From positions 1,116,001 through 1,180,000 of the forward strand of contig NZ_CP046582.1 of assembly GCF_018141005.1 (NCBI RefSeq): DNA of 64,000 nucleotides, in the 5' to 3' direction. The notes under the pieces are model-generated. The model saw only the letters and a list, made by a program, of their open reading frames with translations, ran no database searches and was not told where the DNA came from. The stretch is from Erwinia sp. E602 (GTDB lineage Bacteria > Pseudomonadota > Gammaproteobacteria > Enterobacterales > Enterobacteriaceae). Both the position numbers and the translations under genes were made by a program. Shown piece after piece: positions 1 through 64,000 of this stretch (the first letter of the stretch is position 1; the number at the start of each line of letters is the position of its first letter).

Positions 1-177
1 ACGCTCAAAGAGAAGAGCCTGACCATTGCGGTGCCCGCGTCAGAGATGAAAACCTGCGATCACTACGTGCAGTTCCCGATCTATCTGGTCGGCGACACCC
101 CCGATCATTACGGCATTCCCCACGGTTTCAGCTCCCGTGCCGCGCTGGAACGCTATCTGGAGCGGATGTTCGGTTAA
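1..177 (+). CDS. 3' end of an unrecognised gene (truncated by window edge)
   Basis: An open frame runs from the first base to a TAA at 175-177 and gives the last 58 residues of a protein, ending ...[11 protein letters not shown]. Codon use is like the neighbouring genes, so it is probably real. The segment contains the string [19 protein letters not shown], which I could not assign to a family. The start and most of the protein lie outside the window. Confidence 0.6.
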
Positions 178-374
178 CTGTCGCTTTTGTCGCCCGGTGC
201 CCGGCGTAATGCGATCCGCAGGGCGGCTCGTCCTGCAGAGGCCTGACGCGGTCAATGCGCGGATCAAGCGGCAGATCGCTGCTGTATTAGCGGCTTAAGA
301 TGCGTGGGTAAACAATGAAAACTTCCGCCCCCGCGCTTACACTGTCTGCACAGAAAATCACGGCAGGATAAGCG

Positions 375-797
375 ATGAAGCGTCTTGGATTAGCGCTGGC
401 AGCAGCGTGGATGTTAAGTGGCTGTGCCACGATTGTCGGCAGCGAAACGCAGGACGTGACCCTGCAAACACAGCCGCCCGGGGTGAAATTTGTGGTGCAG
501 GATGAAACGGGCCGTGCGGTAGCGGAGGGTTTCACGCCAAAAACCGTCACCCTCGCCAAATCCACCGGTAACTACTTCGGCAAGAAAAAGTACCTGGTGA
601 TGCTGGAGCGTCCTGGCTACGTGCCGCAAACCCTGCCGTTAAAAGAGAGTGCTAACCTGTGGTATCTGTTGGGCAACGTGCCGCTGCTCGGCTTCCCCGG
701 CTGGCTGCTGGTGGATCCGTTCTACGGCGGCATGTATAAGATCGAACCGGAACGCCTGGATACTATTATGAACCCGGTGGGGGCACGCGGCGGTTAA
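375..797 (+). CDS. PEGA-like outer-membrane or inner-membrane lipoprotein
   Basis: 140-residue protein with a classic lipoprotein signal: MKR, a hydrophobic stretch, then the lipobox LSGC with the acylated Cys at about residue 17. The mature part begins ATIVGSETQDVTLQTQPPG and has a PEGA-like beta strand pattern (a surface-layer-type repeat that follows 'P.G..V...'). A hydrophobic patch around residues 95-115 (LWYLLGNVPLLGFPGWLLVD) resembles the tail seen in small envelope lipoproteins of this class. It stands alone; the neighbours are a partial gene upstream and speG on the other strand. The exact function is unknown. The lipoprotein call is secure; the PEGA assignment is by pattern only. 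Confidence 0.75.
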   Translation: MKRLGLALAAAWMLSGCATIVGSETQDVTLQTQPPGVKFVVQDETGRAVAEGFTPKTVTLAKSTGNYFGKKKYLVMLERPGYVPQTLPLKESANLWYLLGNVPLLGFPGWLLVDPFYGGMYKIEPERLDTIMNPVGARGG

Positions 798-939
798 TCC
801 GGACGCGCGGATGAACGCGGATGAACGTTGCCCGCCAGAGTAGCTAAGGGCAACGTCCTGAAGCTTCAGCCACCGCCCGGACGGGCCAGACCAGCGCGGC
901 GCCTGTTGCCCGCCGGTAAGGCGAAACCGGGCTGTGGAG

Positions 940-1506
940 TCACTGCGCGGTAGGCTGGACCATCGCCGCGGGTGGTTTGTTATGCGCCAGATACTGATGC
1001 TGGAACAGGCACATACGTATGCAGTTGCGATACTCACCGTTAATAAAGAATTCGTGGATCAGTCGCCCTTCGGTTTCAAAGCCCAGCTTGCGGTAGATGT
1101 GCACCGCTTTTTCATTCTCTTCGTCCACGATCAGGTAGAGCTTATACAGGTTGAGGACGGAAAACCCGTAGTCCATCGCCAGTATTGCCGCGCGGCTGGC
1201 CAGCCCTTTGCCCTGGTGGCTGGGGGCGATGATAATCTGAAACTCCGCCCGGCGGTGAACGTGGTCGATCTCCACCAGCTCGACCAGCCCGGCGTTTACC
1301 CCTTCATACACCACCACAAACCGCCGTTCGCTCTGATCGTGAATATGTTTGTCGTACAGGTCGGAGAGTTCGACAAAGGCCTCATACGGCTCTTCGAACC
1401 AGTAACGCATCACGCTGGCGTTGTTGTCCAGCTGGTGAACAAAGCGCAGATCTTCGCGTTCCAGCGGCCGTAGTTTAACGGGATTATCGGTGAGCCTGGC
1501 AGACAT
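940..1506 (-). CDS. speG: spermidine N1-acetyltransferase
   Basis: 188-residue cytoplasmic GNAT-fold enzyme that acetylates spermidine and spermine from acetyl-CoA, limiting polyamine toxicity. The sequence is nearly collinear with E. coli Spe[20 protein letters not shown] near the N terminus, [20 protein letters not shown] at about residues 35-55, and the acetyl-CoA binding loop [12 protein letters not shown] at about 95-107. The catalytic tyrosine region [20 protein letters not shown] follows. Length matches the family (about 186 residues). It is a single-gene unit in this window, preceded on its strand by a short spacer from tsx. Confidence 0.97.
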
Positions 1507-1563
1507 GGAACCTCCATTAACAGATGCAATATTGCTCCGACAGTATAAAGGTTCAGGGCAGAC

Positions 1564-1589
1564 AAAAAAAACGCGCCCATGGGCGCGTT
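1564..1589 (-). terminator. intrinsic terminator of tsx
   Basis: Read on the minus strand, AACGCGCCCATGGGCGCGTT forms a perfect self-complementary hairpin at 1570-1589. It is followed by a run of eight T residues (plus-strand A run 1564-1571). It lies 25 bases past the tsx stop codon. Confidence 0.88.
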
Positions 1590-1614
1590 CAACGGAGGTT
1601 TAACCGGGCGGGGA

Positions 1615-2481
1615 TCAGAAGTTGTAACCCACAACCACGTAGTAACCAAAGCCGTTCGATTTCACGGTGAAAGGACCTTTACCAAAGTCCAGTTCGTTGC
1701 CGTCGTTCCACTGGCCGCCGTTATGGAAGTAACGCGCCACGAACGAGTAGTGCCAGTGATCGTAGCCCAGTGACAGAATGTGGCTGGAGGCGATGGAGTT
1801 GCTGGTACGCAGCGGTGCCGCATCGTCGCCCAGATCGGAGCCCCAGTCGAAGTTAGTGAAACCAATGTAGCTGAGGTTACCGCCCCACAGGGAGGTCAGC
1901 GGCACAAAATATTTCACCTTGAAGCGGTAGCCGTCCCAGCTGTTTTCGTTAGCGGCACCGTAGTTGGCCCACTGACGCTTGGCGTAAACGTTCAGCGACA
2001 GGCCGACATCAGAATGGGTGTCGATATCGGTGCCCAGACCCATATACCAGGTGTTCTGACGGTTAGCGCGGTTATCGCCCATATCATAGATATAGTTGTT
2101 GGCGAAGTACCACTCTTTAAACGGACCGAAGCTCAGATCGGTGCCGGTCAGCTTGTCGATCGAGAAGCGCGGTTCAATCTCCATAAAGAACGGTGAACCA
2201 TCGTCCCATGCGCCTTTATCGTTGCCGTTACCCACGCCGAAGAACTTCGGCACGTCAACGTAACCGTAGAAATCAAACCAGTCCTTGTGCGCGAAGGCTT
2301 CATATTCCAGGTAAACATCATTATTCAGCTGCGGCCCGAAGCGGGTGTGGTAGCTGCCCACCACGTTCACGCTCTGATGCCACCAGTCGGAAACGTACTC
2401 TGCTTTGCCGGCATCGGCGACGGAGACATTGGTGTAAGAGAGCGCAGCCAGTGCGCCAGCCATCATAATTTTATATTTCAT
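1615..2481 (-). CDS. tsx: nucleoside-specific outer-membrane channel Tsx
   Basis: 288-residue outer-membrane beta-barrel that admits nucleosides and deoxynucleosides; in E. coli it is also a phage and colicin receptor. The start MKYKIMMAG (ATG at 2481) gives a normal signal peptide ending ...SVADA. The mature protein begins [20 protein letters not shown], diagnostic for Tsx, and ends in an aromatic residue (YVVVGYNF), typical for BAM-assembled barrels. An in-frame codon 12 bases upstream is possible but would spoil the signal peptide. A CRP-type site lies about 200 bases upstream, consistent with the cAMP-CRP control known for tsx elsewhere. Confidence 0.96.
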
Positions 2482-2682
2482 TATTATTACCACATGCTCA
2501 GGGACCCGGCTCAGCGGCCAGCGCGCAGGTCAGATTAGGTTATATCGCGTCATTAAACGGCGGCGTTAAGCAAAGCCGTTAAGGCAACGGGTTATGCCGC
2601 GGCAGTGTGCCGTGATTCGTGCCTTAGGAAATAGAGATTGCTCACAGTTGTCAATTTGTGTTTCATTTCAATTCAGTTAAAG

Positions 2683-2698
2683 TGTGACCATGATCACA
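2683..2698. promoter_or_regulatory. CRP (cAMP receptor protein) binding site upstream of tsx
   Basis: The sequence TGTGA-CCATGA-TCACA matches both half-sites of the CRP consensus (TGTGA-N6-TCACA) exactly. It lies in the 404-base spacer between the tsx start (2481) and the end of the DUF4056 remnant (2885). The site is about 200 bases from the tsx start codon. Apart from this site I see no gene in the spacer; it is AT-rich and includes the tsx promoter region. Confidence 0.85.
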
Positions 2699-2884
2699 AA
2701 TAAAGCTTGCTGGCAGGGAACTTTTTCGAAAAACAGATTTCAGGCCATATGTTGCCCAGGTAAACGGTTGCCTGGAGGAATAACAGCGGCTGGTGGGCAA
2801 GAGCGCAGCCAGGGGGAAGCTGCTGCGGCCGGGTAGGTGACGAAGAAGTATAACGTATTCTTATGGTTGCCGGTGTCACAACGC

Positions 2885-3546
2885 TCAGCGACAGGCTTCT
2901 CCAGACTGTGCCAGCTGCCACCTGTCGGCCTGCTCAGCAGCCTGCGCCAGCGCGGGAAAGTCGCGGTAGCGGTAAGCGATCTTTGGCGCGGGCAGGCGCG
3001 CGCAGCCAGCCGGGTCGCCAGATTGTAGCGTTCAGTCGCGCTGGCTGGCGGCACGAAGGCGAGCAGCTCGATAATGCGTTCGCCGAGCTCATCATGAAGC
3101 GCGATACGCCGCGGATGACCTTCCGCCTGCCAGATCTGGCTAAACAACCACAGCGTGTTGTCTGCCGTCTCGCGCAGATGCGCCAGATCGATAAAGCCAC
3201 CGCGCCGGGTATAGATCTGCGCGTTGTGCTCACCGTTAATCCCGACAAGGCTTAACAGCGCGTAAAGCGGCTGATTATTGTAGTGATGCACGCCGGTGTT
3301 ATCGGCGTCGACCACGTTATCCAGCTGGTAAAACGGCACCGGGATGCTCAGCAGCTGCGTGCGCAGGTTATAACCAAACGCACAGCACGGGCGCAGGACA
3401 TACGGGGGCGACAGCGGCGGAACGGCGGGCCAGGCCTGTTGTGCGCTGACGACGGACTGTTGCAGCGGTGGCAGGTGCAGGGACTGAGAAGGCGGGGCCT
3501 GGCAGGCCGACAACAGCAGCACCAGCAGAGAGAGCAGATAACGCAT
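2885..3546 (-). pseudogene. DUF4056-family lipoprotein, frameshifted and shortened
   Basis: The ATG at 3546 has a good ribosome site (GGAGGG, 7 bases upstream) and starts a lipoprotein (MRYLLSLLVLLLSAC, lipobox Cys at residue 14). The DUF4056 signatures RPCCAFGYNL, NVVDADNTGVHHYN, IYTRRGGFIDLAHLR and ADNTLWLF follow. After ...YNLATRLAAR the frame changes. A second frame starting near 2998 reads LPAPKIAYRYRDFPALAQAA... to a TGA at 2885-2887 and looks like the true C terminus, while the uninterrupted frame runs on to 2740 as low-quality sequence. The family normally continues with a long helical section after the 'LA.RLA' point, as I recall it, so an internal deletion plus a frameshift seems likely. 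I call it a pseudogene. Confidence 0.6.
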
Positions 3547-3549
3547 CAG

Positions 3550-3759
3550 AACGCCCTCCAGGTAGAAGCGCCAGCGATCGTTCTGCAGGAAAGTGCTGTT
3601 CTCATAGCCGAGCCCAGACGCGCCGGTGGAGCTGGCGAAACCGCTTAACGACAGGGTGGAGAGCGGGGTATGCTGCTCATCAACGTTATGTCGGTCAAAA
3701 AGCACGGCCTGTGCCAGAGGAGGCAGCAGCAGCAGGCCGCATAAAAGAAGTCCTGGCAT
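3550..3759 (-). pseudogene. N-terminal remnant of a BamA/TamA (D15-like) surface-antigen protein
   Basis: A signal peptide (MPGLLLCGLLLLPPLAQA) and about 50 further residues resemble the start of small D15/Omp85-like barrels encoded next to DUF4056 genes. The segment STLSLSGFASSTGASGLGY followed by FLQNDRWRFY is the strand-turn pattern of their barrels. The open frame then runs straight into the DUF4056 lipoprotein at 3546 without a stop, so most of the barrel (several hundred residues in intact relatives) is missing. It sits 2 bases after the stop of the upstream outer-membrane gene. The family assignment is by pattern and context only. Confidence 0.45.
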
Positions 3760-3761
3760 AG

Positions 3762-4790
3762 TCAGAAACGAAATTCGCCACCCACCATCAGACTGTTACG
3801 CTTTGCAAAACCGAATTCGGTGGTGATATTGAAGTTACGGGTCAGCTCATACTGTGCACCAACCAGCATATTCCACGGGGATTTCAGGTGCTGTTTGACG
3901 TGGAAGCGGCCGTTATTATCGGCATTTGCTAAATGCACCAGCTGGACCAGGCTGGCAGGCATTTGCAGATCGCTAATATTGCCGTGGAAATCCTGGGTGA
4001 CATCCTGGTACATGGTGCCTACCCATATGCTGGCATGTGAAGGGGGTAAAGCGTATTTTTCAAATCCGGGTACGGTAAAACGGTAGCCCACTCTCGGCGT
4101 AAAGGTAAAGGCGTTGATTTTTCCGTCAAGAATATCGAAGGTAGTGCGGGTGTAATTAAAGTCTGCTGTACCAAACCAGTTATGATAGCCATAAGCGATT
4201 GTCGTGCCGCCACCATATGTGGTGCCTTTGAATTTGAGTTTAAAATCGAGATTGTTAAATTTAACCAGATCGAATGCATCAACATTTATTTTCGATACAG
4301 AGGATCCTTTGGTATGACCGACAACCCCATAGATATTCATGAATGGAAACAGCCAGGTATCCAGTCTTGCCATTTGGCTTTTACTTTTCTGTCGGGTTTT
4401 AACTGCATCAATCCTGATGTATTGAGGGTCAAGCGCCTCACCCTCAATACTTAGCCCGGTAAAGCCAATGCTGTTGACATTAATATTCTGATGCATATCC
4501 ATATAATTGTAGCCAATCCCGTAAGGATCGGGTAATTCATACCCCCGCTCGCGGATCTGCTTACCGAAGAAGGGCAGCGGGCCGGTGGTTTCCCCGAACA
4601 GGTCCGGGGCTTTCTCTACCGGTTTACCGGGCGGTAACTGAGCAGTAACGGAGGACGTTGGATGATAATCAACGTTTTCAGGAATACTTCTGGCATTAGG
4701 AATGTCTGCCATGACTCCAGTCGAAACGGTACTTAAGAATAATGATAACAATAGCCTGTTATTATTTAATGTGCTTTTGGTTTTTTTCAT
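3762..4790 (-). CDS. predicted outer-membrane beta-barrel protein, function unknown
   Basis: 342-residue protein with a signal peptide (MKKTKSTLNNNRLLLSLFLS ... VMA) and a barrel-like alternating pattern. It ends GFAKRNSLMVGGEFRF, an aromatic terminal residue typical for BAM substrates. A proline-rich stretch (PLPFFGKQIRERGYELPDP) precedes the barrel. The ATG at 4790 is preferred over a GTG six bases upstream because GGGTAG lies at normal distance. It heads an operon with the damaged D15-like and DUF4056 genes, a trio I associate with envelope lipid or protein handling. Base composition is more AT-rich than the neighbours, suggesting transfer. The substrate is unknown. Confidence 0.75.
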   Translation of the reverse strand: MKKTKSTLNNNRLLLSLFLSTVSTGVMADIPNARSIPENVDYHPTSSVTAQLPPGKPVEKAPDLFGETTGPLPFFGKQIRERGYELPDPYGIGYNYMDMHQNINVNSIGFTGLSIEGEALDPQYIRIDAVKTRQKSKSQMARLDTWLFPFMNIYGVVGHTKGSSVSKINVDAFDLVKFNNLDFKLKFKGTTYGGGTTIAYGYHNWFGTADFNYTRTTFDILDGKINAFTFTPRVGYRFTVPGFEKYALPPSHASIWVGTMYQDVTQDFHGNISDLQMPASLVQLVHLANADNNGRFHVKQHLKSPWNMLVGAQYELTRNFNITTEFGFAKRNSLMVGGEFRF

Positions 4791-5118
4791 TGCCACTACC
4801 CGTGATTATATGTTGAATTTAAATCCAAGCGAAGGATAGCGGGTGTTTTTAAGTGTTGTGCATCACAAAATGCGAAGTATCAATGAAGTTGCTTAAATTG
4901 CGATAAAAAGGCTTTTTTTGCTTTAGGGTGGTTAAAATATGAATTGATTAATAAAGATTTTCTTAAGAAGGTTTTTTTGTTGCTAAATTAAGGATGCCGC
5001 TATCTGAATGCCGGTATGTTGCGCATGGCGGGTTCTGCTGAATGGGGGATCATGAATCATGTCCGTCGCCAGTAAGGGTGGGGGAACTGTAAAAAAGCAC
5101 GCTCATGGCGACGTCAGG
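4791..5118. other. AT-rich intergenic region, no gene seen
   Basis: This 328-base spacer lies upstream of the outer-membrane gene and past the end of the acylase-like gene. It is AT-rich with T runs, compatible with a promoter for the minus-strand operon. A TTGTGCATCACAA motif near 4856-4868 is an imperfect, short-spaced palindrome; I do not call it a CRP site because the half-sites are too close. Confidence 0.5.
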
Positions 5119-6171
5119 CTATTGAGGTATCAGGGATAATGCGTCGTTGCCGGCACCCGGCGTCACGCTGATAATGTGACCACCCTGGCCGTACAGGCTG
5201 AATTTCACATCCTTTTCGAAACCGACTTTTCTCAGATCGACCATCCGCAGATTGTAATTATCATGCGTGCGGTAATAATAGCGCAGCCGCTTAAGGTCGA
5301 TCAGGCTAACCCAGCTGGTCTCCTCTCTGAGTACCTCGTCACCGTAGGTATCAGAAGGCACACCACGAGGGTAATCAACGTTGTTCAACAGATTAATCGA
5401 CTGATTAATGGCCGCAATGCTGTTCTCAGCCGGTGGCAATAATCCCTTGAGCACCGATATTTTGAGAAACCTTTCCATCGAACCATAACCGCCCGGCAAC
5501 GAGTCCAGCGTACCGGGCGCTCCACCGCCTCTCTTCTGTTCGGGATGCACCTCAAGCCAGTCTGACAGTTTCTGCCATTGCGTCTCAAGACGGGGTTCAT
5601 TCGTTAACAGTCGGTTGGCGCTGTTGTCGAGCACGTTCATTTTTCCGTTGTTAAACTCGACAACGTAATTCGCGCCTGAACTATCGGTTATCGCGTAGTG
5701 CGTCGGCGAGACATCGCCATAATCCGCATATTCCGCACTGTAGACGTTCATTTTGCCCAGCTGTGCAATAACGTCTTTGGCGCTGGAGAACTGCCCCAGC
5801 GCCCACCCTGCTACCGCCGTATTACTCAGGCTGTTTTGCTGATGTAAATTCGCAGGGTAGCGGCTGTCTTCGAACCACAACAGCGCTACGCTCAGCCCCT
5901 TCTCATTGATACCCTCCGTTAATATCCCGTAAGCCGTTTGAATGCCGGCGAAAGCCAGTTTTGATCGCCCGGCAGAAGCGGGCAGAGGCGTCCCTTTTTT
6001 GACAATGACAAAATCAGCAGGGAGCGATTGCCCCGTTTTGCTGTCCAGAGCGAACTCCATTGAACGGGCATTAATCAGGGTCTTATCCTGCGCAGTAATC
6101 TGAAAATGGATACAGGCACAGGCGCTGGTTGTTACGCTGAGGGTAAAGGCGACAACGGCTAATCTCTTCAT
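5119..6171 (-). CDS. secreted choloylglycine hydrolase / penicillin V acylase-like Ntn-hydrolase
   Basis: 350-residue protein of the linear amide C-N hydrolase family, which includes bile-salt hydrolase and penicillin V acylase. The signal peptide ends ...TTSACA and the next residue is the expected N-terminal nucleophile Cys (CIHFQIT) exposed after processing. Conserved family features include NARSMEF (equivalent of the N-x-R-x-M/D motif), GINEKGLSVALLW, SPTHYAITDSSG and LLTNEP. The natural substrate is probably a fatty amide such as an acyl-homoserine lactone or a conjugated acid, but this cannot be told from sequence. It is a single gene; no operon partner is visible. Confidence 0.87.
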   Translation of the reverse strand: MKRLAVVAFTLSVTTSACACIHFQITAQDKTLINARSMEFALDSKTGQSLPADFVIVKKGTPLPASAGRSKLAFAGIQTAYGILTEGINEKGLSVALLWFEDSRYPANLHQQNSLSNTAVAGWALGQFSSAKDVIAQLGKMNVYSAEYADYGDVSPTHYAITDSSGANYVVEFNNGKMNVLDNSANRLLTNEPRLETQWQKLSDWLEVHPEQKRGGGAPGTLDSLPGGYGSMERFLKISVLKGLLPPAENSIAAINQSINLLNNVDYPRGVPSDTYGDEVLREETSWVSLIDLKRLRYYYRTHDNYNLRMVDLRKVGFEKDVKFSLYGQGGHIISVTPGAGNDALSLIPQ

Positions 6172-6431
6172 TATTCATCCTGTTTACTTTCTGAAGAAAT
6201 TGAGTGTACTGATTAACGTTTTGATTGTTTTGTTAAAAGCGGCTTCTTTGGTTTGCACCACCGTTTACCCGCCGGAAGGTAAGAGGAAATAAGCCATGAA
6301 TCTGTCGCGAAACACCCTATATTTTTTATGTTCAGAGGCCAGCTTTATAATAATTTACCCGCTGTTCCCCCTCTAATAACCTGAAGTCCGACGAACGGGT
6401 TCCCTGACCGATATTTTCGAAGGACAACCGT

Positions 6432-7685
6432 ATGACCAGGCAAAAAACAGTCGTTGATACCCTTGTGGTGGGGGGAGGCCAGGCCGGTATCGCCATGAGC
6501 GAGCACCTGACCCGGCACGATATTTCCCACCTCGTACTGGAAAAGAACCGAATTGCAGAAGCCTGGCGTTCCGGGCGCTGGGACTCTCTGGTCGCCAACG
6601 GCCCTGCCTGGCACGATCGCTTCCCCGGTCTGACGTTTTCCGGACAGGCACCGGGCGACTTTGTGCCCAAAGATCAGATTGCCGATTATCTGCAAGCCTA
6701 CGCACGCAAATTCAAGGTACCGCTGCGTACCGGGGTGGAAGTGAAAAGCGTTGTGCGCAATACCGGCCGGGCGGGTTTCACTGTGAAAACGTCTGACGGG
6801 ATGATTGAAGCACTGCGCATCGTTGCCGCCACCGGTCCCTTCCAGGTGCCGGTGATCCCGCGCATTGCGCCGGTGCACGCTGAGCTTTATCAAATCCACT
6901 CGGCACACTATTTCAATCCGCAGCAGCTGCCGGAAGGGGCCGTGCTGGTGGTCGGTGCCGGTTCATCGGGTGTGCAAATCGCCGATGAGCTGCAGCGCGC
7001 AGGAAAAACCGTTTATCTCTCCGTCGGGCCGCACGACCGCCCGCCGCGCGCCTACCGCAACCGCGATTTTTGCTGGTGGCTGGGGGTGCTCGGCCTGTGG
7101 GATGCCACAACCAGTGAACCGGGTAAAGAGCACGTCACCATTGCGGTGAGCGGCGCCCGCGGCGGGCACACCGTCGATTTTCGCGTGCTGGCGAAGCAGG
7201 GCGTGACGCTGGTGGGTATGACTCACGCGTTTGAACAGGGCGTGGTGACCTTCCGGCCCGACCTGGCAGAGAATATTCGTCGGGGGGATGAAAACTATCT
7301 TTCACTGCTGGATGCCGCCGATGCCTTTATCGCCCGCAACGGGCTCGATCTGCCGGAAGAATCTGCCGCGCGGGAGTTTCTGCCGCTGCCCGCGTGCGTC
7401 AGCGCACCGCTCTCCTCGCTGAACCTGGCCGAAGCCGGCGTCAGCAGCATTATCTGGGCCACCGGGTATGCCACCGACTACAGCTGGCTGAAAGTAAACG
7501 CGTTTGATCAGCAGGGCAGGCCGCTGCATCAGCGCGGGGTCTCCAGCGAGCCGGGCGTCTACTTCCTCGGGCTGCCGTGGCTCTCCCGCCGCGGGTCGTC
7601 GTTTATCTGGGGCGTGTGGCATGACGCAGGGCATATTGCCGATCATATTGCCACGCAACGCAGGTACAGCGAGTTTCAGCCCTGA
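6432..7685 (+). CDS. flavin-containing monooxygenase-like NAD(P)/FAD oxidoreductase
   Basis: 417-residue flavoprotein with two Rossmann motifs. VVGGGQAGIAMSEHL near residue 12 binds FAD and VVGAGSSGVQIADEL near residue 175 binds NADPH. A late ATG motif (IIWATGYATDYSWL) near residue 345 and a GLPWLSRRGSSFIWGV terminus are typical of FMO/YUCCA-like single-component monooxygenases of bacteria. The start ATG at 6432 follows GAAGGAC. It heads a tight transcription unit with a RidA-like and a DUF1028 gene, so it may catalyse the first oxidation in a small catabolic route. The substrate is unknown. Confidence 0.87.
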   Translation: MTRQKTVVDTLVVGGGQAGIAMSEHLTRHDISHLVLEKNRIAEAWRSGRWDSLVANGPAWHDRFPGLTFSGQAPGDFVPKDQIADYLQAYARKFKVPLRTGVEVKSVVRNTGRAGFTVKTSDGMIEALRIVAATGPFQVPVIPRIAPVHAELYQIHSAHYFNPQQLPEGAVLVVGAGSSGVQIADELQRAGKTVYLSVGPHDRPPRAYRNRDFCWWLGVLGLWDATTSEPGKEHVTIAVSGARGGHTVDFRVLAKQGVTLVGMTHAFEQGVVTFRPDLAENIRRGDENYLSLLDAADAFIARNGLDLPEESAAREFLPLPACVSAPLSSLNLAEAGVSSIIWATGYATDYSWLKVNAFDQQGRPLHQRGVSSEPGVYFLGLPWLSRRGSSFIWGVWHDAGHIADHIATQRRYSEFQP

Positions 7686-7758
7686 TTCTGACGGGCGGCA
7701 GGGGCACACAGCGGGCAGCAACAGCTGTCCGAACCAACGGACTAAAGAGGAAAAAGAG

Positions 7759-8196
7759 ATGCCAACGCATACGCGCATTCGCATGTTTAACACCAAAGAA
7801 ACCTACCCGAATCAGACGCTGGATAACGACCTGTGCCAGGCGGTACGCGCCGGCAACACGGTCTATGTTCGCGGCCAGGTCGGCACCGACTTTGACGGGA
7901 AGCTGGTTGGCCTCGGCGATCCGCAGGCGCAGGCCGGGCAGGCCATGAAGAATGTCAGACAGCTGCTGGAGGAGGCGGGAAGCGATCTCTCCCATATCGT
8001 CAAGACCACCACCTACATCATCGACCCGCGCTACCGTGAGCCGGTCTATCGTGAGGTGGGCAAATGGCTGAAGGGGGTGTTTCCAGTCTCCACCGGGCTG
8101 GTGGTCTCTGCGCTGGCGCAGCCGCAGTGGCTGATGGAAATTGACGTGATTGCGGTGATCCCGGACGACCGGGATGCCGCAACTAAGGGGGCATAA
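7759..8196 (+). CDS. RidA/YjgF-family protein (enamine/imine deaminase-like)
   Basis: 145-residue protein starting MPTHTRIRMF at an ATG preceded by AAAGAGG. The RidA fold features are visible: VRGQVGTDFDGKLVG, the region AQAGQAMKNVRQLLEEAGSD, and VKTTTYIIDPRYREPVYRE. It lacks the canonical C-terminal 'RxxV' active Arg of true RidA at the usual place (ALAQPQWLMEIDVIAVIP), so it is probably a catabolic subfamily member, not the housekeeping RidA. Its stop overlaps the start of the DUF1028 gene (TAATG), indicating translational coupling. Confidence 0.85.
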   Translation: MPTHTRIRMFNTKETYPNQTLDNDLCQAVRAGNTVYVRGQVGTDFDGKLVGLGDPQAQAGQAMKNVRQLLEEAGSDLSHIVKTTTYIIDPRYREPVYREVGKWLKGVFPVSTGLVVSALAQPQWLMEIDVIAVIPDDRDAATKGA

Positions 8197-8870
8197 TGAC
8201 TTTTTCCGTTGCGGCCCGCTGCCCGGACAGCGGGCAGCTGGGCATTGCCATCAGTTCATCCAGCATCGCCGTGGGTGCCCGCTGCCCGTGGCTGCTGGCG
8301 GGGGTGGGCGCGGTATCCAGCCAGAATATCACCCTGCCGGTGCTCGGCCAGAGGGTGCTGGGCCACCTGGAAGACGGCCTGGCACCGGAGCAGGCGCTGC
8401 GCAAGGCGCTGGCAGAAGATGCGTTCAGCCAGTACCGCCAGGTGACGGTGATTGACATTGCCGGGCGAACGGCCCATTTCAGCGGCGATCGCACGCTCGG
8501 CACCTTCAGCGTGGCCGAGGGTCAGGACTGTATTGCGGGCGGAAATATGCTGGCCAGCCCGGCAGTAACCGCGGCAATGACCACGGCGTTCACTGAGGTC
8601 AAAGGAGCGTTTACCACGCGGCTGATTGCCGCCCTGCGTGCCGGGTTGACTGCCGGTGGCGAGGCCGGGCCGGTACATTCAGCCGCAGTCAACGTGGTGG
8701 ATAACTACGCCTGGCCGGTGGTCGATCTGCGGGTGGACTGGTGCGACACCGATCCGGTGGCCGCACTGGAGGCGCTTTGGCAGGCTTATGAACCGCAAAT
8801 GGCGGCCTATATCACCCGCGCGCTGGATCCGCGCCGGGCACCGGGTTACGGCGTTCCGGGCAGTGAGTAA
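8196..8870 (+). CDS. DUF1028 family protein (Ntn-hydrolase-like)
   Basis: 224-residue protein with the hallmark DUF1028 start MTFSVAARCPDSGQLGIAIS and the motif SSSIAVGARCPWLLAGVGAV. GPVHSAAVNVVDNYAWPVVDLRVDW follows near residue 165. Family members resemble Ntn-hydrolases and are often found in amide or amino-acid degradation loci. Here it is coupled to a RidA-like gene and a flavin monooxygenase, supporting a joint catabolic role such as opening an oxidised nitrogen heterocycle or an amide. That role is inference; the family assignment is firm. Confidence 0.9.
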   Translation: MTFSVAARCPDSGQLGIAISSSSIAVGARCPWLLAGVGAVSSQNITLPVLGQRVLGHLEDGLAPEQALRKALAEDAFSQYRQVTVIDIAGRTAHFSGDRTLGTFSVAEGQDCIAGGNMLASPAVTAAMTTAFTEVKGAFTTRLIAALRAGLTAGGEAGPVHSAAVNVVDNYAWPVVDLRVDWCDTDPVAALEALWQAYEPQMAAYITRALDPRRAPGYGVPGSE

Positions 8871-9430
8871 CAGTAACGCCGAAACGGCTCTGGCTTAGCG
8901 CAGCGATCTGCGCGGTGAGATGCAGACCCGGAACAGCGGATAACGCGATCACACTGATAAACTAACCGCCACTGGATCGCTCTATTCGCTGTAATTTTGC
9001 CGGGGTGTCCCGACGGTGAGTCCCGCCAGACTGTACAGCGGGTAAGCCCGGGCTGATGATCGGCTGGGTTATGGTAATGCTGTGAAAGATGATAAACCTC
9101 CCCGCTATACCTGCACAACGGGATCTGGCTGGCGACGGGTTACCCTGTCTGTCCCCTTATGTTGATCGCACTTCCTGGATTGTGTGCCTGCTCCAGCCTG
9201 TTCGGATAATAAGAATTATCTCTTGACGATAGTTGCTCCAGTTAGCAATATTTAACGGTTTTTAACGCTACAGGCCGATAACCCGCCGTATAGCAGGGAA
9301 TAACCCTGCGCGCTTACCGCGCCTGTAGCTGCCTCACCCCGCCCGGATCACCGGCTAAAAATTCAGTTTTAATACGCTGATTAAACAGATAAACGGGATG
9401 CCGTTTCATTGCAGAACAGGGATTTTGACA
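8871..9430. other. 560-base intergenic region before the FtsK/WXG operon
   Basis: I see no convincing coding frame here. One sigma-70-like element, TTGACG (9223-9228), 17 bases, CAATAT (9246-9251), could drive the downstream operon and would leave a leader of about 170 bases. The leader contains short GC-rich inverted segments around 9275-9345. Nothing else is recognisable. Confidence 0.45.
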
Positions 9431-9775
9431 ATGCAACAATCACAACTGGTCACCGAGTTTAGCGAGTCTTTTAAAGACGTGCTGGCGACGCAGCAGCAGT
9501 ACCAACGCACCAGCGCCGCTGCTGAAAAGCTTGCAAAAGATTTTAATAAGTTCAGCAGCAGTAAACCGCCAGAAGTTCAGGAACTCGACTTTGCTCAGGT
9601 GCAGCAAACGGTCGCCAGCCTCGGTCAGCTCGGCGAGCAGCTGGGCCAGCAGCAAAACCACTACCATCAGCTGACGCAAAAACTGGAGCAGGCCGAGAAA
9701 GCCGAACGCCAGAAAAAAACCAAGCTGATTATCTTTGGCGTCATTGTGCTGTGGGGACTCTATCTTGTCTTCTGA
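9431..9775 (+). CDS. small helical tail-anchored protein of the FtsK/WXG operon
   Basis: 114-residue protein, almost entirely alpha-helical with heptad-like Gln/Leu/Ala content (residues about 5-90). A basic stretch (ERQKKTK) and one C-terminal membrane segment (LIIFGVIVLWGLYLVF) follow, so it is probably tail-anchored with the helical part in the cytoplasm. The ATG at 9431 is chosen because it starts the glutamine-rich region (MQQSQLV); an in-frame ATG at 9398 would add 11 unlike residues. It is the first gene of a seven-gene run on the same strand with spacings of 0-50 bases. No known family was recognised. Confidence 0.7.
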   Translation: MQQSQLVTEFSESFKDVLATQQQYQRTSAAAEKLAKDFNKFSSSKPPEVQELDFAQVQQTVASLGQLGEQLGQQQNHYHQLTQKLEQAEKAERQKKTKLIIFGVIVLWGLYLVF

Positions 9776-9788
9776 TTGGGAAAAGTCG

Positions 9789-12584
9789 ATGAACTCAACA
9801 TCCGGCTCCGTGGCGCTGCGCGCGGAACTTGCTAAAACTCGCCAGTCAATTGATGCACTGGAAGGGAAAATCCGTCAACAGGTGGGCTATCTGCAGAGCG
9901 CGGTTCCACTGCTGGCGCCTGCGCTGGAACAGCAATTCGCCGCCGAAGAGGCGCGGGTCAGAGCGCTTTATGACCAGATCCCGCTGCCGCTGTGCGCGCC
10001 ATGGGGAAGCGAATTCTGGGACCTGTTTAAGGCGGATAACGATCCGACGCCGCTGGAGTATTACCTCTACGGGCAGGTGGCAGTCCGCAAGCCTGACGGT
10101 AAACACGCCTTCCGGGTGATTTACCAGCCGCTGCTGCGGGCGGAAGGCGCGGTGATCCTGCTGACCGACAACAACAGCCTTGAGCGTTCGCGCGCGGTGC
10201 AGCGTGATATCGTACTGCGCACCGCCGCGCTGCTGCCAGGCAGCTCGACCTTTACCCTGTTTGACCCGAAAGGGCTCGGTGCCACCTTCCCGTTTGAGGC
10301 CAGCCTGCCGCGCACGCGCAAGGCCGGTAACACCCTCGGCGAGACGCTGACCACCATCACCCAGGATATCCAGCGCATTAACCAGCGGGTGGTTGGCGGT
10401 GCAGGCCGTTTCCTTGACCTGCCAAAAGAGAGCCGCTCCGGTGAATCCTTTGAGATCGTCGCGGTGGTCGACTTCCCGTCGGCCTACGAGCGTGAGCCGC
10501 GCGCGCTGGAACTGCTGACCCGTATCGGCGTCTCCGGACCCCGCGCCGGCCGTCATCTGGTGCTGGAGTACAACACTTCCTCGCCGCTGCCGCGTGATTT
10601 CGATATGAAAGCGTTTGAGAATGCGGTGGTGATTGACTGTCGTGAAGAGAGCGGGCTGCTGATCCCGGAATTCGCCAGCCACCAGCAGATTGAGAAGTTG
10701 CTCGACCAGGCCGGCGCCAGCAACCGCCAGCAGAGCAGTAACAGTTTTAACGCGCTGGCCAGTGCAGACGAGATGATGACGGCCAGCTCGGCCGAACGTA
10801 TTGAAACGCCGGTCGGCGAGCGGCTGAATATTCTGTTTGGTAAGCATCACGCATCCGGTGAAGTGGCGCACGGCGTGATCGCCGGCCAGGTCGGCTCCGG
10901 TAAATCGCATCTGCTGCACGTGATTATCTCCGGCCTGACCAGCCGTTACTCGCCGGATGAGCTGAAGCTCTACCTGCTGGACGCCAAGCACGGCGTGGAG
11001 TTTAAACTCTACAACCAACTGCCGCACGCGGAAGTGGTGTCGCTACGCACCCGTCCGGCGATCGCGCGCAAAATCCTCGCCGACTTCCACGCCGAGATGA
11101 AGCGCCGCTATGAGCTGTTCAAGGATGAGAACGTCAACAACCTCGCCGCGTACCGCAGCAAAACCGGCAAGGTGCTGCCGCGTATGCTGATGATTATCGA
11201 CGAATATCAGCTGGTGTTTGAGGGCGACCCGCAGGCGGGCATGGACGAACTTGGCCCGATCCTGCGCATGGGGCGCGCGGCGGGTACCCACCTGCTGCTC
11301 TGCGCCCAGCGCTTTGACGTGGAGGGGATGCGCAGCAGTAACTTTAACGAAATCCACCTGCGCGCCTCGCTGTCGCTGGCACAGGACTATATTCAGACCA
11401 TCTCCGCCTTTGGCGCCGAGGGTAAACGCCTGATCCGCGACCTGGCCGCCTCCGGTGAGCTGGTCATTAACGCCCAGTCCGGTCGCGATGGCGATAACCA
11501 CCGTGGTGCGGTCGCTCGCCTGGCACGTCGTGATGACTATCAGGGTGCAGATGAGACCCAGCCGACGCTGGAAGCGGTGATCGATAGCATTGTTGCCCAC
11601 GCCGGCCCGCAGGCGTCACGGCCAATTATGCTGGATGGCACCATGGCCAGCACGCTGGCCGATAACGCCTTTGTGATGAAGCATCAGAGCGCGCCGCCGT
11701 CCATCGACGAGTTGCAGCGTATTGCCGCCACGCCGCTGCGCGACGGCGGTTTTGAGGAGCGGATGTGGACGCCTTCCGGCAGGCCGATCGGCCTGTGGCT
11801 GGGGCGCAACTTCGACGTGCGTTCCCACGCGCTCTGCACTCTGCGCCGCGGCCGCGGCCAGAACCTGCTGATGGTCGGTGCGCGCACCGAGCTGCGTGCG
11901 GCGATGCTGGCCAATATGATTATCGGCCTGCCTGCCACCGTAAACCCGCAGGAGATTGACCTGACGGTGATTGACGCGCTGGATCCGTATCTGCCGGGCG
12001 GCGGCATCGTGCGCACGGCTGCTGAGTATCTGCAGGGGCTGGGTGCAAACGTCACTATCGCCGATGCCGACGGTGCCGAAGCGGCATTGACCGGTTTTGC
12101 CGACGCCGCGCACACCCGCCAGGGGCTGCTGGTGGTCTGCGAGCCGGACCGCATCAACGCGCTGGTTGACGGTTACGACCCGTATGGTGCACCGGAAAGC
12201 GGCCTGTGGGCCACCTGGCGCGACCTGGTCCGCCGTGGCAGCGACCGCTCACGCCACGTGATCGTCTCCGCTGAGTCGGTACCGGCGCTGCAGAGCTTTA
12301 TGAATCCGTCCCGCGACGGCCGCGACTTTATCCATCGCGTGGTGCAGCAGCTCAGCGCCGACGACTCAATGACGCTGTTCGCCTCGCTGGCGGCCACGCA
12401 GATCGAAGAGATGACCGAGCATCCGCTGGCGGCGATGTACGTTGACCTGGTCAAGGGCGAGCGCGCCCGTAACCTGTTCAGCAGCTACGCCTTCGACCAC
12501 GATATCGGTCGCGAGCAGACCCGCGAGCTGCTGCAGCAGATGCTGGACAAATCCTTTGCCGGGGTGCCCGTTGTTGCTGAATGA
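9789..12584 (+). CDS. FtsK/SpoIIIE-type ATPase resembling EccC/EssC of type VII secretion
   Basis: 931-residue protein with no membrane segment. An N-terminal coiled coil (about residues 5-65) is followed by a degenerate ATPase-like domain (about 100-290). A canonical FtsK domain comes next, with Walker A GQVGSGKSH at about 366-374 (Lys 372) and Walker B MLMIIDEY at about 466-473; downstream GRAAGTHLLLCAQRFD is the typical FtsK sensor stretch. A third, degenerate P-loop-like domain starts near LLMVGARTELRAA (about 693-705; no Walker lysine). Three tandem ATPase modules with one active site is the layout of EccC/EssC motor proteins, which thread WXG100 substrates. Unlike them it lacks N-terminal membrane helices; the operon's own membrane proteins may supply the anchor. 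Start ATG 9789 sits 13 bases past the previous stop. Confidence 0.85.
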   Translation: MNSTSGSVALRAELAKTRQSIDALEGKIRQQVGYLQSAVPLLAPALEQQFAAEEARVRALYDQIPLPLCAPWGSEFWDLFKADNDPTPLEYYLYGQVAVRKPDGKHAFRVIYQPLLRAEGAVILLTDNNSLERSRAVQRDIVLRTAALLPGSSTFTLFDPKGLGATFPFEASLPRTRKAGNTLGETLTTITQDIQRINQRVVGGAGRFLDLPKESRSGESFEIVAVVDFPSAYEREPRALELLTRIGVSGPRAGRHLVLEYNTSSPLPRDFDMKAFENAVVIDCREESGLLIPEFASHQQIEKLLDQAGASNRQQSSNSFNALASADEMMTASSAERIETPVGERLNILFGKHHASGEVAHGVIAGQVGSGKSHLLHVIISGLTSRYSPDELKLYLLDAKHGVEFKLYNQLPHAEVVSLRTRPAIARKILADFHAEMKRRYELFKDENVNNLAAYRSKTGKVLPRMLMIIDEYQLVFEGDPQAGMDELGPILRMGRAAGTHLLLCAQRFDVEGMRSSNFNEIHLRASLSLAQDYIQTISAFGAEGKRLIRDLAASGELVINAQSGRDGDNHRGAVARLARRDDYQGADETQPTLEAVIDSIVAHAGPQASRPIMLDGTMASTLADNAFVMKHQSAPPSIDELQRIAATPLRDGGFEERMWTPSGRPIGLWLGRNFDVRSHALCTLRRGRGQNLLMVGARTELRAAMLANMIIGLPATVNPQEIDLTVIDALDPYLPGGGIVRTAAEYLQGLGANVTIADADGAEAALTGFADAAHTRQGLLVVCEPDRINALVDGYDPYGAPESGLWATWRDLVRRGSDRSRHVIVSAESVPALQSFMNPSRDGRDFIHRVVQQLSADDSMTLFASLAATQIEEMTEHPLAAMYVDLVKGERARNLFSSYAFDHDIGREQTRELLQQMLDKSFAGVPVVAE

Positions 12585-12597
12585 GAGCTATCCACTG

Positions 12598-12846
12598 ATG
12601 AGAAACCTCCAGCGCGAGCTGGAGGCGTTCCACCAGGCGCTGGCCGGCCAGCAGAAAAGCCTGCAGGAGGGCTATGCGCTGCTGGGTGAGCTGTGGCGCG
12701 ATGAACAGCATCACGCCACCGCCGTGTTACTTGAGGAGTGCATCGCCGAGAACGATGCGTACCTGAAAACTGACGCGCCGGCGCTGGACGATCACTTAGC
12801 CGTGAAGCTGCGGCAGATCGCCAGCTATCTGCGGGGGAACGTCTGA
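12598..12846 (+). CDS. small WXG100-like helical protein 1
   Basis: 82-residue protein starting MRNLQRELEAFHQAL, predicted as two helices joined at a short turn holding LLGELWRDEQ (Trp 33). Size and the mid-protein Trp turn are those of WXG100 proteins, with 'WRD' in place of 'WxG'. It begins 13 bases past the ATPase stop. A TTG/CTG start closer to the ATPase stop is possible but I see no better ribosome site. The stop overlaps the ATG of the next gene by one base (TGATG region), implying coupled synthesis. The family assignment is by pattern, not by detectable homology. Confidence 0.6.
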   Translation: MRNLQRELEAFHQALAGQQKSLQEGYALLGELWRDEQHHATAVLLEECIAENDAYLKTDAPALDDHLAVKLRQIASYLRGNV

Positions 12847-13115
12847 TGAGCGCGCAGCAGACCGAACGGCTGCGCGACTATCGTGACGACATCGCCCGCC
12901 GCCTGCAGGAGGTGGAGCACCGCCGCGAGAACCTGATCGCCGCGTGGCACCGCCTGCGCCAGGCGTATCAGGGCGAGGGTGCAGAGGCGTTCAACCAGCA
13001 GTTTCAGCGCGCTACCCGGCGCTTTGAGCAGCAGGCGCAGCGCCTGCATCTTATTCTGCCGCGGCTGGACGCCATGCTCGAACAGCTGACCGCACAATCC
13101 CAATCAGAAGGTTAA
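12846..13115 (+). CDS. small WXG100-like helical protein 2
   Basis: 89-residue helical hairpin protein. The turn sits at residues 41-43 (YQG in LRQAYQGEGAEAFNQQF), the position and sequence context of the WxG turn of ESAT-6-type proteins, with Tyr replacing Trp. A second helix carries AFNQQFQRATRRFEQQAQRL. Length (89) is inside the WXG100 range (about 80-110). It overlaps its upstream neighbour by one base and is 4 bases from the downstream gene, so the three are probably made in stoichiometric amounts. It is a likely secreted substrate or structural partner of the FtsK-type motor (inference). Confidence 0.68.
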   Translation: MSAQQTERLRDYRDDIARRLQEVEHRRENLIAAWHRLRQAYQGEGAEAFNQQFQRATRRFEQQAQRLHLILPRLDAMLEQLTAQSQSEG

Positions 13116-13119
13116 CGGA

Positions 13120-14118
13120 ATGACACAGACCCCGCGTGAAGCCCAGTTTCTGATCGACCAGATCGAACAGGAGCTGCTGGACTGGAGCCGCAACTTCAAC
13201 GTGGTGCAGCAGGAGAACAAGGGCCACTTCCGCCGCGCTGATAACGTGGTGGCCGATTTCAAAGAGGGGGTATCGCTGGTCAGCAGTCAGATCGACGATG
13301 CCACGCAGCACCTGCACGAGGTGCAGGAGAAAAGCCATGCGGTGCGGGAGCTGGCCAACAGCACCGACGAACGCGCGGCACAGACCCATCGCCACGCGGC
13401 CAGCGTGTTTCAGCGCTGCCAGCGTGCCAGCGCGGAGTGGCGGGCGGCGCTGGAACGGGCCGTCCAGCTGGTGAGCCAGTGCCGGGCGGCGAAAATCCAT
13501 GCCGAAAGCCAGGTGGCCAGCGCACAGCATCAGTACAGCAGCGCCGAAGATGAGCTGAACTTCGCCCGCAGTTCGTATAACCGCTGCACCAGCTCGTATA
13601 CCACCAACTCGAAGGGCGAACGCATCCAGCCGAACTGCAGCTCGGAAGCCTCGCGGATGAACAGCGCAATGCGCAACGTCGACAGCGCACTGCAGCGGCT
13701 GAACCACTGTAAGGCGCTGCTGCAGGATGCCATCGCGCGGCTGAACGATGCCCTCAACAGGCACCGTGGCTGCGAAGAGGGCGTCAGTAAAACCGAACAG
13801 GCGCTGCATCACGCCGATCAGGCGCGGGATCGCGCCAGCCAGGCCAGCCACAGCGCGCGGGAAGCGCTGCAGTGGGCTGATGAAGCCTGGCAGCAGGCGC
13901 AGCACGGCAGCCGGCTGGCGGAACAGATGAGCGCCCAGCACCAGACCGCCAGCCAGCACACCACGCAGGCAGAAGATGAGGTGGCCGATGCGCTGCAGGG
14001 GCACTACGCCTTTGAGGGTTCGCTTGAGGAGTACCAGAGCCGCCAGTGGCGCGCGCGCGAAGAGCTGAGCGATGCCTTTGAAGCGCTGCGACAGATCAAC
14101 AGTAAAGAGGGCCTGTAA
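13120..14118 (+). CDS. long coiled-coil protein of the FtsK/WXG operon
   Basis: 332-residue, nearly all-helical protein rich in Gln, Ala, Ser, His and Glu with no signal peptide or membrane segment. Helices at about 1-90 and 110-170 are followed by a Cys/Ser/Asn-rich loop (SYNRCTSSYTTNSKGERIQP, about 150-170) and a long second coiled coil to about residue 300. The N-terminal part (QELLDWSRNFNVVQQENKG) may itself be a divergent WXG-type hairpin. It is comparable in style to long LXG/WXG-family substrates, but I recognise no family. It overlaps the next gene by one base (TAATG). Confidence 0.7.
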   Translation: MTQTPREAQFLIDQIEQELLDWSRNFNVVQQENKGHFRRADNVVADFKEGVSLVSSQIDDATQHLHEVQEKSHAVRELANSTDERAAQTHRHAASVFQRCQRASAEWRAALERAVQLVSQCRAAKIHAESQVASAQHQYSSAEDELNFARSSYNRCTSSYTTNSKGERIQPNCSSEASRMNSAMRNVDSALQRLNHCKALLQDAIARLNDALNRHRGCEEGVSKTEQALHHADQARDRASQASHSAREALQWADEAWQQAQHGSRLAEQMSAQHQTASQHTTQAEDEVADALQGHYAFEGSLEEYQSRQWRAREELSDAFEALRQINSKEGL

Positions 14119-14552
14119 TGGACGCATCCCTGCAGATCCAGTCGATCTACAACCTGGTGGAGGAGCACACGATGCTGTTCTCGCACCAGGTGAACCAGTA
14201 CCACGATGAATCCCGCGAGCTGCTGCGCCGCTGGAGCGACAGCCGCTCGCTGGATTTTCAGAAAGCGCATCAGCCGGGGCTGAATGAGATCTCCTACGAG
14301 GCGGTGGAGATCCTCAAACGTGCACGTCTTAACCTGCACGCCGCACAGCAGGCGATCGGTCTGGGTGAGGATCATCTGCGCCAGGCGCGATCGACGATGA
14401 GCTCGCTGGAGGAGGTGACCGGGGAATCGCTGATGCTGCAGCAGCGCGCCAGCGACTACGCCGACCGCGCCGCGATGGCGATGCACAACGCGGAGTACAG
14501 CGCCGCTGACGCCGAACAGCTGATCGCCTCGCTGGGTACGCCGCCGGTTTAA
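14118..14552 (+). CDS. WXG100-like helical protein 3 with C-terminal extension
   Basis: 144-residue helical protein. The first 65 residues form a putative hairpin with the turn RELLRRWSDSRSLDFQKAH (Trp at about residue 39), the spacing expected of a WXG100 protein, with WSD in place of WxG. The C-terminal half adds Ala/Met-rich helices (RASDYADRAAMAMHNAEYSA). Its start overlaps the previous stop by one base. It is probably a partner or substrate of the motor encoded upstream; this is inferred from the operon and fold pattern. Confidence 0.65.
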   Translation: MDASLQIQSIYNLVEEHTMLFSHQVNQYHDESRELLRRWSDSRSLDFQKAHQPGLNEISYEAVEILKRARLNLHAAQQAIGLGEDHLRQARSTMSSLEEVTGESLMLQQRASDYADRAAMAMHNAEYSAADAEQLIASLGTPPV

Positions 14553-14600
14553 GCCGGCGTCATTTCTCTGGCCTGTTTTAACCCACTAACGGACTGCCCC

Positions 14601-15530
14601 ATGACGCTCTCTCCGCTCGACGAGCAACTGACCCAACCCGCCGCCCGCCGCAGCTGGACGGCTTTCTCGCTGAACCTGGTGCTGCTGCTGGTCACCCTGC
14701 TGTGGCTGGCTTTTGCGCTCAGCGCGCTGTACGCCGCCCGTGAGATCGGCTTCTTCCGCGCCACCGCGCTGATCTTCTGGCTGATGGCCGCCAGCGGCAC
14801 GCTGCTGCTGCTGGCCACGCTGGTGGCCGAGCCGCTGCTGAAGCGGATCAAGGCCAGCGGGCTGGCGATAATCCTGCTGGCACTGACGCTGATTGCCGGC
14901 ACTACCTGGGCCTCCAAAGCCTGGGTACTGCATTTTATTTCCGACAGCGTGGCGGCGATGCCCGCCGAACAGAAAACGAACGTGTTTGGCGTCAATAAGC
15001 TGCTGGTTAACAAAACCACGCCACAGCTGGCCGTTGCCTTCGGCGTTAGCGATCGGCCGGTGCCGGAAGGTGAACTGCTGGCGCTGCGCAGCCTGCAGCT
15101 GGCCAGCGGCGTCACCGCGCCGCTGAAGGCGCGGCCGGTAAAGCTGGATCGTGAAACGACACGCCAGGTCATGGGGGTAATCTACAGCGCCGGTCTGACG
15201 GTGGCCCTCGGCAGCGTGCTGATCCTGCTTAACGCGCTGAGCCTGATCCTGCTGGCCGGACGGCTGCTTGCCGCGCTGCTGCCGCAGCAGGAGCGCCGCG
15301 TGCGGCTGGCATCCCTTGCCATCACGCTGGTGGCGGGCGCAGGGCTGTTCAGCAGCCTGATGGCGCAGCAGAGTGCGCTGACCGCCAGCGCCCACTATCA
15401 GGCCTTTGCGGCCGCGCTGGCCCTGCAGCAGGGAGAGGGTGCGGTGCGGCTGGCAACCTTTGCCATTCATGCGCAGGGGCATCTGCTGCCGCTGGCGGAG
15501 CGGGCGGCAGAGCAGCTGAATCTGCGCTGA
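14601..15530 (+). CDS. multi-pass membrane protein of the FtsK/WXG operon
   Basis: 309-residue integral membrane protein with about six hydrophobic segments: near 22-45 (SLNLVLLLVTLLWLAFALSA), 53-75, 84-100, 198-225, 235-255, and a weaker C-terminal one. Between the third and fourth lies a soluble domain of about 90 residues, probably periplasmic. It follows the 144-residue gene after 48 bases and ends the run. It is the obvious candidate for the inner-membrane anchor or channel of the system, since the ATPase has no membrane helices. No family was recognised. Confidence 0.72.
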   Translation: MTLSPLDEQLTQPAARRSWTAFSLNLVLLLVTLLWLAFALSALYAAREIGFFRATALIFWLMAASGTLLLLATLVAEPLLKRIKASGLAIILLALTLIAGTTWASKAWVLHFISDSVAAMPAEQKTNVFGVNKLLVNKTTPQLAVAFGVSDRPVPEGELLALRSLQLASGVTAPLKARPVKLDRETTRQVMGVIYSAGLTVALGSVLILLNALSLILLAGRLLAALLPQQERRVRLASLAITLVAGAGLFSSLMAQQSALTASAHYQAFAAALALQQGEGAVRLATFAIHAQGHLLPLAERAAEQLNLR

Positions 15531-15575
15531 GATAACCGGGCCGGGATCGCAGACGACCGGATAAAAGGAGTAACT

Positions 15576-15896
15576 ATGCTGAAAGTGATTGCCGAAGATT
15601 TTATCAGCACCCGGCATATTGCAGCGGTAATGCCGCTCTACCGCGAGCTGGTGGAGAAAACCCGTCAGGAGCCAGGCTGTATCAGCTACGAGCTGTTTAC
15701 GGACCACCGCGATCCGGGGCATTTTATCTTTATTGAGAGCTGGCCGGACAGGGCCGCGCTGGATGCACACTGTCAGAGTGAGCACTTTACCCGGCTGGTG
15801 CCGCTGATCGACAGCTACCAGCGCAAGGCCGGGGTATTTACCTTTATGCAGGAGTTTGACGGGGAGAGTGAAAAAGCGGCTGCGGCCGGAGTGTAA
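15576..15896 (+). CDS. antibiotic-biosynthesis-monooxygenase (ABM) fold protein, putative quinol monooxygenase
   Basis: 106-residue ABM-domain protein similar to YgiN-type quinol monooxygenases. Typical features are IAAVMPLYRELVEKTRQEPGC, SYELFTDHRDPGHFIFIESW and LDAHCQSEHFTRLVPLI. It starts at an ATG behind AAAGGAG. Proteins of this group act as small cofactor-free oxygenases on quinols. It stands alone, 46 bases after the FtsK/WXG operon and facing the sugar ABC operon. Confidence 0.82.
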   Translation: MLKVIAEDFISTRHIAAVMPLYRELVEKTRQEPGCISYELFTDHRDPGHFIFIESWPDRAALDAHCQSEHFTRLVPLIDSYQRKAGVFTFMQEFDGESEKAAAAGV

Positions 15897-15920
15897 CGGC
15901 CGCAGCCGCATGCGCAGATC

Positions 15921-15946
15921 CTCCTCCGGCGATGTTGCCGGAGGAG
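15921..15946. terminator. strong hairpin between convergent genes
   Basis: CTCCTCCGGC (15921-15930) and GCCGGAGGAG (15937-15946) form a perfect 10-base-pair stem with a 6-base loop. It lies between the ABM gene and the convergent sugar-binding-protein gene. No T run follows on either strand, so it may be an attenuator or factor-aided terminator rather than a classic intrinsic one. Confidence 0.5.
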
Positions 15947-15956
15947 AAGCGCTGGC

Positions 15957-16964
15957 TTACTTACGCGCGTCCAGCAGCTGCTGGGCGTTATCGGCGGTCA
16001 CGGTGGTCCAGGGAATGTAATAATGTTTCTGCGTGCCGCCGTCCCACTTCAGATCCTTCGCGTACTGTTGCCAGATATCGGACTGCGGCTGGTAGCTGTC
16101 GCCCTTCACGGCGCGCAGCGCCACGTCGATGGAGCCCTGAATCTGGCCTTTGGCATCCTGCAGAATCGACACCATCTCACCGGCCTGCACCGCGTGGATC
16201 GCATCAGAAACGCCGTCGACGCCGGCAATGGCGAAGTCCTTCACGTTCAGCCCGGCCCCTTTAATCGCTTCAATGGCGCCCAGCGCCATCTCGTCGTTCT
16301 GGCCGATCACGCCGTTGATCTTGCCACGGTGCTTCTGCAGCCAGTTCTCCATCAGCGGCTGCGCCTCGGCGCGTGACCAGTTGGCGGTTTTACGCTCCAG
16401 CACCGTCACCTGACCGGCACCACACTCGGCGATCGCCTTATCGTTACCCTTACCGCGCTGGATCTCACCGCTGCCGCCTTTCGGCCCTTCGATAATCACC
16501 ACGTTAACCTTGTTCTTCCTGCAGTCGAGCTTATCCAGTACCGCTTTAGCTTCCAGATAGCCGCCCAGCTCATCGTTGGAGACCACTTCGGCGGTCATCG
16601 CTTCGGTATTCAGGCGGGCATTGGTCACCACCACCGGAATTTTGGCCTCGTTAGCGTTAGTGACGATGTCGATATTGGCTTCAAAATCCATCGGGTTAAC
16701 GATAATCGCATCGGCGCGGGTCTGGATGGCGGTGGCCGCCTGGTCGTTCTGCACCGAGGCATCATAGCGCCCGTCATAGAAGGTCAGCACCGCTTCACCG
16801 CTCTTCACCGCCGGATGCTGTTTGCCGTACTTCTCCATCAGCTGGACAAATTCAGCCTTGTTACCGTACATCAGCACCGCGATTTTTACCGGGGCGGCCT
16901 GCGCAGCCGCCATGCTGCCGAGGGTCAGTGCACAGGTCAGCAACGCAATTTTGGTCTTATTCAT
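15957..16964 (-). CDS. pentose/pentitol ABC transporter, periplasmic binding protein
   Basis: 335-residue periplasmic sugar-binding protein of the ribose/xylose/rhizopine type (Peripla_BP_4). The signal peptide is MNKTKIALLTCALTLGSMAAAQA, followed by KIAVLMYGNKAEFVQLMEKYGK, ADAIIVNPMDFEANIDIVTN and IGQNDEMALGAIEAIKGAGL. These match the ligand-binding and hinge strands of RbsB-like proteins. It is the first of five genes in the minus-strand order permease, ATPase, kinase, dehydrogenase when read by function; transcription runs from the dehydrogenase end. Ligand by context: xylitol, another pentitol, or D-lyxose. Confidence 0.88.
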   Translation of the reverse strand: MNKTKIALLTCALTLGSMAAAQAAPVKIAVLMYGNKAEFVQLMEKYGKQHPAVKSGEAVLTFYDGRYDASVQNDQAATAIQTRADAIIVNPMDFEANIDIVTNANEAKIPVVVTNARLNTEAMTAEVVSNDELGGYLEAKAVLDKLDCRKNKVNVVIIEGPKGGSGEIQRGKGNDKAIAECGAGQVTVLERKTANWSRAEAQPLMENWLQKHRGKINGVIGQNDEMALGAIEAIKGAGLNVKDFAIAGVDGVSDAIHAVQAGEMVSILQDAKGQIQGSIDVALRAVKGDSYQPQSDIWQQYAKDLKWDGGTQKHYYIPWTTVTADNAQQLLDARK

Positions 16965-16996
16965 GGTTCTCTCCAGTAGGGTGTTGTTGTTATAAG

Positions 16997-18034
16997 TCAG
17001 TCGCGCTGCTGCTTACGCGACGGGTCAAGCAATACGGCGACAACGATCAGCGCGCCTTTGATAATCTGCTGGTAGTAGGACTGCACCCCGAGCAGGTCGA
17101 GGCCGTTATTCATCACGCCGATAATCAGCACGCCGAAGAAGGTGCCGACCAGCGTTCCGACGCCGCCCGCCATGCTGGTGCCGCCGATCACCACCGCGGC
17201 GATGGCGTCCAGCTCGTAGCCGGCTCCGGCGTTGGTCTGCGCCGAGCCGGTGCGTGCGGTGAGGATCAGCCCGGCGATACCGGCCAGCCCGGCGCACAGG
17301 GTGTAAACCAGTACCTTGATACGCACCACGTTAATCCCGGAGGTGCGGGCGCTTTTCGGGTTACCGCCCACCGCGTAGACGTAGCGGCCAAACAGGGTTT
17401 TATTCAGCAGCAGCCAGGCAAGGCCAAACAGCAGAATAAAGATAATCACCGGTACCGGAATGCCGGCGGTGTAGCCGTTGCCCAGCCAGCGGAAGTCGCT
17501 GTTAAGCTGCGACACCGGATTGCCGTCGGTGGTCAGCATCGACAGGCCGCGCGCGGCGGAGAGCATGCCCATGGTGACGATAAACGGCTGCAGGCGATAA
17601 CGGGCCAGCACCGTGCCGTTAATCAGCCCGCAGACGATGCCAATGCCCAGCGCCACGATCATCGGCATCATCACCGCGTGGGCGGTATCGCCAATCGCCA
17701 GCCCGGCGTTGTTGGTGGCAAAGCGCGCGGCGACGATGCCGCTCAGCGCCAGCACCGAGCCGACCGACAGATCGACCCCGGCAGTGATGATCACAAAGGT
17801 CATGCCGATGGCGAGGATGCCGTTGATCGACACCTGACGCAGCACGATCAGCATATTCTCGTTGCTGAGGAAGTAGTTGCTGCTCCAGGCCCCCTGCGAG
17901 ACCTGGTACTCGCCGACGGCGGCGACGATCAGGCACAGAGCAAAAAAGGCGAGGATGATGCCGTACTTGTGCATACGGCGCTTGTTGCGGGTGAAAAAGG
18001 ACAGCCCGGGCGTTAAGGAATGGGTGGTCGTCAT
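16997..18034 (-). CDS. pentose/pentitol ABC transporter, permease
   Basis: 345-residue RbsC/XylH-type inner-membrane permease with about 8-10 hydrophobic segments. Family landmarks are ITAGVDLSVGSVLALSGIVA and YAVGGNPKSARTSGINV, and the C-terminal region carries GTSMAGGVGTLVGTFFGVL. It is 33 bases from the binding-protein gene and 16 from the ATPase gene, in one operon. Confidence 0.92.
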   Translation of the reverse strand: MTTTHSLTPGLSFFTRNKRRMHKYGIILAFFALCLIVAAVGEYQVSQGAWSSNYFLSNENMLIVLRQVSINGILAIGMTFVIITAGVDLSVGSVLALSGIVAARFATNNAGLAIGDTAHAVMMPMIVALGIGIVCGLINGTVLARYRLQPFIVTMGMLSAARGLSMLTTDGNPVSQLNSDFRWLGNGYTAGIPVPVIIFILLFGLAWLLLNKTLFGRYVYAVGGNPKSARTSGINVVRIKVLVYTLCAGLAGIAGLILTARTGSAQTNAGAGYELDAIAAVVIGGTSMAGGVGTLVGTFFGVLIIGVMNNGLDLLGVQSYYQQIIKGALIVVAVLLDPSRKQQRD

Positions 18035-18049
18035 TTTATTATCTCTCTG

Positions 18050-19555
18050 TTAAACCGCGAGTTTCATCAGTTCTGTCTGGGTGGCTTCCGCTGCCGACAG
18101 CTCGCCTGCCAGCTCACCGTCGCGGAACACCAGGATGCGATCGCTCATGCCGATGATCTCCGCCAGCTCGGACGACACCATAATGATCCCCTTATTTTTC
18201 AGGGCAAAGTCCGACATAAAGCGGTAGATCTCCTTCTTGGCACCGACGTCAATGCCGCGCGTCGGCTCGTCCAGCAGCAGTACTTCCGGGTCGAGCAGCG
18301 CCCAGCGACCCAGCACCACCTTCTGCTGATTGCCGCCGCTGAGGTTACCGACCGGCTGCTCGCCGTCGTGGGTTTTGACGTTAAAGCGCTGGATCATGTC
18401 AGCGGTGCGCGCCTGCTCCTGTTTGTGGTCGATAAACCCGGCGCGGCTCACCGCAGAGAGCGAGGCGATATTGATGTTCTCGCTGACCGAGCGGCACAGC
18501 ACCAGCCCGCTCTCCTTACGATCTTCGGTGACGTAGGCGATGCCGCTGGCGATCGACTGCTTCGGCGAGTGGCGGGCGAGGGTTTTCTCCCCGAGGCGGA
18601 TGGTGCCGCTGTCGGCGTGTTCGATGCCGAAGATCAGATCGAGAAACTCGCTGCGCCCGGAACCCACCAGGCCGTAGATGCCGAGGATCTCGCCGCGGCG
18701 CAGCTGCAGGCTGATATCCTTGATCCGGTGGCGCCAGCGCAGGTTATTGACCTCCATCATCACCTCGCTGCCGGGGCGGTTAAACTTGGCGAACTCGCTG
18801 TCATACTCGCCGCCGATGATGTGTTCAATCAGCTGCTCGCGGGTGATATCGGCGATAAAGCCTTCGTGCACCCAGGCACCGTCGCGGAAGATGGTGTAGC
18901 TGTCGGCGATCTGGAAGATCTCCGACAGACGATGCGAGACGTAGATAATGCCTTTGCCTTTCGCCGCCAGCCGCCTGAGGGTCTGGAAGATCTTCTGCGC
19001 ATCCTCCTCGCCGATCGCCGAGGTCGGCTCATCCATAATGATGATGTCGGCGTTGGCGTGGGAGAGCGCCTTGGCAATTTCAACCAGCTGCTGCTCGGCA
19101 ACGCTTAAATTGCGCATCTTCTCGGTGGCGCTGATATGAAAATCCAGCTCAGCCAGCAGGGCAGTGGTACGCCTGTTCAGGGTGGCGAAATCCACAAAGC
19201 CAAAGCGCTGCGGCTCGCGGCCCAGCCAGATATTCTCCGCCACCGTCAGGTCGGGAATGGCGCTCAGCTCCTGCTGAACGATGGCCACCCCGGCGCGCAG
19301 CGCGTCTTTCGGATGGTGAAACTCGCGGCGCTCGCCGTTGATAAAGATGTCGCCGCCGTCCGGCTGGATAAAGCCCATCAGAATGCTGAGAAAGGTCGAC
19401 TTGCCGGCGCCGTTGCCGCCGCACAGCGCGTGGATCGAGCCTCTGCGCAGGCTGAACTCGGCGTTTTTCAGCGCCACCACCGGCCCGAAGGCCTTCCTGA
19501 CCCCGCTGACCTCCAGCAGGTAAGCGGATTGTTGCGTTTGCGGATCGCGGATCAC
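18050..19555 (-). CDS. pentose/pentitol ABC transporter, duplicated ATPase
   Basis: 501-residue RbsA/XylG-type protein with two ABC domains. The first has Walker A GGNGAGKST (about residue 45) and Walker B DIIIMDEPTSAI. The second has the degenerate Walker A GLVGSGRSE normal for this subfamily, the signature LSGGNQQKVVLGRW and Walker B LLLDEPTRGIDVG. Its start overlaps the end of the kinase gene by 4 bases (ATGA), indicating coupled translation. Confidence 0.94.
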   Translation of the reverse strand: MIRDPQTQQSAYLLEVSGVRKAFGPVVALKNAEFSLRRGSIHALCGGNGAGKSTFLSILMGFIQPDGGDIFINGERREFHHPKDALRAGVAIVQQELSAIPDLTVAENIWLGREPQRFGFVDFATLNRRTTALLAELDFHISATEKMRNLSVAEQQLVEIAKALSHANADIIIMDEPTSAIGEEDAQKIFQTLRRLAAKGKGIIYVSHRLSEIFQIADSYTIFRDGAWVHEGFIADITREQLIEHIIGGEYDSEFAKFNRPGSEVMMEVNNLRWRHRIKDISLQLRRGEILGIYGLVGSGRSEFLDLIFGIEHADSGTIRLGEKTLARHSPKQSIASGIAYVTEDRKESGLVLCRSVSENINIASLSAVSRAGFIDHKQEQARTADMIQRFNVKTHDGEQPVGNLSGGNQQKVVLGRWALLDPEVLLLDEPTRGIDVGAKKEIYRFMSDFALKNKGIIMVSSELAEIIGMSDRILVFRDGELAGELSAAEATQTELMKLAV

Positions 19556-21069
19556 GGCTGAACCTCCGGGTAAGACTGCTGCAGGCGCTGCAGATAGCGC
19601 TGATAAAGGGTGTCGTATTCGGCCTGGCGCGCGGCGTCCGGCTCGGTGCGGGTGGCCGGATCCAGGGCGACAAAGCGCTGACAGAGTCTTGCCAGCAGCG
19701 GGCTGAACGGTGGCGTGTGTTCATCCGCCAGCGCTGTCATCCACATCGCCTGAATCGCCCCGCCCAGCGCGGCCGCTTCGCCGACCTGCAGGCAGATAAC
19801 CGGGCAGCCCATCACGTCGGCGACAATCTGCCGCCACGCCGCGCTGCGCGAGCCGCCGCCGGTCAGGCGGATCTCACTCACCGTTATTCCCTGCTGGCGG
19901 AACAGCTCAATGCCGTAGCGCAGGCCGTAGGTGGCGCTCTCCACCACCGCCCGCACCAGGTTGGCGCGGGTAAAGTTGTCGCTGCCGAGGTTGTGCAGGC
20001 TGGCGCGGGCGTGCGGCAGCGGCGGTACGCGTTCGCCGTTAAAGAACGGCAGCATCTCCACGCCGCCGGCGCCCGGCGCGGCCTGCTCCAGCAGCCGGTT
20101 AAAGCCGGCGATATCTTCCTGCAGCAGGGTCTGCACCGTGCTGGTCGCGGAGGTGACGTTCATGGTGCAGATCAGCGGCAGCCAGCCATTATCGCTGGAA
20201 CAGAAACCGGCCACCTCCGCAGAGGGCGAGGCCAGCGGTTCCGGCGACCAGGCGAACAGCGTGCCGGAGGTGCCGAGGCTGAGCGTGACCACCCCGGGGG
20301 CGATGGTGCCGGAGCCGATGGCGCTCATCATATTGTCGCCGCCGCCGGTGGCAACGCGGGTGGCCGGGGAGAGCCCCAGCGCCGCCGCCGCTTCCGGCCG
20401 CAGGGTACCGATGCACTGTCCGGCGCTGAGCAGCGGCGGCAGGGCGTTCCACAGGCGGCCGCTGTCGTCGATCAGCTCCACCGTGCGGCGGTCCCACTGA
20501 CGGCTGCGCACGTCGAGCAGGCCGGTGCCGGAGGCATCGCCATACTCGGCGACCCGTTCGCCGGTCAGCCAGAAGTTGAGATAGTCGTGTGGCAGCAGCA
20601 CGCTGTGCAGCTGCGCCCATTTTTCGGGATGATGCTGTCTGAACCAGAGAATTTTCGAGGCGGTATAACCGGTGGCCGGCAGCAGCCCGAGCTGCGCCAG
20701 CGCAGCCGGGACGCCGCCCAGTGCGGCGATCAGCTGCTGATTTTCAGCGTCGGTTTCGGTATCGCACCACAGCTTCACGTTGTGCAGCACCTTGCCCTGC
20801 TCATCCAGCGGCACGAAACCGTGCTGCTGGCCGGAAACGCCCAGCGCCACGATATCCGCCGCCGCCACGCCGGCCGCGGCCACCGCCTGATGAAAGGCGC
20901 TAATCAGCGCCTCAATCCACCAGTCGGCCTGCTGCTCGCGGCGACCGCTGGCGTCGGCAATCAGCTGATGTGCCGCGCTGCCCTCACCGAGCAGGGTGCC
21001 TGTATCGCCATCGACGATGACCACCTTGGTGCCCTGGGTGCCGCAGTCGATGCCTGCATAAAGCGCCAT
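19552..21069 (-). CDS. xylB: xylulokinase-type FGGY sugar kinase
   Basis: About 505-residue FGGY-family kinase that would phosphorylate D-xylulose to D-xylulose 5-phosphate. Motifs: MALYAGIDCGTQGTK at the N terminus (phosphate 1 loop), LGVSGQQHGFVPLD, and the C-terminal adenosine motif RLTGGGSRSAAWRQIVADV. Start ATG 21069 lies 4 bases beyond the dehydrogenase stop; a longer frame exists upstream but it overlaps the dehydrogenase with non-conserved sequence. Xylitol and D-lyxose both enter metabolism through D-xylulose, which fits the neighbouring dehydrogenase and isomerase. Confidence 0.9.
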   Translation of the reverse strand: MALYAGIDCGTQGTKVVIVDGDTGTLLGEGSAAHQLIADASGRREQQADWWIEALISAFHQAVAAAGVAAADIVALGVSGQQHGFVPLDEQGKVLHNVKLWCDTETDAENQQLIAALGGVPAALAQLGLLPATGYTASKILWFRQHHPEKWAQLHSVLLPHDYLNFWLTGERVAEYGDASGTGLLDVRSRQWDRRTVELIDDSGRLWNALPPLLSAGQCIGTLRPEAAAALGLSPATRVATGGGDNMMSAIGSGTIAPGVVTLSLGTSGTLFAWSPEPLASPSAEVAGFCSSDNGWLPLICTMNVTSATSTVQTLLQEDIAGFNRLLEQAAPGAGGVEMLPFFNGERVPPLPHARASLHNLGSDNFTRANLVRAVVESATYGLRYGIELFRQQGITVSEIRLTGGGSRSAAWRQIVADVMGCPVICLQVGEAAALGGAIQAMWMTALADEHTPPFSPLLARLCQRFVALDPATRTEPDAARQAEYDTLYQRYLQRLQQSYPEVQP

Positions 21070-21073
21070 CTGC

Positions 21074-22108
21074 TTACTCCATCTCCAGCATGATTTTGAT
21101 ATCAGAGGCGTTACCGGCTGCGGCGCGATCGAAGGCGGCAACGCTGTCGGCAAACTTGTAGGTCTGACTGATCAGCGGGGTAACCCGCAGCCTGCCGCTG
21201 CTCAGCAGGCGCAGGGTGCGCGGGTACATGTTGGCGTAGCGGAAAATGGTTTTGAAGGTGATCTCTTTGGCCTGCGCGGCGACGATATCCATCGGCGCGG
21301 CGTCAACCGGCATGCCCACCAGCACCGCCGTGGCTCCCGGTGCGGCGTGTTCGGCCACCCCGGCAATCGCCGGTTTGGCACCGCTGCACTCGAAGACGAT
21401 ATCCACGCCGTTACCGCTGGTCAGCGCCGCTACCTTGCCCGCCAGCTCGCCGGATTTGATGTTTACCGCGTGCAGACCGTCGTAGTTGGCGGCAACCGCC
21501 AGCTTTTCATCAAACAGATCGCAGATGATCACGTCAGAGCAGCCGCCTGCCAGCGCCGCCAGCGCGGTGACCACGCCGATCGGACCGGCACCGATCACCA
21601 GGGCGATATCGCCCGGCTTAATGCCCGCTTTGGTGGCGGCATGCATGCCGATCGCCAGCGGCTCGACCATCGCCCCCTCGGCAAAGCTGACGTTGTCCGG
21701 CAGCTTAAAGGTAAAAGCGGCGGGGTGGATGACGCTTTCGCGCAGGCAGCCGTGTACCGGCGGGGTGGCCCAGAAGCGCACAGCCGGGTCAAGGTTATAG
21801 ATGCCGGAGCGGGTCTGCGCCGAGTTCATATCCGGAATGCCCGGCTCCATGCATACCCGGTCGCCGGGCTGCAGGTGAGTCACGTTGCTGCCTACCGCCA
21901 GCACCACGCCGGAAGCCTCGTGGCCGAGCACCATCGGTGCCCTGACCACAAACGGCCCGATGCGCCCGTGCTGGTAATAGTGCACATCGCTGCCGCAGAT
22001 CCCCACCGAGTGGATTTTGATCTGCACATCATCCTGACCCAGCACCTCGTCAAACTCGCGATCTTCAATGGCGATCTTACCGGCTTCTGCCAACACTAAC
22101 GCTTTCAT
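21074..22108 (-). CDS. zinc polyol dehydrogenase (sorbitol/xylitol dehydrogenase type)
   Basis: 344-residue medium-chain zinc dehydrogenase of the L-iditol/xylitol dehydrogenase group. Catalytic zinc ligands are suggested by [18 protein letters not shown] (Cys), [13 protein letters not shown] (His-Glu) and CMEPGIP. A Rossmann motif [16 protein letters not shown] and the NAD-preferring acidic residue in [10 protein letters not shown] follow. It is the first gene of the ABC/kinase operon and begins 26 bases from a LacI-type operator. The likely reaction is pentitol to ketopentose (xylitol to D-xylulose); sorbitol to fructose is an alternative. Confidence 0.9.
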
Positions 22109-22133
22109 AATGGCCTCTCTGAATGCATTTTTA

Positions 22134-22149
22134 TGGTATCGATATCATT
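22134..22149. promoter_or_regulatory. LacI-type operator for the dehydrogenase-kinase-ABC operon
   Basis: On the minus strand this reads AATGATATCGATACCA, a near-perfect palindrome centred on CG (8 of 9 half-site positions match). It lies 26 bases upstream of the dehydrogenase start. A matching element precedes the divergent isomerase gene. Confidence 0.75.
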
Positions 22150-22251
22150 TTAATGCGCTCATCCTGGCGTAATATTCCGCTGAAAACTGTGATCGACTTA
22201 GAGTTTTCTGAGCAAACATTCGCAGCGGCGGTGGGCGTATTCAGCGGATAG

Positions 22252-22905
<654 letters not shown>

Positions 22906-22961
22906 TGTCAGCAATGATACAAAATGATGCTTAATCGTGTGGGTTAACTAAGGAGTTGCAT

Positions 22962-23963
22962 TTGGCTGTGGCGCGGGGAAAAAAGGCAACGCTGGCCAGC
23001 GTTGCCGCGCAGGCGAACGTCAGTAAAATTACCGCTTCAAGGGCGTTTTCGCAGCCGGACAAGGTGCACCCGGAGACCCTGCAGCGCATTCTGGCAACGG
23101 CAGAGCAGCTGGGCTACGTAGTGAATACCGCCGCCCGCAGCCTGCGGGCAAAAAGCAGTAAGACCATCGGCATCGTTAATCCGGATATGGCTAACCCGTT
23201 CTTCGGCGGCCTGACCCGGCTAATGACCCTGGAAGCGCAGAAGCTGGGCTACGACACGCTGGTGTTTGACTCTTATGAATCGCAGGAGACGGAGAACAGC
23301 ATCATCGACCGGCTGATGGGCTATAACGTTGATGCGATCATCCTGTCGGTGATCTCCAACGATCTCCATTATCGCCCGGCCTATCTGCAGCGTCTGGAGA
23401 CGCTGAACATCCCGGTGGTGCTGGTGGATCGTGAGCTGGACGCCGGCTGGTGCAGCGGCGTCTATATTGATAACCTCGACTGTGGCCTGCAGGCTGGCCG
23501 CTGGCTGCTGGAGCAGCAGGTGCAGCGGGTGGTGGTGGTTTCTGGCCCGGAAAATTCCAACGTGGCGCGCGAAAGGGTGATCGGCCTGCAGGCGGCGCTG
23601 CAGGGCAGGATAGCCTCCTTTGAAGTGCTGCACGCGGACTTCTTTATGGATGCCGCCTGGCAGGAGACCCGCCGCTGGCTGACGGACAACCCGGCACCGG
23701 ACTATTTTGTCGGCTGCAATAACCAGATCTCGCTGGGGATTATCAAAGCCTGCATCGAGCACAAGCTGGCGCTGACGCAGCAGGTGTCACTGTTCAGCAT
23801 CGACGAGGTGGCCAATGCCGGTATCTACGGCTTCCACTTCCCCTGCATCACCCATGATTTACAGGAGATCGCCTGGCAGGCGCTGAACCTGGCGATTCGT
23901 CGGGTCGGTGAGCAGGAGAGTAAGGCCGGCAAGGTAGTGGTACGGGGCAGGGTAGTGCCGTAA
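22962..23963 (+). CDS. LacI-family regulator of the pentitol/lyxose locus
   Basis: 334-residue LacI-type regulator with an N-terminal helix-turn-helix (TLASVAAQANVSKITASRAF), the hinge SLRAKSSKTIGIVNP and a periplasmic-binding-like sugar domain. I prefer the TTG at 22962: an AGGAG at 22951-22955 sits six bases before it, while it abuts the alternative TTG at 22956; GTG 22968 is also possible. The terminal residues (VVRGRVVP) are shorter than typical LacI, which end with about 10-20 more. It likely controls the two matching operators nearby. Confidence 0.87.
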   Translation: MAVARGKKATLASVAAQANVSKITASRAFSQPDKVHPETLQRILATAEQLGYVVNTAARSLRAKSSKTIGIVNPDMANPFFGGLTRLMTLEAQKLGYDTLVFDSYESQETENSIIDRLMGYNVDAIILSVISNDLHYRPAYLQRLETLNIPVVLVDRELDAGWCSGVYIDNLDCGLQAGRWLLEQQVQRVVVVSGPENSNVARERVIGLQAALQGRIASFEVLHADFFMDAAWQETRRWLTDNPAPDYFVGCNNQISLGIIKACIEHKLALTQQVSLFSIDEVANAGIYGFHFPCITHDLQEIAWQALNLAIRRVGEQESKAGKVVVRGRVVP

Positions 23964-24053
23964 GCGGTTAGCCAGTGCAATGACGTCTGGGTGAATAACG
24001 GTTAATACGGTGTCTCGCGCAGAAGCTGATTTAGCCGATATTCCCACATTGAT

Positions 24054-24968
24054 CTAAACGCCCAGGACATCACGCAGTTTTGCCAGTGCATCAGCATGTT
24101 TTTCCACTGGCATTTTTGCAAGGTTTTGCAGTTTCCAGCGTACTGCTGGCAACTGCTCAACCCCTTGCAGCCCCAGTAGTGTCCACACGGGTTGTCGGTT
24201 TTTAAAGGAGAGTAAAAACGACCGCTCTTCGCTGGTCATTGACTGATTAATCAGTTCAACTATTTTTTGCCGTGCCGTAGACAGTTCTGCCAGAGGAACA
24301 TCAACCTCTGCCATGTGACGAAACTCACCCTCATAAAGTGCAGATATGTCGATGAAACGAGGCCTCAGGAGCTCGGCGACAGGGCGCGGATGACTGATTA
24401 TATAAACCAGCAGCGCTTTCCTAAGTTCATCGGAGAATCCCTCATTGTCCAACAGCAGTTTTACGTCGAAGAGATCTCGGGGGTGCTGGCGATCGAGTGC
24501 GGCGCAGATTTTTCCTGCATAAAGGTCGGAAAATGACACTACCGGCATCTCTGCAAAACCAAACTCATCCTCCACCGCGTGGCTCACCGCAAGCATTTCC
24601 GGATCATAGACAGTTCCGCGTAACACGGGTGAGAGTTCGATTTTTACCTGAACCCCTCCGTGGGCAATATTCAGCCGCAACGCATCTCTTTTGTCGTCGT
24701 AAGATTTGCTGACCTGGCTGCACCGAATTTCTGTCAGAATCGCCGTGGCTATTTCATCAAGTGCCGTTTTGATTCTGCCCAGTGAGGTATCGCGATTCAT
24801 CACCGGCAGAAATACCAGATCGATGTCCACCGACAGACGCGGCAATTCCCGAACAAAAAGATTGATGGCGGTACCGCCTTTAAGTGCAAAGCAGTCATGT
24901 GCTGCAATAAACGGGATGAGCTTTAATAAAAGCTGTACCTGACGGTAGTAGAGGCTGCTTCTGTCCAT
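24054..24968 (-). CDS. AbiEii/AbiGii-family nucleotidyltransferase toxin
   Basis: 304-residue protein with the DNA-polymerase-beta-type motif of AbiEii: FALKGGTAINLF (residues about 28-39) and LSVDIDLVF (acidic residues at about 48 and 50). HPRDLFDVKLLL near residue 165 is conserved in the family. AbiEii proteins modify tRNA or nucleotides and stop growth when the partner is lost, aborting phage infection. Its start is 6 bases beyond the antitoxin stop, so both are one transcript. Start ATG at 24968. Confidence 0.88.
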   Translation of the reverse strand: MDRSSLYYRQVQLLLKLIPFIAAHDCFALKGGTAINLFVRELPRLSVDIDLVFLPVMNRDTSLGRIKTALDEIATAILTEIRCSQVSKSYDDKRDALRLNIAHGGVQVKIELSPVLRGTVYDPEMLAVSHAVEDEFGFAEMPVVSFSDLYAGKICAALDRQHPRDLFDVKLLLDNEGFSDELRKALLVYIISHPRPVAELLRPRFIDISALYEGEFRHMAEVDVPLAELSTARQKIVELINQSMTSEERSFLLSFKNRQPVWTLLGLQGVEQLPAVRWKLQNLAKMPVEKHADALAKLRDVLGV

Positions 24969-24974
24969 GGATGA

Positions 24975-25748
24975 TTACAACTCCTTTGGTACGGTGATGC
25001 TCCACGTCCTGTCCAGACGGCCTGATTTGGCAATTTCCCGCTTACCGGAACCAAAATCATAGCTGTCAGGCGTGAGGTATTTAAGCCAGGCATGATTATG
25101 GCGCTGAGCCAGCCACATAAACAATCGCTTGATCTTAATACTGCGGCACGCCTTCAGTAAAACATTGAGCCGCCGTGGTGAGAGAGTCGACATTCCCTGC
25201 ATGAGTTGATCCGCATGCTCAAAACTGACGCTGTCCGGAACGTTAGCTAGCAGTTCCAGCATCGCCATTTCTGGCGTTGAGTAGAACATCGGGGGAAGTG
25301 AGGGCTGCCACTGGTTTTCTTGCATAAAGGGGCTGTTTTCCATAACCGATGCAGGCCACAGGCGTTTTGTACTGTACCAGCTAAACCGTGCGTTGAGCTC
25401 AATCCTGTGCAGCCAGGCTGGAAGCGGCTCAGAAGAATAGAGCGCCACCAGTGCGACTTTTGCTCTCGATTGATAGTGGGACAGTCCTGCAATATCAAGC
25501 GCCGTAAGTCCACCAACATGTAGCGGTATATCGCTCATACGTTGCAGTGAGGCGATGACCCCTTGCCAGCTGACTTGAATGGTATCACGAACATAAACCC
25601 CAACAGCCAGTGGCACCAATGTTCGGTTTTTAACTGCATTATCAATAAAATGCAGGCTAAGACCCTGTGTGATGAGCCATGACTTGGTTGCTACCAGTCC
25701 CGATGGCAGCAGCGTTTTAAGTAAGGTCCTTGATTTCGTATTGAGCAC
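24975..25748 (-). CDS. AbiEi-type antitoxin/repressor (type IV toxin-antitoxin)
   Basis: 257-residue protein with an N-terminal winged helix (TLLKTLLPSGLVATKSWLIT ... DNAVKNRTLVPLAVGVYVRD) and an AbiEi_3-like C-terminal domain. The start is GTG at 25748, supported by AGAGG six bases upstream. AbiEi proteins neutralise AbiEii and repress their own promoter by binding paired inverted repeats, which are present upstream here. The pair sits between the lyxose locus and the lipid locus, a common spot for defence cargo. Confidence 0.85.
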   Translation of the reverse strand: MLNTKSRTLLKTLLPSGLVATKSWLITQGLSLHFIDNAVKNRTLVPLAVGVYVRDTIQVSWQGVIASLQRMSDIPLHVGGLTALDIAGLSHYQSRAKVALVALYSSEPLPAWLHRIELNARFSWYSTKRLWPASVMENSPFMQENQWQPSLPPMFYSTPEMAMLELLANVPDSVSFEHADQLMQGMSTLSPRRLNVLLKACRSIKIKRLFMWLAQRHNHAWLKYLTPDSYDFGSGKREIAKSGRLDRTWSITVPKEL

Positions 25749-25777
25749 GTTTGCCTCTGGTTTATAGCCTAATATTT

Positions 25778-25870
25778 ATACGGCGATTATTGCCGTATAT
25801 TTTAATTTTGGCAAACCTTTGAGCGACTTTGGTTTGTTGAAGTTTATTTTTACGGCGATAATCGCCGTGA
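25778..25870. promoter_or_regulatory. paired inverted repeats, probable AbiEi operators
   Basis: Two copies of the same palindrome, ATACGGCGATTATTGCCGTAT at 25778-25798 (one base over the display limit is avoided: core TACGGCGAT-TAT-TGCCGTA) and TACGGCGATAATCGCCGTGA at 25851-25870, lie 52 bases apart just upstream of the antitoxin start. The core is TACGGCGATnATYGCCGT. The layout matches the two-site negative autoregulation known for AbiEi systems. Confidence 0.75.
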
Positions 25871-26001
25871 TATTTGAATTTTATAAACTAAGGATCACAG
25901 ATCATCTGCCGACTGTCGCATTTGAAGGCGGGCAGTCGGGCAGGCACGGTTAACGTTAAAAGTAGGATCCAGCAGTTATCCGCTGAGCTGCATTGAGCCC
26001 G

Positions 26002-27081
26002 CTAAGGTTTCCTGTTAACCCGAGCGACCAGCAACAGCGCGACGATCAGCATCAACAGTGACGGCCCGAGTGCGGTAAGGGCCGGGTTAAACGCCAGCAA
26101 CAGCCCTAAATTAATCACAATCTGCACGAAGATCCAGGTCAGCAGGCCGACAATCACCCCCAGCGACAGACGACTGCCCATCCCCGGCGTTCGCGGATGG
26201 CCAAAGGTGAAGGGAAGGGCCAGTAAGATCATCGCCAGCAGCAGCAGCGGCCGTGCGGGTTTCTGCCACAGGGCGATCTGGTACTGCGCGGCGGGCTGTG
26301 CCGTATGCTGCAGCCAGGCGATATATTGCCTGAGCTGAGAGACGGTGAAGCTGTCGGTGGGCAGAGAGAGCGTCTGCAGATTGTTGCCCGGAAACAGCGA
26401 TTGCCAGGGTAAAACCGGCTGAGTGACCATCGACTCTTTCCCCCCTGACCACTCTTTCCGCCGGGCATGATGCAGTATCCAGGTGGCACCCTCTGCAAGG
26501 GTGGCCGTCTCGGCATACACGTAGCTGCGCAGTGAAAAGTCGGCGTTGTAGTAAAATATCTCAATGCCTTCCGGCTGGCCCTGCGCATCGACGCTCTTCA
26601 CCCTGACAAATTCATTGTCCCGCCGCGCCCACAGCGCACCCTGTGACGCTTCACCGTTGAGGCCGTTTGCCAGCGCCCGGTTCTTCAGCGTTTGCGCGCG
26701 CTGCTGCAGCGGTGACGCCACCCACTCATCAACGGCGGCCAGCGAGGCGGTAAAAATCGCGCCGGCCGACAGGGCGGCTAGCGCAATGCGGGTCACTGAG
26801 TAACCGGCCATGCGGATGGCGGTCATCTCCTGGCTGGCAGAGAGCTGCCCCAGCCCGACAATGCCGCCCAGCAGCGCAATAAACGGGCTCAGGTTAACGA
26901 TAACCCGGGGTACGCGCATCAGCACCACGGCCAGCGCCTGCGTCCAGTGATAGCCCCGGGCACTGACGTCTTCCAGTTCAGAAATAAAATCAAAGAGGGT
27001 AAACAGCGGGACCAGTAGCGCGGCCGCGGCTAAAAATCCGATAAAAACGTGGCGCACCAGATAACGACTGACGAGTTTCAT
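26002..27081 (-). CDS. LptG-like permease (second copy, not the housekeeping locus)
   Basis: 359-residue YjgP/YjgQ-family membrane protein: three N-terminal membrane segments, a periplasmic beta-jellyroll of about 150 residues (about 105-270), and three C-terminal segments. LSPFIALLGGIVGLGQLSASQEMTAIRMAG is the coupling-helix region typical for LptG (shown in parts: ALLGGIVGLGQLS, EMTAIRMAG). LptF/LptG form the membrane part of the lipopolysaccharide extractor. Housekeeping lptFG normally lies next to pepA, which is not here. With its LptF-like partner this copy adjoins the sphingolipid-type genes and may export another lipid. The start overlaps the LptF-like stop by 4 bases. Confidence 0.85.
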   Translation of the reverse strand: MKLVSRYLVRHVFIGFLAAAALLVPLFTLFDFISELEDVSARGYHWTQALAVVLMRVPRVIVNLSPFIALLGGIVGLGQLSASQEMTAIRMAGYSVTRIALAALSAGAIFTASLAAVDEWVASPLQQRAQTLKNRALANGLNGEASQGALWARRDNEFVRVKSVDAQGQPEGIEIFYYNADFSLRSYVYAETATLAEGATWILHHARRKEWSGGKESMVTQPVLPWQSLFPGNNLQTLSLPTDSFTVSQLRQYIAWLQHTAQPAAQYQIALWQKPARPLLLLAMILLALPFTFGHPRTPGMGSRLSLGVIVGLLTWIFVQIVINLGLLLAFNPALTALGPSLLMLIVALLLVARVNRKP

Positions 27082-28145
27082 CGGGAGAAGATCGGCAACA
27101 GGCCGAAGTCACGCGCTGACAGGGCCGCCACGCCCAACAGCATCAGCAGTGAAAACAGCCATACGCCGGGCATGACGGGCAGGGTGCCCGTGGCGACCAG
27201 CGTACGGCAGACGTTACCGCCAAAAAAAATCAGGGTAAACACCAGCGCCAGCGGTAACAGAGTGGTGAACCGCCCCTGGCGTGGCTTCAGGCGGCTGAGC
27301 GAAACCGCCATCAGCGCCATTAACAGGGTGGTGATGCCGCGGCTCTCCCGCCACTGCAGCTCAGCTGCATCGGTCGGGGAAGAAGAGGCTACCAGCTGCC
27401 GCACGGAGAGGGATTTACTGCGCGCATCGTCATCCGGCTTCGCCGGCGCAGGGTACAGCTGCAGACGTTGATAGATATGCTGGTTATCTGCCATGCCGTG
27501 GTGGTCAAGGGTGTAAGCCGATCCGGCCAGCAGCGTCACTACCGGCACGCCGTCGGGCCAGGCGACGCTGGCCGAGCGGGCCCGCAGTACCGTAGTCACA
27601 TTCGCCGTGCTGCGGTAGATCAGCGTGTCAGACAGATGATTCAGGTTTCGGTCAACCTGCTGCGCCAGAATCATGCTGCCGTTATCATCCAGATTAAATT
27701 TTTGTGCCTGCAGATGGCCGACGTCCAGCGTCGACTGTGCGTCCTGCCGCAGCAGGTCGATCTGCGCATAGGCCCACGGACGGCCAACCATCGACAGGGC
27801 GGTGACCAGCATCGCCAGCGGTACTGCCAGCATGAGTACCGCTTTATAGATGCGCAGCGGGCTGATGCCGGCGGCAAAAAGCGCGGTGATCTCACTGTTA
27901 CTGTAGAGCTGGCCCAGCGCCACGGCGGCCGCCACGTACAGGCCGACCGGCAGCAGCATCTCCAGCGCAACAACCACCTTATAAAAAACGATCGCCGCGA
28001 CCGCTTTCAGTGCCAGGGTGCCATTTGCCGCTTCGGTCAGATAACGTTGCGCAGAATAGATGGCAAAAATAAAGATCAGGAAACCGACGATAACCATCAC
28101 CAGGCGGCGGATCTCACGCATAATATAGTGCTCAATAAGAGTCAT
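27078..28145 (-). CDS. LptF-like permease (second copy)
   Basis: 355-residue YjgP/YjgQ-family protein with the LptF arrangement: MTLIEHYIMREIRRLVMVIV start, membrane segments near residues 12-30, 50-75 and 98-118, periplasmic jellyroll to about 260, and three C-terminal segments (LLPLALVFTLIFFGGNV). LGQLYSNSEITALFAAG is the LptF coupling helix equivalent. It is the first gene of a two-gene operon read leftwards from a spacer of about 410 bases shared with the divergent flippase operon. No LptB partner is nearby, so it may share the housekeeping LptB. Confidence 0.85.
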   Translation of the reverse strand: MTLIEHYIMREIRRLVMVIVGFLIFIFAIYSAQRYLTEAANGTLALKAVAAIVFYKVVVALEMLLPVGLYVAAAVALGQLYSNSEITALFAAGISPLRIYKAVLMLAVPLAMLVTALSMVGRPWAYAQIDLLRQDAQSTLDVGHLQAQKFNLDDNGSMILAQQVDRNLNHLSDTLIYRSTANVTTVLRARSASVAWPDGVPVVTLLAGSAYTLDHHGMADNQHIYQRLQLYPAPAKPDDDARSKSLSVRQLVASSSPTDAAELQWRESRGITTLLMALMAVSLSRLKPRQGRFTTLLPLALVFTLIFFGGNVCRTLVATGTLPVMPGVWLFSLLMLLGVAALSARDFGLLPIFSR

Positions 28146-28556
28146 ATTTCCCGCTGGTTTCGTCCCGATGCTGGCGGCAGAAGCCGCGGCTGTTTTTGAG
28201 GCAACAGAATGAAGCGGTTAACGGAGGCAATATGTTCATAAGGTGCTAATTTTTCATTCATCTGGTGACAATCTGTAAATAACCAGCGCCTCTGCTTGCC
28301 TGCGCGGCGCCTGCGGATTAAAAGCACGATACGCATCTCCTGCCGCACCGACATTATTTATCATTTGCAGCGGATCTTTGACGGTCAGTCAACCTGTTAT
28401 GAATTAATCAGGTACAACAGTGATACTTCAGGTAATACGTTTCCGATGAGTACATGACCTGCGGAAATATCCTGCGCCATCATACTATCTAAAAAAACTC
28501 CCCGTTGAGTTTCCTTAATCCGCCCTGGCTAACGCAGCCCGCATAGCAGGTCATTA
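28146..28556. other. divergent promoter region between LptF-like and flippase operons
   Basis: 411 bases without a convincing gene. AT-rich stretches around 28340-28500 are suitable for two divergent promoters, but I could not fix -35/-10 pairs. Nothing else is recognised. Confidence 0.45.
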
Positions 28557-29897
28557 ATGATGAGACGTTGGTTTGCCGATGGTGCATTTCGCACTATTTT
28601 ACTGAACAGTGCCTTTTTGCTCTCCGGCAATGCGGTGAGCGCACTGTTAGGCCTGCTGGCGCTCTCCTGCGCCGGCAGGGGGATGTCGCCAGAGATGTTT
28701 GGCGTGCTGGTGGTGATTCAGGCCTATACAAAAGCCGTCAGCGATGTCGTCAAATTCCAGACCTGGCAGTTTGTGGTGCAGTTCGGCGTGCCGGCGCTGA
28801 CCCGTCAGGATACGCAGCGCGTGCGGGAGGTCATCACCTTCTCGGTCGGCCTGGATATGTTGAGCAGCGCAGTCGCCGTCGCCGGCGGCATGCTGTTACT
28901 GCCGTTTCTCTCCGCCTCGCTGGGGCTGGATGCCAGCAGTTTCCGGCTGGCGCTGCTCTCCTGCACGCTGATCCCCGCCATGGCTTCCTCGACGCCGAGC
29001 GGTGTTTTACGCGCCTGCGATCGCTTCGACCTGATTGCCATCCAGCAGGCGACTAAACCGCTGCTGCTGGCGCTGGGCAGCGTAGCCTCCCTGCTGACCG
29101 GTGCCGGTTTTCCCGGTTTTGTTGCCTCCTGGTATCTTGCTAACGTGGCTGGTGGGTTGCTGTTCTGGTGGCTAGCGGCGCGGGAGCTGCGCCGCAGGCG
29201 GATCGATAACGCGCTGCGGCCGGCGCTGTTCAGCGTCGGGCGGAAGATTGCCGGTGCCTGGAACTTTGTCTGGACCACCAACCTGTCGCACTCGATCTGG
29301 GCGGCGCGCAACTCCTGCAGCACCGTGCTGGTCGGCGTGGTGATCGGGCCGGTTGAGGCCGGGCTGTTTAAAATTGCCATGACCTTTATTGATGCCGCCG
29401 GCACCCCTGCCAGACTGCTGGAGAAGAGTTTTTATCCTGAAGTGATGCGTCTGGATCCGGCCAGCCAGCGCCCCTGGCTGCTGGGGCTGCGTGCTGCCCT
29501 GCTGGCAGGGGGGATTGGCCTGCTGTTTTCTCTGCTGATGTTAACGCTGGGTGAGTCACTGATCTCGCTGATCTTTGGCGATAAGTATCTGGAAACTTAC
29601 GACTTAATCCAGATTATGCTAGGGGCGGTGGTGGTATCGATGATCGGCTTTCCGCAGGAATCACTGCTGCTGATGGCGGGTCGCCAACGCCCCTGGTTAG
29701 CCGTGCAGGCCCTCGCTTCTGCCGGCTATATTGCGCTGCTGGTAGTGCTGTCACACGTTTACCGGGTGCAGGGCTCGGCCTGCGCTTACCTGGGCGGACA
29801 GTGCCTCGAGGTCCTGATGATGCTGATTCTGACCCTGTGGGCCTGGCAACATCGCCGCACGATCCACACCGATACGCCGCTTGAGATAACAAAATGA
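28557..29897 (+). CDS. polysaccharide/lipid-linked oligosaccharide flippase-like membrane protein (Wzx type)
   Basis: 446-residue polytopic membrane protein with about 12 hydrophobic segments and the MATE/Wzx-like two-bundle arrangement. The first bundle (about 15-210) and second bundle (about 230-435) are joined by a basic loop. It starts MMRRWFADGAFRTILLNSAF. It opens a three-gene run whose members overlap by 4 bases each, so it is likely co-made with a 283-residue protein of unknown role and a YtfJ-like protein. The transported molecule may belong to the lipid pathway encoded next door (inference). Confidence 0.8.
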   Translation: MMRRWFADGAFRTILLNSAFLLSGNAVSALLGLLALSCAGRGMSPEMFGVLVVIQAYTKAVSDVVKFQTWQFVVQFGVPALTRQDTQRVREVITFSVGLDMLSSAVAVAGGMLLLPFLSASLGLDASSFRLALLSCTLIPAMASSTPSGVLRACDRFDLIAIQQATKPLLLALGSVASLLTGAGFPGFVASWYLANVAGGLLFWWLAARELRRRRIDNALRPALFSVGRKIAGAWNFVWTTNLSHSIWAARNSCSTVLVGVVIGPVEAGLFKIAMTFIDAAGTPARLLEKSFYPEVMRLDPASQRPWLLGLRAALLAGGIGLLFSLLMLTLGESLISLIFGDKYLETYDLIQIMLGAVVVSMIGFPQESLLLMAGRQRPWLAVQALASAGYIALLVVLSHVYRVQGSACAYLGGQCLEVLMMLILTLWAWQHRRTIHTDTPLEITK

Positions 29898-30745
29898 TGT
29901 TCAAAACCCGACTCAAAACGTTTTCTGCTCAGGCGGTCGAGCTGCTGCTTGCAGCGCTGGATGAAGATGACCGCATCAGTGACGCCGGTGGCTTACCGGC
30001 CACCCTGGCGGCACCCTGCACCCAGGCGACGATCGAGGATAACTACGCCCTCTGTCTGCAGCTGTGGGAGCAGGGCTTTACCCGGCGGGAGCTGCGCGCG
30101 CTGGTCAGAAAAGTGCTCAGAGGGGCAACGCTCACCGAGGCCGAGGTGATGCGCTACAAGAGCATCCGCGCACGCTTCAAGCATCTGCGCTTCGCACAGC
30201 GGCTCTATCGCCGGCAGCATGATTCAACGCGGCTGTTTAAACTGATCACGGTATTTCTCGGACATTTTCAGGACGGCTTTCGCTACGGCAATAACCAGAC
30301 GCTGCGCCTGTACGGCACCCTGCTGACCGTTCTTCTCAGCCGACCGCTGTGGGCGCTGATGCGCTGTACGCTGCGCCATACGCGCCTTGATAATCTGCCG
30401 GGGTTTATGCGCCACTGCCAGCAGCAGATGTACGAGCTGCGGGTGTTGAGCAGCAAGCCGCAGCTGACCGGCACCGAGTTTCACGACGTGCGTAAAATCA
30501 TCAGCCAGCAGGTCTCCTATTACGACACCCTCAGATCGCTGTACCCGGCGGATCGACAGGCCTATCAGACCTCGCGTTTCCTGGCGAATATCAACGGGCT
30601 GATGGGCCAGCGTCATGATGGAATGGTGGCCGACAAGCTCGCCGGCCGCCGGCATTACGACACACCCGATGCGTTAGATGCGGCGATTAGCCAGCAGCTC
30701 CGGCTGCTGACGGAGCACGCCAGCCAGGGATTAGTGCCGGTTTGA
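29894..30745 (+). CDS. hypothetical cytoplasmic helical protein, function unknown
   Basis: 283-residue protein without signal peptide or clear membrane segments. It is mostly helical, with many conserved-looking basic and His residues: VMRYKSIRARFKHLRFAQRL (about 78-97) and TEFHDVRKIISQQVSYYDTL (about 198-217). The HxxxRK pattern recalls CHAD-like polyphosphate-binding helices, but I am not confident enough to assign it. It overlaps both neighbours by 4 bases (ATGA and TTGA), so it is an integral part of the flippase operon. Confidence 0.6.
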   Translation: MMFKTRLKTFSAQAVELLLAALDEDDRISDAGGLPATLAAPCTQATIEDNYALCLQLWEQGFTRRELRALVRKVLRGATLTEAEVMRYKSIRARFKHLRFAQRLYRRQHDSTRLFKLITVFLGHFQDGFRYGNNQTLRLYGTLLTVLLSRPLWALMRCTLRHTRLDNLPGFMRHCQQQMYELRVLSSKPQLTGTEFHDVRKIISQQVSYYDTLRSLYPADRQAYQTSRFLANINGLMGQRHDGMVADKLAGRRHYDTPDALDAAISQQLRLLTEHASQGLVPV

Positions 30746-31296
30746 AGCTGAAAACCGTGCTGCTGTGGGCGCTGCTGATATTGCCGCCGCTGGCACCCGC
30801 ACACGATCTGCCGATCGGGCACCCGCTACCGCCGGTGGCTATCGACGAGTGCGGGGAAATGGTGCTGGAGAACGATGACATTCACTTGCGGTCGTGGAGC
30901 AGTGCGCAGTTGGCCGGCAGGGTACGGGTGGTGCAGTATATTGCCGGGCGCAGGTCGGCAAAAAAGAAAAACGCAATCCTGATCAAGGCGATTAAGGCCG
31001 CTCGTTTTCCTGCCGATCGCTTTCAGCCCACCACCATCGTAAATACCGCCGACGAACTGTTCGGCAGCGGATTTATCGTGCGCGCGAAGATCGCGAAGAA
31101 CCAGCGGCGCTATCCCTGGGCGCAGTTTGTCATTGACTGCCAGGGCACGGGTGCGAAAACCTGGCGGCTGAAGGAGCAGAGCTCCACGATTATCGTGCTG
31201 GATAAACAGGGGCGTGTACGCTGGGTCAAAGACGGTGCCCTGACGCCGCAGGAGGTGAGTCAGGTGACCGGCTTAATCCATCAGCTGATCCGGTAA
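30742..31296 (+). CDS. YtfJ-family periplasmic protein (thioredoxin-like)
   Basis: 184-residue exported protein. It starts at TTG 30742, overlapping the previous stop; MKLKTVLLWALLILPPLAPAHA-like signal (AHDLP after cleavage). Family traits are LPIGHPLPPVAIDECGEMVL, RVRVVQYIAGRRSAKKKNAI (YtfJ 'G+.VR.+..+AGR'), FQPTTIVNTADELFGSGFIV and a final LDKQGRVRWVKDGAL. YtfJ proteins have a thioredoxin-like fold lacking the CxxC pair and an unclear periplasmic role. It ends the flippase operon and faces the palmitoyltransferase gene. Confidence 0.82.
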   Translation: MKLKTVLLWALLILPPLAPAHDLPIGHPLPPVAIDECGEMVLENDDIHLRSWSSAQLAGRVRVVQYIAGRRSAKKKNAILIKAIKAARFPADRFQPTTIVNTADELFGSGFIVRAKIAKNQRRYPWAQFVIDCQGTGAKTWRLKEQSSTIIVLDKQGRVRWVKDGALTPQEVSQVTGLIHQLIR

Positions 31297-31356
31297 CGGC
31301 TACTCTGTGATCTGCGACCATTTACCCGCCATCTATCACCTGTCAGGGCACGCGCC

Positions 31357-32526
31357 TTATCTTCTCAGTTCAGCAAACGCCCGGATGATTGCGTCAATCT
31401 CGTCATCGCTGTGTGCGGCGTTGACGCTGCAGCGCAGCAGGGTCATTCCTGAGGGCGCTGCCGGCGGCAAAACCAGGTTCACATACACGCCTTTGTCGAT
31501 CAGCCTGCGCCATAACGCCAGGCCAGCCTGCTTAGAGTCGATTATCACCGGCACGATCGGGCTGATGCGTGGCCCCAGCCGGTAGCCGAGTTCTGCCAGC
31601 CCGTGATAGAGCCGGCGGGCGTTGTGCCACAGCTTTTCGCGCAGATGAGGGCTGGCGATGCTGCGCAGTGAGGAGCGTACCGTGGCAATCACCGACGGCG
31701 AAGGCGAAGCGGTAAAAATGTACGGGCGGCTGCTGTAGCGCAGTACCTCCATCGCCTTATCCCCAACGGCAAAGCCGCCGACTGAGGCAAGGCTTTTACT
31801 GAAGGTGCCAAGAATAATGTCGATATCGTTCTCAACGCCCTGTTCTTCCGCCAGCCCGCGCCCCGTGGCACCCATTACGCCAAAGGAGTGGGCTTCATCG
31901 ACCAGGATATAGCCGCCGTGGCGGCGTTTGATTCCGACGATTTCCGCCAGCGGGGCCACGTCGCCGAGCATGCTGTAGATGCCTTCAACGATAATCAGCG
32001 CCTCGCGCGCGCGCCCACCCAGCCGCACCATCCGCCGTTCAAGATCCTGCGCGTCGTTGTGGCGAAAGCGGATAATCTGCGCCTGGCCGAGCGTACAGGC
32101 GTCGTAAATGCTGGCGTGGGAGTCCTCATCAATCAGCACCACCGAATCCGGCGTCGCCAGGGTGCCGATCACTCCCAGGTTGGCGGTATAACCGGTAGAG
32201 AAGACGATCGCCGCAGGCTTATTGAAGAACGCCGCGATCTCCTGTTCCAGCGCCAGGTGCCCGCCAAAACTGCCGTTGGCCATCCGTGAACCGGTGGTAC
32301 CGGTGCCCTCGGCGGCCAGCGCCGCCTGGCCATCGGCGATGGCCTGTGGGCTGAACGTCAGGCCGAGATAGTTATTGGTGCCGGCCAGAATAATATGGCG
32401 ATCGCCAATTTGCCCCTGCGTTGCGGAGAATATCTCATCAATACAGGTGCCAAAGGGATTTAAACCGGAGGCCTGCAGCTGCTTTCTTTCGTTAGCCAGG
32501 TGTTCAAAACGGTCAAATAAACCCAT
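31357..32526 (-). CDS. serine palmitoyltransferase-like enzyme (alpha-oxoamine synthase)
   Basis: 389-residue PLP-dependent enzyme of the KBL/AONS/SPT family, here most like bacterial serine palmitoyltransferase, which condenses L-serine with a fatty acyl thioester to 3-keto-sphinganine. Visible motifs are NNYLGLTFSP, GTGTTGSRMANGSFGGH, LVDEAHSFGVMG and the PLP-lysine site GTFSKSLASVGGF. The ATG at 32526 has a strong AGGAGG six bases upstream. It overlaps the 3' end of the acyl carrier protein gene by 14 bases. SPT over biotin-type AONS is inferred from the adjacent ACP, reductase and acyl-AMP ligase, the arrangement seen in bacterial ceramide loci. Confidence 0.82.
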   Translation of the reverse strand: MGLFDRFEHLANERKQLQASGLNPFGTCIDEIFSATQGQIGDRHIILAGTNNYLGLTFSPQAIADGQAALAAEGTGTTGSRMANGSFGGHLALEQEIAAFFNKPAAIVFSTGYTANLGVIGTLATPDSVVLIDEDSHASIYDACTLGQAQIIRFRHNDAQDLERRMVRLGGRAREALIIVEGIYSMLGDVAPLAEIVGIKRRHGGYILVDEAHSFGVMGATGRGLAEEQGVENDIDIILGTFSKSLASVGGFAVGDKAMEVLRYSSRPYIFTASPSPSVIATVRSSLRSIASPHLREKLWHNARRLYHGLAELGYRLGPRISPIVPVIIDSKQAGLALWRRLIDKGVYVNLVLPPAAPSGMTLLRCSVNAAHSDDEIDAIIRAFAELRR

Positions 32527-32773
32527 TGCATTCCTCCTGGTGTTTCGTAATAGCTTCCAGTAACTGCTCAGGCGTTCTGACATTCAGCAGAATATTAATC
32601 GGGATTGAGATATCCAGCCTGTCCTCCAGCAGCATCAGCAGGTTCATCACCTTAATCGATTCGAGCCCGAGTTCATCGACCATGTCGCTGTCCGATCGGA
32701 TCGGGTGCGTGCCGGCAACCAGCTCCTGCAGGCATTCAAGAATATCGTTCATCACTATTTCGCGTTTTTGCAT
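32513..32773 (-). CDS. acyl carrier protein of the ceramide-type locus
   Basis: About 86 residues (79 if the ATG at 32752 is used). The phosphopantetheine site is DELGLESIKVMNLL with the modified Ser; acidic helix 2 and 3 follow. I chose ATG 32773 because AGAG lies at normal distance and the reading frame is 32 bases after the reductase stop; ATG 32776 is equally possible. It probably carries the fatty acid loaded by the adjacent acyl-AMP ligase and hands it to the palmitoyltransferase, as shown for acyl-ACP-using bacterial SPTs. Confidence 0.82.
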   Translation of the reverse strand: MQKREIVMNDILECLQELVAGTHPIRSDSDMVDELGLESIKVMNLLMLLEDRLDISIPINILLNVRTPEQLLEAITKHQEECNGFI

Positions 32774-32804
32774 CATCGTCTCTGTAACCCTGTCGTCAGT
32801 ATTA

Positions 32805-33719
32805 TCAAAACAGACCGTCACGCAGCGCCTGTTCCAGGCGGATCGTCGGTGCCCAGGCAATGCGTTCAGCCAGCAACTGGTTGCTCGCCGACCAGTCGGG
32901 ATGGGTCAGCTCGCCGATTTTGCTCTGCGTCAGCATTGGCTCTTTGCGGGAGATCCTTTGTACGGCCTGGCTCAGGTGGGCCAGCAGCCTGAGAACGGGC
33001 AGCGGAACGCCCACCAGTCTTACCGGGCCATGGCGCACCGCCGCGCCGATCTCTCGCAGGCGTGGCCAGCTGTAGCCGCCGGGCAGCCCGTCACAGAGTT
33101 CATAAGGAGCGGCAGCGTCGTCGTGAAGCTGCAACCAGCGGGTGACGGCGTTAGCTAAATCACAGACGTGCAGAAACGACAGCTGTGTTTGCGGCTGGCC
33201 CAGCCGCAGCAGCAGGCCGCGCAGCAGCCAGCGGAACAGCGGCTGCAGCTCCTTATCGCCGGGCCCGTACACCGCCGTCGGGCGAAATATCCCCAGCGCG
33301 AGCGGCCCTTTTTCGGCCGTCAGCCTTTGCTCGGCGACATATTTGGATTGCGCATACCACGAGAGGTGCGGATGGCGGGCGGCCAGCGATGAGATAAACA
33401 GGAACCGTTTACAGCAGCTGTTTGCCTTCGCCATCTCTAACAGCCGCGTGCTGCCGGTAACGTTCGATGTCATAAAGGCGGCCTGAGACTGCCCGCGCAC
33501 CCGCCCTGCGCAGTGAACAACCGAGTCCGCCCCTCTGACCAGCTCCCGCAGCGAGTCGGGACTCTCCAGCGACCCGTGGACCCAGGCCAGCCTGCGGTCG
33601 GCAGATTTCTCCGGCGAGCGGGTCAGGGCGCGCACGGTAAAACCTGCGGCAAGCAGATGTTCGGCAATATGCTTGCCGATAAATCCGGTCGCGCCGGTTA
33701 ACGCCACGGTGGCGTTCAT
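32805..33719 (-). CDS. extended short-chain reductase, CerR-like (3-keto-sphinganine/ceramide reductase candidate)
   Basis: 304-residue NAD(P)-dependent epimerase-type SDR: dinucleotide motif VALTGATGFIGKHIAEHLL at the N terminus and catalytic YxxxK (WYAQSKYVAEQ) near residue 140. The flow RLAWVHGSLESPDSLRELVRGAD is typical of extended SDRs. In bacterial ceramide synthesis an enzyme of this kind reduces the 3-keto group. It overlaps the ligase gene by 4 bases and is followed closely by the ACP gene. Confidence 0.82.
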   Translation of the reverse strand: MNATVALTGATGFIGKHIAEHLLAAGFTVRALTRSPEKSADRRLAWVHGSLESPDSLRELVRGADSVVHCAGRVRGQSQAAFMTSNVTGSTRLLEMAKANSCCKRFLFISSLAARHPHLSWYAQSKYVAEQRLTAEKGPLALGIFRPTAVYGPGDKELQPLFRWLLRGLLLRLGQPQTQLSFLHVCDLANAVTRWLQLHDDAAAPYELCDGLPGGYSWPRLREIGAAVRHGPVRLVGVPLPVLRLLAHLSQAVQRISRKEPMLTQSKIGELTHPDWSASNQLLAERIAWAPTIRLEQALRDGLF

Positions 33720-35452
33720 TGCGCATGGCCCGTCAGCCGCGGCGTCGGCGCGCCCGACCCGGTCAGATAGCGTTTTTTGGCCTCGGCGCGGGAGGGTTTA
33801 CCTGAAGATGTTTTGGGAATGCTGTGGGGCGGCACCAGCATAATATCTACCGCCACGCCGAACTCGCTCTGGATACGTGATGAGAGTGAATGAACGATCT
33901 GGCTGCGCCGCTCGGCGGAGCTGATCCGGCACTGGATCTGCAAAATAATGCGCGCGGCATCCTCACCGCCCGGCGTGGTAACAAAGGCAATCGCATCGCC
34001 GCTGCGGAACTCCGGCTCTGATTCGGCCACCCCTTCAATGTCCTGTGGCCAGATATTGCGGCCGCGGATAATGATCAGGTCTTTTTTACGGCCGGTGATG
34101 TACAGGTTGCCCTGCAGCAGATAGCCCAGATCGCCGGTGTCCATCCAGCCGTTCGCCCGGATCTGCTGTTGTGAGGCCGCATCGCCATAATAGCCGCTCA
34201 TCAGGCTGGGGCCGGCGATGCAGATATGTCCGACCTGACGCTCTGGCAGCCGCTGTTGCCGATCGTTACGAATTTCGATGCGATGGCCGGGCAGCGCTTT
34301 GCCGCAGTTTACAAAGGTTGACCGCGCGCGCGCCGGGTCAGCCGGCTCAACCGCGCGGCCTTCATGCTCCAGAATATGACGGTCAACAACGTGGCTTTGC
34401 GGGCCGGTTGCGCGATCGAAGAAGCTCACCGCCAGGGTGTTTTCAGCCAGCCCGTAGCAGGGCATAAAGGCATCGCGGGCAAACCCCACCTGACTGAAGC
34501 GATGGTAAAAGCGCGTCAGCAGATCGGAGGGAACCGGTTCAGCGCCGACACCTGCTACGCGCCACCTGGAGAGATCCAGCTCGGCCAGCTCTTTCTCACT
34601 GCAACGGCGCAGGCAAATTTCATAACCAAACGGCGGCGCAACCGAAATCGTTGCGGCGTTGCGGGTAATCAGCTTCAGCCACAACAGCGGGCGCATGGCA
34701 AAGTCCTGCGTACGCAGGTAATCCACCGACAGCTGTGTCGCCATCGGGGTTAACATAAAGCCCACCAGACCCATATCGTGATAGAACGGCAGCCAGGAGA
34801 CGCAGCGATCCCCGGCGTGCGCCTTAATACCGTCCTGACCGATTGCCCGCAGGTTGGCCATCACCGCGCGCTGGGTGACGATTACCCCACGCGGAAAGCG
34901 GGTGCTGCCGGAGGTATATTGCAGATAGGCAATATCGTCCGGAGCCGGAGCCCACAGCGTCACCTCGTTTTCAGGCAGGGCGTTGAGGTCATCATGGCTG
35001 AGAATGCGCAGACCGGGGGGGATTTTTGCGGCATGGATCAGCGGTAGCCACTCGCTGCCGGCGATAATGACGGCGGGCTGGCAGCTGCTGAGCAGCCTTT
35101 CGAGTTTGCTGATACAGGACGCACTCTGGCCAACCCCCAGCGGAATGGCCAGCGGGACGGCCACCAGGCCGGCATACTGGCAGGCAAAAAAAATGTCGAC
35201 AAATTCTGCACGGGTCTCAGCGAACAGCGCAACGCGCGTGCCCCGGGGCAGATTTATGGACAGCAGGCGACGGGCGGCCCGGCGCGCACGCTGGCGTAAC
35301 TCCCTATATTCCAGCGCAATTACCAGTTGATTACGGCGGTCGTAAAAGTTCATGCCGGTGCTGCCTTGTGCCGCGTAATCCAGGGCCGCTGCCAGCGAAG
35401 GAAAATCAGCATAGCGGATGGGGAGGGTATGGATCGAGCTGGTTTCGGACAT
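33716..35452 (-). CDS. fatty acyl-AMP ligase (acyl-ACP loading enzyme)
   Basis: 578-residue ANL-superfamily ligase. AMP motifs are LQYTSGSTRFPRGVIVTQ (about 190-207), SWLPFYHDMGLVGFML (about 225), PCYGLAENTLAVSF (about 330) and WMDTGDLGYL (about 435). The C-terminal domain has GRNIWPQDIEGVAES and the catalytic lysine region IPKTSSGKPSRAEAKKRYL. The HDMGL motif and overall form are typical for fatty acyl-AMP ligases that charge an ACP rather than CoA. Start ATG 35452 follows AAGGATA; a TTG 24 bases upstream is less likely. It is the promoter-proximal gene of the four-gene lipid operon. Confidence 0.88.
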   Translation of the reverse strand: MSETSSIHTLPIRYADFPSLAAALDYAAQGSTGMNFYDRRNQLVIALEYRELRQRARRAARRLLSINLPRGTRVALFAETRAEFVDIFFACQYAGLVAVPLAIPLGVGQSASCISKLERLLSSCQPAVIIAGSEWLPLIHAAKIPPGLRILSHDDLNALPENEVTLWAPAPDDIAYLQYTSGSTRFPRGVIVTQRAVMANLRAIGQDGIKAHAGDRCVSWLPFYHDMGLVGFMLTPMATQLSVDYLRTQDFAMRPLLWLKLITRNAATISVAPPFGYEICLRRCSEKELAELDLSRWRVAGVGAEPVPSDLLTRFYHRFSQVGFARDAFMPCYGLAENTLAVSFFDRATGPQSHVVDRHILEHEGRAVEPADPARARSTFVNCGKALPGHRIEIRNDRQQRLPERQVGHICIAGPSLMSGYYGDAASQQQIRANGWMDTGDLGYLLQGNLYITGRKKDLIIIRGRNIWPQDIEGVAESEPEFRSGDAIAFVTTPGGEDAARIILQIQCRISSAERRSQIVHSLSSRIQSEFGVAVDIMLVPPHSIPKTSSGKPSRAEAKKRYLTGSGAPTPRLTGHAQ

Positions 35453-36008
35453 TGACAACGTATCCTTAAAAGACAAAAAAACGGTTGATTATTGTGATCA
35501 CGACCGGCCTTTCTTAATCGGTACCTGATGTCGTTACAGCAGGCGAATATTAATTAACCGGGTATTTATAACGTAAGGCCGCTGGCATCCTGTATAGCTG
35601 ATGCGCAGCGAATAATGCGGTGCGCATGCTAAATAAACAGAGCAACGACGGGGCTGAATGTATGATTAACAGCAAATCAAAGCCCCGCAGCGTTATCAGT
35701 TTGCACAACATCAGACCACGTTTCATGTCTGACTCTGAAATGGAGTTGATTATCCTATTTATTTTCTGCGTAATGTCATGTCTGATCCGTGCTTTTTTAC
35801 CCGGTATGAGGTGGACGTGGCTATAAAGCATTAATTGCCCGTTCTTGTCAGGTTATTCCTGGTGTTTGGCTAAAGGCGGCCATGAGTGGTTAATTATATG
35901 GTGTCGATATCTTTAGCATGATTTGTTAATGCGGGGGCGGGTAAAGAAATTAATCTATCCGGCCGCGCTGACTCTGTATTTTTATAAAAAATTGACATGA
36001 TGGTATTT
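35453..36008. other. 556-base divergent promoter region
   Basis: Spacer between the lipid-synthesis operon and the divergent GNAT gene. It is AT-rich, with T runs just before the ligase gene. A 68-codon plus-strand frame (35620-35826) has a hydrophobic end but no ribosome site, and I do not call it. No clear regulator site was found. Confidence 0.5.
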
Positions 36009-37133
36009 ATGATCACAATAAAAAAAGTTGTCTCAAAACGCGATCTCAGTGCATTTATCGCCTTTCCCGCCACGCTTTTTCAGAATGACCCGAACTGGAT
36101 AACCCCCCTCAGTCTTGAACGGCGGGAGCATCTGTCCGCCCGCAACCCTGCTGCGCAGCACGTGAAGTGGCAGGCATGGCTGGCCGAGCGGGAAGGAAAA
36201 GTGGTTGGCCGCATCATCGCGCAGATTGACTCCCTCCACCGCCGGCGCTACGGCGACGATACCGGCCACTTCGGCATGATCGATGCCATCGACGACCCGC
36301 AGGTCTTCAGCGCATTATTTAGCGCCGCCGAAGAGTGGTTACGGTCAAATGGCGCGCGCAACATCACCGGGCCCTTCAGCCTCAACGTTAACCAGGAGAG
36401 CGGCCTGCTGACAGAGGGGTTTAACACGCCGCCATCGGCGCTGATGCTCCACGGCAAACCCTGGTATGCCGACCGGGTAATGCAGCAGGGATATCGCAAA
36501 GGCATCGACCTGCTGGCCTATTCGATGCGCCTGAGCACGCTGCACTTCAACTCCTCTTTACGCAAGCTGATGGACCACGCGCGCGATAAGGTGACCATCC
36601 GTCCGCTCAACCGTAAAAAATTCGCTGAAGAGATGCAGCTGCTGCGTGAAATATTTAACTCAGGCTGGCAGGACAACTGGGGATTCGTGCCCTTCACCGA
36701 ATATGAATTTGCCGCGATGGGCGATCAGCTTAAATTACTGGTGCCTGACGATCTGATCTGTATTGCCGAAATGGCGGGTAACCCGATCGCCTTTATCGTC
36801 GGCCTGCCGAATATCAATGAGGCCATCGCTGACTTAAACGGCAGCCTGCTGCCGTTTGGCTGGGCGAAGCTGCTGTGGCGTTTAAAAGTGCGCGGGGTGC
36901 GCAGCGCGCGGGTGCCGCTGATGGGGGTGATCAAGGCGCATCAGTTCAGCCGCCTGGGGCCGGTGGTGGCACTGCTGATGATTGAAGCCCTGCGCGACGC
37001 GTTAATGCGCCGCAGGATCGAGTCCGTGGAGATGTCGTGGATCTTAGAGTCTAACGCCGGCATGCGCGGCATACTGGAACGCATCGGCGCCGACCCTTAC
37101 AAACGTTACCGGTTATTTGAAAAAAGGCTGTGA
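36009..37133 (+). CDS. ceramide-synthase-type GNAT acyltransferase candidate (bCerS-like)
   Basis: 374-residue protein of the large GNAT-like family containing bacterial ceramide synthase. Marks of that family are RDLSAFIAFPATLFQNDPNW, GPFSLNVNQESGLLTEGFNTP and KPWYADRVMQQGYRKGIDLLAY. The second half (MGVIKAHQFSRLGPVVALLM ... SWILESNAGMRGILERIGAD) is the GNAT core with acyl-CoA binding. Its role would be N-acylation of the sphingoid base (sphinganine), completing a ceramide. Three ATGs (35997, 36000, 36009) are possible; I take the third as the conserved protein start (MITIKKVV). It is divergent from the ligase-SPT operon and overlaps the convergent kinase by 28 bases. Confidence 0.72.
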   Translation: MITIKKVVSKRDLSAFIAFPATLFQNDPNWITPLSLERREHLSARNPAAQHVKWQAWLAEREGKVVGRIIAQIDSLHRRRYGDDTGHFGMIDAIDDPQVFSALFSAAEEWLRSNGARNITGPFSLNVNQESGLLTEGFNTPPSALMLHGKPWYADRVMQQGYRKGIDLLAYSMRLSTLHFNSSLRKLMDHARDKVTIRPLNRKKFAEEMQLLREIFNSGWQDNWGFVPFTEYEFAAMGDQLKLLVPDDLICIAEMAGNPIAFIVGLPNINEAIADLNGSLLPFGWAKLLWRLKVRGVRSARVPLMGVIKAHQFSRLGPVVALLMIEALRDALMRRRIESVEMSWILESNAGMRGILERIGADPYKRYRLFEKRL

Positions 37134-37879
37134 CCGCAGGGGGCAGACTCTTCGCCTGCCACGGCCACGCCGGACAGCGCCGCCAGCGCCGCGCTTAATA
37201 CCTGCGGATACGGCGCGCGGGAATCGAGATCGACGATGCGTGCGCCGTTGTAGTTTAAGCGCGCCATCACCGCGATTTTGTCACCCAGTTCGCTATAGCT
37301 GTGATCGGGCTTACGGGAAAAAGCGGTATCAACGTCAATCGCCAGACGGATAATCAGCTGCGGGCGCAGTAACGCCATCTGCCGATAGAGTTGCTGCTCT
37401 TTACGCGCCAGGCGGGTCATCAGCCAGCCGTTAGCGCGTTCAGGGCCAATCCCCGGCCCGTCATAGTGAAAACCTGCCACCTCAGCCTGCGGATAGCGAT
37501 CGCCGATCACCAGCACGCCGCTGGCCGCCAGACGCTGCGCCTTGCGTAAATTCCTCGCCCGCCAGCAGGAGAGGCCGTACATCACCAGCGCCGCCCACAG
37601 CGGCGGCGACCGGATGCGCATGCTCTGCGTTTTCTCAGATTTGGCGGCCAGACGGCGCTCCAGCCAGACCCCGATCAGCGGCAGGCGCTTAATTTTATCG
37701 CCCTGTTCCCCCGAAATCAGGCCGAGATAGCAGCGCGTGGTGGCGCGCTGTTGATTCATCCTGGTGACCAGATCGGCGGTCAGGGTGGATTTTCCGCAGC
37801 CGTCACAGCCGACGATGGCAATCATGCCGGTAACAGAGCGGGCGACAGGAACAGGAGGGGGAAGGTCGTTTTTTTTCAT
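37106..37879 (-). CDS. P-loop kinase, thymidylate-kinase-like, paralog 1
   Basis: 257-residue kinase-fold protein. Walker A: MIAIVGCDGCGKSTLTADLV; the DRYPQ-type motif VLVIGDRYPQAEVAGFHYD is equivalent to the DR(Y/H) catalytic strand of dTMP kinases, and RKPDHSYSELGDKI is near the lid. Start ATG 37879 is preferred to a much longer upstream frame that overlaps the next gene. Its last codons overlap the GNAT gene by 28 bases in convergent orientation. Two close paralogs are adjacent. The substrate is unknown; phosphorylation of the new lipid or its head group is plausible, but a nucleotide is not excluded. Confidence 0.72.
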   Translation of the reverse strand: MKKNDLPPPVPVARSVTGMIAIVGCDGCGKSTLTADLVTRMNQQRATTRCYLGLISGEQGDKIKRLPLIGVWLERRLAAKSEKTQSMRIRSPPLWAALVMYGLSCWRARNLRKAQRLAASGVLVIGDRYPQAEVAGFHYDGPGIGPERANGWLMTRLARKEQQLYRQMALLRPQLIIRLAIDVDTAFSRKPDHSYSELGDKIAVMARLNYNGARIVDLDSRAPYPQVLSAALAALSGVAVAGEESAPCGHSLFSNNR

Positions 37880-37892
37880 AGTGATAAAGCGA

Positions 37893-38624
37893 TTAATCCA
37901 CAGAAGGGGGAAGCGACAGTGAAAGGCGAACGGCCTGCAGCGATGCATCCAGCACCCTGCTGGCCGGTTCCTGTCCGTTAAGGTCGATAATGGTGGCGCC
38001 GTTAAAATTGAGCCGTGGAATGACGCCGATCTTTTCACGCAGCGCCGCGATATCGTGGTCGGGTTTGCGCTGATGGGCGGTCTGCTCATCAATATCCAGG
38101 CGCAGCAACAGCAGCGGCGGATATGAGGCCATCCACCGATAGAGCGCCTGTTCCCGCCGGCGCAGGGCCTTAATCCAGCGGTTGCCGCCCTGCGCCCTCG
38201 CCAGCTGTGGGCCATCAACCCGAAAGCCGGCCGCTTCCGCCTGCGGATAACGATCGGTAATTAACAGCACCCCCCGGCGGGTGCGGTGCAGCATGTGCCT
38301 GAACTTAACCGCCCGCCAGCAGGAGAGCAGGAAGATCGCCAGCGCGGCGATATTCCCCGGCGGGCTGCCGGGGCGCTGATGAACCCGCCTGGCGCTGTTT
38401 AACAGATAGCGGCCAAACGGCGCGCCAATCAGCGGCAGGCGGCTAATCCACTCGCCGAGGCGGCCTGATGACTGCCCGAGATAACAGATCTCGGCGGACA
38501 GGCCTGGGGAGAGACGATTTACCAGGCCGGAGGCTAAGGTTGATTTACCCGCGCCATCACAACCGGTGATGGCAATAACCCGGACAGGAGGGTGGCGGGT
38601 CATATTTTTCATGTTCTGACTCAT
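37893..38624 (-). CDS. P-loop kinase, thymidylate-kinase-like, paralog 2
   Basis: 243-residue protein with Walker A VIAITGCDGAGKSTLASGL, catalytic DRYPQAEAAGFRVDGP and lid RKPDHDIAALREKI. It shares its order and motifs with the paralogs at 37106-37879 and 39042-39746, so the three arose by local duplication. The gene is 13 bases from paralog 1 on the same strand and shares a promoter region with paralog 3, which diverges. Function is as uncertain as for paralog 1. Confidence 0.72.
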   Translation of the reverse strand: MSQNMKNMTRHPPVRVIAITGCDGAGKSTLASGLVNRLSPGLSAEICYLGQSSGRLGEWISRLPLIGAPFGRYLLNSARRVHQRPGSPPGNIAALAIFLLSCWRAVKFRHMLHRTRRGVLLITDRYPQAEAAGFRVDGPQLARAQGGNRWIKALRRREQALYRWMASYPPLLLLRLDIDEQTAHQRKPDHDIAALREKIGVIPRLNFNGATIIDLNGQEPASRVLDASLQAVRLSLSLPPSVD

Positions 38625-39041
38625 GGTTACCGCTGTGTGAAGAGTAAACGAGGACGAAATCGCGATATTATTGCCGCCAAAGTTATTTGTCTTGCAGAAC
38701 GCGTGCTGTAAACGCTGAGTACGGGCTGAATAAGAGGGTTGCGCATTAAAAGATAAAAATAATGCCTTTCCTCGCCAGAGGTGATTTAAAAGCGATGTGC
38801 GCGAGCAGTTGTGGTTATTTAAGCATGATATGATTAAGGTATGGAAAGGTAGTCATATACAATGCGTAATTGGTTTTTTGAATTTTAATCTGGCTTAAGC
38901 GTATTTCTCTTCGGGGTGAGGATATCGTAACTGGTCAGGGTTTCTGGTGCGTGAAATTATTGGTGGAAATGAATTTTATCCGGAAAGAATAGCGCGTCAG
39001 GGATTAAATACATGCGCTATGTAAAGACAAGGGAGTGCTTC
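38625..39041. other. AT-rich divergent region between kinase paralogs
   Basis: 417 bases with no convincing gene. The stretch 38750-38960 is notably AT-rich, with several candidate -10 elements (for example TATGAT near 38825-38832). It probably holds the promoters of both divergent kinase units. Confidence 0.45.
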
Positions 39042-39746
39042 ATGCAATCAGACACGCCTCCACTTATTGCGATCGTGGGTTGCGATGGCTCAGGAAAATC
39101 TACCGTCAGCGAACGTCTGCTGGATTATCTGCATACCTGTGGCCCGGCGACGCGGGTCCATCTGGGCAAACAGGCGGGTAATGTGGAACGTGCGCTGGTC
39201 AGGCTGCCGTTGATGGGCCGTTTTCTAAAAAAGAAAATTAACCATAACCGCAGCAGCGTCAGCCGGTCGCACTACAGCCCGTTAACGACGCTGGTGATCA
39301 TGGCCTTTGTGCTCCGCCGGCTGCTGCGCTTTCGCCGCATGCTTAAGCTGCGCCGCCGGGGAAATATTATTCTGGCGGACCGGTTCCCACAAATGGAGAT
39401 TCAGGGTGGCTACGATGGCCTGCTGCTGCCGGCAGACGCCACCGCCGGCCGGCTGGTCAGCCGTTTAGCCGGGCTGGAAAAGAGCGCCTTCCGCTGGATG
39501 ACAGGCACTCGCCCCGACCTGGTGATCAAACTCAACGTATCGCTCGACGTCGCCTGTAACCGCAAGCCCGACCACCGGCGCACGTCGCTGGCGAAAAAAA
39601 TCGCCATCACGCCACGGCTGACCTTCAGCGGCAGCCAGGTGGCGAATATTGACGCCGATCGGCCGCTGGACGAGGTGCTGAGTGAAGTCTTAAGCGTGGT
39701 GACCGACTTTATGCAGCAGCGTGGGTATCAGGCCCGCGCACGCTGA
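39042..39746 (+). CDS. P-loop kinase, thymidylate-kinase-like, paralog 3
   Basis: 234-residue protein from ATG 39042 (GGGAG six bases before); an ATG at 39012 would add ten residues. Walker A is LIAIVGCDGSGKSTVSERLL, catalytic DRFPQMEIQGGYDG and lid RKPDHRRTSLAKKI. It is the most diverged of the three paralogs (DRFPQ instead of DRYPQ). It is followed after 42 bases by an LpxO-like hydroxylase, with which it likely shares a transcript. Confidence 0.74.
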   Translation: MQSDTPPLIAIVGCDGSGKSTVSERLLDYLHTCGPATRVHLGKQAGNVERALVRLPLMGRFLKKKINHNRSSVSRSHYSPLTTLVIMAFVLRRLLRFRRMLKLRRRGNIILADRFPQMEIQGGYDGLLLPADATAGRLVSRLAGLEKSAFRWMTGTRPDLVIKLNVSLDVACNRKPDHRRTSLAKKIAITPRLTFSGSQVANIDADRPLDEVLSEVLSVVTDFMQQRGYQARAR

Positions 39747-39788
39747 GGCGGCATAAACAACCAGCAATTAACCCTGAGGAACCCAGCT

Positions 39789-40541
39789 ATGTCTGCTGAC
39801 CCCCGGCCAGGACGGCCCCTGTATCAACGCCTGCTGATCAAGGCGGGCAAGCACGTGCTGCGCTGGAGCGGCCGCTTTCAGTCGCGCCACTCGCTGATCC
39901 CGGACACGCCGCAGATAGATACCCGCGTTTTCGACTGGGTGCCGGCGCTGGAAGCCGCCTGGCCGGCGATCCGCGCCGAACTCGAACACCTGCTGGAGAA
40001 TCCGCAGCAGATCCCCGCCTTCCATCAGATCTCCCCCGATCAACAGCGCATCTCTAAGGGCGATAACTGGAAAACCTTCGGCATGGTGATCTACGGCAAG
40101 CGCATCGATGACAACTGCGCGCTGTGCCCGCGCACCGCGGCGGCGATCGCCGCGATCCCGCATATGCGCACCGCGATGTTCTCGATCCTCCAGCCGCACT
40201 ACCATATCGTGCCGCACAAAGGGCCGACGCGGGCGGTGGTGCGCGCCCACCTCGGGCTGATCGTACCGAAACAGGCCGACAAGGTCTGGCTGCGCGTAGA
40301 CGACCGGATCCTGCACTGGCAGGAGGGTAAAGTGCTGCTGTTTGATGACTCTTACGAGCATGAGGTGCGTAACGACACCGACGAACTGCGCGCGGTGCTG
40401 TTTCTGGATATCGACCGGCCGATGGACCGGCTGGGCACGCTGGTCAACAGGCTGCTGTTCGCGCTGATCAACGCCAGCCCCTACGTGAAGCAGCCGCTGA
40501 AGAATCTGGCGAAGTGGAACCGTGAACGGAATGACGGGTGA
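39789..40541 (+). CDS. LpxO-like aspartyl/asparaginyl beta-hydroxylase family dioxygenase
   Basis: 250-residue Fe(II)/2-oxoglutarate dioxygenase of the AspH/LpxO family. The iron site is PHKGPTRAVVRAHLGL (His) with the later His in LFDDSYEHEVRND; Arg of RAVLFLDIDRP binds 2-oxoglutarate. LpxO hydroxylates the 2-position of a lipid-A acyl chain. Linked to ceramide-type genes, this paralog could 2-hydroxylate the amide-linked fatty acid of the sphingolipid, a common modification. ATG 39789 follows GAGGA. It may be in an operon with kinase paralog 3. Confidence 0.8.
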   Translation: MSADPRPGRPLYQRLLIKAGKHVLRWSGRFQSRHSLIPDTPQIDTRVFDWVPALEAAWPAIRAELEHLLENPQQIPAFHQISPDQQRISKGDNWKTFGMVIYGKRIDDNCALCPRTAAAIAAIPHMRTAMFSILQPHYHIVPHKGPTRAVVRAHLGLIVPKQADKVWLRVDDRILHWQEGKVLLFDDSYEHEVRNDTDELRAVLFLDIDRPMDRLGTLVNRLLFALINASPYVKQPLKNLAKWNRERNDG

Positions 40542-40790
40542 CAATGATTACAGAATTCATCGACTGCCCGTTCCATTAAAGAAATTGCTCATTTTGCCGT
40601 TAGTTATGGGGTCATTGAGGGTCTCAGACTGACACAACCTGTCAGCCGTTGAGGTTAAACTTTTGCATATAGGGTTATTTCTGAAACCAGTACCCTGAAT
40701 TGCCTGGCTGCCATTGCCGGGTTTGTTTGGTAAACGTACAGCTTGTTTACCCTTACTACACGGCAATTGCTGAGCTAAAAAGGATGTTAT

Positions 40791-42989
40791 ATGTCAGTTG
40801 AGATTGAACGGTCACATTCGCTGTATCAAAGGGTTTCTCAGGAAGTCGGGCGTATCATCAGCAACCTCACCGAGGAGAGTACCGACGAGAAGCTGCAAAA
40901 AACCAATGCAGATGCGCGCAGTAAGCTGAAGGCCTTTCACCAGCTGCTGGAGGACAATATTGCCAGCCTGAAACGCAATGCGGATTGGGAGAGATTCACC
41001 ATCGCTTTTTATGGTGAAACTAACGCAGGAAAATCGACCGTAATCGAAACGCTGCGCATCCTCTTGAAGGAAGAAAGTAAGCAGCTGCGCCAGAAAGCCT
41101 TCCGTGATTTTCAGCATCAGCATCAGCTCACTGACAACGATATCGATCGGTTACAGCGACAGCTAGATGAGAATCAGGCACGGAGCAACGCGCTGAGCCA
41201 GGCGATGGAAACAATCAATACACAGTACGGCGAGCGTGAAACCTTGTTGCAGCAGCAGATCAACGCACTCAGCGCGCTGATTCAGGCACAGCAACAGCTT
41301 GGTTCTCTCTGGCAAAAGATGCTCAATTTATGGCGTAAGACCCCGGAGCAGAAAAAACTTCAGCACCTTTTGGTGCAGCAGCGTGCGCTAAATATCGAGA
41401 AAGCCACTGAATTGCAGGGCCTGGAAGGCGAGCAGGAAAACTGTGAGGCGCAAAATGGGGAGCTGCAGGAAAAGCAGGCGGCACAGCAGGCAAAATTTGC
41501 AGAATTAGCCCGGCTGGCCGATGGTGAGATCATCGGCACCGGCGTGTCCGATTTTACCCTCGGTACTACAGCCTATCCGTTTGAAATCAATCAGCAGAGC
41601 TTTGCTCTGCTTGACGTGCCCGGTATTGAGGGCAAAGAGAGCAAGGTGCTGGCACAAATCCAGCAGGCGGTAGAAACCGCCCATGCGGTCTTCTACGTCA
41701 CTAGTAAGGCCACAGCACCGCAAAAAGGGGATGAAGGTAATCCCGGCACGCTGGAAAAGATCAAATCACACCTGAATGCCCAAACAGAAGTCTGGACACT
41801 GTTTAACAAGCGTATAACTAACCCGATGCAGCTCAATCGTCAGGCGTTGTTGAGTGCTGACGAAGAAGAGAGCCTGGGCGATCTCAATGAAAAAATGCGC
41901 GAACAGCTTGGTGATCATTACTGTGATACCTGGACCCTGAGTGCGATGCCGGCGTTTCTGAGCGTGGCAGAACATCTGGTACCAGGCTCAGACAATCTGA
42001 AAAAACGCAGCAAATTGTTAGAGAACCTCGACCAGCAGCAGGTGCTTGATAAAACCGGGATAAATGGCTTTATGACGCTGTTGACGGAGAAACTGGTCGC
42101 TAACAGTAAAGAAAAAATTCTGCGCTCAAACGTCAACAAGGCACGAAATACCCTCGAAGAGGCAACTGCAGAAATCCTGCATCTGCAGAAAGAGACCTAT
42201 GGAAAACTCTCGAAGCAGCTGGAAGAAGAGATGAAGAATGCACATCAGTTGCTGGATATATCACTGGCTTCGCTTAAGTCTCGCCTGGCGAATCAGGGTG
42301 AAGATGCCGTCGAAAAATTCAAAAACAGTGCCCGTAAACGCGTTTATGCAGAAATCGACGATGATATCAGTAACGACCAGTTTAAAAGCTCGCTGGAAAA
42401 TTGCCTGACGCGGCAGCATAAGGAGTTGGAAAAAGAGCTGCCGGGTCTGCTCAAGCGCGAACTTGATCTGTTCAAAGAGGAAACCGAAGAGATTGTCCAC
42501 CGATTTCAGCAGTACGCTAAAGATATTCTCGCGACCTATTCCAAGCTGCAACAACAGAAGTTTGACGGCAAGTTTGAGGTGAAGATCGATATTGACAGCG
42601 GCATCAAACTGACCAGCGTGCTGGCGACACTGGCCGGTGGGGCGCTGATGCTATGGAACCCGGTGGGGTGGATCGTACTGGGACCCGCGCTGGCCGGAAT
42701 GGTTTTTGCCTTTTACAAGGCGGTGCGCAGTTTCTTCAGCTCTGGTTACAAAATGTCCCAGCAGCGTCAGTCTGCGGATGAAAATCTGAATAAGGTGGCG
42801 GGCCAGATCAATGCGTCGATCAGCGACGGGCTGGAAAACGCCTTTCCTGAGCTGGAAGAGAAAGTTAATCAGTTGAAAACCATGCTACAGGAACCGGTTC
42901 GTCAGGCGGCTCAAACCAATAAAATTCTGCAAGACGCCGGTCAGAAACTGCGTCAGCTTTCTCTCAGTATCGAATCACCTGGAGTGTAA
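40791..42989 (+). CDS. dynamin-like GTPase, LeoB/LeoC-type
   Basis: 732-residue dynamin-like protein. G1 is GETNAGKS (residues about 75-82), switch/G3 LDVPG (about 274-278) and G4 FNKR (about 338-341). A long coiled-coil insert (about 100-245) separates G1 from G3. A hydrophobic double segment (LATLAGGALMLWNPVGWIVL, then GPALAGMVFAFYKAV; about 608-642) sits in the C-terminal helical part, like the membrane paddle of bacterial dynamins. The next gene encodes a partner GTPase 2 bases downstream. The pair resembles Leo proteins of enterotoxigenic E. coli, linked to vesicle secretion and dynamin-type membrane work; a fused LeoBC plus LeoA is my best reading. Confidence 0.75.
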   Translation: MSVEIERSHSLYQRVSQEVGRIISNLTEESTDEKLQKTNADARSKLKAFHQLLEDNIASLKRNADWERFTIAFYGETNAGKSTVIETLRILLKEESKQLRQKAFRDFQHQHQLTDNDIDRLQRQLDENQARSNALSQAMETINTQYGERETLLQQQINALSALIQAQQQLGSLWQKMLNLWRKTPEQKKLQHLLVQQRALNIEKATELQGLEGEQENCEAQNGELQEKQAAQQAKFAELARLADGEIIGTGVSDFTLGTTAYPFEINQQSFALLDVPGIEGKESKVLAQIQQAVETAHAVFYVTSKATAPQKGDEGNPGTLEKIKSHLNAQTEVWTLFNKRITNPMQLNRQALLSADEEESLGDLNEKMREQLGDHYCDTWTLSAMPAFLSVAEHLVPGSDNLKKRSKLLENLDQQQVLDKTGINGFMTLLTEKLVANSKEKILRSNVNKARNTLEEATAEILHLQKETYGKLSKQLEEEMKNAHQLLDISLASLKSRLANQGEDAVEKFKNSARKRVYAEIDDDISNDQFKSSLENCLTRQHKELEKELPGLLKRELDLFKEETEEIVHRFQQYAKDILATYSKLQQQKFDGKFEVKIDIDSGIKLTSVLATLAGGALMLWNPVGWIVLGPALAGMVFAFYKAVRSFFSSGYKMSQQRQSADENLNKVAGQINASISDGLENAFPELEEKVNQLKTMLQEPVRQAAQTNKILQDAGQKLRQLSLSIESPGV

Positions 42990-42991
42990 TC

Positions 42992-44698
42992 ATGGAAAAG
43001 ACACTGGACATATTTAAAACGCAGCAGGCAAAAAATCTGGAGCTGCTGAATAGCCTGAGCGAGTTCCTGCAGCGGGGTGAATCCGTTGGTGTGCAGGTAG
43101 ACACCAGAATGACACAAAAGCTACAGGCAGCCAAAGACAATGCAGCCAACGGCAAGCTGCAGATTGCGCTGATCGGTGGTTTTTCTGAAGGAAAAACCTC
43201 AATTGCGGCAGCCTGGATGGAAAAGCTGGACAAGTCCAGTATGAAAATTAGCCATCAGGAATCCTCTAATGAGGTCAAAGTTTACGATGTGGGTTCCGAT
43301 TTCGTGCTGATTGACACCCCTGGATTATTTGGCTTCAAAGAGCAGTTTAACGAAGATGCTCAATCCATTGAAAAATATAAAGAGATAACCAAAAAGTACG
43401 TCAGTGAAGCACACCTCGTGCTGTACGTGATGAACTCCACTAATCCGATCAAGGAGAGTCATAAATCGGATCTGGACTGGCTGTTCCGTACGCTGAACTT
43501 ACTCGACCGCACCGTGTTCGTACTCAGTCGTTTTGACGAAGTTGCCGATGTGGAAGATGAAGATGATTACCAGGCCAACGCTAGCGTGAAGCGCCAGAAT
43601 GTCGCTACACGTCTGCAGGACCTGATCGCTATAACCCCCAATGAACGTGATGCACTGAGTATTGTCGCTGTGGCTGCGAACCCGTTTGATATGGGTATGG
43701 AACACTGGCTGGAACATCCTGATAAGTTTCGTGCGCTTTCACATATCAGCGCATTACAGGAGGCGACCAGTGAAAAAATCACGCGTGGCGGTGGTGTGGT
43801 GGCTCTGGCGGAAGAGACCAGAAGAAGCGTTATCCGGGACATCCTGACCCGCCAGTTGCCGGTGGCTATCGGGAATGATGAGCGCATCGCTCAGGAAGTG
43901 GCGGATCTGCAATCTATCTATCAGCGTATGCGCAAAGAGATTGTGGCAACGCAGGGGAATATTTCTGAAATTCGCAGCAAACTGAAGGAGTTCGTGGTGG
44001 GCTACTTCACCGATCTGATTTTGCAGGCTAAAGGATTAAGCTTGGAAACGTACGGTGAATTTTTTGAACGCGAAGTGGGTGACAAGGGGATTGTCATTTC
44101 AACCCGACTGGAGAATGAGTTTGAACGCCGCTTGCGCACCGTTGCACAGGCTCTGCAGCGCCTCGAAATGAGTTATCAGTCTGACATCAGCCACTATAAC
44201 GGAAACCTGACCGCAATTGGCAAGCAGGGGTTGGACTACGTGGTGAAAAGTAAGGTCATCAACAACGGTACGGTGATTGCCACCCGCGATGGCGTCGTCT
44301 CCCTAGCGAGAATGGTCGGGATGGATTTGGGAAAAATGCTGAAATTCAAACCGTGGGGAGCGGTCAACCTGGCGAAAGGATTGAATGGTGCCTTATCCGT
44401 GTTGGGCCTGGCGATGGAAGCCTGGGACTCCTGGGAGCAGCATAAGCGCGAAAAAATGTTTTCGGAAGCAGTGACCAAAATGGTGGAGAATTTTAACGGT
44501 CAACGTGCGGAGCTATTGGAGACGTTAGATGCTGACGAATTTGTGCCAACCTTTTTCGCCGAGTATATCAAGCTACAGCAGGAGCTGGACTTGCTGCAGC
44601 TGTCGCTAAATGAAAGCGTCAGCCGTCAGAAACGCTTCGCCGACTGGCGAGCGCAGGCAGAAGCGATTGATGCCGAATTTACCCGGGTAGCGGGCTGA
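42992..44698 (+). CDS. dynamin-like GTPase, LeoA-type partner
   Basis: 568-residue GTPase, the length of LeoA. G1 is IGGFSEGKTS (residues about 61-70), G3 DTPG (about 108-111) and G4-like SRFDE (about 171-175). A helical stalk follows, and a hydrophobic stretch near residues 430-480 (SLARMVGMDLGKMLKF ... LAKGLNGALSVLGLAMEAW) may insert in membranes. GFSEGKTSI instead of GNxSxGKST is the P-loop variant of this pair type. It starts 2 bases after the stop of the larger GTPase, so the two are one operon and probably a heteromer. No helper genes are visible between this pair and the lipid locus. Confidence 0.75.
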   Translation: MEKTLDIFKTQQAKNLELLNSLSEFLQRGESVGVQVDTRMTQKLQAAKDNAANGKLQIALIGGFSEGKTSIAAAWMEKLDKSSMKISHQESSNEVKVYDVGSDFVLIDTPGLFGFKEQFNEDAQSIEKYKEITKKYVSEAHLVLYVMNSTNPIKESHKSDLDWLFRTLNLLDRTVFVLSRFDEVADVEDEDDYQANASVKRQNVATRLQDLIAITPNERDALSIVAVAANPFDMGMEHWLEHPDKFRALSHISALQEATSEKITRGGGVVALAEETRRSVIRDILTRQLPVAIGNDERIAQEVADLQSIYQRMRKEIVATQGNISEIRSKLKEFVVGYFTDLILQAKGLSLETYGEFFEREVGDKGIVISTRLENEFERRLRTVAQALQRLEMSYQSDISHYNGNLTAIGKQGLDYVVKSKVINNGTVIATRDGVVSLARMVGMDLGKMLKFKPWGAVNLAKGLNGALSVLGLAMEAWDSWEQHKREKMFSEAVTKMVENFNGQRAELLETLDADEFVPTFFAEYIKLQQELDLLQLSLNESVSRQKRFADWRAQAEAIDAEFTRVAG

Positions 44699-44702
44699 GC
44701 AT

Positions 44703-44736
44703 CTGCGGGGGCAACGGGAGTTCGATGCCCCCGCAG
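44703..44736. terminator. hairpin between the GTPase operon and the RIO kinase
   Basis: CTGCGGGGGCA (44703-44713) pairs with TGCCCCCGCAG (44726-44736) in an 11-base stem with a 12-base loop. It lies just past the GTPase stop and faces the convergent kinase gene. The T run is absent, so factor-independent termination is likely but not certain. Confidence 0.6.
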
Positions 44737-44763
44737 GGGGCATGTAACAAAGTACTGCCTGCC

Positions 44764-45618
44764 TTAATCCTCGTCACGATCTCTGATCGCCCGCTGGCGC
44801 TCGTAATACTCATCTTCCGCGGTGATAATCTCATCCAGCAGCGAGTCCATATCCACCACGTGCTCTTCTTCTACGAACAGGCCGGTGAGCGGCACTTCCG
44901 GGGTTAGCTTGCCGTCTTCATACAGCTGCCAGATCTCTTTCGCATAACGCGTTTTCAGCAGCTGCGGCGCAAACTGGCCGTAGTAAGCGGTGATGTTGTT
45001 CACGTCGCGCTGGAACATCGATTTCGCATGGTTGTTGGCGGCGGCGTCCACGGCCTGCGGCAGGTCGATAATCACCGGCCCCTGCGCATCCTGCAGCACG
45101 TTAAACTCTGACAGATCCCCGTGCACGATACCCACGCAGAGCATGCGGACAATATTGCGGATCATGGTGGCGAAATCCGCCACGGCTTCCTCTGCCGACA
45201 GGCTGATATCGCCAAGGCGTGGGGCCACGCTACCTTCACCGTCGGTGACCAGCTCCATCAGCAGCACGCCGTCCACGCACAGGTAAGGCTGCGGCACGCG
45301 CACGCCGGCATCCGCCAGGCGGAACAGCGCGTTGACCTCGGCCATCTGCCAGGACTCCTCCTGCTGCTTACGGCCGAACTTTGACCCTTTCTGCATCGCT
45401 CGGGTATTACGCGAGCTGCGGTTCTTACGCCCCTCCTGGTACTGCACGGCCTGCTTAAAGCTGCGCTGCGTGGCTTCCTTGTACACCTTGGCACACTGCA
45501 CGTTGCCATTGCAGAGCACGGTGTACACGTCGGCTTCTTTACCGCTCTTCAGCCGCTGCAGCACTTCGTCTATCAGGCCGTCATCAACCAGGGGCTGGAT
45601 TCTGTTTGGGATTTTCAT
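44764..45618 (-). CDS. RIO1-family serine protein kinase
   Basis: 284-residue RIO-type protein kinase. Features are GKEADVYTVLCNGNVQCAKVYK (nucleotide loop and catalytic lysine), the RSSRNTRAMQKGSKFGRKQQ insertion typical of the bacterial members, VHGDLSEFNVL (catalytic loop) and VIIDLPQAVD (metal-binding loop). Substrates in bacteria are not established. Its position next to the AT-rich island suggests it is the conserved left flank of that island. Confidence 0.87.
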   Translation of the reverse strand: MKIPNRIQPLVDDGLIDEVLQRLKSGKEADVYTVLCNGNVQCAKVYKEATQRSFKQAVQYQEGRKNRSSRNTRAMQKGSKFGRKQQEESWQMAEVNALFRLADAGVRVPQPYLCVDGVLLMELVTDGEGSVAPRLGDISLSAEEAVADFATMIRNIVRMLCVGIVHGDLSEFNVLQDAQGPVIIDLPQAVDAAANNHAKSMFQRDVNNITAYYGQFAPQLLKTRYAKEIWQLYEDGKLTPEVPLTGLFVEEEHVVDMDSLLDEIITAEDEYYERQRAIRDRDED

Positions 45619-46313
45619 GCGGCTTTATACCCTATTTCAGCCGCTTTTCGTATCCATACCACCGCTGGCGATACTGAAAAAGTTGGCAGAGTTTGCTCAT
45701 GGCCTGATTTTATCGAAGATCGGCAGAGAAATGCCAGAGTTAACAGAGACAAAAAAGCGTGGTGGGGGGGAGGATTTCGAGGGGTTGTGGCGTGTGGGGA
45801 AGGGGGAAGCCGTAAAGAGTGAAAAATGTCACAGTTGTTGAGATGGCCGCCAGGCAGGACAGGATAGTACCTTCGTTTAGCGTCGCCCGCGTAATGGGAG
45901 AATGGAACGTATCATCCTGAGGTAGCGCTGAGTTTGCAATCTTCGATAAGCTGGCCGGATTGAAAAGAGAAAACATAATGACGGTTTAAAACATCTTCAT
46001 TATCCGTAGAAAAGTAAAGTCTCTGTGCATCGATCGGCATTGGCCGCCGGAGTGCAGCACGATCGCCCACATCTCATTCTGTTAACAGGGCAGAGATAAA
46101 CAGGAGCATGATGCAGCGCACCACGTGCAGTATCCACCTGACCGAAGCCAGATAATGGCTGTACACCGACGCCGCACCGGCGATGGAGCAACTTACGTGC
46201 ACGGCGCCGGAGCAGTTTGACCATCTGATCGGTCTCCTCACATTTTCATCTTGCCAGGCTTCTGCCGTTGACTGATGGCAGTAAGGGCGGCTTAAGAGAG
46301 TTTAAATACTCTC
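45619..46313. other. intergenic region at the left end of the accessory island
   Basis: About 695 bases with no convincing gene. Several short frames on both strands have no ribosome site and no family character. Composition changes to AT-rich near 45700-46050. It may hold degraded remains of earlier cargo, but I cannot assign any. Confidence 0.45.
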
Positions 46314-46318
46314 TTAAG
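46291..46318 (-). terminator. palindrome at the 3' end of hcp
   Basis: CTTAAGAGAG (46291-46300) and CTCTCTTAAG (46309-46318) form a perfect 10-base stem with an 8-base AT loop. It overlaps the hcp stop codon (46314-46316). It probably acts as terminator or mRNA 3'-end stabiliser for the hcp transcript. Confidence 0.6.
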
Positions 46319-46799
46319 CTGAAGGTCGCTCATTCCATGAATCATGAGCCAGTAAATTACCATCTCGGTACAGATGTGTGATCTTCTCATAACACAAGGC
46401 AACTTCTTCCATATGCCCCGTACCCGGACAATTCCGGGTATCGTGCATTACCGGACTGACAGAGATCACTTTAACGTTCTCCAGTGTAATTCGGTAATAT
46501 TCGACTTCCTGCCCGGCATCATTAATATGATAAAATCTGAATTCAGCCGATCTTAAAGTCTGCCCGGTGGCTACTGCTTTGAAAAGATAGGGTGAGGCAC
46601 TATCCAGCTCTTTAGTAAATTGGAAAGGGGAGTGCTGACGCGTGCCCGTGACTCTCCCTGTTGCAGGATCGGTTGGAATCGTCAGGCAGTGGTATAAGCT
46701 CCTTAACTCAATGCTTCCTTCGCGTTCTATTACATCGCACGAACCCCGGATCACGGCTCCGCCATCGTCTGTCAAAAATAAATGTACAGGAACTGCCAT
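46314..46799 (-). CDS. hcp: orphan Hcp (type VI secretion tube protein)
   Basis: 161-residue Hcp-family protein, the hexameric ring of the T6SS tube. MAVPVHLFLTDDGGAVIRGS is the typical start; SPFQFTKELDSASPYLFKAV, LRSAEFRFY and VEYYRITLENVKVISVSP are hallmark strands. No other T6SS gene is in the window, so it is an orphan Hcp carrying or linked to cargo. It lies downstream of a DUF1493 gene and a membrane effector candidate on the same strand, the usual order for an Hcp-linked effector/immunity set read towards hcp. Confidence 0.93.
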   Translation of the reverse strand: MAVPVHLFLTDDGGAVIRGSCDVIEREGSIELRSLYHCLTIPTDPATGRVTGTRQHSPFQFTKELDSASPYLFKAVATGQTLRSAEFRFYHINDAGQEVEYYRITLENVKVISVSPVMHDTRNCPGTGHMEEVALCYEKITHLYRDGNLLAHDSWNERPSA

Positions 46800-46819
46800 A
46801 TAACTCTCCTTAATTATAT

Positions 46820-47146
46820 TTAATCAAACAACCACTTTCCTGCTTTAGCTGACTCTATAAGCATATTGATAGTAAATGCAGGTACCGACACCGGTTCCGT
46901 CTTTCTGAATGGATTAAGAGAAAAGGGGATGTCCGGAAAGTATGTTTGTATGTTGAATTTCCCTTTGTCGACATTGAATTTATTGAAGAAATCGTTCATT
47001 AAATCCTCAGCTTCAAGTTCATCGATACTAAGATCGGATTTGAGGTCGGTATCGCGATTTAACTCAACCTTTCTGATATTGAAAATGTAGGTGCCTGCAT
47101 AGGGGCGTATCAGTTCGTAAATCTGATGTTCGACATTATCTACCAT
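46820..47146 (-). CDS. DUF1493-family protein, probable immunity partner
   Basis: 108-residue acidic protein of the DUF1493 family, which resembles acyl-carrier-like helical proteins: SIDELEAEDLMNDFFNKFNVD is the equivalent of the ACP helix-2 region, without the prosthetic-group Ser context. DUF1493 genes frequently neighbour Hcp and small membrane toxins. It overlaps the effector candidate by 7 bases, consistent with coupled toxin-immunity expression. The immunity role is inference. Confidence 0.8.
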   Translation of the reverse strand: MVDNVEHQIYELIRPYAGTYIFNIRKVELNRDTDLKSDLSIDELEAEDLMNDFFNKFNVDKGKFNIQTYFPDIPFSLNPFRKTEPVSVPAFTINMLIESAKAGKWLFD

Positions 47147-47593
47147 ACTTTATCTCCTCCCCTTGCGATGATGTTGTAGTCTCGAACTGTACGATAGATG
47201 ATAGCTGAAACATCGGCAGCCAGGATAATTATGCCAATCAGGGGAATGGAGCGCCCGACAAATGTTCCGATGTTACGCACCATGACTCGCTTTGCCGTCC
47301 ATGGAGTGTAACCACCAAGCCATGTTGGCATTGAAATTCCGAAAGGAAACTTTGTTTTTTTAAACACTTTCCTGGCTGCTTTCGATGCATAGGATGTTCC
47401 CAGGGTAGCACCTACTGGTTTGGGACGAGTACCAAGATTGTTTCGGCCGGATATTAGCGAAACGACAGCGCCAAAATCTGCCGCACTGACTGGCAGTGTT
47501 TTCACAAAAAATCAAAAACAGAACTTCTGCCTCGTTGAGATTAGATTTTCCAGCGTAGAAATAGGTTCCATTTAGCTCTTCTGTCGTGTCCAA
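47140..47593 (-). pseudogene. membrane effector candidate beside hcp, frameshifted near its start
   Basis: Two overlapping frames make one protein. A TTG start at 47593 with AAAGGA upstream gives MDTTEELNGTYFYAGKSNLN, EAEVLFLIF, and then the frame fails. The next frame resumes (K)TLPVSAADFGAVVSLISGR and continues to a stop at 47140. The break is in a run of six T residues (plus-strand A run 47506-47511); removing one T joins the frames. The C-terminal part has a membrane segment (VGRSIPLIGIIILAADVSAI) and the tail YRTVRDYNIIARGGDKVW seen in small membrane proteins next to DUF1493 genes. A GTG at 47505 could make only the truncated form. Loss, phase variation or an assembly error are all possible. 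Confidence 0.6.
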
Positions 47594-47826
47594 TTATCAA
47601 TCCTTTGGTGGGTATATGAGATGGAGGATATGGACTGTTTTGAGGGGCGTCTATAAGTGATTTGTTGATTTTTAAGGGTGGGGATATGTTTATAGTTGGT
47701 AAGGATGGTGCAGAAGTTTATGCGTATAGAACTCTGTATGACCAGGGATTGATACGATGAACACGCTCGCCGAGCTTTGCAATTACCTTTTTAAATAATA
47801 AATGTACTGAGTAATTTCTAATCCCG

Positions 47827-47964
47827 TTAGTCAATTGCGGCGAACAGCAGGTTAGTATTGAAGATTTCAGTCATGTAGTGAAAGGCAACCGCATGGCTGC
47901 GGTCGGTTTCAACAGACTTCAGGGCGGCGATGCTCTGGTGCTCAGTTAACCGTGCTTTACGCAT
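47827..47964 (-). pseudogene. remnant of an IS3-family transposase OrfA
   Basis: A 45-codon frame starts MRKARLTEHQSIAALKSVE, matching the typical N terminus of IS3/IS407-group OrfA helix-turn-helix proteins (MRKARFTEHQI...). It then loses similarity and stops. No inverted repeats or remainder of the element are visible. It marks past insertion activity in the island. The rest of the 47594-48161 spacer is AT-rich and without a gene. Confidence 0.6.
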
Positions 47965-48161
47965 GACGATCACCTCAGGTCAACGTTATCAGTAAGCTGG
48001 AAGATCTCTGAAAGTGAATAGTACGTTTAGCGGAGAATTTTAAAAGCCATGAACGTGCGTTTTATAGACAAAAAATGCGCAATAAACATTCATGCAATTG
48101 CCCTGATTCTTATTTAGGAGTAGCCTGTCGTTGATTCTAGTTAAAATATAAGGATATGTGT

Positions 48162-48950
48162 ATGTCAGAATCAGTAATGGTAGTCAATGCAACCGCCCCT
48201 CCAATCCCGACCACTTCAACTGCCCCGTTCGTTGGGGGGCCGCCTCTTAATGGCCATATGGAACAATATATTGCCATGCAAATGACACAGGAATGTGAAA
48301 ATGGCACGTAAACAATAAGAATTATTGATTGGATAAAGGACTATTTGGATAAAAACAAAAATTCTGCGAACATTCATTATTGGTTGCAACGTGCTGCTTA
48401 TGCAGATGATCGTCGAATCCGGTTTACCTCAGAGATGCTTTGGACAAACTACCAACATGGCAACACTAACTTCAAACCAGAAGATCAGGTTAATCTAAGC
48501 GGTTCTGCATTTGGCCCCCTGGCTGCGCTTTATCACTACATTTTTGGCAATGGTGAGTCTATGTCGGTTGAACTAGACCAGTTAAGTTTTGAGTTCACAA
48601 GCTCAGCCATGACGCCATTAGAACGGATTCTAAAATCAGATCAGATTGGAACTTTTAACATAACAAATGGCTCATTCGGCTATGATTTCAGGAAGAGTTC
48701 TCGTTGGGAGTGGTTGATGTTGGGTGGCATATCGTTGCAAACAACTGGAACAGTGACAATCGATAAAGGCGGAAACTGGACCTACAATGGTGTGGTGTTT
48801 GGAACCAAAGATATTTATGACGCAAATAAAGACCCTTCGCGAGGCGGCTTAGGTGAGAAACTAACAGATATACTTAGAGCCACCAATGGAACCAGTTATG
48901 ACATTTATCTAAAAGGTCAACGTGAAGTCCATATGAAAGGAAAGAAGTAA
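48162..48950 (+). pseudogene. colicin M-type bacteriocin gene broken by one in-frame stop
   Basis: An ATG at 48162 opens 49 codons (SESVMVVNATAPPIPTTSTA ...) resembling the colicin M N terminus, including a TonB-box-like ESVMVVNA. It then meets TAA at 48309-48311. The same frame continues without further stops to 48950 (263 codons in total; colicin M has 271). The catalytic domain is clear: SAFGPLAALYHYIFGNGE, SLQTTGTVTIDKGGNWTYNG, DIYDANKDPSRGGLGEKLTD, YDIYLKGQREVHMKGKK. It would cut lipid-linked peptidoglycan precursor in the periplasm. The D-x-YD and Arg residues are kept, but the catalytic His of colicin M is Ser here. A TTG restart at 48345 could make the catalytic part only. AT-rich, acquired. 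Confidence 0.82.
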
Positions 48951-48987
48951 TAGTTGAAAAGGCCATGTGACATGGTCTGGCCTTTTT

Positions 48988-49338
48988 TTATTCCTCACCG
49001 TATTCTACATCATTAAGGTCGGCACACCTCGGCATTGCAACGTATTTTACTCCGGGCCTACTGGTCAATGTAAAAGGCACATAAGCCATAGTGTCTTGTA
49101 TAGAAACTCGTGAGGTGTCTATTATCACATCTTCTCTCTTTAAATTGAATCCAGGAAAGGCACTGTTCTTCTTGTTAGTAAGGTTAGCAACAACCGATTT
49201 AGCTACGACAGAAGGGGTCAAAAACTTGCAAGCATCTTCATCCTCTTTCACGGAATTTCTAAAAGAGTAATCAACGTATAAACTAGCAGCACCAATAAAT
49301 GCCAAAGATAGTAAACTAATTCCCAATATTTTTTTCAT
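48988..49338 (-). CDS. colicin M-type immunity protein
   Basis: 116-residue protein, the size of colicin M immunity protein Cmi (117). It has an N-terminal signal anchor (MKKILGISLLSLAFIGAASLYV) and a periplasmic domain with two cysteines (ACKFLTP ... PRCADL), ending CADLNDVEYGEE, much like the CEEGYVEYAND end of Cmi. Start ATG 49338 has GGAG five bases upstream. Convergent orientation to the bacteriocin is also that of colicin M. It would protect lipid II in the periplasm. It seems intact, while the toxin is broken. Confidence 0.78.
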   Translation of the reverse strand: MKKILGISLLSLAFIGAASLYVDYSFRNSVKEDEDACKFLTPSVVAKSVVANLTNKKNSAFPGFNLKREDVIIDTSRVSIQDTMAYVPFTLTSRPGVKYVAMPRCADLNDVEYGEE

Positions 49339-49477
49339 TTGCACTCCAAAATGGTAGTCTTCTAAAAATAATGATAATTACTTACAGCTACATGTAAAGA
49401 AAAAAATCTAAATGTTACTCTACGAAGTTTCTATGAGGTAGTTATCCCCTAATCATCTTCAATACCGTATCAATCTA

Positions 49478-49781
49478 CTAAATAAGGTGGCGAACGATAA
49501 CCGCCAGCTCCCCGCCAATCTTCGCCAGCAGCTGCGGGTCGCGTTCGCTGGCCGGTATGGCGTCCGGGAACGGCAGGATAAACCGGCGGCGGGATACGCC
49601 CCCGCTGCGGTCGCTGAAGCGCGTCGGGTTGTTGTTCACCGCCAGTATCATCGCGGGGGTAGAGGTGGACCAGGCATTGTCGTACTTCGGGTCTGTCGCC
49701 ACTTTGCCGCCACCGCTGATGGCCTTGATGCCCGCGCCATCGCTTTTGGTCGGGGAGGATACTCAGCGAGAAGCCCGCCAC
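49478..49781 (-). pseudogene. C-terminal fragment of a P4-type phage/satellite primase-helicase
   Basis: On the minus strand the segment reads GIKAISGGGKVATDPKYDNAW then PAMILAVNNNPTRFSDRSGGVSRRR and DAIPASERDPQLLAKIGGEL. These are hallmark pieces of P4 alpha/D5-like primases. The upstream part (AGFSLSILPDQ) is in a different frame, and the end (AVIVRHLI) is cut by a stop at 49478. So it is a broken remnant of an integrative element next to the ssrA attachment hot spot. Spans split in parts here; the fragment is about 100 codons. Confidence 0.78.
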
Positions 49782-49921
49782 GCTGGCGCGCTAAACGGAG
49801 ATTAATGGCGGCCCAGATAGTGTCCTTTACTGTCTCATTACACTGCTTTTTTGCTGGCTGGCATCACTTTTCAATCTACAACCAGCTGATAATAAAGATA
49901 ATCATGGTTTTCACAAGACAC

Positions 49922-49957
49922 AAAAAAGCCCGCAAAGCTTTCACTTTGCGGGCTTTC
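49922..49957 (-). terminator. terminator of ssrA
   Basis: AAAGCCCGCAAAG and CTTTGCGGGCTTT form a strong hairpin at 49925-49956. On the minus strand it is followed by a T run (plus-strand A run 49922-49927). It lies 44 bases past the ssrA 3' end. Confidence 0.85.
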
Positions 49958-50000
49958 AGGACTTCTGAACGGACGATTCTGGTATCGCCGTCGAAGAATT

Positions 50001-50363
50001 TGGTGGAGCTGGCGGGAGTTGAACCCGCGTCCGAAATTACTACACCGTCGGCACTACATGCTTAGTCAGTCTTTACATTCGCCGGTCAGCTGCGGACAGA
50101 CACGCCACTGACAGACTAGCCTGATTAGTTTTAGTGCTTCAGCCCCAGGCAAGGCTTCCACACGATCTCTTTTGGGTTTGACCTCTCTTGATCCCCGTCT
50201 TAAGAGCGGAAGCTAGGGAGAGAGGGCTCAGAGCAGGGTATTAAGCTGCTAAAGCGTAGTTTTCGTCGTTTGCGACTATTTTTTTGCGGCTTTTAACGAG
50301 GCAAACCGCCCCTCGGCATGCTCCTAGGGCTACGCAAATCCCGTCGAATCCAGAATCAGCCCC
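50001..50363 (-). ncRNA. ssrA: transfer-messenger RNA
   Basis: 363-nucleotide tmRNA that rescues stalled ribosomes together with SmpB. The 5' end is GGGGCTGATTCTGGATTCGA at 50363 and the 3' tRNA-like end is ...CCGCCAGCTCCACCA at 50001. The tag reading frame encodes ANDENYALAA followed by TAA, identical to E. coli. A TATACT -10 box lies 15 bases upstream of the mature 5' end, allowing the usual 7-base leader. smpB follows upstream on the same strand. The 3' end is a known target of phage integrases, and a P4-like remnant is found on that side. Confidence 0.97.
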
Positions 50364-50412
50364 AAGTACTGTTTAGCAGTATAACAGCAAAACCTGTCGC
50401 TTTACCAGAGGC

Positions 50413-50895
50413 TTAGCGATTGGCGTGCTTCATAATGCGTGCTTTGTCTAATTTCCACTCACGTTCGATGATGTCATCGCGCTTGTCGTGCTCTTTTTTA
50501 CCCTTCGCCACGCCGATTTTCAGCTTGGCCCAGGCGTTCTTCCAGTACATCGACAGCGCCACCACGGTGTAACCTTCGCGGTTGACCTTACCGAGGATGG
50601 TGTCGAGCTCGCGCTGCTTCAGCAGCAGCTTGCGGCTGCGCGTCGGGTCACACACTACGTGGGTAGAGGCGCCGATCAGCGGCTGGAAGGTGGAGCCGAA
50701 CAGGTAGGCTTCACCATCGCGCAGCATAATGTAGCTGTCGCTGATGTTGGCCTTACCGGCGCGGAGCGTTTTGACTTCCCATCCCTGGAGCGAAAGCCCG
50801 GCTTCGAACTCTTCTTCAATGAAGTATTCGTGGCGGGCGCGCTTGTTCTGGGCAATGGTCGCGGAACCGGGTTTATGTGCTTTTTTCTTTGTCAT
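50413..50895 (-). CDS. smpB: SsrA-binding protein
   Basis: 160-residue SmpB, the tmRNA partner in trans-translation. [20 protein letters not shown] at the N terminus, then [20 protein letters not shown] and the C-terminal tail [20 protein letters not shown]. The start at 50895 gives the E. coli length; a longer frame adds 13 residues from an upstream ATG. It is directly upstream of ssrA on the same strand, as usual. Confidence 0.97.
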
Positions 50896-51056
50896 AGTGC
50901 CACTTAGTGTACATGAAACGGTGGTTTTTGGCATCCCCCGTCATCTGCCCTGCGGGGGGAACAGGGTATTCTAGCAGATGCCAGGCTGGAGAGAATTTTT
51001 GTTTGATTGTCGTCAATGGTATTATTTAGGTGTTCTATGTATAGACAGGAATCAAT

Positions 51057-51491
51057 ATGTCACAGATTAGTCGCTCCGCACTGGTGCCGTTCAGCGCTGA
51101 GCAGATGTACCGGCTGGTAAACGACGTGGACAGCTACCCGGCGTTTTTACCAGGTTGTACCGGCAGCCGGGTGCTGGAATCCAGCCCGCAGCAGATGACC
51201 GCTTCGGTGGACGTGTCCAAAGCCGGCATCAGTAAAACCTTTGTTACCCGCAATACGCTGACCGACAACCAGAGCATCCAGATGCAGCTGGTTGACGGGC
51301 CGTTCCGCAAGCTGAGCGGCGGCTGGCGCTTTACGCCGCTGAGCGACGAAGCCTGCAAAGTTGAGCTGAACCTCGACTTTGAGTTCACCAATATGCTGGT
51401 TGAGCTGGCGTTTGGCCGCATCTTTAAAGAGCTGGCCAGCAGCATGGTGCAGGCGTTTACCCAGCGAGCGAAAGAGGTCTACAGTGCCTGA
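51057..51491 (+). CDS. ratA: RatA (coenzyme Q-binding START-domain protein)
   Basis: 144-residue START/SRPBCC-fold protein (COQ10-like). [20 protein letters not shown] start, [20 protein letters not shown] and [20 protein letters not shown]. Reported in E. coli both to affect ribosome subunit association and to match ubiquinone-binding proteins. It overlaps the GTG start of rnfH by 8 bases. Confidence 0.95.
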
Positions 51492-51771
51492 TATTGCTGT
51501 GGAAGTGGTCTACGCGCTGCCGGAGAAGCAGTATCTCTACAGCGTGAAGGTGGCGGAAGGCAGCAGTGTAGAGCAGGCGATTATCGCCTCCGGTCTGCTG
51601 GACCTGCGCAGCGACATCGATCTGCAGCAGAACAAGGTGGGGATATTCAGCCGCCCGGTAAAGCTGCAGGACGAAGTGCAAAGCGGGGACCGCATTGAGA
51701 TCTACCGGCCGCTGCTGGCCGATCCGAAAGAGCTGCGCCGCCAGCGCGCCGAGCGCGCGGAAAAAAAATAA
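51484..51771 (+). CDS. rnfH: RnfH family ubiquitin-like protein
   Basis: 95-residue protein with a ubiquitin-like (TGS/ThiS-like) fold. It starts with GTG at 51484, inside the ratA end; [20 protein letters not shown] and a basic tail [11 protein letters not shown]. It is the second gene of the ratA-rnfH pair found in most enterobacteria. Its precise role is unknown. Confidence 0.94.
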
Positions 51772-51793
51772 GGCGCCAGGCGCCTTACTTTTA
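51761..51793. terminator. bidirectional terminator between rnfH and bamE
   Basis: AAGGCGCC and GGCGCCTT (51770-51786) form a compact hairpin. An A run (51761-51768) lies on one side and TTACTTTTAA on the other, so it can stop both rnfH and bamE. Confidence 0.75.
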
Positions 51794-51829
51794 AACTCTT
51801 ATCGTCTGCCGACCGTCACCGACGGCGGT

Positions 51830-52177
51830 TCAGCCTTCTGACTTGCTCAGGGCGGCTTTGTTGTCGATATTGGTCAGCGTGCCGTTGCTGTCAAAGGTCA
51901 GCGTCAGGGTCTGCTGCTTCACCGGCTCATGGCCTGGCTGCTGGCGGAACACGTAATACCAGACGTTGCTGCCGAACGGGTCGTGCATCATTGGCGTACC
52001 CAGGGCGTAAGCAACCTGCTGCTGGTTCATCCCGGTATGGATCTTGGCAACGTCAGTGGCAACCAGGTAGTTCCCCTGATTGATATCAGGCCGGTAAACC
52101 ACTCGCTCCAGAGTGGAACATCCGGCGGTCAGCATCAGAGCAACCACCGCCGCAGCAGTCAGCGTTTTACAGCGCAT
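51830..52177 (-). CDS. bamE: outer-membrane assembly lipoprotein BamE
   Basis: 115-residue lipoprotein of the BAM complex. The signal with lipobox LTAGC ends at Cys 20; then [20 protein letters not shown] and [20 protein letters not shown], the SmpA/OmlA hallmark. It helps BamA insert barrel proteins. It sits between rnfH and recN as in E. coli. Confidence 0.96.
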
Positions 52178-52359
52178 AAGTATATTTATTCCTTTGTGGC
52201 TTTGGGTATCCCGGCAGGGCAGGGATAGCGATCGGTTTACGACTACGATACCAGCGTAATATACACGTCATCATTCAGGCGATGATAATAAACCTTTCCG
52301 CAGTTTAAAACCTCTGCGAAGCAACGATATGACCACAAAGCGAAAGAAAAGTGCCATCG

Positions 52360-54021
52360 TCAGGCGGCTAACAGCTCGCGGGCGTTGGCCAGCGTGTTGC
52401 GCGTGACCTCGCTGCCGCCCAGCAGACGGGCCAGTTCCTGCAGGCGCGCACGTTTATCCAGCGCGTGCATCTGCGTTTCGGTCATCTCGCCGTCGGTCTG
52501 TTTGCTGACGAAGAAGTGCTGGTGCCCGCAGCCCGCCACCTGCGGCAGGTGGGTAACGCACATCACCTGGGTCGACTCGCCGAGCTGGCGCAGCATTTTA
52601 CCGACCACCGCCGCGGTTGGGCCGCTGATTCCTACGTCCACCTCATCGAAAATCAGCGCCGGCGTGTCCATCTTACGGGCGGTGATCACCTGAATCGCCA
52701 GCGCGATGCGCGACAGCTCGCCGCCGGAGGCGACCTTCGCCAGCGGCTGCAGCGGCTGGCCGGGGTTGGTGCTGACGCGGAAGTCGATGCGGTCCGCGCC
52801 CTCGGCGGTCAGCTGCTCCGGGTTAAACTGCAGGTCGATGCTGAAGCGGCCGTGCGGCATCGACAGGGTGTGCATGCTTCCGGTGATCAGCTCGCTCAGC
52901 TCGGCGGCGAAGTGCGCGCGGCGCTGGTGCAGATCATCGGCGCAGCTCAGCGCCGCGGCGTGGTGTTCGCTCACCGCCTGGCTCAGCTCCTCCTGGTCGC
53001 TCTCCTGCTGGTCCAGCGCCTGCTGTTCCGCCAGCAGCTGCTGGTAGAACACCGGCAGCTCTTCCGGCGTGACGTGGTGCTTGCGCGCCAGGTTGATCTG
53101 TTTCGACAGGCGCTGCTCCAGCTCGTGCAGGCGGTTCGGGTCGAGATCCAGCCGGTCAACATAGTGGCGCAGCTCGTCGCTGGCTTCGCTAATCTGAATC
53201 GCCGCCTCTTCCAGCATGCTGTACACGCCGTTCAGGCGGTCATCCAGCTCGACCAGCTCTTCCATCAGCTGGCGTGCGGTGTACAGCTGGCGTTGCAGGG
53301 TGAGGTCTTCACCGTCGGCCAGCATCATCAGCGCCTGCTGGCTGGTTGACAGCAGCTGGCCGCTGTTGGCCAGCCGCTTGTACTCTTCGTCAATCTGCTC
53401 GTACTCGCCGCTCACCGGCGCGAACTCGTTAAGTTCTTTTAGCTGGTACTGCAGCAGCTCGCGGCGGGCTTCACGCTCCTGCGCCAGCTGCTGATGGCGG
53501 GCGAGGGCGCGGCAGCTCTGGTGCCACTGGCGGTAGCGCTGCGCCATATTCTGCACCAGCAGCGTTTCCCCGGCGTAGGCGTCGAGCAGGGCTTTCTGGT
53601 GGTCGGGCTTCAGCAGCAGCTGGTGCGCATGCTGGCCGTGGATCTGAATCAGCGTCTGGCTCAGCTCGCGCAGCTGGGAGAGCGGCACCGAGGTGCCGTT
53701 GATAAAGCCGCGCGAGCGGCCGTCGGTGCCGATCACCCGGCGCAGCAGGCATTCGCCGCCGTCGTCAAGGTGGTTATCCTGCAGCCACTGTTGCGCGGTC
53801 GGGGTATCTTTCAGCGAGAAACGCGCGCAGATGTCGGCCCGCGCTGCCCCCTGGCGCACCATATCTGCCTCCGCACGGCCGCCAAGGCACAGCCCGAGCG
53901 CGTCAATCGCAATCGATTTACCCGCGCCGGTCTCGCCGGTGATCGCCGTCATGCCGCGCTGAAAGTCGATCTCCAGCTCGCGAACAATCGCGAAATTACT
54001 GATGGTCAGTTGTGCCAGCAT
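52360..54021 (-). CDS. recN: DNA repair protein RecN
   Basis: 553-residue SMC-like ATPase for double-strand break repair. It starts [20 protein letters not shown] at 54021 (the ATG of MTMLAQ is 6 bases before). Walker [21 protein letters not shown], long coiled coils (about 170-370), and C-terminal [11 protein letters not shown] and [21 protein letters not shown] boxes lie just upstream. Confidence 0.97.
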
Positions 54022-54031
54022 AGTCATCTTC

Positions 54032-54087
54032 CTGTATAGAAAAACAGATATGGTTTTTCATACAGTATATACTGGTTTTATAACCAG
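54032..54087. promoter_or_regulatory. two LexA (SOS) boxes upstream of recN
   Basis: CTGTATAGAAAAACAG (54032-54047) matches CTGT-N8-ACAG exactly. CTGGTTTTATAACCAG (54072-54087) is a CTGG-N8-CCAG variant 24 bases further. The first is 11 bases from the recN start. recN is a strongly SOS-induced gene in E. coli. Confidence 0.85.
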
Positions 54088-54107
54088 TAAAGATGACAAT
54101 GCAAAAA

Positions 54108-54986
54108 TCAGAATGATTTTTTTGACCAGCCGAGTTTAGAGCTCAGCGTATTGAAATAGCTGTAGTTTTTCGGGTGAATCAGGTTCAGGTGGTAGTCGCT
54201 GCGGCGGATCAGTACGTCTTCCCCTTCCTGGATCGGCAGGGCGATCTGGCTGTCGCAGCTGATCTCCAGGTCGCTGCGCATATGAGAAAAACGCAGCCGG
54301 ATGGTGCTGCTGCTGTTGATCACCAGCGGGCGCGCCGAAAGCGTGTGCGGGAACATCGGCACCAGTGCGATGGCGTCCAGCGTCGGCGACAGAATCGGCC
54401 CGCCGGCGGAGAGCGAGTAAGCGGTGGAGCCGGTTGGGGTGGAGATAATCAGGCCGTCCGAGCGCTGGGAAAACGCAAAGATCTCATCAATGTAGACCTC
54501 GAACTCGATCATATGCGCCACCTTGCCGGGGTGCAGTACCACTTCGTTGATGGCAGTGCCGATGCGCGGCGAGCCGTGCTGGCGGCACACCTGCGCCTCC
54601 AGCAGGAAGCGGCTCTCGGTGAAGTATTCACCGTCCAGCACGTCGGCCAGCTGCTGCTGCGCGTTGTCGGGGTCGAGATCGGTCAGGAAGCCGAGGTTGC
54701 CGCGGTTAATGCCGATCACCTTAATATCGTAGCGCGCCAGCACCCGTGCGGCACCGAGCATATTGCCGTCGCCGCCCACTACCACCGCCAGATCCGCCTG
54801 GCGGCCGATCTCGGCCAGGGTGCCGGTGGCAACGCCGCTCAGTTTCAATTCGCGGGCGATCTGTTGCTCCACGATCACCTGATAGCCGCGCGCGGTCAGC
54901 CAGCGCCAGAGCATTTCATGGGTGGTGAGCGCGGTAGGGTGGCGCGGGTGGCCGACGATCCCGATGCAGTTGAACGGATTATTCAT
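54108..54986 (-). CDS. nadK: NAD kinase
   Basis: 292-residue ATP-dependent NAD kinase making NADP. It starts [31 protein letters not shown] is the catalytic GGDG motif and [11 protein letters not shown] follows. Length and end (LGWSKKSF) match E. coli. It is divergent from grpE; an in-frame upstream frame overlaps the promoter and is not used. Confidence 0.97.
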
Positions 54987-55037
54987 GTTGCTGGCGTTCC
55001 TTACGAGGAAAAGTCCCCCGGTAATGTAACTGGTTCC

Positions 55038-55065
55038 CTTGAAACCGCGATTCTGATCCCCATAA
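55038..55065 (+). promoter_or_regulatory. sigma-32 heat-shock promoter of grpE
   Basis: CTTGAAA (55038-55044), 13 bases, CCCCATAA (55058-55065) matches the sigma-32 consensus (CTTGAAA, 11-17, CCCCATnT) very well. It lies 45 bases upstream of the grpE start. Confidence 0.85.
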
Positions 55066-55109
55066 TAAGCCAACCAGCGACATGATTATGCACAAACGCG
55101 GAGAAATTC

Positions 55110-55694
55110 ATGAGTAGTAAAGAACAGAACACACCAAACGAGCAAGTCTCAGACGATATCGAGATGGAGCAGGCGCAAACCCAGGACGCAGAGACGGCAG
55201 CAGAAGGCGTGGATCCGCGTGATGAGCGTATCGCTGAGCTGGAAGCACAGCTGGCGATCTCCCAGGGCGGCGTGCGTGAAGCACAGCTGCGTGCCCAGGC
55301 CGAGATCGAAAACATCCGCCGCCGCACCGAGCAGGACGTGGAGAAAGCCCACAAGTTCGCGCTGGAGAAGTTCGCGAACGAACTGCTGCCGGTGATCGAC
55401 AGCCTCGAGCGCGCGCTGGAAGTGGCCGATAAGACCAATCCTGAGCTGGCTTCAATGATCGAAGGTATCGACCTGACCATGAAGTCGCTGCTGGGCGCGG
55501 TGCGCAAGTTTGGCGTGGAAGTGGTCGGTGACGTGCACGTGCCGTTTAACCCGGACGTTCACCAGGCGATGTCGATGATGGAATCGGAAGAGGTTGCCCC
55601 GAACCACGTGCTGATGGTGATGCAGCGTGGCTATACCCTGAACGGTCGCCTGCTGCGCCCGGCCATGGTGGCGGTCTCGAAGGCCAAGGCCTGA
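55110..55694 (+). CDS. grpE: nucleotide exchange factor GrpE
   Basis: 194-residue DnaK co-chaperone. An acidic N-terminal tail ([20 protein letters not shown]), a long dimer coiled coil (about 35-100), and a beta-wing domain with [20 protein letters not shown] and [20 protein letters not shown]. The heat-shock promoter precedes it. Confidence 0.97.
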
Positions 55695-55701
55695 TGACGC
55701 C

Positions 55702-55725
55702 CCCTCCCGCCGCCCGGCGGGAGGG
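55702..55725 (+). terminator. hairpin after grpE
   Basis: CCCTCCCGCC (55702-55711) and GGCGGGAGGG (55716-55725) form a perfect GC-rich stem with a 4-base loop, 8 bases past the grpE stop. A second hairpin (CCGGGTTGGCCG / CGGCCAGCCCGG) follows at 55732-55757. No T run is seen. Confidence 0.6.
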
Positions 55726-55908
55726 ACGATCCCGGGTTGGCCGTACGGCCAGCCCGGTTGATAAATCCCTGGTACGATGGGCTAACGTCCTGACCGACGA
55801 TTGGCGATATCCATGTGCGACGGACTGATGTCCAGCCGTCAAGGTGGATAACACCCGAGTGACAGGGCTGATGCCCAACTCAACGGTTGTGCTCTGCTCC
55901 GGCTAACC

Positions 55909-57471
55909 TCAGCCGTGCGCTGCTTCCACCTTAAACACGCGGATCGCCTGCGACAGCTGTGCCGCCTGCTCCTGCATCGAGTGTGCCGCCGCCGCGGACT
56001 CATTGACCAGCGCCGCATTCTGCTGGGTGACCTGATCCATCTGCACGATCGCCTTATTGATCTCATCAATGCCGCTGCTTTGCTCGGCGCTGGCGCTGGA
56101 GATCTCCGCCATAATCGCCGTGACGTTGTTAACGCTGGCCAGCACCTCATCCATGGTTGAGCCGGCGGTCGCCACCTGGCGGCCACCCTGATCCACTTTC
56201 GCCACCGAATCTTCGATCAGCTGCGCAATCTCTTTCGCCGCCGAGGCCGAGCGCTGCGCCAGGCTACGCACTTCTGAGGCCACCACGGCAAAGCCGCGGC
56301 CCTGTTCGCCGGCGCGCGCCGCTTCCACCGCCGCGTTCAGCGCGAGGATATTGGTCTGGAAGGCGATGCCGTCAATCACGCTGATGATATCGACGATCTT
56401 GCGCGACGAGCCGTTAATCATCTCCATGGTGCTGACCACCTGACGCACGGCGTCGCCGCTGGCGGTGGCGACCTGAGAGGCCTGCGCCGCCAGCGTGTTA
56501 GCCTGGCGGGCGTTGTCGGCGTTGAGCCTGACCGTGGCGGTCATCTGCTCCATCGCTGAGGCGGTCTCTTCCAGCGAGCTGGCCTGCTGCTCGGTGCGGG
56601 AGGAGAGGTCCAGATTGCCGGCGGAGATCTGGCCGGAGGCGGTCGCGATCAGGTCGGTGCCGGAGCGCACTTCGCTGACGATCTGCAGCAGGTTTGCGTT
56701 CATATTTTTCAGCGCCTGCATCAGCTGGCCGGTTTCATCCGCCGAGTGCACGGTAATGGTGGTGCGCAGATCGCCGGCGGCGACGTTCTCCGCCACCGTC
56801 ACCGCTTCTCGCAGCGGGCGTACGATCGAACGTGTCAGGAACACGCCCAGCAGCACGGCGGCGATAATCGCCATCGCCGAGAAGAACAGCGTTACCTTAA
56901 TCGCGGTACCGGCGTCGGCCACCGCGGTTTTTCCCTCCTGCTGCAGCTGCTGCGACTGGGAGTCGGCAAAGCTGACCACCACATCCAGGAAGGCGTTCTG
57001 CGAGGTGGTGATGCTGCGCAGCACAAACTCTTTCGCCGCCGCCACATCGCCGCTGCGTACCAGCACCGCAAGCTGGTCGCGCGCGATATCATATGACGCT
57101 GCCGCGTCCTTCACCGCCTGAATTTTCTTTTTGCCGACCACGGAGGTCTGCAGCGTCGCGATGCGATCGATCGCCGCGTTAGTTCGTGCGATGGACTGTT
57201 CCATCTGTGCAAAACGCTTGTTATTGCCCGCCTCGTTGCCGGTATCCAGCACCAGCCCGCGCAGGAATTTAATCTGATCGTTCACCCCGTCGCGTACCTC
57301 AAACGCCAGCCGCACTTTGGCGTAGCGATCGTTGACGATGCTGTCGATGGTCTGATTGATATGGTTGATTTTATTCACCGCGGTGGCGCTGACGATGATT
57401 AGCAGCAGGATGACCAGGCCGAACGCAGCACCGAGCCGCGCGCCGACGCGCATATTTTTAACGAATGACAT
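55909..57471 (-). CDS. methyl-accepting chemotaxis protein
   Basis: 520-residue chemoreceptor. N-terminal membrane segment (about 12-30), a four-helix-bundle periplasmic sensor (about 31-190), second membrane segment (about 190-212), HAMP, and a cytoplasmic domain with the highly conserved tip [20 protein letters not shown] and [18 protein letters not shown]. It ends KVEAAHG without the NWETF-type CheR/CheB tether pentapeptide, so adaptation would depend on assistance. It is an orphan; no che genes are nearby. The ligand is unknown. Confidence 0.94.
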
Positions 57472-57640
57472 TGCAGGTTTTCCCTAAGGTTGGACTTAAC
57501 AGGAAGCATCGGGTGGCTTCTCTTGCAGAATGCATCGGCACCCATAAGGAAAACTTGATATGCGTCAGTGAGCAATCTCACGTTTTTAGGTGAGGAAATG
57601 TAAATGGTGGTTTAAACGGCGAGCGTGGAGCATGCAATAA

Positions 57641-57715
57641 GGGAACGGGGAACGGGGAACGGGGAACAGGGGGCAGGGAACAGGGAACGGGGAACAGGGA
57701 ACAGGGAACAGGAAA
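57641..57715. repeat. heptamer tandem repeat (GGGAACR)n
   Basis: About ten near-identical copies of a 7-base unit, GGGAACG or GGGAACA, run from 57641 to about 57715 with one imperfect unit (GGGGGCA) and a decaying end (GGAAACTG). It lies in the 352-base spacer between the chemoreceptor start (57471) and the end of the cold-shock gene (57824). The rest of that spacer has no gene. Confidence 0.92.
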
Positions 57716-57823
57716 CTGTGAGCAATAGTACAGGGGGTGGGGCATCCGCAGCGACACGATGTACGCGGCTGGCCTGCTGCAAAGGTTGGTGCAGCAGGCC
57801 GGTACTGCGTCGGATCGGCGAAA

Positions 57824-58306
57824 TCAGATCTTGAGCATTTTTACCGTGGCATCCACGTCAATCTCATCCTGCGAGAAGATCAGCGTGGTGCCCTGGAAGG
57901 TGGTGATTGCCAGCTTTTTGAGCGTGCGCATCTCTTCGGCAGCGGCTTCGGCTTTTGGCCGGATATTGCTCATCAGCAGACCCACCGACAGCACGGTGTT
58001 CTCTTTATCGATGCGCGGATCGGCCGGCACCTCTTCGCTGTAGACCAGATAAGACTTGATCGAGGTGAGCTTCAGGCGCTCGCCGGCAATGTAGATGTAC
58101 TTACCTTCTGCCGCCACCTTCACCGCAAAGGCAGATAAGCCTTTGTTGTTGGTGGTAGGCTCAAAAGTCACCGCCGCATCTTTCTTGATCAGCTCCGGGT
58201 TGGCGACCTTGATCACATGAAAATAACGATTATCGCCGTTTTCATCTTTGATAAAGCCAAAACCTTTATCTTTAAACCAGGTTGTGATCGTTCCGTTCAT
58301 CGCCAT
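57824..58306 (-). CDS. cold-shock-domain protein with C-terminal extension
   Basis: 160-residue protein. A cold-shock-like N-terminal domain (MAMNGTITTWFKDKGFGFIK, YFHVIKV) is followed by an extension of about 90 residues (GKYIYIAGERLKLTSIKSYL ...) absent from classical CspA. FGFI and FHV are the RNP motifs that bind single-stranded RNA. It is usually found next to yaiL, as here. The longer form suggests a role other than simple cold-shock RNA binding. Confidence 0.85.
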   Translation of the reverse strand: MAMNGTITTWFKDKGFGFIKDENGDNRYFHVIKVANPELIKKDAAVTFEPTTNNKGLSAFAVKVAAEGKYIYIAGERLKLTSIKSYLVYSEEVPADPRIDKENTVLSVGLLMSNIRPKAEAAAEEMRTLKKLAITTFQGTTLIFSQDEIDVDATVKMLKI

Positions 58307-58389
58307 TGTTGCCTACTTATAGAGTTAATCTGATCGGTTATTACGGCACATAGTGTAAAACACAATGCCGGCGCAGACCACGCCTTTGC

Positions 58390-58929
58390 TTACCACATCA
58401 GATCGTCTGGCACCTTAAAGTCGGCGTACGGGTCGTCTTCATCCTGTTGTTCCTCGGTCAGCGCGCTGTGTAACACGATGCTGCTGGCATCGCGCTGGGC
58501 GATTTTTTCGGCGACGATGGCCGGGATGATCGCGTAGTGGCTGTCAGCGCTGCCATCCACCGTCAGGCGCGCGATGGCGAGGCGGCCGTTAATCAGCTGC
58601 GTCTGGGTCGGCTTATCGACGGCGATTTTTTTAATCAGATTGCCGTCGGTGAAGTTAAAATCGATGCTGCCTTTGTTGATGCTGATGCGGTTCATCTCAA
58701 TCAGCTGCTTAACCTGGGCTTTGAACTCTTTCGCCAGCGTCGCCTGCTTCTGCTGCTCGCTCAGCTGCCTGTCACGCTCCTGCTGGGATTTTTTATTCTC
58801 TTCCACCGCCTCTCTCGCTTCGCGCGCCTGCACGCGGGATTTTTTGGCGGTTCTCTGCACCTTGGCCACTTTCTTGCTGGAGACCAGGCCGGCTTTAAGC
58901 ATCTGCTCTTGTAAGGTTAGTTTTGTCAT
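58390..58929 (-). CDS. yaiL: YaiL (DUF2058) family protein
   Basis: 179-residue protein, nearly collinear with E. coli YaiL: MTKLTLQEQMLKAGLVSSKK start, a highly charged helical N-terminal half (AREAVEENKKSQQERDRQLS) and DDPYADFKVPDDLMW at the end. It is nucleic-acid-associated by charge, but the molecular role is not established. It is 25 bases beyond the ung gene on the same strand. Confidence 0.93.
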   Translation of the reverse strand: MTKLTLQEQMLKAGLVSSKKVAKVQRTAKKSRVQAREAREAVEENKKSQQERDRQLSEQQKQATLAKEFKAQVKQLIEMNRISINKGSIDFNFTDGNLIKKIAVDKPTQTQLINGRLAIARLTVDGSADSHYAIIPAIVAEKIAQRDASSIVLHSALTEEQQDEDDPYADFKVPDDLMW

Positions 58930-58962
58930 CTTGGTATCTGGATCCGTTGAAATTTTGTGGAA

Positions 58963-59643
58963 TTATTCCGGCAGTACCGGCTGCCAGTCAATCGGCGTTT
59001 CGCCGTGTTCGCTCAGCCAGCGGTTGGCCTGCGAGAAGTGCCCGCTGCCGAAGAAGCCGCGGTGGGCCGAGAGCGGCGACGGGTGCGGCGCCTGCAGCAC
59101 GTGGTGGCGCTGGCGGTCGATAATGCTGCCCTTCTTCTGCGCGTGCGAGCCCCACAGCAGGAACACCACGCCTTCGCGATGCTGGTTGATGGTGGCGATC
59201 ACGTTGTCGGTAAAGGTCTCCCAGCCGAATTTGGCGTGCGAATGCGCCTGACCGCCTTCCACCGTCAGCACGGTGTTGAGCAGCAGCACGCCCTGGCGCG
59301 CCCAGCTCTCGAGGAAGCCGTGGTTCGGCCGTTCGAAGCCGGGGATATCGGTAACCAGCTCTTTATACATATTCACCAGCGACGGCGGTACGGCCACGCC
59401 GGGCAGCACTGAAAACGCCAGCCCGTGCGCCTGGTTCGGGCCGTGATACGGATCCTGGCCCAGAATCACCACCTTTACCGCGCCCAGTTCGGTCAGGCGG
59501 AAGGCGTTAAACACGTCCTTCTGCGGCGGGTAGACGGTCTTACCCGCCGCCCGCTCCGCGCTCACCTTCGCCAGGGTTTCACGGAAGTAAGGTTTCTCTT
59601 TTTCCTCAGCCAGCACGTCGTGCCAGGTCATGGTATTGACCAT
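58963..59643 (-). CDS. ung: uracil-DNA glycosylase
   Basis: 226-residue family-1 UDG that removes uracil from DNA. The catalytic water-activating motif [18 protein letters not shown] (Asp, His) is near residue 61; the minor-groove loop [13 protein letters not shown] is near 186. Starts [20 protein letters not shown]. Confidence 0.97.
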
Positions 59644-59704
59644 TACCCTCTCCTTATCAAAAACAATCCGGCTAGCTTAACGTGGTTTGCCTGAGCGGGA
59701 CAGA

Positions 59705-59718
59705 TTGATTTGCGTCAA
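59705..59718. promoter_or_regulatory. FNR-type site upstream of grcA
   Basis: TTGAT-TTGC-GTCAA matches the FNR consensus TTGAT-N4-ATCAA at 9 of 10 conserved positions. It lies about 103 bases upstream of the grcA start and fits the anaerobic induction known for this gene in E. coli. Confidence 0.75.
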
Positions 59719-59820
59719 AACGCCGCGGGCGGCGGGCTGGTATACAGGTAGGCTCAACACATTGGCCGCAGAATGACGGTGGCGGAATGCCTCCGCTGCC
59801 GCCCGGCCCGGAGGATTAAG

Positions 59821-60204
59821 ATGATTAGCGGAATTCAAATTACCCACGCCAGCAATCAGGACCTGCTCAACTCGTTCTGGCTGCTGGACAGCGACAGCGA
59901 GCAGGCGCGTTGCCTGTGCGCCAGAGCCGGTTACCAGCAGGACCAGCTGGTGGCGATCGCCGAACTCGGCCCGATCGAGTACCGTGAGCTGCCGCTGGAG
60001 ATGAAGCCACAGGTGAAAATCGAGGGGGGCCAGCATCTTAACGTGAACGTGCTGAGCCGTGAAACGCTGGAAGAGGCGGTCAAGGATCCGGAAAAATACC
60101 CGCAGCTGACCATTCGCGTCTCCGGCTATGCGGTGCGCTTTAACGCGCTGACGCCTGAACAGCAGCGCGATGTCATTACCCGTACCTTTACCGAAAGCCT
60201 GTAA
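59821..60204 (+). CDS. grcA: autonomous glycyl radical cofactor GrcA
   Basis: 127-residue protein that repairs oxygen-damaged pyruvate formate-lyase by supplying a glycyl radical. The start [20 protein letters not shown] gives the E. coli length. The radical glycine is in [13 protein letters not shown] near the end, and RTFTESL terminates it. A longer upstream frame adds 16 unlike residues. Confidence 0.96.
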
Positions 60205-60310
60205 GCCCGGGCGCTAACCACGCCACAACATACGCGGCACCGCAGGTGCTGGCCGGATCGGGTCAGCGCCTGCGGTGCCGTTTTTCGGCTACGCTCCGCG
60301 TCGGCCCGCT

Positions 60311-60440
60311 GGTTAACCTGCCAGACGCTGGCCGTTCGGGTTATCGCACGGACAGAGCTGGGTTAATCTGCCAGACGCTGGCGGTTCAGGTTATCGCACG
60401 CACGGGGCTGGTTAATCTGCCAGACGCTGGCCGGTCAGGC
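60311..60440. repeat. tandem repeat of about 49-50 bases, 2.6 copies
   Basis: The unit begins GGTTAAYCTGCCAGACGCTG and recurs with copies aligned by CCAGACGCTG at 60321, 60371 and 60420 (periods 50 and 49). Each copy carries the small hairpin GCCAG-ACG-CTGGC. The array ends at the stop of the GlxA-like regulator gene. It is REP-like but in tandem. Confidence 0.85.
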
Positions 60441-61445
60441 CACCGCGCTGCGGGCGTGAAACTGCCTGCGCCACCCGGTGGGCGTGGTGCCCAGCTGCTG
60501 GCGAAAGTGATGGCGCAGCGCGCCGGCGGAGCCGAAGCCGGCCTGTTCCGCCACCCGGTCAATGCTCAGCCCGCTGCCTTCCAGCAGGGCGCAGGCTCTC
60601 TCCAGCCGCACCTTCAGCATCCACTCGCCCGGCGTGGTGCCGGTGGCGTCCTGAAAACGGCGCAGAAAGGTGCGGCGGCTCATGCCCGCGCGCGCGGCCA
60701 GCTGCTCAATCACCATCGGCGTGTTGAGATGGCTGCGCAGATCGTCCAGCAGCGGGGCCAGCGTTTTCGGTGACTTTGCCACCGGCTGCTGCAAAAACTG
60801 CGGCTGGCTGCCTTCGCGCAGCGGCGGCGTCACCATCCGCCGCGCGGTGCGGTTGGCTACGTCAATGCCGTAGTCGCGGCGGATCAGGTACAGGCACAGG
60901 TCAACGCCGGCCGCGCCGCCGGCCGAGGTGATAATGCTGCCCTCATCGACGTAAATCATCCCGTGCTCCACCTGCACGCGGGGGAAGCGCTGCGCCAGCA
61001 CCTCGGTGCTGTTCCAGTGGGCGGTGGCCCGTTTGCCGTCCAGCAGCCCGGCGGCCGCCAGCACGAAGCTGCCCGCACAGATGGCGACGATGCGGCTGCC
61101 CGCCCGGTGCGCCTGCTGCAGCGCGGCGATCAGCGGGGCGGGGGGCGTATCGTGGATGCTGCGCCAGCCGGGTATCACGATGGTGCCGGCCCCGGCCAGC
61201 TGCTCCAGCCCGCCGTCGACCATCACCCGCACGCCGCCCTGCGCGGCGAACGCCCGCTCTTCCGCTGCGGCCACGCACAGCTCATACAGCGGCGCGCCGG
61301 TGACCTCGTCGGCGCGGCCAAAGGCCTCTACCGCCGTACCAAATTCAAAGGTGCACAGGCACTCATAGGTCAGTAACACCAGCCGTCGGTTAAGCGGGGC
61401 AGGGAAACAGGCGGGCTGCGGGCGGGCGGACGGGAAGGTTGTCAT
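60435..61445 (-). CDS. GlxA/FtrA-type transcriptional regulator (DJ-1 domain plus AraC helix-turn-helix)
   Basis: 336-residue regulator. The N-terminal DJ-1/PfpI-like domain has ICAGSFVLAAAGLLDGK with the Cys of the nucleophile elbow, and VEHGMIYVDEGSIITSAGG. The AraC C terminus has MSRRTFLRRFQDATGTTPGE and FGSAGALRHHFRQQLGTTPT. ATGs at 61457 and 61508 are alternatives to 61445. It is divergent from the MFS exporter gene, a common regulator-transporter layout; the inducer is unknown. Confidence 0.87.
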   Translation of the reverse strand: MTTFPSARPQPACFPAPLNRRLVLLTYECLCTFEFGTAVEAFGRADEVTGAPLYELCVAAAEERAFAAQGGVRVMVDGGLEQLAGAGTIVIPGWRSIHDTPPAPLIAALQQAHRAGSRIVAICAGSFVLAAAGLLDGKRATAHWNSTEVLAQRFPRVQVEHGMIYVDEGSIITSAGGAAGVDLCLYLIRRDYGIDVANRTARRMVTPPLREGSQPQFLQQPVAKSPKTLAPLLDDLRSHLNTPMVIEQLAARAGMSRRTFLRRFQDATGTTPGEWMLKVRLERACALLEGSGLSIDRVAEQAGFGSAGALRHHFRQQLGTTPTGWRRQFHARSAVA

Positions 61446-61561
61446 CTCGCGAATCATCGTCAGGTTGGCATAATCTTGACGATACATGGCATACCCGCGC
61501 ATTTCCACCGCGCCGCGAATCTTTCATGCTGGCAGCCTGTTTTCGTTTCCAGGATTGTATG

Positions 61562-63091
61562 ATGAAAAATATGTTGGCTCTGATCGCCGTGTGTCTGGCG
61601 GCGCTGATGTCGGGGCTGGAGATCTCCAGCGTGCCGGTGATCTCGCCGGTGCTGGAGCAGCAGCTGCACGCCAGCTTCCGCGAGCTGCAGTGGGTGATGA
61701 ACGCCTACACGCTGGCCTGCACCACGGTGCTGATGGCGACCGGCACGCTGGCCGACCGCTTTGGCCGCAGGCGGGTGTTTATGATCGCCATAGCGGCGTT
61801 CGGCCTGACCTCGCTGCTGTGCGGGCTGGCCGGCAGCGTCGGCTGGCTGATCGTCGGCCGCTTCCTGCAGGGGCTGAGCGGCGGCGCGATGCTGACCTGC
61901 CTGATCGCCATCCTCGCCACCCAGTTCCCTGAGGGCCGTGCCCGCAGCCGGGCGTTTGCCGCCTGGGGGATCACCTTCGGCCTCGGGCTGGGCTTTGGCC
62001 CGATCGTCGGCGCGCTGCTGGTGGCGTGGTTCAGCTGGCAGTGGGTGTTTCTGGTGCACGTGTTTATCGCCGTGGTCACGCTGCTGCTGGCGGCGAAAAA
62101 CGTGGTCGAATCGCGCGACGCCCAGGCGCAAAAGCTCGATCTCGCCGGGCTGCTGACCCTGTCGCTGACGGTGATGGGGGCCACTTATCTGATTACCCAG
62201 GGCAGCAGCCTCGGCTGGCAGAGCGCTTACGCCTGGGGGATTTTGCTGCTGACGGCGGTCAGCGGGCTGGCCTTTATCCGCATCGAACGGCGGCATCCGC
62301 ACCCGATGTTCGACTTCAGCGTGTTCCGCATTCGCCGCTTTTCCGGCGCGCTGATGGGCTCGGTGGGGATGAACTTCAGCTTCTGGCCGTTAATGATCTA
62401 TCTGCCGATCTGGTATCAGAGCGGGCAGGGGTATGGCAACGTGGAGACCGGGCTGGCGCTGCTGGCCTATACGCTGCCGACGCTGCTGATGCCGCCGCTG
62501 GGCGAGAAGCTCACCGCCCGCTACGGCGCTGAGAAGACCATCCCGCTGGGCCTGTTCGCCATCGCCATCGGCTTTATGCTGATGTACCTCGCCGTCGCGC
62601 TGCAGCTCAGCCTGCTGCCGGGGGCGCTGATCGCCGGCGCGGCGCTGGGGCTGACCAATACGCCGGTCACCAACACCACTACCGGCTCGGTGCCCGGCGA
62701 CCGCGCCGGCATGGCCTCGGGCATTGATATCAGCGCCCGGCTGATCACCCTGGCGGTCAATATCGCGCTGATGGGCAGCCTGCTGGTGGCCGGGATTAAC
62801 GCCAGCCTGCGGCGGACGCTGCCGGAGGTCGGGGATGCCGCCGCGCTGGCGGAGCGTATCGCCGGTGGTGCGGTGGTGCAACTGCCGCAGGGGATCGCCA
62901 GCCGGGCACTGGCTGACGGCTTTAGCGGCCTGCTGCTGTACGGCGCCGCCGGCGTCGCGGCGCTGGCGCTGGCCAGTACGCTGCTGTTCAGCTGGCGGGT
63001 TAAACGGGCGGATGGCGATAAGGGGCAGCCGCCACAGGATGAAGACCGGGCGGCTCGTCTGACCGCCTGTGAGGATAACGTCTCCGGGTAA
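61562..63091 (+). CDS. MFS exporter, DHA2 (14-helix) type
   Basis: 509-residue transporter with about 14 hydrophobic segments. Motif A-like GTLADRFGRRRVFMIAIAAF near residue 70, motif C-like GITFGLGLGFGPIVGALLVA near 140. It resembles EmrB/QacA-type drug exporters. ATG 61562 (MKNMLALIAV) follows AGGA; 61559 is equivalent. Regulated probably by the divergent GlxA-like protein. Confidence 0.88.
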   Translation: MKNMLALIAVCLAALMSGLEISSVPVISPVLEQQLHASFRELQWVMNAYTLACTTVLMATGTLADRFGRRRVFMIAIAAFGLTSLLCGLAGSVGWLIVGRFLQGLSGGAMLTCLIAILATQFPEGRARSRAFAAWGITFGLGLGFGPIVGALLVAWFSWQWVFLVHVFIAVVTLLLAAKNVVESRDAQAQKLDLAGLLTLSLTVMGATYLITQGSSLGWQSAYAWGILLLTAVSGLAFIRIERRHPHPMFDFSVFRIRRFSGALMGSVGMNFSFWPLMIYLPIWYQSGQGYGNVETGLALLAYTLPTLLMPPLGEKLTARYGAEKTIPLGLFAIAIGFMLMYLAVALQLSLLPGALIAGAALGLTNTPVTNTTTGSVPGDRAGMASGIDISARLITLAVNIALMGSLLVAGINASLRRTLPEVGDAAALAERIAGGAVVQLPQGIASRALADGFSGLLLYGAAGVAALALASTLLFSWRVKRADGDKGQPPQDEDRAARLTACEDNVSG

Positions 63092-63247
63092 CAGCACTCT
63101 GCGTGGGATAAAGCCCGACGGGTTCACCTGCGGGGGATAAGGATAATGCCGCCGGTTAGCCGCACCCTTTGCGGGATGACGCGCGACCGGCTTGCTTAGC
63201 GGCGTCAGGGGATATCGCCACTGGGTTACCGGGCAGCATGCAGGGAT

Positions 63248-63294
63248 AAAAAAACGGGAGGAGCCGCGCGGCAAAGGCCGGGCTGCTCCTCCCG
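63248..63294 (-). terminator. intrinsic terminator of srmB
   Basis: On the minus strand CGGGAGGAGC (stem) pairs with GCTCCTCCCG and is followed by a T run (plus-strand A run 63248-63254). The stem arms are at 63255-63264 and 63285-63294. It lies about 60 bases past the srmB stop. Confidence 0.85.
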
Positions 63295-63355
63295 TCAGGT
63301 CACCGGACGGAACCGTGCGGTGCAGGGAAGGGCGTGATGCCTTCAGGCGGAGAGA

Positions 63356-64000
63356 TTACTTCGCGCCGTCGGTTTTTGCAGCGGCAGGTTTGCGGCGCTT
63401 ACCAATGTTCTTGGTGTCGCGGTGACGCTCCTTAACGCGCGGCTTCTCTTCCGCTTTCTTCTTGTCTTTCTCTTGCTGGCGTTTGGCCTGCACTTTCTTC
63501 GACGGCTTGCCCTGCAGCTTTTCGCTCGGCGCGCGGGTCACCGGGCGCAGCTCATCAACGGTACGCGACTTCAGCGGCTCGTTGATGTAGCGGCTGATTT
63601 TGCCCAGCAGCAGCTGATCGTGCGCTTCCACCAGTGAAATCGCGATGCCTTTCTTACCGGCGCGGCCGGTACGGCCGATGCGGTGCAGGTAGACGTCGGC
63701 GGTCAGCGGCAAATCGAAGTTGAACACGTGGCTGACGTCATCGATATCGATGCCGCGTGAGGCGATATCGGTGGCGACCAGCACGTTAACCCGGCCATCT
63801 TCCACGCGTTTGATCGCTTCGTTACGCTTGGCCTGCACCAGCTCCCCTTCCAGGTAGCTGTTGTTGATGCCGGCCTCGCGCAGCACGCCGCACAGCTCGT
63901 GCACCCGCTCGCGCTTACGCACGAAGATCACCGAACGGGTCACTTCCTCCTGCTTCAGCAGGTGCAGCAGCAGCGCGACTTTGTGTTTGTAGTCATCCGC
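63356..64000 (-). CDS. srmB: ATP-dependent RNA helicase SrmB (3' part; cut by window edge)
   Basis: The C-terminal 214 residues of a DEAD-box helicase that assists 50S ribosome assembly. Helicase core motifs V and VI are seen: [20 protein letters not shown] and [20 protein letters not shown]. The basic tail [20 protein letters not shown] is nearly identical to E. coli SrmB. The N-terminal part with the DEAD box lies beyond position 64000. Confidence 0.96.

What the first reader, a model, noticed from the sequence alone, without database searches (positions are those of the whole stretch)
9431..15530. Type VII secretion-like operon with an EccC-like ATPase and WXG100-like proteins in a Gram-negative
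Seven tightly packed genes encode a 931-residue FtsK/SpoIIIE ATPase with one canonical and two degenerate P-loop modules (EccC/EssC layout), three small helical hairpin proteins with a turn Trp or Tyr at the WXG position (WRD, YQG, WSD), a long coiled-coil protein, a tail-anchored helical protein and a multi-pass membrane protein. Known type VII systems belong to monoderms and mycobacteria; a clear counterpart in Enterobacterales is not one I recognise. The ATPase has no membrane helices, so the other two membrane proteins could anchor it. Secretion, phage defence or a cell-envelope or DNA role all remain open.
Basis: partly seen in the sequence, partly recalled or inferred. Interest (0 to 1): 0.9.

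Follow-up and report, generated by a model that had tools for sequence, protein, structure and literature searches.

The report
Type VII-like export cassette in Gram-negatives
A six-gene cassette found here and there, mostly in Gram-negative bacteria, looks like a stripped-down version of the type VII protein export machine of Gram-positive bacteria; some of its relatives carry toxin-like domains, so whether such machines work in bacteria with two membranes can now be tested.

Summary
At 9431-15530 lie seven same-strand genes: a tail-anchored protein (g1), an ATPase with three FtsK-like modules of which only the middle has a P-loop (g2), helical hairpins (g3, g4, g6), a coiled-coil protein (g5) and a membrane protein (g7). 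Genes 1-6 form a cassette with counterparts in 27 distinct loci from six phyla, mostly diderm; g7 is a local addition. The system is rare. The kind is already in print (Zhang 2012 footnote; Bell 2024 on CoCoNuTs; H. pylori HP0062/HP0066), as a prediction. The ATPase is a lineage beside FtsK and EccC/EssC; YukD and YukC are absent from this genome. What I add: (1) a membrane-anchor domain is fused to the ATPase in three Bacteroidota loci; (2) in some relatives g4-, g5- or g6-type domains are fused to AHH, GIY-YIG, GNAT or ADP-ribosyltransferase-like domains, with one C-terminal swap behind 110 identical residues; two of the three loci with a recognised domain are Chloroflexota and Actinomycetota; (3) a sister cassette pairs a WHH nuclease with a SUKH immunity-type protein. 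Best reading: WXG-dependent effector export (0.55). Main rival: intracellular defence (0.28). No effector was recognised in the window's own cassette.

The parts
9431..9775 (+). g1, 114 aa: helices plus C-terminal transmembrane segment; predicted membrane anchor of the ATPase
   Evidence: Hydropathy segment at 96-114. A gene with a C-terminal hydrophobic stretch adjoins the cassette in 22 of 28 loci, and a domain of similar topology is fused to the ATPase N-terminus in L023, L025 and L029. Homology of g1 to those proteins was not tested; the match is by position and topology.
9789..12584 (+). g2, 931 aa: soluble ATPase with three FtsK-like modules (about 102-330, 336-560, 641-905); only the middle one has a P-loop
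   Evidence: Pfam FtsK_SpoIIIE 4.1e-32; Walker residues; module profiles (the first module is only weakly tied to FtsK modules of EccC); trees.
12598..12846 (+). g3, 82 aa: WXG100-like helical protein with WRD
   Evidence: Family profile hits in 23 of 28 loci (most seeds come from these loci); hhalign to the g4 family probability 77, E 2e-5. Pfam finds no WXG100 match.
12846..13115 (+). g4, 89 aa: WXG100-like hairpin with YQG in the turn
   Evidence: Pfam WXG100 1.2e-5, 25.9 bits against a cut-off of 27.3; NCBIfam WXG100 2.1e-6, below cut-off; model pLDDT 93; Foldseek ranks 1-15 are EsxA/EsxB entries, none significant.
13120..14118 (+). g5, 332 aa: coiled-coil protein; in relatives sometimes the N-terminal part of longer proteins
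   Evidence: Profile A4: 27 of 27 genomes; fused to a GNAT domain in L021.
14118..14552 (+). g6, 144 aa: helical hairpin with a long second helix and WSD in the turn; in two relatives fused to AHH nuclease or ADP-ribosyltransferase-like domains
   Evidence: Model pLDDT 91; D41 in all and W39 in at least 90% of 20 rows; fusions in L026 and L042.
14542..14559 (+). terminator-like hairpin at the 3' end of g6, followed by a weak T run
   Evidence: Consensus scan; 11 such sites found against 5.6 +/- 3.1 in shuffles, so weak.
14601..15530 (+). g7, 309 aa: multi-pass membrane protein, probably a lineage-specific addition
   Evidence: Five predicted membrane segments; five proteins found in the database, one of them (99% identical) probably the window's own cluster and one named as Candidatus Pantoea; not related to the 799-aa membrane protein of Vibrio cassettes (hhalign probability 1.6).

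Best explanation
Genes 1-6 are a stand-alone, horizontally moving WXG/FtsK export cassette, a type VII-like machine found mostly in diderm bacteria. The ATPase forms a ring (inferred from FtsK kin) at the inner membrane, held there by the tail-anchored g1. The hairpins g3 and g4 act as targeting partners for long helical substrates of the g5 and g6 type, and the single active middle module drives export. In some relatives the g4-, g5- or g6-type domain carries a C-terminal enzyme domain, so the exported load is an effector, in several cases of the toxin kind. Shown here: gene order, two hairpin models, one active module, membrane-anchor fusions, enzyme-domain fusions and a C-terminal swap. Inferred: ring, export, partner binding, target. 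Unknown: the passage across the outer membrane and the effector of this strain.
For: ATPase followed by g3, g4, g5, g6 in 28 loci (27 distinct; not every gene found in each): g5 28, g4 25, g3 23, g6 22 (most seeds are from these loci, some misses are at contig ends). Genomes that gave no row: g4 8 of 8, g5 5 of 5, g6 5 of 7. The ATPase family profile against solved structures ranks T7SS ATPases (best domains YukB 104 bits, EccC 90 and 87) above FtsK (74). Hairpin models. Membrane domain fused to the ATPase in 3 of 4 Bacteroidota loci (topology only, homology to g1 untested) and predicted N-terminal membrane segments in 9 of 10 relatives of 1101-1118 aa. Fusions: g6+AHH 2.4e-17 (L026, Chloroflexota), g6+ART 4.7e-4 (L042, Actinomycetota, below cut-off), g5+GNAT 1e-6 (L021, Cyanobacteriota). 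P0100 and P0101 are identical over residues 1-110, then part into a REase-like region (0.019, weak) and a GIY-YIG domain (4.4e-5, over cut-off). A Helicobacter plasmid of the sister clade has WXG100-like (below cut-off), coiled coil+WHH nuclease (1.1e-11), SUKH immunity-type protein (1.6e-6), a 77-aa protein and FtsK in one row.
Against: No effector domain recognised in the window's g1-g7 and only one match each to the g6, g4 and g5 profiles in this genome (thresholds 1e-5, 1e-4, 1e-10). Two of the three loci with a recognised fused domain are Chloroflexota and Actinomycetota, not clear diderms. By eye, no immunity-like gene directly after the fusions of L021, L026 and L042, only a 56-aa ORF in L023; L021 has a 170-aa gene of no known family between g3 and g4. 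No YukD and no EssB/YukC in the genome. YxxxD/E near the C-terminus in 0 of 19 g4, 2 of 21 g6, 9 of 16 g3 sequences. No outer-membrane component recognised. The best trees set the ATPase apart from EccC/EssC, and the EssC model scores another FtsK-type protein of the genome (106.6 bits) above the window ATPase (83.7). The hairpin fold is not specific.
Confidence: 0.55

Rival explanations
1. An intracellular defence or conflict device: the FtsK-like ATPase and hairpins form a cytoplasmic or membrane-bound sensor, and the fused nuclease, GNAT or ADP-ribosyltransferase domains are abortive-infection effectors that act in the producing cell.
For: A sister-clade cassette sits beside VWA, CARF, phosphatase, kinase and AAA genes (Caballeronia plasmid L199), and others in Type III-A CoCoNuTs (PMC11090510, passages). 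By eye three of four fusion loci lack an immunity-like next gene. The window ATPase has no membrane part of its own. PADLOC: g2 matches the FtsK part of SspH (6.3e-27), g5 a Lamassu coiled-coil protein weakly (5.2e-5). Such effector domains are also common in defence systems (established knowledge).
Against: A SUKH immunity-type protein sits between a WHH nuclease and the ATPase in Helicobacter. A membrane anchor is a near-constant part. PADLOC gives no match to a system-specific part: the strong ones are to the FtsK domain, the rest are weak and mostly to coiled coils. In L033 and L037 g4, g5 and g6 have plain lengths, without room for an effector domain.
Confidence: 0.28
2. A DNA-handling or cell-envelope housekeeping complex: an FtsK-like pump with coiled-coil partners moving DNA or organising the membrane, unrelated to effector delivery.
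For: Best trees place the middle module on the FtsK side of EccC/EssC (95/91, 99/98). g5 matches SMC and Rad50 coiled coils weakly, which coiled coils commonly do. Six Vibrionaceae loci have a lipoprotein-like GDPD protein and/or a 790-800-aa membrane protein after g6.
Against: The FtsK group is a separate clade (100/100). Sporadic presence (full-length in 5 of 394 genomes of the order) speaks against housekeeping. WXG100 similarity and enzyme-domain fusions are unexplained.
Confidence: 0.1
3. A decayed or effector-less export cassette in this strain: a working type elsewhere, here reduced to its core and kept by chance or for another use.
For: No effector recognised in the cassette and no second copy of the g4, g5 or g6 profile in the genome; no full-length relative in 23 same-genus genomes.
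Against: g2 and g7 have full-length relatives of 82-86% identity in nearby taxa, which points to maintained genes; no selection test was run.
Confidence: 0.07

Closest known systems
WXG with 3-module FtsK ATPase, 'mobile versions of T7SS' (Zhang 2012 Table 1 footnote 6; Anantharaman 2012 as cited by Bell 2024)
   Same: Three FtsK/HerA modules with only the middle active, WXG-type small proteins; reported from beta-, gamma- and epsilon-proteobacteria, cyanobacteria, bacteroidetes, planctomycetes and verrucomicrobia.
   Different: The passages I saw speak of solo WXG domains and mention no tail anchor, second hairpin, g5/g6 or toxin fusions in these lineages. [quoted passage not shown] L026 and L042 agree with that, L021 (cyanobacterium) does not.
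EssC-like extension of Type III-A CoCoNuTs (PMC11090510) and TerY-P islands of Helicobacter (PMC4978471)
   Same: Sister clade by ATPase tree, as far as L198 and L199 represent it (96/94 together); WXG100 pair, coiled-coil-nuclease fusion, only the central module active, no transmembrane part.
   Different: Gene order in L198, L199 and the Planctomycete loci read is WXG, coiled coil, short protein, ATPase; the window type is tail anchor, ATPase, g3, g4, g5, g6, with no VWA, kinase or phosphatase seen next to it.
T7SSa-j (EccC/EssC systems of monoderms and mycobacteria; PMC11217815)
   Same: FtsK-type multi-module ATPase plus WXG100-type hairpins; the middle module scores best to EccC D1.
   Different: Separate ATPase lineage in the trees, no N-terminal TM in the window protein, no YukD or YukC in this genome.
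H. pylori HP0062/HP0066
   Same: A small hairpin with WRD in the bend encoded near an FtsK/SpoIIIE gene (PMC3397514, passages); g3 also has WRD; HP0062 (3fx7) is among the Foldseek matches of g4 and g6.
   Different: Probably of the other cassette type (an HNH nuclease cluster is listed with it in PMC4978471); no tail anchor described in the passages seen.

Membership tests
Type VII secretion system (EccC/EssC type) | FtsK/SpoIIIE ATPase that belongs to the EccC/EssC lineage | tested here: inconclusive
   Own clade; best trees put it with FtsK against T7SS modules (95, 95/91, 99/98); being with EccC D1/EssC is not rejected (AU p 0.10). Profile search of PDB ranks YukB/EccC above FtsK; the EssC model ranks another FtsK-type protein of the genome above the window protein.
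Type VII secretion system (EccC/EssC type) | Same set of active ATPase modules as EssC (first two of three; PMC11090510, passage) | tested here: inconclusive
   Only the middle module has GxGK[ST] (22, against 0 and 0 of 22). But the middle module scores best to EccC D1, so the numbering of the modules is unsure.
Type VII secretion system (EccC/EssC type) | Membrane-bound ATPase | tested here: inconclusive
   No membrane segment in g2. Relatives carry N-terminal or fused membrane segments; g1 may replace them.
Type VII secretion system (EccC/EssC type) | At least one WXG100 protein | tested here: inconclusive
   g4: Pfam WXG100 25.9 bits, cut-off 27.3; 10 of 20 family members match at E 0.01 or better. 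Strict WxG in 1 of 19 g4, 0 of 16 g3, 0 of 21 g6; YxG in 18 of 19 g4, WxD in 10 of 16 g3 and 20 of 21 g6.
Type VII secretion system (EccC/EssC type) | Known partners: YukD/EsaB (PF08817) and EssB/YukC (PF10140) | tested here: not met
   No match in the whole genome; the controls ring in B. subtilis only. EccB, EccE and EsaA were not tested.
Type VII secretion system (EccC/EssC type) | ATPase-dependent secretion | not testable with these tools
   Needs an experiment.
Stand-alone WXG/FtsK operon (Zhang 2012, Bell 2024) | Three FtsK-like modules, only the middle active | tested here: met
   The first module is tied to FtsK modules of EccC only weakly (best E 4e-4 among the rows printed).
Stand-alone WXG/FtsK operon (Zhang 2012, Bell 2024) | WXG-type small proteins in the same operon | tested here: met
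   g3 and g4 adjoin g2; WXG100 similarity under the cut-off plus hairpin model.
Stand-alone WXG/FtsK operon (Zhang 2012, Bell 2024) | Sporadic, mobile distribution | tested here: met
   Full-length ATPase in 5 of 394 genomes of the order, none of 23 same-genus genomes; g6 in 4 of 292, 1 of 251 and 1 of 369 genomes, each figure counting the centre genome itself; the window ATPase groups with P0022 (named Maricaulaceae), not with Vibrio. One full-length plasmid copy.
WXG100 hairpin fold | Antiparallel two-helix hairpin with the motif in the turn | tested here: met
   g4 H3-38/H44-88, g6 H3-38/H42-138. Foldseek top ranks are Esx but E at least 0.06 (g4) and 0.24 (g6); VIA-align gives unrelated hairpins equal Z (10.8 against 10.5 for 3fav_C), so the fold is not specific. 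g3 not modelled.
Polymorphic toxin system | Constant N-terminal domain joined to varying C-terminal toxin domains | tested here: met
   Met in relatives only (L021, L026, L042, P0100/P0101); not seen in the window.
Polymorphic toxin system | Immunity gene next to the toxin | tested here: inconclusive
   SUKH next to WHH in the sister clade (L198); none seen by eye directly after the fusions of L021, L026, L042.
Known anti-phage defence systems (PADLOC) | Match to a system-specific model | tested here: not met
   Strong matches of g2 only, to FtsK-type domains (SspH 6.3e-27, mad8 1.4e-8); the others are weak (best LmuB 5.2e-5 for g5) and mostly coiled coil.

The most novel reading that the evidence does not exclude
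A separate, full lineage of WXG-dependent effector-delivery machines exists, mostly in diderm bacteria, in which a soluble three-module ATPase with one working site is recruited to the inner membrane by a tail-anchored adaptor, and swappable toxins ride on g4-, g5- or g6-type helical domains; it would be a type VII-like system that evolved beside EccC/EssC rather than from it.
Probability: 0.37. Interest if true: 0.85.

Novelty: new variant of a known kind. Interest (0 to 1): 0.62.

Why it matters
A review states that WXG100 genes beside FtsK genes in Gram-negatives have not been confirmed as secretion systems (PMC10765036, passage). The anchor fusions, the enzyme-domain fusions with one C-terminal swap, and the nuclease-SUKH pair give concrete candidates and make that open question testable in harmless strains. 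If it exports proteins, diderms have a further route for effector delivery; if it is a defence device, WXG hairpins have a use outside secretion.

Tried and rejected
g7 as a relative of the 799-aa membrane protein downstream of Vibrio cassettes: rejected, hhalign probability 1.6. Homology of g6 to g4 by profile: not shown, probability 9.6. Phage origin: with the family profile 34 viral contigs match, all listed ones partial (the longest spans 582 of 931 residues); with a Vibrio relative (L034) as query 94 phage records match, none over 80% of it. E. coli: no match with the window DNA ('near') nor with the L034 ATPase DNA ('distant'). Search for more g4-fusions: 2 proteins among 42 candidates, one of them the query. 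VIA-align listed no fold that separates Esx proteins from other hairpins. Promoter scan: 1 found, 1.6 expected.

Papers: PMC3482391, PMC11090510, PMC4978471, PMC11217815, PMC3397514, PMC10765036, PMC3935865 and PMC4631099 were seen as passages only. Anantharaman 2012 is not held and is known only as cited by Bell 2024. Sutcliffe 2011 and Unnikrishnan 2017 were seen only as references. Searches behind 'not found in print'.

Rows dropped: the first tree used 68 of the 106 module rows; the second left out 5 of the 68 (63 rows); the third left out 11 and added 21 (78 rows). In one search, 55 of the 57 loci L044-L100 were tabulated. L103 repeats L034 (same genome). Odds: after rechecking, export was lowered from 0.58 to 0.55 and the novel case from 0.40 to 0.37, because two of the three loci with a recognised fused domain are Chloroflexota and Actinomycetota.

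Full report
What is there. Seven plus-strand genes, gaps of at most 13 bases within the first six. The window is part of contig C2 of a 5.17 Mb genome in two contigs. The operon is richer in G+C (g2-g7 0.63 to 0.67) than the window (0.578), while g1 is poorer (0.519). A weak terminator-like hairpin lies at the end of g6.

The ATPase. g2 has three FtsK-like modules: about 102-330, 336-560, 641-905. GxGK[ST] is in the middle module of 22 of 22 aligned relatives and in none of the outer ones. [quoted passage not shown] Bell 2024 (PMC11090510, passages) says the same of the EssC-like ATPases of Type III-A CoCoNuTs and cites Anantharaman 2012 for stand-alone copies.

Trees of the middle module. The window family, the long Planctomycete type, FtsK, and EccC second modules each form one clade; EccC first modules plus YukB form one group with weak support (87/23) and not. 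The window family and the Planctomycete type, with the Helicobacter and Caballeronia plasmid copies, belong together (96/94). The best trees place both on the FtsK side (95/91; 99/98); a tree that keeps them with EccC D1/EssC is not rejected (AU p 0.10). Long branches are present, so I call it a third lineage whose nearest kin is unsettled. Against solved structures the family profile prefers YukB and EccC to FtsK, but the NCBI EssC model scores another FtsK-type protein of the genome above the window protein, so single scores should not be leaned on. The window ATPase groups with a sequence named Maricaulaceae (P0022) and with relatives that carry their own N-terminal membrane segments, not with the Vibrio group, which suggests horizontal transfer.

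The small proteins. g4: two helices with Y41-x-G43 in the turn, pLDDT 93. The Foldseek list begins with 15 EsxA/EsxB chains, none significant (E 0.06 and up); VIA-align gives the same Z to unrelated hairpins. Pfam WXG100 matches 10 of 20 family members at E 0.01 or better, the window one just under the cut-off. g6: a hairpin whose second helix is long, W39-x-D41 in the turn; its Foldseek list is also headed mainly by Esx chains, not significant (E 0.24 and up). g3 aligns with the g4 profile; g6 does not. HP0062 of H. pylori, a solved hairpin with WRD in its bend and an FtsK gene in its cluster (PMC3397514, passages), is the closest published parallel of g3.

Conservation. Among 28 loci (27 distinct; Cyanobacteriota, Chloroflexota, Bacteroidota, Pseudomonadota, Actinomycetota, and a Deinococcus plasmid) g5 was found in 28, g4 in 25, g3 in 23, g6 in 22. 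Most seeds come from the same loci, so the fair figures are those of genomes that gave no row: g4 8 of 8, g5 5 of 5, g6 5 of 7 (the misses are G417, whose locus ends within g5, and the Shewanella genome G425). The tail-anchored gene is upstream of the ATPase in most loci and downstream of g6 in three Chloroflexota loci (L026, L027, L039). In 55 loci of the long type, mostly Planctomycetota, g3-like genes were found in 21 and g6-like in 18, upstream of the ATPase. The system is rare: full-length ATPase in 5 of 394 genomes of the order (5 more match over the FtsK domain only), none of 23 same-genus genomes, g6 in 4 of 292 Cyanobacteriota, 1 of 251 Chloroflexota and 1 of 369 genomes of the class, the centre genome counted each time and being the only hit in the last two.

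The anchor. A protein with a C-terminal hydrophobic stretch adjoins the cassette in 22 of 28 loci. In L023, L025 and L029 a helical domain with one membrane segment is fused to the ATPase N-terminus instead. Among ten relatives of 1101-1118 aa, nine have predicted N-terminal membrane segments, six of them two. So the ATPase probably works at the inner membrane, with g1 as its anchor; homology of g1 to the fused domains was not tested.

Enzyme-domain fusions. In L026 (Chloroflexota) a g6-type domain precedes an AHH nuclease domain (2.4e-17); in L042 (Actinomycetota) a g6-type domain precedes an ADP-ribosyltransferase-like domain (4.7e-4, under the cut-off); in L021 (Cyanobacteriota) a g5-type domain precedes a GNAT domain (1e-6) and a g4-type domain precedes a REase-like region (0.019, weak). 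P0100 and P0101 are identical over residues 1-110 and then part into different C-termini, the second a GIY-YIG domain above its cut-off; the organism of P0101 is not named. The two fused proteins of L021 share a similar linker (seen by eye). L023 (Bacteroidota) has a g5-type protein with a long C-terminus that matches no enzyme family. By eye, three of these four loci lack an immunity-like next gene and one has a 56-aa ORF; L021 also has a 170-aa gene of no known family between g3 and g4. In the sister clade the Helicobacter plasmid L198 has WXG100-like, coiled coil+WHH nuclease (1.1e-11), SMI1/KNR4 (SUKH, 1.6e-6), a 77-aa protein and FtsK. Zhang 2012 lists SUKH proteins as immunity proteins of polymorphic toxins (passages).

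Weighing. Varying enzyme domains on the hairpin and coiled-coil parts, the membrane anchor and the nuclease-SUKH pair favour effector export. The missing immunity genes in the window-type cassettes, the fact that two of three loci with a recognised domain are not clear diderms, the CoCoNuT and TerY-P-like surroundings of the sister type (L199) and the lack of partner proteins keep an intracellular defence role open. The window carries no recognised effector, so its load is unknown. I give export 0.55 and defence 0.28.

Novelty. The kind is published as a prediction (2012, 2016, 2024). The passages I read do not describe the tail anchor, a membrane domain fused to the ATPase, the g3-g6 set, or toxin fusions in cyanobacteria; I did not read these papers whole, and Anantharaman 2012 is not held. 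Hence new variant of a known kind.

Noticed in passing
L024, L028, L032, L034, L036, L040, downstream of the cassette: Vibrionaceae loci have, after g6, a protein of about 470-510 aa (GDPD domain in L034; by eye similar, with lipobox-like starts, in L024 and L032) and a multi-pass membrane protein of about 790-800 aa; possibly envelope parts of the system.
   Followed up: partly
L133 (G198), 1498-2985 minus strand: g5 and g6 are one open frame of 495 aa in this genome, which suggests that they act together.
   Followed up: no
L043 14712-15425: The protein encoded after g6 has an internal hydrophobic stretch and a C-terminal PEGA domain (1.8e-14), perhaps a periplasmic part of the anchor.
   Followed up: no
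L031 12423-12959: A JAB-domain protein (8.2e-7) follows the Microcystis cassette, then a WD40 protein of 1251 aa.
   Followed up: no
G000 contig C1:57445-57747: A further FtsK-domain protein (open frame 534 aa) on the other contig of the genome.
   Followed up: no
window 50001-50363, minus strand: tmRNA gene with tag ANDENYALAA.
   Followed up: no
window 5119-8870: Upstream genes: choloylglycine-hydrolase-like (minus strand, below NCBI's cut-off), MSMEG_0569-like flavin oxidoreductase (3.2e-111, below cut-off), DUF1028 protein.
   Followed up: no
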